Shown here one piece after another: positions 1 through 11,579 of a stretch of 11,579 nt of DNA. The translations under genes were made by a program, and so were the position numbers. Each line of letters opens with the position of its first letter. Position 1 is the stretch's first letter. The notes under the pieces are model-generated. The model saw only the letters and a program-made list of their open reading frames with translations, made no database searches and was not told the origin of the DNA. The stretch is from Blastocatellia bacterium (lineage in GTDB: Bacteria; Acidobacteriota; Blastocatellia; Pyrinomonadales; Pyrinomonadaceae): assembly GCA_003175865.1 (NCBI GenBank), contig PSRF01000421.1, positions 1-11,579 of the forward strand, read 5' to 3'.

Positions 1-1319
1 CCAATCGTTTGCGGATTCGTTTCCTTGCCTTTGTAGCGAAACACCAGGGAACGCGCTTTGACACTTAGATTCGGAACCTGGGAGAGGCTGCTGATCAGTG
101 TTTCAGTCATTCCGTCTGACAGATAGTCAAGATCTGCATTCCCTCCCTCGTTAACAAACGGCATTACTGCAATAGATTGGATCGCTGAACTTGCGCTACC
201 GGTACGAAAATAAAAAAGCACACCCACTGCTGTGGCAACAAGCACCAGAATAATCACAACGGCGGCGATTTTGTGTTGCTTAATTCGCGAGACAACATAC
301 TCCGCACTGGAGGCGGTCTGCGCCGCTTGTTGCGTGCTGACTGCGGTTGCTGCGCTCGTGCTCCTTACTGTGGGGGCAACTGTTCGATCTATCTCGGCTT
401 CTACATCCAACTTGCGGCGCAGATTTCGTAGATCAATCAGTAGATCCTTTGCTGTTTGATAGCGTTCATTCTTGTCCTTCGCTAAACACTTTTCGATGAT
501 CTCTTCTAATCGTCCCGGTACTCCCGCAACTTCATGCGAAACTGGAGTTGGATCAGCCTCCTGTATCGCAATGATCTGCCGGTGAACATCTTTACCGCGG
601 AATGGCAGATGGCCGGAGATCATTTCATAGAGCAAGACTCCGACGCTCCAGATATCAGTTCGCTGGTCCACATCCCTTCCGATCGATTGTTCAGGTGACA
701 TGTAGCTGACTGTTCCCATGATCACGCCGGGCGTGGTAATCGGCGACTCGGCGAGAGGGAGACGATGAGACGTGGCGATCAGCGTATTAAGTTCGTCGCC
801 CTGTCTCCCTATCTCCAGGTCGGCAAGTCCCGTTGACTGGAGTTTGGCGAGACCAAAGTCGAGCACTTTGACGATATGGTCTTTGCGGACCATGACGTTT
901 TCGGGTTTGAGATCACGATGCATCACGCCTGCTTCGTGTGCGGCATTTAAGGCTGCGACGATCTGAATCGTTACATCGAGAACGTCAACCAGTTTGAGTT
1001 TGCGACCTGAAAGATGTTGTCGCAGTGTTACGCCGTCGATGTACTCTGTGGCGATAAATGAGGTGTTTTCAGTCTGTCCAAATTCATAGACGGTGAGAAT
1101 GTTTGGATGATTGAGATTCGAGACGGTGCGCGCTTCCTGGGTGAAACGTTGTAGGCGATCTTTGTTGTACGAAACTTCAGCCGACAAGATTTTGATTGCG
1201 ACGGTGCGACCTAATTCGGATGTGTCTTGTGCGAGATAGACCTCACCCATTCCACCCGCACCAAGTTTAGACAGGATGCGGTAGTGTGAGACGGTTGAGT
1301 TGGCAGACAGGTCAGACAT
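1..1319 (-). CDS. Membrane-anchored Ser/Thr protein kinase with TolB/FlgO-like domain, partial (3' end off window)
   Basis: Phosphorylates proteins on Ser/Thr; 439 residues are visible and the frame is still open at base 1. A Hanks-type kinase domain spans about residues 13-280: glycine loop GAGGMGEVYLA (20-30), ATP-binding Lys43 in VAIK, HRDLKPEN with catalytic Asp136, DFG at 154-156, then MSPEQ. A hydrophobic stretch at about 351-370, preceded by Lys/His/Arg, is a single membrane helix. The periplasmic part begins near 380 with IAVMPF and DYLSDGMTETL, typical of the TolB/FlgO-like N-terminal domain that precedes TPRs in this family, so TPRs probably lie beyond the edge. The ATG at 1319 is 31 bases after the stop of the upstream secreted-protein gene, which suggests co-transcription; its ribosome site is weak. 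The loop between DFG and MSPEQ has an insert (about 161-196) matching the one in the other kinase of this operon. Confidence 0.93.
   Translation of the reverse strand, partial: MSDLSANSTVSHYRILSKLGAGGMGEVYLAQDTSELGRTVAIKILSAEVSYNKDRLQRFTQEARTVSNLNHPNILTVYEFGQTENTSFIATEYIDGVTLRQHLSGRKLKLVDVLDVTIQIVAALNAAHEAGVMHRDLKPENVMVRKDHIVKVLDFGLAKLQSTGLADLEIGRQGDELNTLIATSHRLPLAESPITTPGVIMGTVSYMSPEQSIGRDVDQRTDIWSVGVLLYEMISGHLPFRGKDVHRQIIAIQEADPTPVSHEVAGVPGRLEEIIEKCLAKDKNERYQTAKDLLIDLRNLRRKLDVEAEIDRTVAPTVRSTSAATAVSTQQAAQTASSAEYVVSRIKQHKIAAVVIILVLVATAVGVLFYFRTGSASSAIQSIAVMPFVNEGGNADLDYLSDGMTETLISSLSQVPNLSVKARSLVFRYKGKETNPQTI
753..815. repeat. Imperfect GC-rich palindrome inside kinase activation-loop codons
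   Basis: The arm GAGAGGGAGAC at 753-763 pairs with GTCTCCCTATCTC at 803-815 (two-base bulge), and GGCGA at 774-778 pairs with TCGCC at 796-800. It encodes part of the insert between DFG and MSPEQ. It resembles the longer palindrome at 3767-3891 in the other kinase, including the related tip peptides GDELNTLIATS and GDDLDTLIAAS. It could be a decayed small repeat element or simply shared ancestry of two paralogs. Confidence 0.45.
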
Positions 1320-1350
1320 TTAGATTCAACCTAGTGTTGGTAGTCGATAG

Positions 1351-1842
1351 TCATTCATTGATGTTGTCGAGTCGCACGAACTTCCAGCCTGCACTACCTC
1401 GCTCGAATTCGTAAATCACGACTTCATTTCCTGCCGCATCTGGACACGCAATGGAGTATTTGCGCGGGTTGGCTGAATCCTTTTCTGGTTCCTTCGCCTG
1501 GAAACATTTGACCGCGTCCGTTTGCTTACTGAAGACCTCTTTGAAGCGACGCAGGAGTTCGGGTTTCGTCTTTATGGAACGAATTCCATACGACATTCCA
1601 ATCGGGAACTTTGAGAGACTGGCTACGGCGTCTTTATCCGACTTGATTACCGCAGCTTTGAACTTTTCCCAAAACGCATTGAATTCGTCGGCTGAAGTCG
1701 TTAACACCTCGCGGTAGCGGGTGGCTCCGGCAGTGTTGACTCGCAAGTTGGCAGCGAGAGGTGGCCCACCTGCTATCGCGTGGTACTGACTACTTGCCAC
1801 TGCGAGGAGGAAGGCGCTGATCACTAAGATGAGTCGCTTCAA
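1351..1842 (-). CDS. Small secreted protein of unknown function (163 aa)
   Basis: I do not recognise the family. I chose the TTG at 1842 because GAGGTG (1849-1854) sits six bases upstream and translation then begins with a clean signal peptide: MKRLILV, a hydrophobic core, and a likely cleavage site after HAIA (about residue 24). Longer TTG (1911) and GTG (1851) starts are in frame but put a polar extension before the signal or lack a spaced ribosome site. The mature part has a helical DEFNAFWEKFKAAVIKSDKDAV region, a KFPIGMSYG motif and a C-terminal segment ending in YEFERGSAGWKFVRLDNI. That pattern is reminiscent of small alpha+beta NTF2-like domains, but this is a guess. Two cysteines, C113 and C133, could form a disulfide in the periplasm. 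It lies between two kinase genes of the same strand, with gaps of 78 and 31 bases. Confidence 0.8.
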   Translation of the reverse strand: MKRLILVISAFLLAVASSQYHAIAGGPPLAANLRVNTAGATRYREVLTTSADEFNAFWEKFKAAVIKSDKDAVASLSKFPIGMSYGIRSIKTKPELLRRFKEVFSKQTDAVKCFQAKEPEKDSANPRKYSIACPDAAGNEVVIYEFERGSAGWKFVRLDNINE

Positions 1843-1848
1843 TTTCTT

Positions 1849-1854
1849 CACCTC
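1849..1854 (-). promoter_or_regulatory. Ribosome binding site deciding a TTG start
   Basis: On the minus strand this reads GAGGTG, followed by six bases and TTG at 1842. It is the best-spaced Shine-Dalgarno for the secreted-protein gene and favours the 163-residue product beginning directly with its signal peptide. Confidence 0.6.
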
Positions 1855-1920
1855 AATTTTCTTATTCTGGCAGTCCGATCCGTATTGTTGAGTTAGGGAA
1901 AGAGTCTCCAAATGAATTGT

Positions 1921-4365
1921 CTACGTCTCAGCGCTCCAGTTCGGAAGATTTAACTGACGCAGCACATCTAAAAACCGGGCATCCGCCCGCAGCTTGTAAT
2001 ATTGAGGCCAACATCGACCAATCATCACAAAAAGTGGATCTTTGACCTCATTAGCTTGTTGTGCGAAACCAATTGCACGATCGCGTTCGCCTGCTGCATC
2101 AGCGGCTATGATCATCATTGCAGGCTGGATGTACTCGCGAACATTTCTGGCTTCAAGTTCGGCGTAGACTGCTTTTGCTTTTTCAGGTTTGTTCCAATTG
2201 TCATAAATCGATGCCAGCGTTGTAAGCGCCCAACTGTGACGTCCCGACATCGCGACCGCTTCTTCTGCCACCGCCGCCGCTTCCTGATAATCGCCAACAC
2301 CTTGAAGTGCGACCGAAAGACTCCACCTGGCGAGATATGACTGTGAATCAAGTTCGACGCCACGGCGAGCGTGTTCGAGCGCTTCAGAAAATTGATTACT
2401 GCTGGAGCAGTAAAACGAGAAGATTACGTGCGCGTAAGCTGACAATGGGTCGATTTGAATCGCGCGCCAGAGTTCCTCTCGCGCCTCCTCTTCGCGTCCA
2501 GAGACCCACTGCAGGAAAAAGAGACCATACCAGGCAATGGCTTGAGGGTAGCTTGGGTTGAGTCTTAATGCCGCCTTGAACTCTTTCTCAGCAAGTTCAA
2601 AGTTTCTGTCGTACAACAACGTCGCACACGCGAAGGCGTTATGTGCTTCCGCAAGATTCGAGTCCAGATCGAGCGCACGTCGCGCGGCTTCCAACGCTCC
2701 AGGCATTAGGTCGATGGCCGGTTTGAAACCTGAGTAAGCGCAGGTTGTATAACCGTCAGCCAAACCTGCCCACGCTTGTGCATAAGAAGGATCGATCGCG
2801 ACGGCTTCCTTGAAGCATTCAATCGCTCTCGCGATGCTGAGACCACGTTGGTACAGTAAGCTCCGACCTTTCAGATACAGTTCGAATGCAGCGATATGCT
2901 TCGTTGGAGGTTGTGCTGTTTCGACTCCTTCATCCGCATCGAGCGACAGTTGAAGTCGTTCGGCGATTGTCGCGGCAATCTCATCCTGCACGCTGAACAC
3001 GTCTTCAATAACTCGATCATACCGCTCGGACCAGAGTTGATATCCCGTGCTCGCGTCGATGAGTTGAGAAGTGATCCTTAGTCGATTTCCAGCACGGCGA
3101 ACTGTGCCCTCGAGAATACTGGATACACTGAGTTTTGCTCCGACCGAGCGAAGATCTTCGTTACGGCCTTTGAATGAGAACGACGAACTTCTTCCCGCTA
3201 CACGAAGTCCTGAGATTTGTGCAAGGGCGTTAATAATCTCTTCAGTAATCCCGTCAGCAAAAAACTCTTGCTCTGGATCACATGAAAGATTCTGAAAAGG
3301 AAGGACTGCAATTGTCTTGAGCAAGGCGCTTAGCGAATCGCGGCTTGTGCTTGTTGGTTGCGACGCAGTATTAGCCGATAGTGACTTCGCTGGTTCTGAA
3401 TCAGTCGACGTTTCCAGCTCACGTCTCAAGTCCTTTAGCTCGATCGCAACTTCCTTTATCGACTGGTAGCGCGACTCAGGATCTTTTGCGAGACAACGTC
3501 GAATGATTCGTTGCAGATCGGCGGGTGCTGACGGGTTCACATCTTTAACCAACGGAGCTGGTTCATAGATCAGTTTGTGGAGAGATTGGACTATGGAATC
3601 CCCTTCGAACGGTTTTTGTTTTGTTGCTGCCTCGAATAACACGCAACCAAACGAAAAGATATCCGAACGATGATCGATCTCGGCAGTTTTTCCTTGAGCC
3701 TGCTCCGGTGACATATACCCCGGACTGCCCATGATGAGACCTGGGGAAGTAAGCGACGGGGAAACTGAGGGACGGGAAGCGGGAGGGACGCGGAGACCGG
3801 GAGACGCGGCGATCAGGGTGTCAAGGTCATCTCCATGTCCGTGTAACGACACGTCGCCGCAACTCCCTGACTCCGCTTCGCCCCGTCCCTCCACTAGCTT
3901 CGCTAAACCAAAGTCGAGGATTTTTGCGTGACCATCATTTGTGACCATGATGTTGTCAGGTTTGAGATCACGGTGGACGATTCCAGCGCTGTGCGCCTTT
4001 GCCAACCCTTCAGCCGCATGTTGCAGATATCGCAACAACTTCCCTAAGTTGCCTTGTTCGTTATGAATCTTCTCGCGGAGCGTCACGCCCTCTATGAATT
4101 CCATCGCGATGAAATGCGTTCCTTCCCATTCACTAATTTCATAGATATGGGCGATGTTAGGATGATTGAGTGCCGCGGCAGATTTCGCTTCTCGAATAAA
4201 GCGATCCATGCGATCGGCTTTGGAAGCAACATCAGCCGGTAACATCTTCAGAGCAACTTTCCGATCAAGCTTCGTGTCCTCGGCCAGATAAACTTCACCC
4301 ATTCCGCCCTGGCCAAGCTTTGAAACGATGCGATAGTGAGACAGCGTTGTATTCGGAATTAACAT
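1921..4365 (-). CDS. Soluble Ser/Thr protein kinase with TolB/FlgO-like domain and C-terminal TPRs (814 aa)
   Basis: Cytoplasmic Hanks-type kinase, probably a signalling hub that binds partners through TPRs. The kinase domain covers about 11-315: glycine loop GQGGMGEVYLA (18-28), Lys40 in VALK, HRDLKPDN with Asp133, DFG at 151-153, and GSPGYMSPEQ (213-222). An unusually long activation-loop insert (about 159-205), rich in Ser, Pro and Gly, is encoded by a palindromic DNA segment. A linker leads to a TolB/FlgO-like domain (about 350-480: IAVLPFQNLS, FFADGITEEII, ILEGTVRRAGNRLRI, QLWSERYDR). TPR-like repeats run from about 495 to 790 (for example AIECFKEAVAIDPSYAQAW and AEKEFKAALRLNPSYPQA). No membrane helix is seen between the kinase and TolB-like regions, unlike the sister kinase at 1-1319. 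The ATG at 4365 fits the conserved family start (SHYRIVSKLGQGGMG); its ribosome site is weak. First gene of the leftward operon. Confidence 0.95.
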   Translation of the reverse strand: MLIPNTTLSHYRIVSKLGQGGMGEVYLAEDTKLDRKVALKMLPADVASKADRMDRFIREAKSAAALNHPNIAHIYEISEWEGTHFIAMEFIEGVTLREKIHNEQGNLGKLLRYLQHAAEGLAKAHSAGIVHRDLKPDNIMVTNDGHAKILDFGLAKLVEGRGEAESGSCGDVSLHGHGDDLDTLIAASPGLRVPPASRPSVSPSLTSPGLIMGSPGYMSPEQAQGKTAEIDHRSDIFSFGCVLFEAATKQKPFEGDSIVQSLHKLIYEPAPLVKDVNPSAPADLQRIIRRCLAKDPESRYQSIKEVAIELKDLRRELETSTDSEPAKSLSANTASQPTSTSRDSLSALLKTIAVLPFQNLSCDPEQEFFADGITEEIINALAQISGLRVAGRSSSFSFKGRNEDLRSVGAKLSVSSILEGTVRRAGNRLRITSQLIDASTGYQLWSERYDRVIEDVFSVQDEIAATIAERLQLSLDADEGVETAQPPTKHIAAFELYLKGRSLLYQRGLSIARAIECFKEAVAIDPSYAQAWAGLADGYTTCAYSGFKPAIDLMPGALEAARRALDLDSNLAEAHNAFACATLLYDRNFELAEKEFKAALRLNPSYPQAIAWYGLFFLQWVSGREEEAREELWRAIQIDPLSAYAHVIFSFYCSSSNQFSEALEHARRGVELDSQSYLARWSLSVALQGVGDYQEAAAVAEEAVAMSGRHSWALTTLASIYDNWNKPEKAKAVYAELEARNVREYIQPAMMIIAADAAGERDRAIGFAQQANEVKDPLFVMIGRCWPQYYKLRADARFLDVLRQLNLPNWSAET
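3767..3891. repeat. GC-rich imperfect inverted repeat inside kinase activation-loop codons
   Basis: GAGGGACGGGAAGCGGGAG at 3767-3785 is nearly the reverse complement of 3871-3891 (two-base indel). The pairing continues inward with mismatches to GCGGCGA (3806-3812) against TCGCCGC (3854-3860), leaving a loop of about 41 bases. The whole element stays in frame and encodes the Ser/Pro/Gly-rich insert between DFG and MSPEQ. The purine-rich GGGAGGGACGCGGAGACCGG composition is unlike the flanking kinase codons and suggests a small palindromic repeat element. Confidence 0.6.
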
Positions 4366-4391
4366 TCCAAGTTCGACTTCCGCCGGTTCCT

Positions 4392-4434
4392 AGTGTTGCA
4401 CCATTCACCACAAGGTTGGTAACACTTCCAACCT
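4392..4434 (-). promoter_or_regulatory. Two overlapping alternative hairpins upstream of the kinase gene
   Basis: AGGTTGG (4413-4419) and CCAACCT (4428-4434) form a perfect 7-bp stem with an 8-base loop. AGTGTTGCACCA (4392-4403) can instead pair with TGGTAACACT (4417-4426), leaving a two-base bulge. The pairings overlap, so they exclude each other. The element lies 27-69 bases upstream of the ATG at 4365, probably within the mRNA leader. It may be an operator or a leader switch; nothing shows which. Confidence 0.35.
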
Positions 4435-4539
4435 CTGTGTTTCAGTGCGCTGAGTATTGATTGTGTCGATTTAGTCGCTGGTGCGTACCGCGCTAAGCAG
4501 GTCTCGGTCTTCCCACTCGAGTTGATTTTGCAGAAGAAG

Positions 4540-4557
4540 CAATAGTGGAGTCTATTG
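4540..4557. promoter_or_regulatory. Operator-like dyad CAATAG-N6-CTATTG
   Basis: A perfect 6-bp inverted repeat with a 6-base spacer, the half-site geometry of many dimeric bacterial regulators. It lies about 175 bases upstream of the kinase start at 4365. No regulator gene is in the window to pair it with. Confidence 0.25.
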
Positions 4558-4895
4558 AATCTAATGAAGCCTCTCGCTCATTCTGGGGGACTGCGAGTCT
4601 TCTTTACACCACGCCGCACTTGTCAGCGGGAGGAATCCCGTCAAACCTCCGCGCTTAATTCAAATGTCTTGTACGTTAATCTCGGATCTGGAGTCCAAAC
4701 ATGATGGCGAAAGATAACCCCAAACCTAAATGCGATGGGGCATTCTATCTAACTGAGACGAATCGCGCTATCGCAATACTATAGACGCCAGGACTCACCA
4801 TTTTGCTCTGTCTACAAAAGCTGGGAGAGGAAACCTGTCGTCGCTTGTTGTGCTCCGTGAGACTTAATCGCTTGGCAATCAATCACTCGCAGTTC

Positions 4896-4906
4896 GAGAC
4901 GGTCTC
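4896..4906. promoter_or_regulatory. Palindrome GAGAC-G-GTCTC next to a -35-like box
   Basis: An 11-base palindrome with a single central base ends three bases before TTGACA at 4910-4915. This would suit an operator controlling the rightward operon, if that promoter is real. Short palindromes of this size do occur by chance. Confidence 0.25.
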
Positions 4907-4909
4907 ATC

Positions 4910-4938
4910 TTGACAGCCGATTTGATCTGTAATAGGTT
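4910..4938 (+). promoter_or_regulatory. Candidate sigma70-type promoter for the rightward operon
   Basis: A perfect TTGACA (4910-4915) is followed after 17 bases by TAGGTT (4933-4938), a poor -10 box. Transcription would begin near 4945, giving a leader of about 175 bases before the ATG at 5120. The -35 match and spacing are good but the -10 is weak, so this is tentative. Confidence 0.25.
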
Positions 4939-5119
4939 GCGTCCACTGTCTGAAGAGTAGGGCAGAATTGAAACGCAACGGGGAAGCTCCTGGTGCAAGC
5001 TCAAATGCCCCTCTCTATTTAATTCTTTAACACTCGTAATCAACAAGCAGACTTGCCCTCACAATTTGCTCGATCCGCTCTTCTCATAGCGACATCAGGA
5101 CCCAATCGGGATTGTTCGC

Positions 5120-7519
5120 ATGGTAGAAGGTAATCTAGAAGCCCGGATAATAGACTTCGCCAAGGCTGTGTGTGGAGCGGGAGATTACCGCTCCGCACTC
5201 TCGATAGTGGCCTCGGAAATTTCTCGCCGAGTTAGAGCGGAGAATGTCCTTATCTGGCTCTATGCGGATGATAAGACGTTGTACAGGGAAGCGACACGGC
5301 TGAGTACGTTAAGCAACAATGCAGTGCGCGACGTTGTATTCGCTGACTCCCCGATTATTCGTCGAGCCATAGAGTCCAATTCAACCCAACTAATTGGCCC
5401 TTACAATGCACCACCGGAATCTACGGTTATCGAAGGAACGGCGGTTAACTCTGAGCTAGTTGTACCGCTCAGTGACCGCTCGCGGAACATCGGATTAGTC
5501 GAAGCAATAAACTTAAATAAGGACTCAACCGGTTTCGATGCTGGGGACGCGTCGCTACTACAAATACTTGCGAACCTCTCGTCTGTCGCAATCGTCGCCC
5601 GTCGAGAACAAGAGCAGCTCAGCTCAGGAATGCTCCATGCGGTAAGCAGACTCACTCAACTGTACGACATTAGCCAATCCTTCAATTCAACTATCGATCT
5701 GGCAGAACTCTTTCCCATTATCTGCAATCGAACCGCGACCGTCATTGACGCGGAATCCAGCAGTTTGTGGCTGGTGGAGAAGCAAGAAATGGTGTGCCGG
5801 GAAGTATACGGTCGTTATCGACGCGAATTGATCGGCCACGCGGAGACTGATGCTGGCACCGTCGTTGGCGAAACACTCCGTGACAACGCTCCACTGTTAA
5901 TTAGTAGCCCATCCGACTCTCGACTCGCTCAGAGAATTGCCCACCTCGCTAGTGGCAATATTGAGTCGCTCATTTGCACCCCTGTTAAGTATGACAACAA
6001 GTGGCTAGGTGTACTTGAAGTCATTAACAAGAGGGCAGGCGGAAAATTTGGTCAATCGGAAGTAGACCTCCTGGTCGAAATCGCCGCGCAAGCCGCAAGT
6101 TCAATACGTAATGCGCAGCGTCATGAAGCTGAGCGCAAGGTTAAGGAGTTACAAGCCCTTCTCAATACTAGTCGCGAAATAATTTCGTCGTTGGATCTCG
6201 ATCGTGTTCTTGCCGTCGTTGTAAACCAGGTTGCCACAATCATTCCCTTTGATGTTTGTGCCATCGCCCTGGTGACTAAGGGTGAATATGAAATCAACGC
6301 AATCGCTGGCGAAACAGAGGTTAATGAGAAGGATCCAAAGGTTAAGCAATTGAATGAAATCATGAACTGGGCTGGTCAGTCGGAAGCGGAAGTCTACGTC
6401 TCTGAAGTAAATGACGAGATCGACTCGTCACGACCAGAAACTGTTGCCAAGTTCAAACATCATTTTGAAGCAAGCGGAATGAAAAGTTTCTATGCCTTAC
6501 CGCTTACGGATGAAGAAGGCCCACTTGGATTGCTAGCACTCGAAAGTAAGACTCCTCGATTCCTGACACAGGCACATTTAGAGTTGTTAAAGATTTTTGC
6601 AGGTCAAGCAACAGTCGCGATTCGCAATGCACAGCTCTATCGTCAAGTTCCATTGATAGGGGCACTGCAGCCGTTGGCAGCAAAGAAACGAGCCTTTCAG
6701 GCGATGCCCAAATTTAAACGTTTGGCGTTAATTGGCGGCATCGCTGCTGTGTTAGTGATTCTCATTCTTGTCCCACTTAATTTGAAGGTCTCAGGAAGCG
6801 CTTATGTGATGCCGACACGCACTGCAACAGTCGACGCTGAAGTTGATGGCATAATTGACCAAATCAATTTTCGTGAGGGCGATTTAGTTCCTGCAGGCGC
6901 GGTTGTCGCCGTTCTACGTGCTGATGAGCATCTGCTCAACCTGAATCAGGCGAAGGCTCGTTACGACATCCTTGCTCGCGAGATAACTCGATCACAAGCG
7001 GCTTCCGGTGCTGCAGCGGCGCAAATAGAAAGAGTCAAACTCGATCAAGCGCAGCGCGAGATTGGTCTATACCAGACTAAGCTCGAACAGACCCAAGTTA
7101 GAGCACCTATAGCCGGCGTTATAGTCACCCCTCGACTGGAAGAGAAACGCGGCCGATTCATTAAACGAGGCGAAGCTTTTTGCGAAGAGGCCAATGTCAA
7201 CCCAATCATCGTGGAAATTGCCGTTTCTGAATCAGACATTGGACTAGTGAAGCCCGGCCAGGAGATCTGGATAAAGGCGAATGCCTTCCCTGAACGTAAG
7301 TTCATCGGCAAGGTGACACGAATTAGTCCTCAGGCAAGCCTGGAACAAGACGAACGGGTTTTTATTGTGCGGGGGGAAGTTGAAAACACAAGTCAGGATT
7401 TGCGCACCGGCATGCTTGGTCGGGCCAAAATACTGACTGGTTCGCGAAGCATCGGTTTCGTATTGCTTCGTGATCCTGCGCGTTGGTTGCAAAAAAAGAT
7501 CTGGAACTGGATGCCTTAG
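5120..7519 (+). CDS. Triple-GAF sensor fused to a membrane-anchored HlyD-type adaptor (799 aa)
   Basis: Three GAF-type sensor regions occupy about residues 10-170, 180-335 and 345-510; each ends in the helix typical of the fold (LLQILANLSSVAIVARRE, LLVEIAAQAASSIRNAQ, LLKIFAGQATVAIRNAQ). A basic stretch and one membrane helix (about 535-553, ALIGGIAAVLVILILVPL) lead into a HlyD/barrel-sandwich adaptor (about 555-799): first lipoyl half DAEVDGIIDQINFREGDLVPAG, a short coiled coil (NLNQAKARYDILAREI onward), second half VRAPIAGVIVTP, then a beta-barrel region. Topology should be GAF in the cytoplasm and adaptor in the periplasm, so an internal ligand or redox/nucleotide signal may be passed to a trans-envelope machine; the ligand is unknown. 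The protein ends WLQKKIWNWMP, much like the end of the M50 fusion downstream. GGGA about nine bases before the ATG is a modest ribosome site. First gene of a three-gene operon, 37 bases before the next. Confidence 0.92.
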   Translation: MVEGNLEARIIDFAKAVCGAGDYRSALSIVASEISRRVRAENVLIWLYADDKTLYREATRLSTLSNNAVRDVVFADSPIIRRAIESNSTQLIGPYNAPPESTVIEGTAVNSELVVPLSDRSRNIGLVEAINLNKDSTGFDAGDASLLQILANLSSVAIVARREQEQLSSGMLHAVSRLTQLYDISQSFNSTIDLAELFPIICNRTATVIDAESSSLWLVEKQEMVCREVYGRYRRELIGHAETDAGTVVGETLRDNAPLLISSPSDSRLAQRIAHLASGNIESLICTPVKYDNKWLGVLEVINKRAGGKFGQSEVDLLVEIAAQAASSIRNAQRHEAERKVKELQALLNTSREIISSLDLDRVLAVVVNQVATIIPFDVCAIALVTKGEYEINAIAGETEVNEKDPKVKQLNEIMNWAGQSEAEVYVSEVNDEIDSSRPETVAKFKHHFEASGMKSFYALPLTDEEGPLGLLALESKTPRFLTQAHLELLKIFAGQATVAIRNAQLYRQVPLIGALQPLAAKKRAFQAMPKFKRLALIGGIAAVLVILILVPLNLKVSGSAYVMPTRTATVDAEVDGIIDQINFREGDLVPAGAVVAVLRADEHLLNLNQAKARYDILAREITRSQAASGAAAAQIERVKLDQAQREIGLYQTKLEQTQVRAPIAGVIVTPRLEEKRGRFIKRGEAFCEEANVNPIIVEIAVSESDIGLVKPGQEIWIKANAFPERKFIGKVTRISPQASLEQDERVFIVRGEVENTSQDLRTGMLGRAKILTGSRSIGFVLLRDPARWLQKKIWNWMP

Positions 7520-7546
7520 TTGAATTTGCACTGACAGAAAGATGTT

Positions 7547-7550
7547 GGAG
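7547..7550 (+). promoter_or_regulatory. Ribosome binding site deciding the adaptor start
   Basis: GGAG lies six bases before the ATG at 7557. The earlier in-frame ATG at 7542 lacks a comparable site, so the later start is preferred. Confidence 0.55.
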
Positions 7551-7556
7551 CGGAAA

Positions 7557-8726
7557 ATGTTTCAACCTCGTACTCAGATGTTCGCAGCTCTGCTGCTTGC
7601 AGTCTTCAGCGCTAGTCTGATCGGTTGTGGTGGGAATGCGCAGACGAGCACCTCTCAGGCGGCGACCCAACCTGCGTCAACCGTGGCGCAACCGTTGGAG
7701 GTAAAAGTCTACAACGTTGTTCCATCAGTCGCTCGGGGTGACTTGTTGATTCCAGCGTCGCTTTCAATTGAAGGTGTGGCGGTGACTACCTCTCGGCGCG
7801 ACGGAGTTATCTCTCAACTTTTGGTGAAAGAAGGTTCCAGTGTAACGAAAGGTTCAGTGATTGCACGTCTGAGTGGAGACGAAGAACTGCGAGCTCAACT
7901 TCAGCAGGCAGAGGTGGAACTCGATCGGCTTAAGGTTGAACAAAGTCAATTGGAAGCTTTGATTCGTTTAGATAGAAACGAATTCGAGCGAGAAAAGACT
8001 CTTGCTAAGGATGGACTTTCCAGTCAAAAAGATGTCGAACATGCGCAGTTCAAATTCGAAGCTGCCACCTTGGAACTTGAAAAATCCAAAGTTGCTTCTA
8101 CCGGCGCGCGCGCAAAGATTGATGAAATCAAAGCCGAGCTACAGCGGAGCATAATTACTGCGCCGATATCAGGCATCGTTACTCATCTTTACGTTGAGAT
8201 GGGTTCGAGCATCACGAAGAACGACAAGCTAGTCGAAGTTTCACCAACTTCGCCGCTACAGGTCAAATTTCAAGTACCTCAACCCGAGCGCACTCGGTTG
8301 GCACCAGGTAGCTCAGTGGGCATCTCCCTAATCGACGGAGATTCCATAGTTGCTACTGCTCGAGTGAGTCGAATTCAACCTGTCGCTGATCCCGCAAGCA
8401 ATACTTTCGGTTACGTTGCAGACATTGTTGGTGGGAAGAACTTGTTGCCGGGTCTCGCGGTTAACGTAAGGGTACCCAGATCAGTTTCGGGGCCCAACTT
8501 TCTGGTGCCGCAGTCGGTGTTTCCTGTAATTTCAGAATTTCGCCGCGGCACCGCGGGCACTGTGTTTGTTGTTGAGGGCACAAAGTGCGCAGTCCGCTCA
8601 GTTTGGATCAACGGACTGGAGGGAGATCAGGTCGAGATTGCTTCCGGACTAAGTACCGGTGACCGTGTCATCGTCTCACCACCAACTCAACTTCACGCCG
8701 GCGACCTTGTGGCAGCCAAAAACTAA
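7557..8726 (+). CDS. Lipoprotein periplasmic adaptor of the RND/HlyD type (389 aa)
   Basis: Periplasmic adaptor (membrane fusion protein) anchored by a lipid. The N-terminus has basic residues, a hydrophobic core and a lipobox LIGC, making Cys24 the acylation site, followed by a Ser/Thr/Gln/Ala-rich tether. Next come the first lipoyl half (RRDGVISQLLVKEGSSVTKG, about 80-99), a long alpha-hairpin coiled coil (about 107-197), the second lipoyl half (ITAPISGIVTHLYVEMGSSI, about 199-218), a beta-barrel region (PLQVKFQVPQPERTRLAPG onward) and a membrane-proximal domain with GDQVEIASGLSTGDRVIV. This is the canonical AcrA-like order. The ATG at 7542 would add five residues. Adaptors of this class normally sit beside an RND pump or MacB-like ABC transporter, but neither is adjacent here; it lies between two other adaptor-domain genes (gaps of 37 and 35 bases), which suggests a shared assembly. 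Confidence 0.93.
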   Translation: MFQPRTQMFAALLLAVFSASLIGCGGNAQTSTSQAATQPASTVAQPLEVKVYNVVPSVARGDLLIPASLSIEGVAVTTSRRDGVISQLLVKEGSSVTKGSVIARLSGDEELRAQLQQAEVELDRLKVEQSQLEALIRLDRNEFEREKTLAKDGLSSQKDVEHAQFKFEAATLELEKSKVASTGARAKIDEIKAELQRSIITAPISGIVTHLYVEMGSSITKNDKLVEVSPTSPLQVKFQVPQPERTRLAPGSSVGISLIDGDSIVATARVSRIQPVADPASNTFGYVADIVGGKNLLPGLAVNVRVPRSVSGPNFLVPQSVFPVISEFRRGTAGTVFVVEGTKCAVRSVWINGLEGDQVEIASGLSTGDRVIVSPPTQLHAGDLVAAKN

Positions 8727-8761
8727 TTAGTAAAGACAAAATCCATTGAGCCCAATCCGTC

Positions 8762-10984
8762 ATGGATAGGTTTCGCCCAGATCTCAAAATCATTCGACAG
8801 GTACAGCGCGGCGAAGTCTCGTTCATCGTTAAAGATCCCGTTGCACTCAAATACTTTCGTTTTGGAACGCTCGAAGTCTCGTTGTTCAATCTTCTAGACG
8901 GAAGTCGCGACCCCGGTCAGGTAGCTGCGACGCTCTCAGCGGAAACGGGAGTCAACCTCGACGGTGACATGGTGGCATCGTTTGTAGAAGAGTTGAAAAA
9001 AAAGGACCTAATCGAACGCTCTGGAACCGAGAAAAGTCTCGTCATTCTTGAGCGGTTACGCAAACAACGGCAAATCAAAGCGGAGACGGCGTCCGAAGGG
9101 CGAGACACGCTTTACATGCGCTTTCCGTTTTACGATCCGGACGAGCTCTACAACCGAATCATCAAGCACATCGGCTTTCTGTGGTCACGAGAGTTCTTTA
9201 TCTTTTGCCTGCTTCTCTTTTCGCTCGCAGCAATAATCATCATCTCAAATTGGACAAGTGTCAGCTCTGGACTCGCCTATCTTTATTCTTTTCAGGACAA
9301 GGGTCTGCGAGACATCCTGATGCTGGTGGCAGTGCTATTCACTGTTATTGTGCTGCACGAAAACGGTCACGGCCTAACGTGCAAACGGTACGGCGGCGAA
9401 GTTCACGAAATTGGTTTCATGCTGATCTACTTCATGCCTGCGTTTTATGCGAACGTTACCGATACCTGGACCTTTGAAAGTAAGGCGGCAAAACTTTGGG
9501 TCACATTTGCCGGCGCATTCGTCGAACTGATCATATGCTCGATTGCGTCGTTCATTTGGTATTTCTCGACACCTGGTTATTTGACGCACGATTTCGCCTT
9601 CCTCTTCATGATCACGGCAGGGCTGTCATCCATCCTGATCAATATGAATCCGTTGATTAGACTTGATGGGTACTTCGCGCTCGTTGATTACCTCGAGATT
9701 CCCAAGTTAGGTGATGATTCTTCAAAGTATCTCGGGCTGCTTGTCCGCAAATACATTTTCCGTTCGTCGGTACAACTACCCCCTTACGATACAAAACTTA
9801 AACTCATTCTGTTGATCTACGGAATACTTTCGTTCTGTTATCGAATACTGATTCTTACACTTACGCTGCTGTTCTTTAATCGCCAGATTGGGCGGTTGTT
9901 TCCCGAGATGGGGGTTTTCATTTTCCCCTTTGTTGCATATCGCCTTCTCCGAAAGAAACTTCGGGTGGCCTGGTCCAGCATCCATCATTTGTATATTGAT
10001 CGTAAGGAGTGGCTCATGAATCGAAAGAGGTCATTTATTATTGCTGGCGCACTGCTGGTAGCGGCCGGCCTATTTTTCTTTTTACCTCTTCCGTACTCAC
10101 ACCAAGCGTCATTTGTTATTGAGCCGGTGGAATCCGTACCCGTGCGGGCGGAAAGCGATGGGTTTGTGGGTGGTGTAGTCGTTCGGGAAGGTGAATCTGT
10201 CAATCGAGGTACCATGTTGGCGGTGATGCGCGATACCGAGTTAGAACACAGGCTCGATGACCTTCGGACTCAGATTTCGCTTCTTGATCGGAACGTTTTG
10301 ATTCAAAGGGCACATACCAACACCGCAGAAGCTATGGAGGGTGATCGCGAACGTGATGCGCTAAGGCAGGAAATGGCTCAAACTGAATCTCAGCTGGCCA
10401 GTCTAAAAATCACATCACCGGTGGAAGGCATCATCGTTACACCTAACGTGGAAAATAAGTCCGGAAGCTGGCTTCAAAAAGGTGCCGAGCTCTGTCGCGT
10501 AGCTCCGGCTGGAGCTTTACGCGCGCGAATTGTGGTGGATGATTGGGATCTTCGGGATGTGCAAGTTGGATCTTCTGCGTTGTTGAAACTAAATGCGGGT
10601 GGCCCTGAACTTAAAGGACATGTAATCAAACTTGCGCCTGCATCTCAATTACAGCAGCGCCTTTCACCGATAGTACAACTTGAGAAACAAGCTAACTCCG
10701 ACAATCCTTCTGAAAAGATCTTACTCAACAACAGCGAAGGTTCCGGACCAGCTAAAAAGAAGAAGTCAGCAAAAGAGCAGGCGGAATCAGCAGCCGACGA
10801 AGCAACTTCGCCTTACGAGGCACCACTCGTTCGATTTGACGCTTTGGTCGCATTCGATGATTTCAATGCTGCCATCAGACCCGGCATGAGTGGCGACATC
10901 AAGATCTATGGTAAGAAGAGGCCCTTGGCTTTAACTATCGGCGAGGGGTTTCGTGACTGGTTTCGATCAAAAATCTGGTGGTGA
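8762..10984 (+). CDS. PqqD-like domain, M50 zinc metalloprotease and HlyD-like adaptor fusion (740 aa)
   Basis: A putative peptide zinc metalloprotease of the inner membrane. Residues 1-95 look like a PqqD-type winged-helix domain (YFRFGTLEVSLFNLLDGSR, then FVEELKKKDLIERSG), a fold that binds RiPP leader peptides in other systems. The membrane part (about 146-395) carries the M50 zinc motif HENGH (His199, Glu200, His203) and the third ligand in NMNPLIRLDGY (Asp302), so the active site looks intact. A further helix (about 424-443) leads to a periplasmic adaptor part: lipoyl half RAESDGFVGGVVVREGESVNRG, a short coiled coil, second half LKITSPVEGIIVTPN, and a barrel interrupted by a Lys/Ala/Glu-rich insert (about 640-690). 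It ends WFRSKIWW. It may cleave or export a peptide; the convergent repeat ORF is the nearest candidate substrate. No strong ribosome site precedes the ATG. Last gene of the operon. Confidence 0.93.
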   Translation: MDRFRPDLKIIRQVQRGEVSFIVKDPVALKYFRFGTLEVSLFNLLDGSRDPGQVAATLSAETGVNLDGDMVASFVEELKKKDLIERSGTEKSLVILERLRKQRQIKAETASEGRDTLYMRFPFYDPDELYNRIIKHIGFLWSREFFIFCLLLFSLAAIIIISNWTSVSSGLAYLYSFQDKGLRDILMLVAVLFTVIVLHENGHGLTCKRYGGEVHEIGFMLIYFMPAFYANVTDTWTFESKAAKLWVTFAGAFVELIICSIASFIWYFSTPGYLTHDFAFLFMITAGLSSILINMNPLIRLDGYFALVDYLEIPKLGDDSSKYLGLLVRKYIFRSSVQLPPYDTKLKLILLIYGILSFCYRILILTLTLLFFNRQIGRLFPEMGVFIFPFVAYRLLRKKLRVAWSSIHHLYIDRKEWLMNRKRSFIIAGALLVAAGLFFFLPLPYSHQASFVIEPVESVPVRAESDGFVGGVVVREGESVNRGTMLAVMRDTELEHRLDDLRTQISLLDRNVLIQRAHTNTAEAMEGDRERDALRQEMAQTESQLASLKITSPVEGIIVTPNVENKSGSWLQKGAELCRVAPAGALRARIVVDDWDLRDVQVGSSALLKLNAGGPELKGHVIKLAPASQLQQRLSPIVQLEKQANSDNPSEKILLNNSEGSGPAKKKKSAKEQAESAADEATSPYEAPLVRFDALVAFDDFNAAIRPGMSGDIKIYGKKRPLALTIGEGFRDWFRSKIWW
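10004..10018 (+). promoter_or_regulatory. Strong internal Shine-Dalgarno and ATG at the protease/adaptor boundary
   Basis: AAGGAG (10004-10009), six bases, then an in-frame ATG at 10016. Initiation here would give a 322-residue product beginning MNRKRSFIIAGALLV, a basic start plus membrane helix plus the complete adaptor domain. The signal is stronger than that of the gene's own start at 8762. It may be chance, since the codons Lys-Glu necessarily read AARGAR. Confidence 0.3.
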
Positions 10985-10989
10985 TCGAC

Positions 10990-11032
10990 GTGCAAAACAA
11001 AACGAAGGTCCGCTGCAGCGCAACGGACCTTC
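10990..11032 (-). terminator. Intrinsic terminator of the repeat-peptide gene
   Basis: A perfect 9-bp stem, GAAGGTCCG (11004-11012) with CGGACCTTC (11024-11032), encloses an 11-base loop. Read on the minus strand it is followed by GTTTTGTTTTG, a T-rich tail. It lies 27 bases after the stop of the minus-strand repeat ORF. The plus side has no T-run, so it is oriented mainly for the minus gene, although the hairpin may also mark the end of the rightward operon. Confidence 0.75.
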
Positions 11033-11058
11033 TGTAAGTCTATTGACCTCTGAGCTAG

Positions 11059-11496
11059 CTATTCAATCTTCATGGGATTTGCGCGCTCAGTCTCGTTTCC
11101 GCCAATCTGCAGAGGATTTGCACGGTCAGTTTCGGTTCCGCCAATCTGCAGAGGATTTGCACGGTCAGTTTCGGTTCCGCCAATCTGCAGAGGATTTGCT
11201 CGCTCAGTTTCGGTTCCAATTGAAAATGGGTTGGCCCGGCTGGTCTCTTCATTTCCACCCACAGCCAATGGGTTAGCGCGCAGGGTCTCCTGGCTTACAG
11301 GCGCCAACGGATTGGCACGCTCATCTTCTCTAGCAAACGACAACGGATTTGCGCGGGCGCTTTCTTCAGCTCCTACGGCTAACGGGTTTGCACGATCGTC
11401 GACCGTTCCCACCTTCAATTCCGTGATGTCTTTTCCAGTCGCAGCCTTAACTTGACGGCGCTGATCTTCAGTAAGAGTAATGGTTACTTCTTTCAT
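11059..11496 (-). CDS. Repeat peptide with nine RANP units; candidate multi-core precursor (145 aa)
   Basis: I do not recognise a named family. Residues 1-34 form a charged, leader-like region (MKEVTITLTEDQRRQVKAAT, then GKDITELKVG). From residue 35 there are nine units of 12-14 residues beginning RANP (RANPL seven times, RANPF and RANPM once each), separated by acidic Thr/Ser/Glu/Asp-rich spacers such as GGTETD; the last unit is cut to RANPMKIE. There are no Cys, Trp, Tyr or His residues. Start: AAGGAG at 11503-11508, six bases before the ATG, is the best ribosome site in the window, and an intrinsic terminator follows the stop. It converges with the M50/HlyD operon, whose PqqD-like domain makes a leader-peptide substrate plausible. 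Alternatives are a secreted or scaffold repeat protein, or a multi-site kinase substrate. No secretion signal is seen. Confidence 0.8.
   Translation of the reverse strand: MKEVTITLTEDQRRQVKAATGKDITELKVGTVDDRANPLAVGAEESARANPLSFAREDERANPLAPVSQETLRANPLAVGGNEETSRANPFSIGTETERANPLQIGGTETDRANPLQIGGTETDRANPLQIGGNETERANPMKIE
11076..11228. repeat. Tandem 39-bp repeats within the repeat-peptide gene
   Basis: Units begin with GATTTG at 11076, 11115, 11154 and 11193. The units at 11115-11153 and 11154-11192 are identical over 39 bases; the unit at 11076-11114 differs at four bases; the fourth diverges after its first half. Each encodes one 13-residue RANPLQIGG-type unit, while the more upstream codon repeats (11229-11400) have drifted. 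This indicates recent in-frame duplication at the 3' end of the gene. Confidence 0.9.
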
Positions 11497-11579
11497 CGCG
11501 ATCTCCTTATTGTGGATTGATGAGAATCGAACACGATCTCCAGGTGATCTCTCTTCAGCAACAATCGGGCCAAACCAAC
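11497..11579 (-). other. Upstream edge of the repeat-peptide gene
   Basis: Too short to call a gene. Two minus-strand frames are open to the edge: one in phase with the repeat ORF, and one that ends in a TGA overlapping its ATG as ATGA, the geometry of a coupled upstream gene. No clear promoter boxes are seen. Whether the repeat gene has its own promoter or follows another gene cannot be decided here. Confidence 0.4.
11503..11508 (-). promoter_or_regulatory. Ribosome binding site of the repeat-peptide gene
   Basis: The minus strand reads AAGGAG, six bases before the ATG at 11496. It fixes the start of the repeat ORF even though the same frame stays open to the window edge. Confidence 0.75.

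Follow-up and report, generated by a model that had tools for sequence, protein, structure and literature searches.

The repeat peptide encoded in this stretch of DNA combines a conserved leader with a tail of tandem units. In its Acidobacteriota relatives, likewise, leaders are conserved and tails are mostly tandem repeats that vary between species. The gene lies convergent to one encoding a PqqD-like, M50 protease and HlyD fusion, and the pairing of peptide and fusion is not due to chance. A fixed leader and a species-varying tail, encoded beside the same membrane protease-adaptor gene in these soil bacteria, point to an export system that has received little study and whose product changes fast. 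The window, meaning the whole stretch analyzed, is one entire 11579-bp contig, and its source genome is incomplete (62%). Its features are as follows.

11059..11496, minus strand: repeat peptide gene, 145 aa, leader plus nine RANP units (ORF list, homologues, codon comparison)
11395-11496, minus strand: leader of the repeat peptide, about residues 1-34
within 11062-11394, minus strand: the nine RANP units
11557..11572, minus strand: sigma-54 -24/-12-like site TGGCCCGATTGTTGCT (11/12 consensus positions)
11004..11032, minus strand: stem-loop resembling a terminator for the repeat gene, located between both convergent genes
8762..10984, plus strand: PqqD-like(RRE)-M50-HlyD fusion, 740 aa
8762..9019, plus strand: predicted RRE-fold domain, fusion residues 1-86 (structure prediction)
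9356..9370, plus strand: HExxH motif HENGH, residues 199-203, in the M50 part of the fusion
10406..10666, plus strand: HlyD_3 match, fusion residues 549-635 (Pfam)
5120..7519, plus strand: GAF-HlyD protein, 799 aa, with three GAF stretches followed by HlyD at the C-terminus
7542..8726, plus strand: RND-type periplasmic adaptor, 394 aa (TIGR01730, 168.6 bits, above cut-off)
3-1319 and 1921-4365, minus strand: two Ser/Thr kinase genes left of the module, one with TPR repeats

The arrangement described in the initial annotation, a 145-residue ORF with nine RANP units converging on a PqqD-like/M50/HlyD gene, was confirmed from the ORFs and domain matches. The units start at residues 35, 48, 60, 73, 87, 99, 112, 125 and 138. 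No Pfam or NCBIfam family matched the repeat ORF at E ≤ 1, and no description of the peptide family, RANP included, was found in the open-license PMC literature. Judged from its sequence, the ORF looks like a real gene because it has homologues with a conserved leader (35 at E ≤ 0.01, including one assigned by name to Pyrinomonadaceae), because identical RANP residues are written with different codons across units, and because it is flanked by a sigma-54-like site and a 13-pair terminator-like stem at 11032-11004 (two such sites were found in that stretch versus 0.9 expected). RANP relatives come mostly from metagenomes. In the structure model of the peptide, the leader is strand-helix-strand and the tail is of low confidence (pLDDT about 51-62).

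The fusion matched HlyD_3 (E = 4.6e-11), Peptidase_M50 (E = 5.3e-6; 26.4 bits, slightly below the 27.2 cut-off) and, weakly, PqqD (E = 0.078). Its HENGH and NMNPLIRLDG motifs are intact, and HExxH is intact in 23 of the 24 fusion rows aligned. The PqqD-like front noted in the initial annotation is weak by sequence; structure prediction gives it an RRE fold, the type that binds RiPP leaders, with a best Foldseek E-value of 1.2e-3 and none below 1e-3. Two NCBIfam models matched below their curated cut-offs: the daptide protease NF041824 (183.8 bits, cut-off 300), presumably an M50 RiPP enzyme from its family name, and the YydH/LiaK epipeptide protease NF058609 (52 bits, cut-off 225).

Scoring the co-occurrence of leader and fusion in Acidobacteriota had been proposed in the initial annotation. 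A class 1 leader profile (consensus near VTIKLTDEQRxQIKxATGxD..ELKV) matched 9 of 396 genomes; the match in G194 was discarded as spurious on inspection of the sequence. The remaining eight genomes represent eight different families, and all eight carry the fusion. Indeed, when the fusion was searched for independently, 24 of 297 genomes matched, and the eight top scorers were the eight leader genomes. The probability of this co-occurrence by chance is 5e-10, without correction for relatedness. Peptide and fusion converge on a single contig at six loci (the window, L015, L017, L021, L022 and L023). In G026, G055 and G192 they lie on separate contigs, each ending near the gene, and the G192 fusion contig stops within SGKSL/M repeats that resemble the peptide's own.

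A contig scan with the whole peptide gave no match and one with the leader profile gave two. Matches in G225 (L004, open frames inspected) and G030 (L005, a row with seven internal stops) were rejected as chance. A class-wide search of 162 genomes found the window's own gene alone; therefore, leaders of this kind are rare among the sampled close kin. At eight lower-scoring fusion loci (L059-L061, L063-L067) no convincing leader was seen at low thresholds; four of these contigs are shorter than 10 kb, so that a missing neighbor is weak evidence. At the peptide position of L062 (G071; 9863-9964, minus strand) lies a basic, Lys-rich ORF of 34 aa without repeats, with a sigma-54-like site 242 bp upstream; it was left out of the counts.

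A second leader class (MxxQKKSL...KK) was found in family f14, which is probably Acidobacteriaceae because the class 2 proteins are named Tunturibacter and Edaphobacter. At six f14 loci, where the GAF-HlyD, adaptor and fusion genes follow each other as they do in the window, a class 2 leader protein occupies the peptide's place; G155 and G163 have one there too. Among 120 f14 genomes the leader occurs in 24 (25 matches), the fusion in 27 (29 places) and both together in 23 (P = 1.5e-19, uncorrected). In 22 of the 25 matches the peptide is convergent to the fusion on the same contig, and in G530 and G562 the two are on separate contigs. Seven of the 29 fusion places lack a same-contig profile match. 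Three of these, in G522 and both places of G569, carry a convergent KKSL-type peptide missed by the profile (L115, L110, L128), and at the other four, in G530, G562, G607 and G273, the contig ends within 58-271 bp. A convergent peptide is therefore present at each of the 25 fusion places that lie away from contig ends. Together with the eight of eight class 1 genomes, this bears out the earlier view that the repeat ORF encodes a leader followed by repeats and is linked genetically to the fusion. Two genomes carry two complete peptide-fusion pairs each, G590 (L100, L129) and G569 (L110, L128), and the repeats differ within G569.

Repeat homologues without an M50/HlyD locus had been named beforehand as evidence against the proposal. 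Two such cases were encountered: in G554 a class 2 peptide is present and the fusion was not found, and no fusion was found in G511, the genome of L016, whose leader is a weaker relative, carries a GG motif and lacks the promoter site. L016 (7388-7600, plus strand) and P0118 have a class-1-like leader followed by a LSEEQLDEAVGG / LSEKELDNAAGG stretch, like double-glycine precursors.

The GAF-HlyD and adaptor genes belong to the same module as the fusion; their membership and the sigma-54-like site were absent from the initial annotation. Neighbors were compared in 15 genomes over stretches of 5-20 kb with many shadow frames, a comparison that covers recognized genes only. GAF-HlyD relatives accompany the fusion in 15 of 15 genomes and the adaptor is common to at least 13. 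An NtrC-type regulator adjoins in 14, the window's contig stopping short of that place; a STAS protein is common to 10 and a PrsK-like kinase to about seven. The following proteins beside the module hint at partner-switching control.

L023 9163-9504, plus strand: STAS protein
L054 13504-13884, plus strand: STAS protein
L020 6003-7697, plus strand: FHA-GAF-SpoIIE protein

The sigma-54 -24/-12 consensus used was TGGCACGN4TTGCW, and a site was called when at least 9 of 12 positions of this consensus agreed, with GG and GC in place. The window's site lies 76 bp upstream of the repeat gene start and is the sole place scoring at least 10 among 23128 window positions. Of 18 peptides, 17 have such a site at a distance of 44-89 bp upstream, L016 being the exception; 14 score at least 10, and those of L015, L018 and L021 reach 9 and no higher. 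In controls, a score of 9 is reached by 5.0% of random 100-bp stretches and by 18/269 other ORF starts, and a score of 10 by 0.67% and 2/269, respectively. Among 22 further class 2 peptides, 19 have a site; L096, L107 and L113 score 8. A sigma-54 gene is present in 15/15 genomes. Scores of the regulators against the PrsR model TIGR02915 (417.9 for L019, 459.7 for L020, 341.1 for L057 and 472.2 for L023) all fall below its cut-off of 502.6.

The tails are hypervariable. In 28 class 2 sequences, ungapped mean identity is 0.59 over 16 leader residues versus 0.105 over 30 tail residues. Class 1 units include RANP, SALASK, AAKGLK, SGKSL, SAKSMR and AAPRNAAAK, and the L022 and L023 tails are not repetitive. 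Across 34 peptides of both classes (L129, the 35th, was left out), the commonest unit string is different in each, several being near-variants and two occurring once only. Many arrays consist of units of 4-8 residues, repeated almost perfectly up to about 20 times. Codons one period apart are identical in 1123 cases and differ synonymously in 741 and non-synonymously in 527; in strong arrays nearly all differences are synonymous (synonymous:non-synonymous 51:1 in L107, 37:4 in L084, 51:5 in L095). The window's own units show 14 synonymous versus 53 non-synonymous differences because they differ outside RANP. As gauged from codons, selection is shown to act on the protein sequence of the repeats. 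Some units found among L096, L113 and L095, for example GGFQGP, GGLQGG and ADAGSM, may resemble silk- or elastin-like material.

Nine plasmid records matched the fusion, six of which were inspected. On four alphaproteobacterial plasmids (L070, L071, L075, L076) an annotated gene of 12.1-38.8 kb lies upstream of the fusion, with annotations that include LEPR-XLL twice, DUF4347 and calcium-binding. In L069 a reading frame stays open for 1941 codons, and the L072 record is without annotation. The giant proteins may be substrates of the plasmid fusion branch; a LEPR/IEPR motif is present at the start of three of the four in which that part was read. GAF-HlyD and a SecA-like protein were confirmed by Pfam in L069 and L070; in L071 Pfam found no PqqD match in the fusion and no GAF in the HlyD neighbor. 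Between the window and L070 the fusion is 27% identical over 596 aa, and GAF-HlyD and adaptor match at E = 1e-17 and E = 2e-10. P0117 has a class-1-like leader of 49 aa followed by ELEDRVAPA, which is similar to the RANP units (LEDRANP) as well as to the LEPR motif of giant proteins. The likeness of LEDRANP to LEPR near the start of three giant proteins, seen by eye and without statistics, was set aside.

Leader- and RRE-guided export is the most economical reading, and we cautiously lean toward a small export module that has the repeat ORF as its dedicated substrate and, guided by the leader, exports the low-complexity, hypervariable tail. An NtrC/PrsR-type sigma-54 activator would turn on the peptide gene, and the RRE domain with which the M50-HlyD fusion begins would bind the leader. 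The M50 part, embedded in the membrane, would then act together with the HlyD part of the fusion, with GAF-HlyD and with the RND-type adaptor to move the tail across the envelope, the leader perhaps being clipped off during passage. Outside the cell the tail could act as a repeat polymer, a surface or matrix material. Against export, one domain family would have to read two unrelated-looking leaders, and no ATPase is conserved across the acidobacterial loci; L016, the non-repetitive L022 and L023 tails, the window's codon ratio and the Foldseek value also count against it. More tentatively, this may be an undescribed Acidobacteriota export route in which leaders are recognized by RRE domains and tails, hypervariable between species and kept uniform within an array by selection, serve as species-specific identity tags, pheromones or silk-like matrix. 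Conserved leaders with species-specific arrays kept by selection need explaining, whether by recognition, signaling or material. If export is correct, RRE leader recognition extends from peptide modification to protein export. The candidate substrates are small, easily cloned and present in named Acidobacteriaceae (Tunturibacter, Edaphobacter).

The short, near-perfect units, varying between species behind constant leaders, and the intact HExxH of the fusion, a protease, would also suit a tail processed into numerous copies of one short peptide particular to the species, a pheromone or antagonist, with M50 making or starting the cuts as in multi-copy pheromone precursors. This is unlikely: neither a receptor nor a cleavage motif common to unrelated units was found, the RANP units are degenerate and long, and M50 enzymes usually cut near membranes.

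In multi-core RiPP precursors such as those of graspetides and cyanobactins, a leader precedes repeated units and an RRE-type domain is encoded next door. The acidobacterial peptide shares this anatomy, with a predicted RRE-type domain in the adjoining gene, and the daptide protease model matches the fusion, albeit below cut-off. Each repeat would then be a core, modified by crosslinking or in another way before being cut and exported. Such a crosslinked product, suggested in the initial annotation, is not supported because no maturase was recognized among genes common to at least three of the 15 genomes within the 5-20 kb locus stretches. Unlike in graspetides and cyanobactins, the units vary in nearly every species. 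Cys is absent from 18/18 tails of the first set and from 20/22 further tails, with one each in the other two. The Thr, Glu and Asp held to suit crosslinking are all present in RANP-type tails, the window's included, but make up 0-20% of the 22 further class 2 tails. Crosslink chemistry may be possible, on composition, for the RANP subtype alone, and the multi-core reading as a whole is improbable.

Less probable still is an intracellular device in which the peptide, not exported, is a substrate or inhibitor of M50 in a regulated-proteolysis circuit. By eye, neither a Sec signal nor a membrane segment is obvious in the peptide, and signaling genes (GAF, PrsR/PrsK-like, STAS, the L020 FHA-GAF-SpoIIE) lie near the module, but hypervariable repeat tails are unexpected in a regulator, the HlyD parts and adaptor indicate the envelope, and plasmid relatives adjoin giant genes. 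The suggestion that the peptide is a substrate of the nearby kinases is not supported, as neither of the two kinase genes in the window belongs to the neighbors common to the compared loci (15 genomes).

The putative export module resembles several described systems in part. M50 enzymes of RiPP pathways include the epipeptide protease EpeP/YydH, thought to cleave and export, and the pearlin protease TglG (relevant part of PMC10885120). As with these and the daptide protease, an M50 protease is paired with a leader- or scaffold-bearing peptide; unlike them, the acidobacterial M50 is fused to HlyD, no maturase is seen and the NCBIfam cut-offs are not reached. In PEP-CTERM/EpsH systems, as outlined in part of PMC1569441, probable exported proteins have sigma-54 -24/-12 sites and a PrsR/PrsK pair. 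Sigma-54-like sites and a regulator and kinase similar to PrsR/PrsK are found here as well, whereas the acidobacterial substrate has an N-terminal leader and no recognized sorting tail, the machinery is M50-HlyD, and the regulators remain below the PrsR cut-off (best 472.2 versus 502.6).

The plasmid loci fit the secondary-SecA/GAF-HlyD/M50-HlyD locus type of Kamneva, Poudel and Ward (2015; PMC4452313), as its main text describes it. Those authors proposed that the locus serves secretion and that M50 might form the pore, and called the broader role "completely unknown". Some loci of this type also include an outer-membrane channel (OEP/TolC). The words Acidobacteria, PqqD and LEPR are absent from the main text. 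In contrast to that locus as described there, a second SecA is missing from most acidobacterial genomes tested: of 15, 12 have one SecA, G192 has two complementary fragments and G071 has two, and none was found in the incomplete genome G000. A further difference from the published description is the small repeat peptide gene adjoining the acidobacterial fusion. As in the locus of PMC4452313, GAF-HlyD, M50-HlyD and HlyD adaptor genes stand together without an ABC transporter, in the window in the order GAF-HlyD, adaptor, fusion, and this locus type gains a candidate substrate family.
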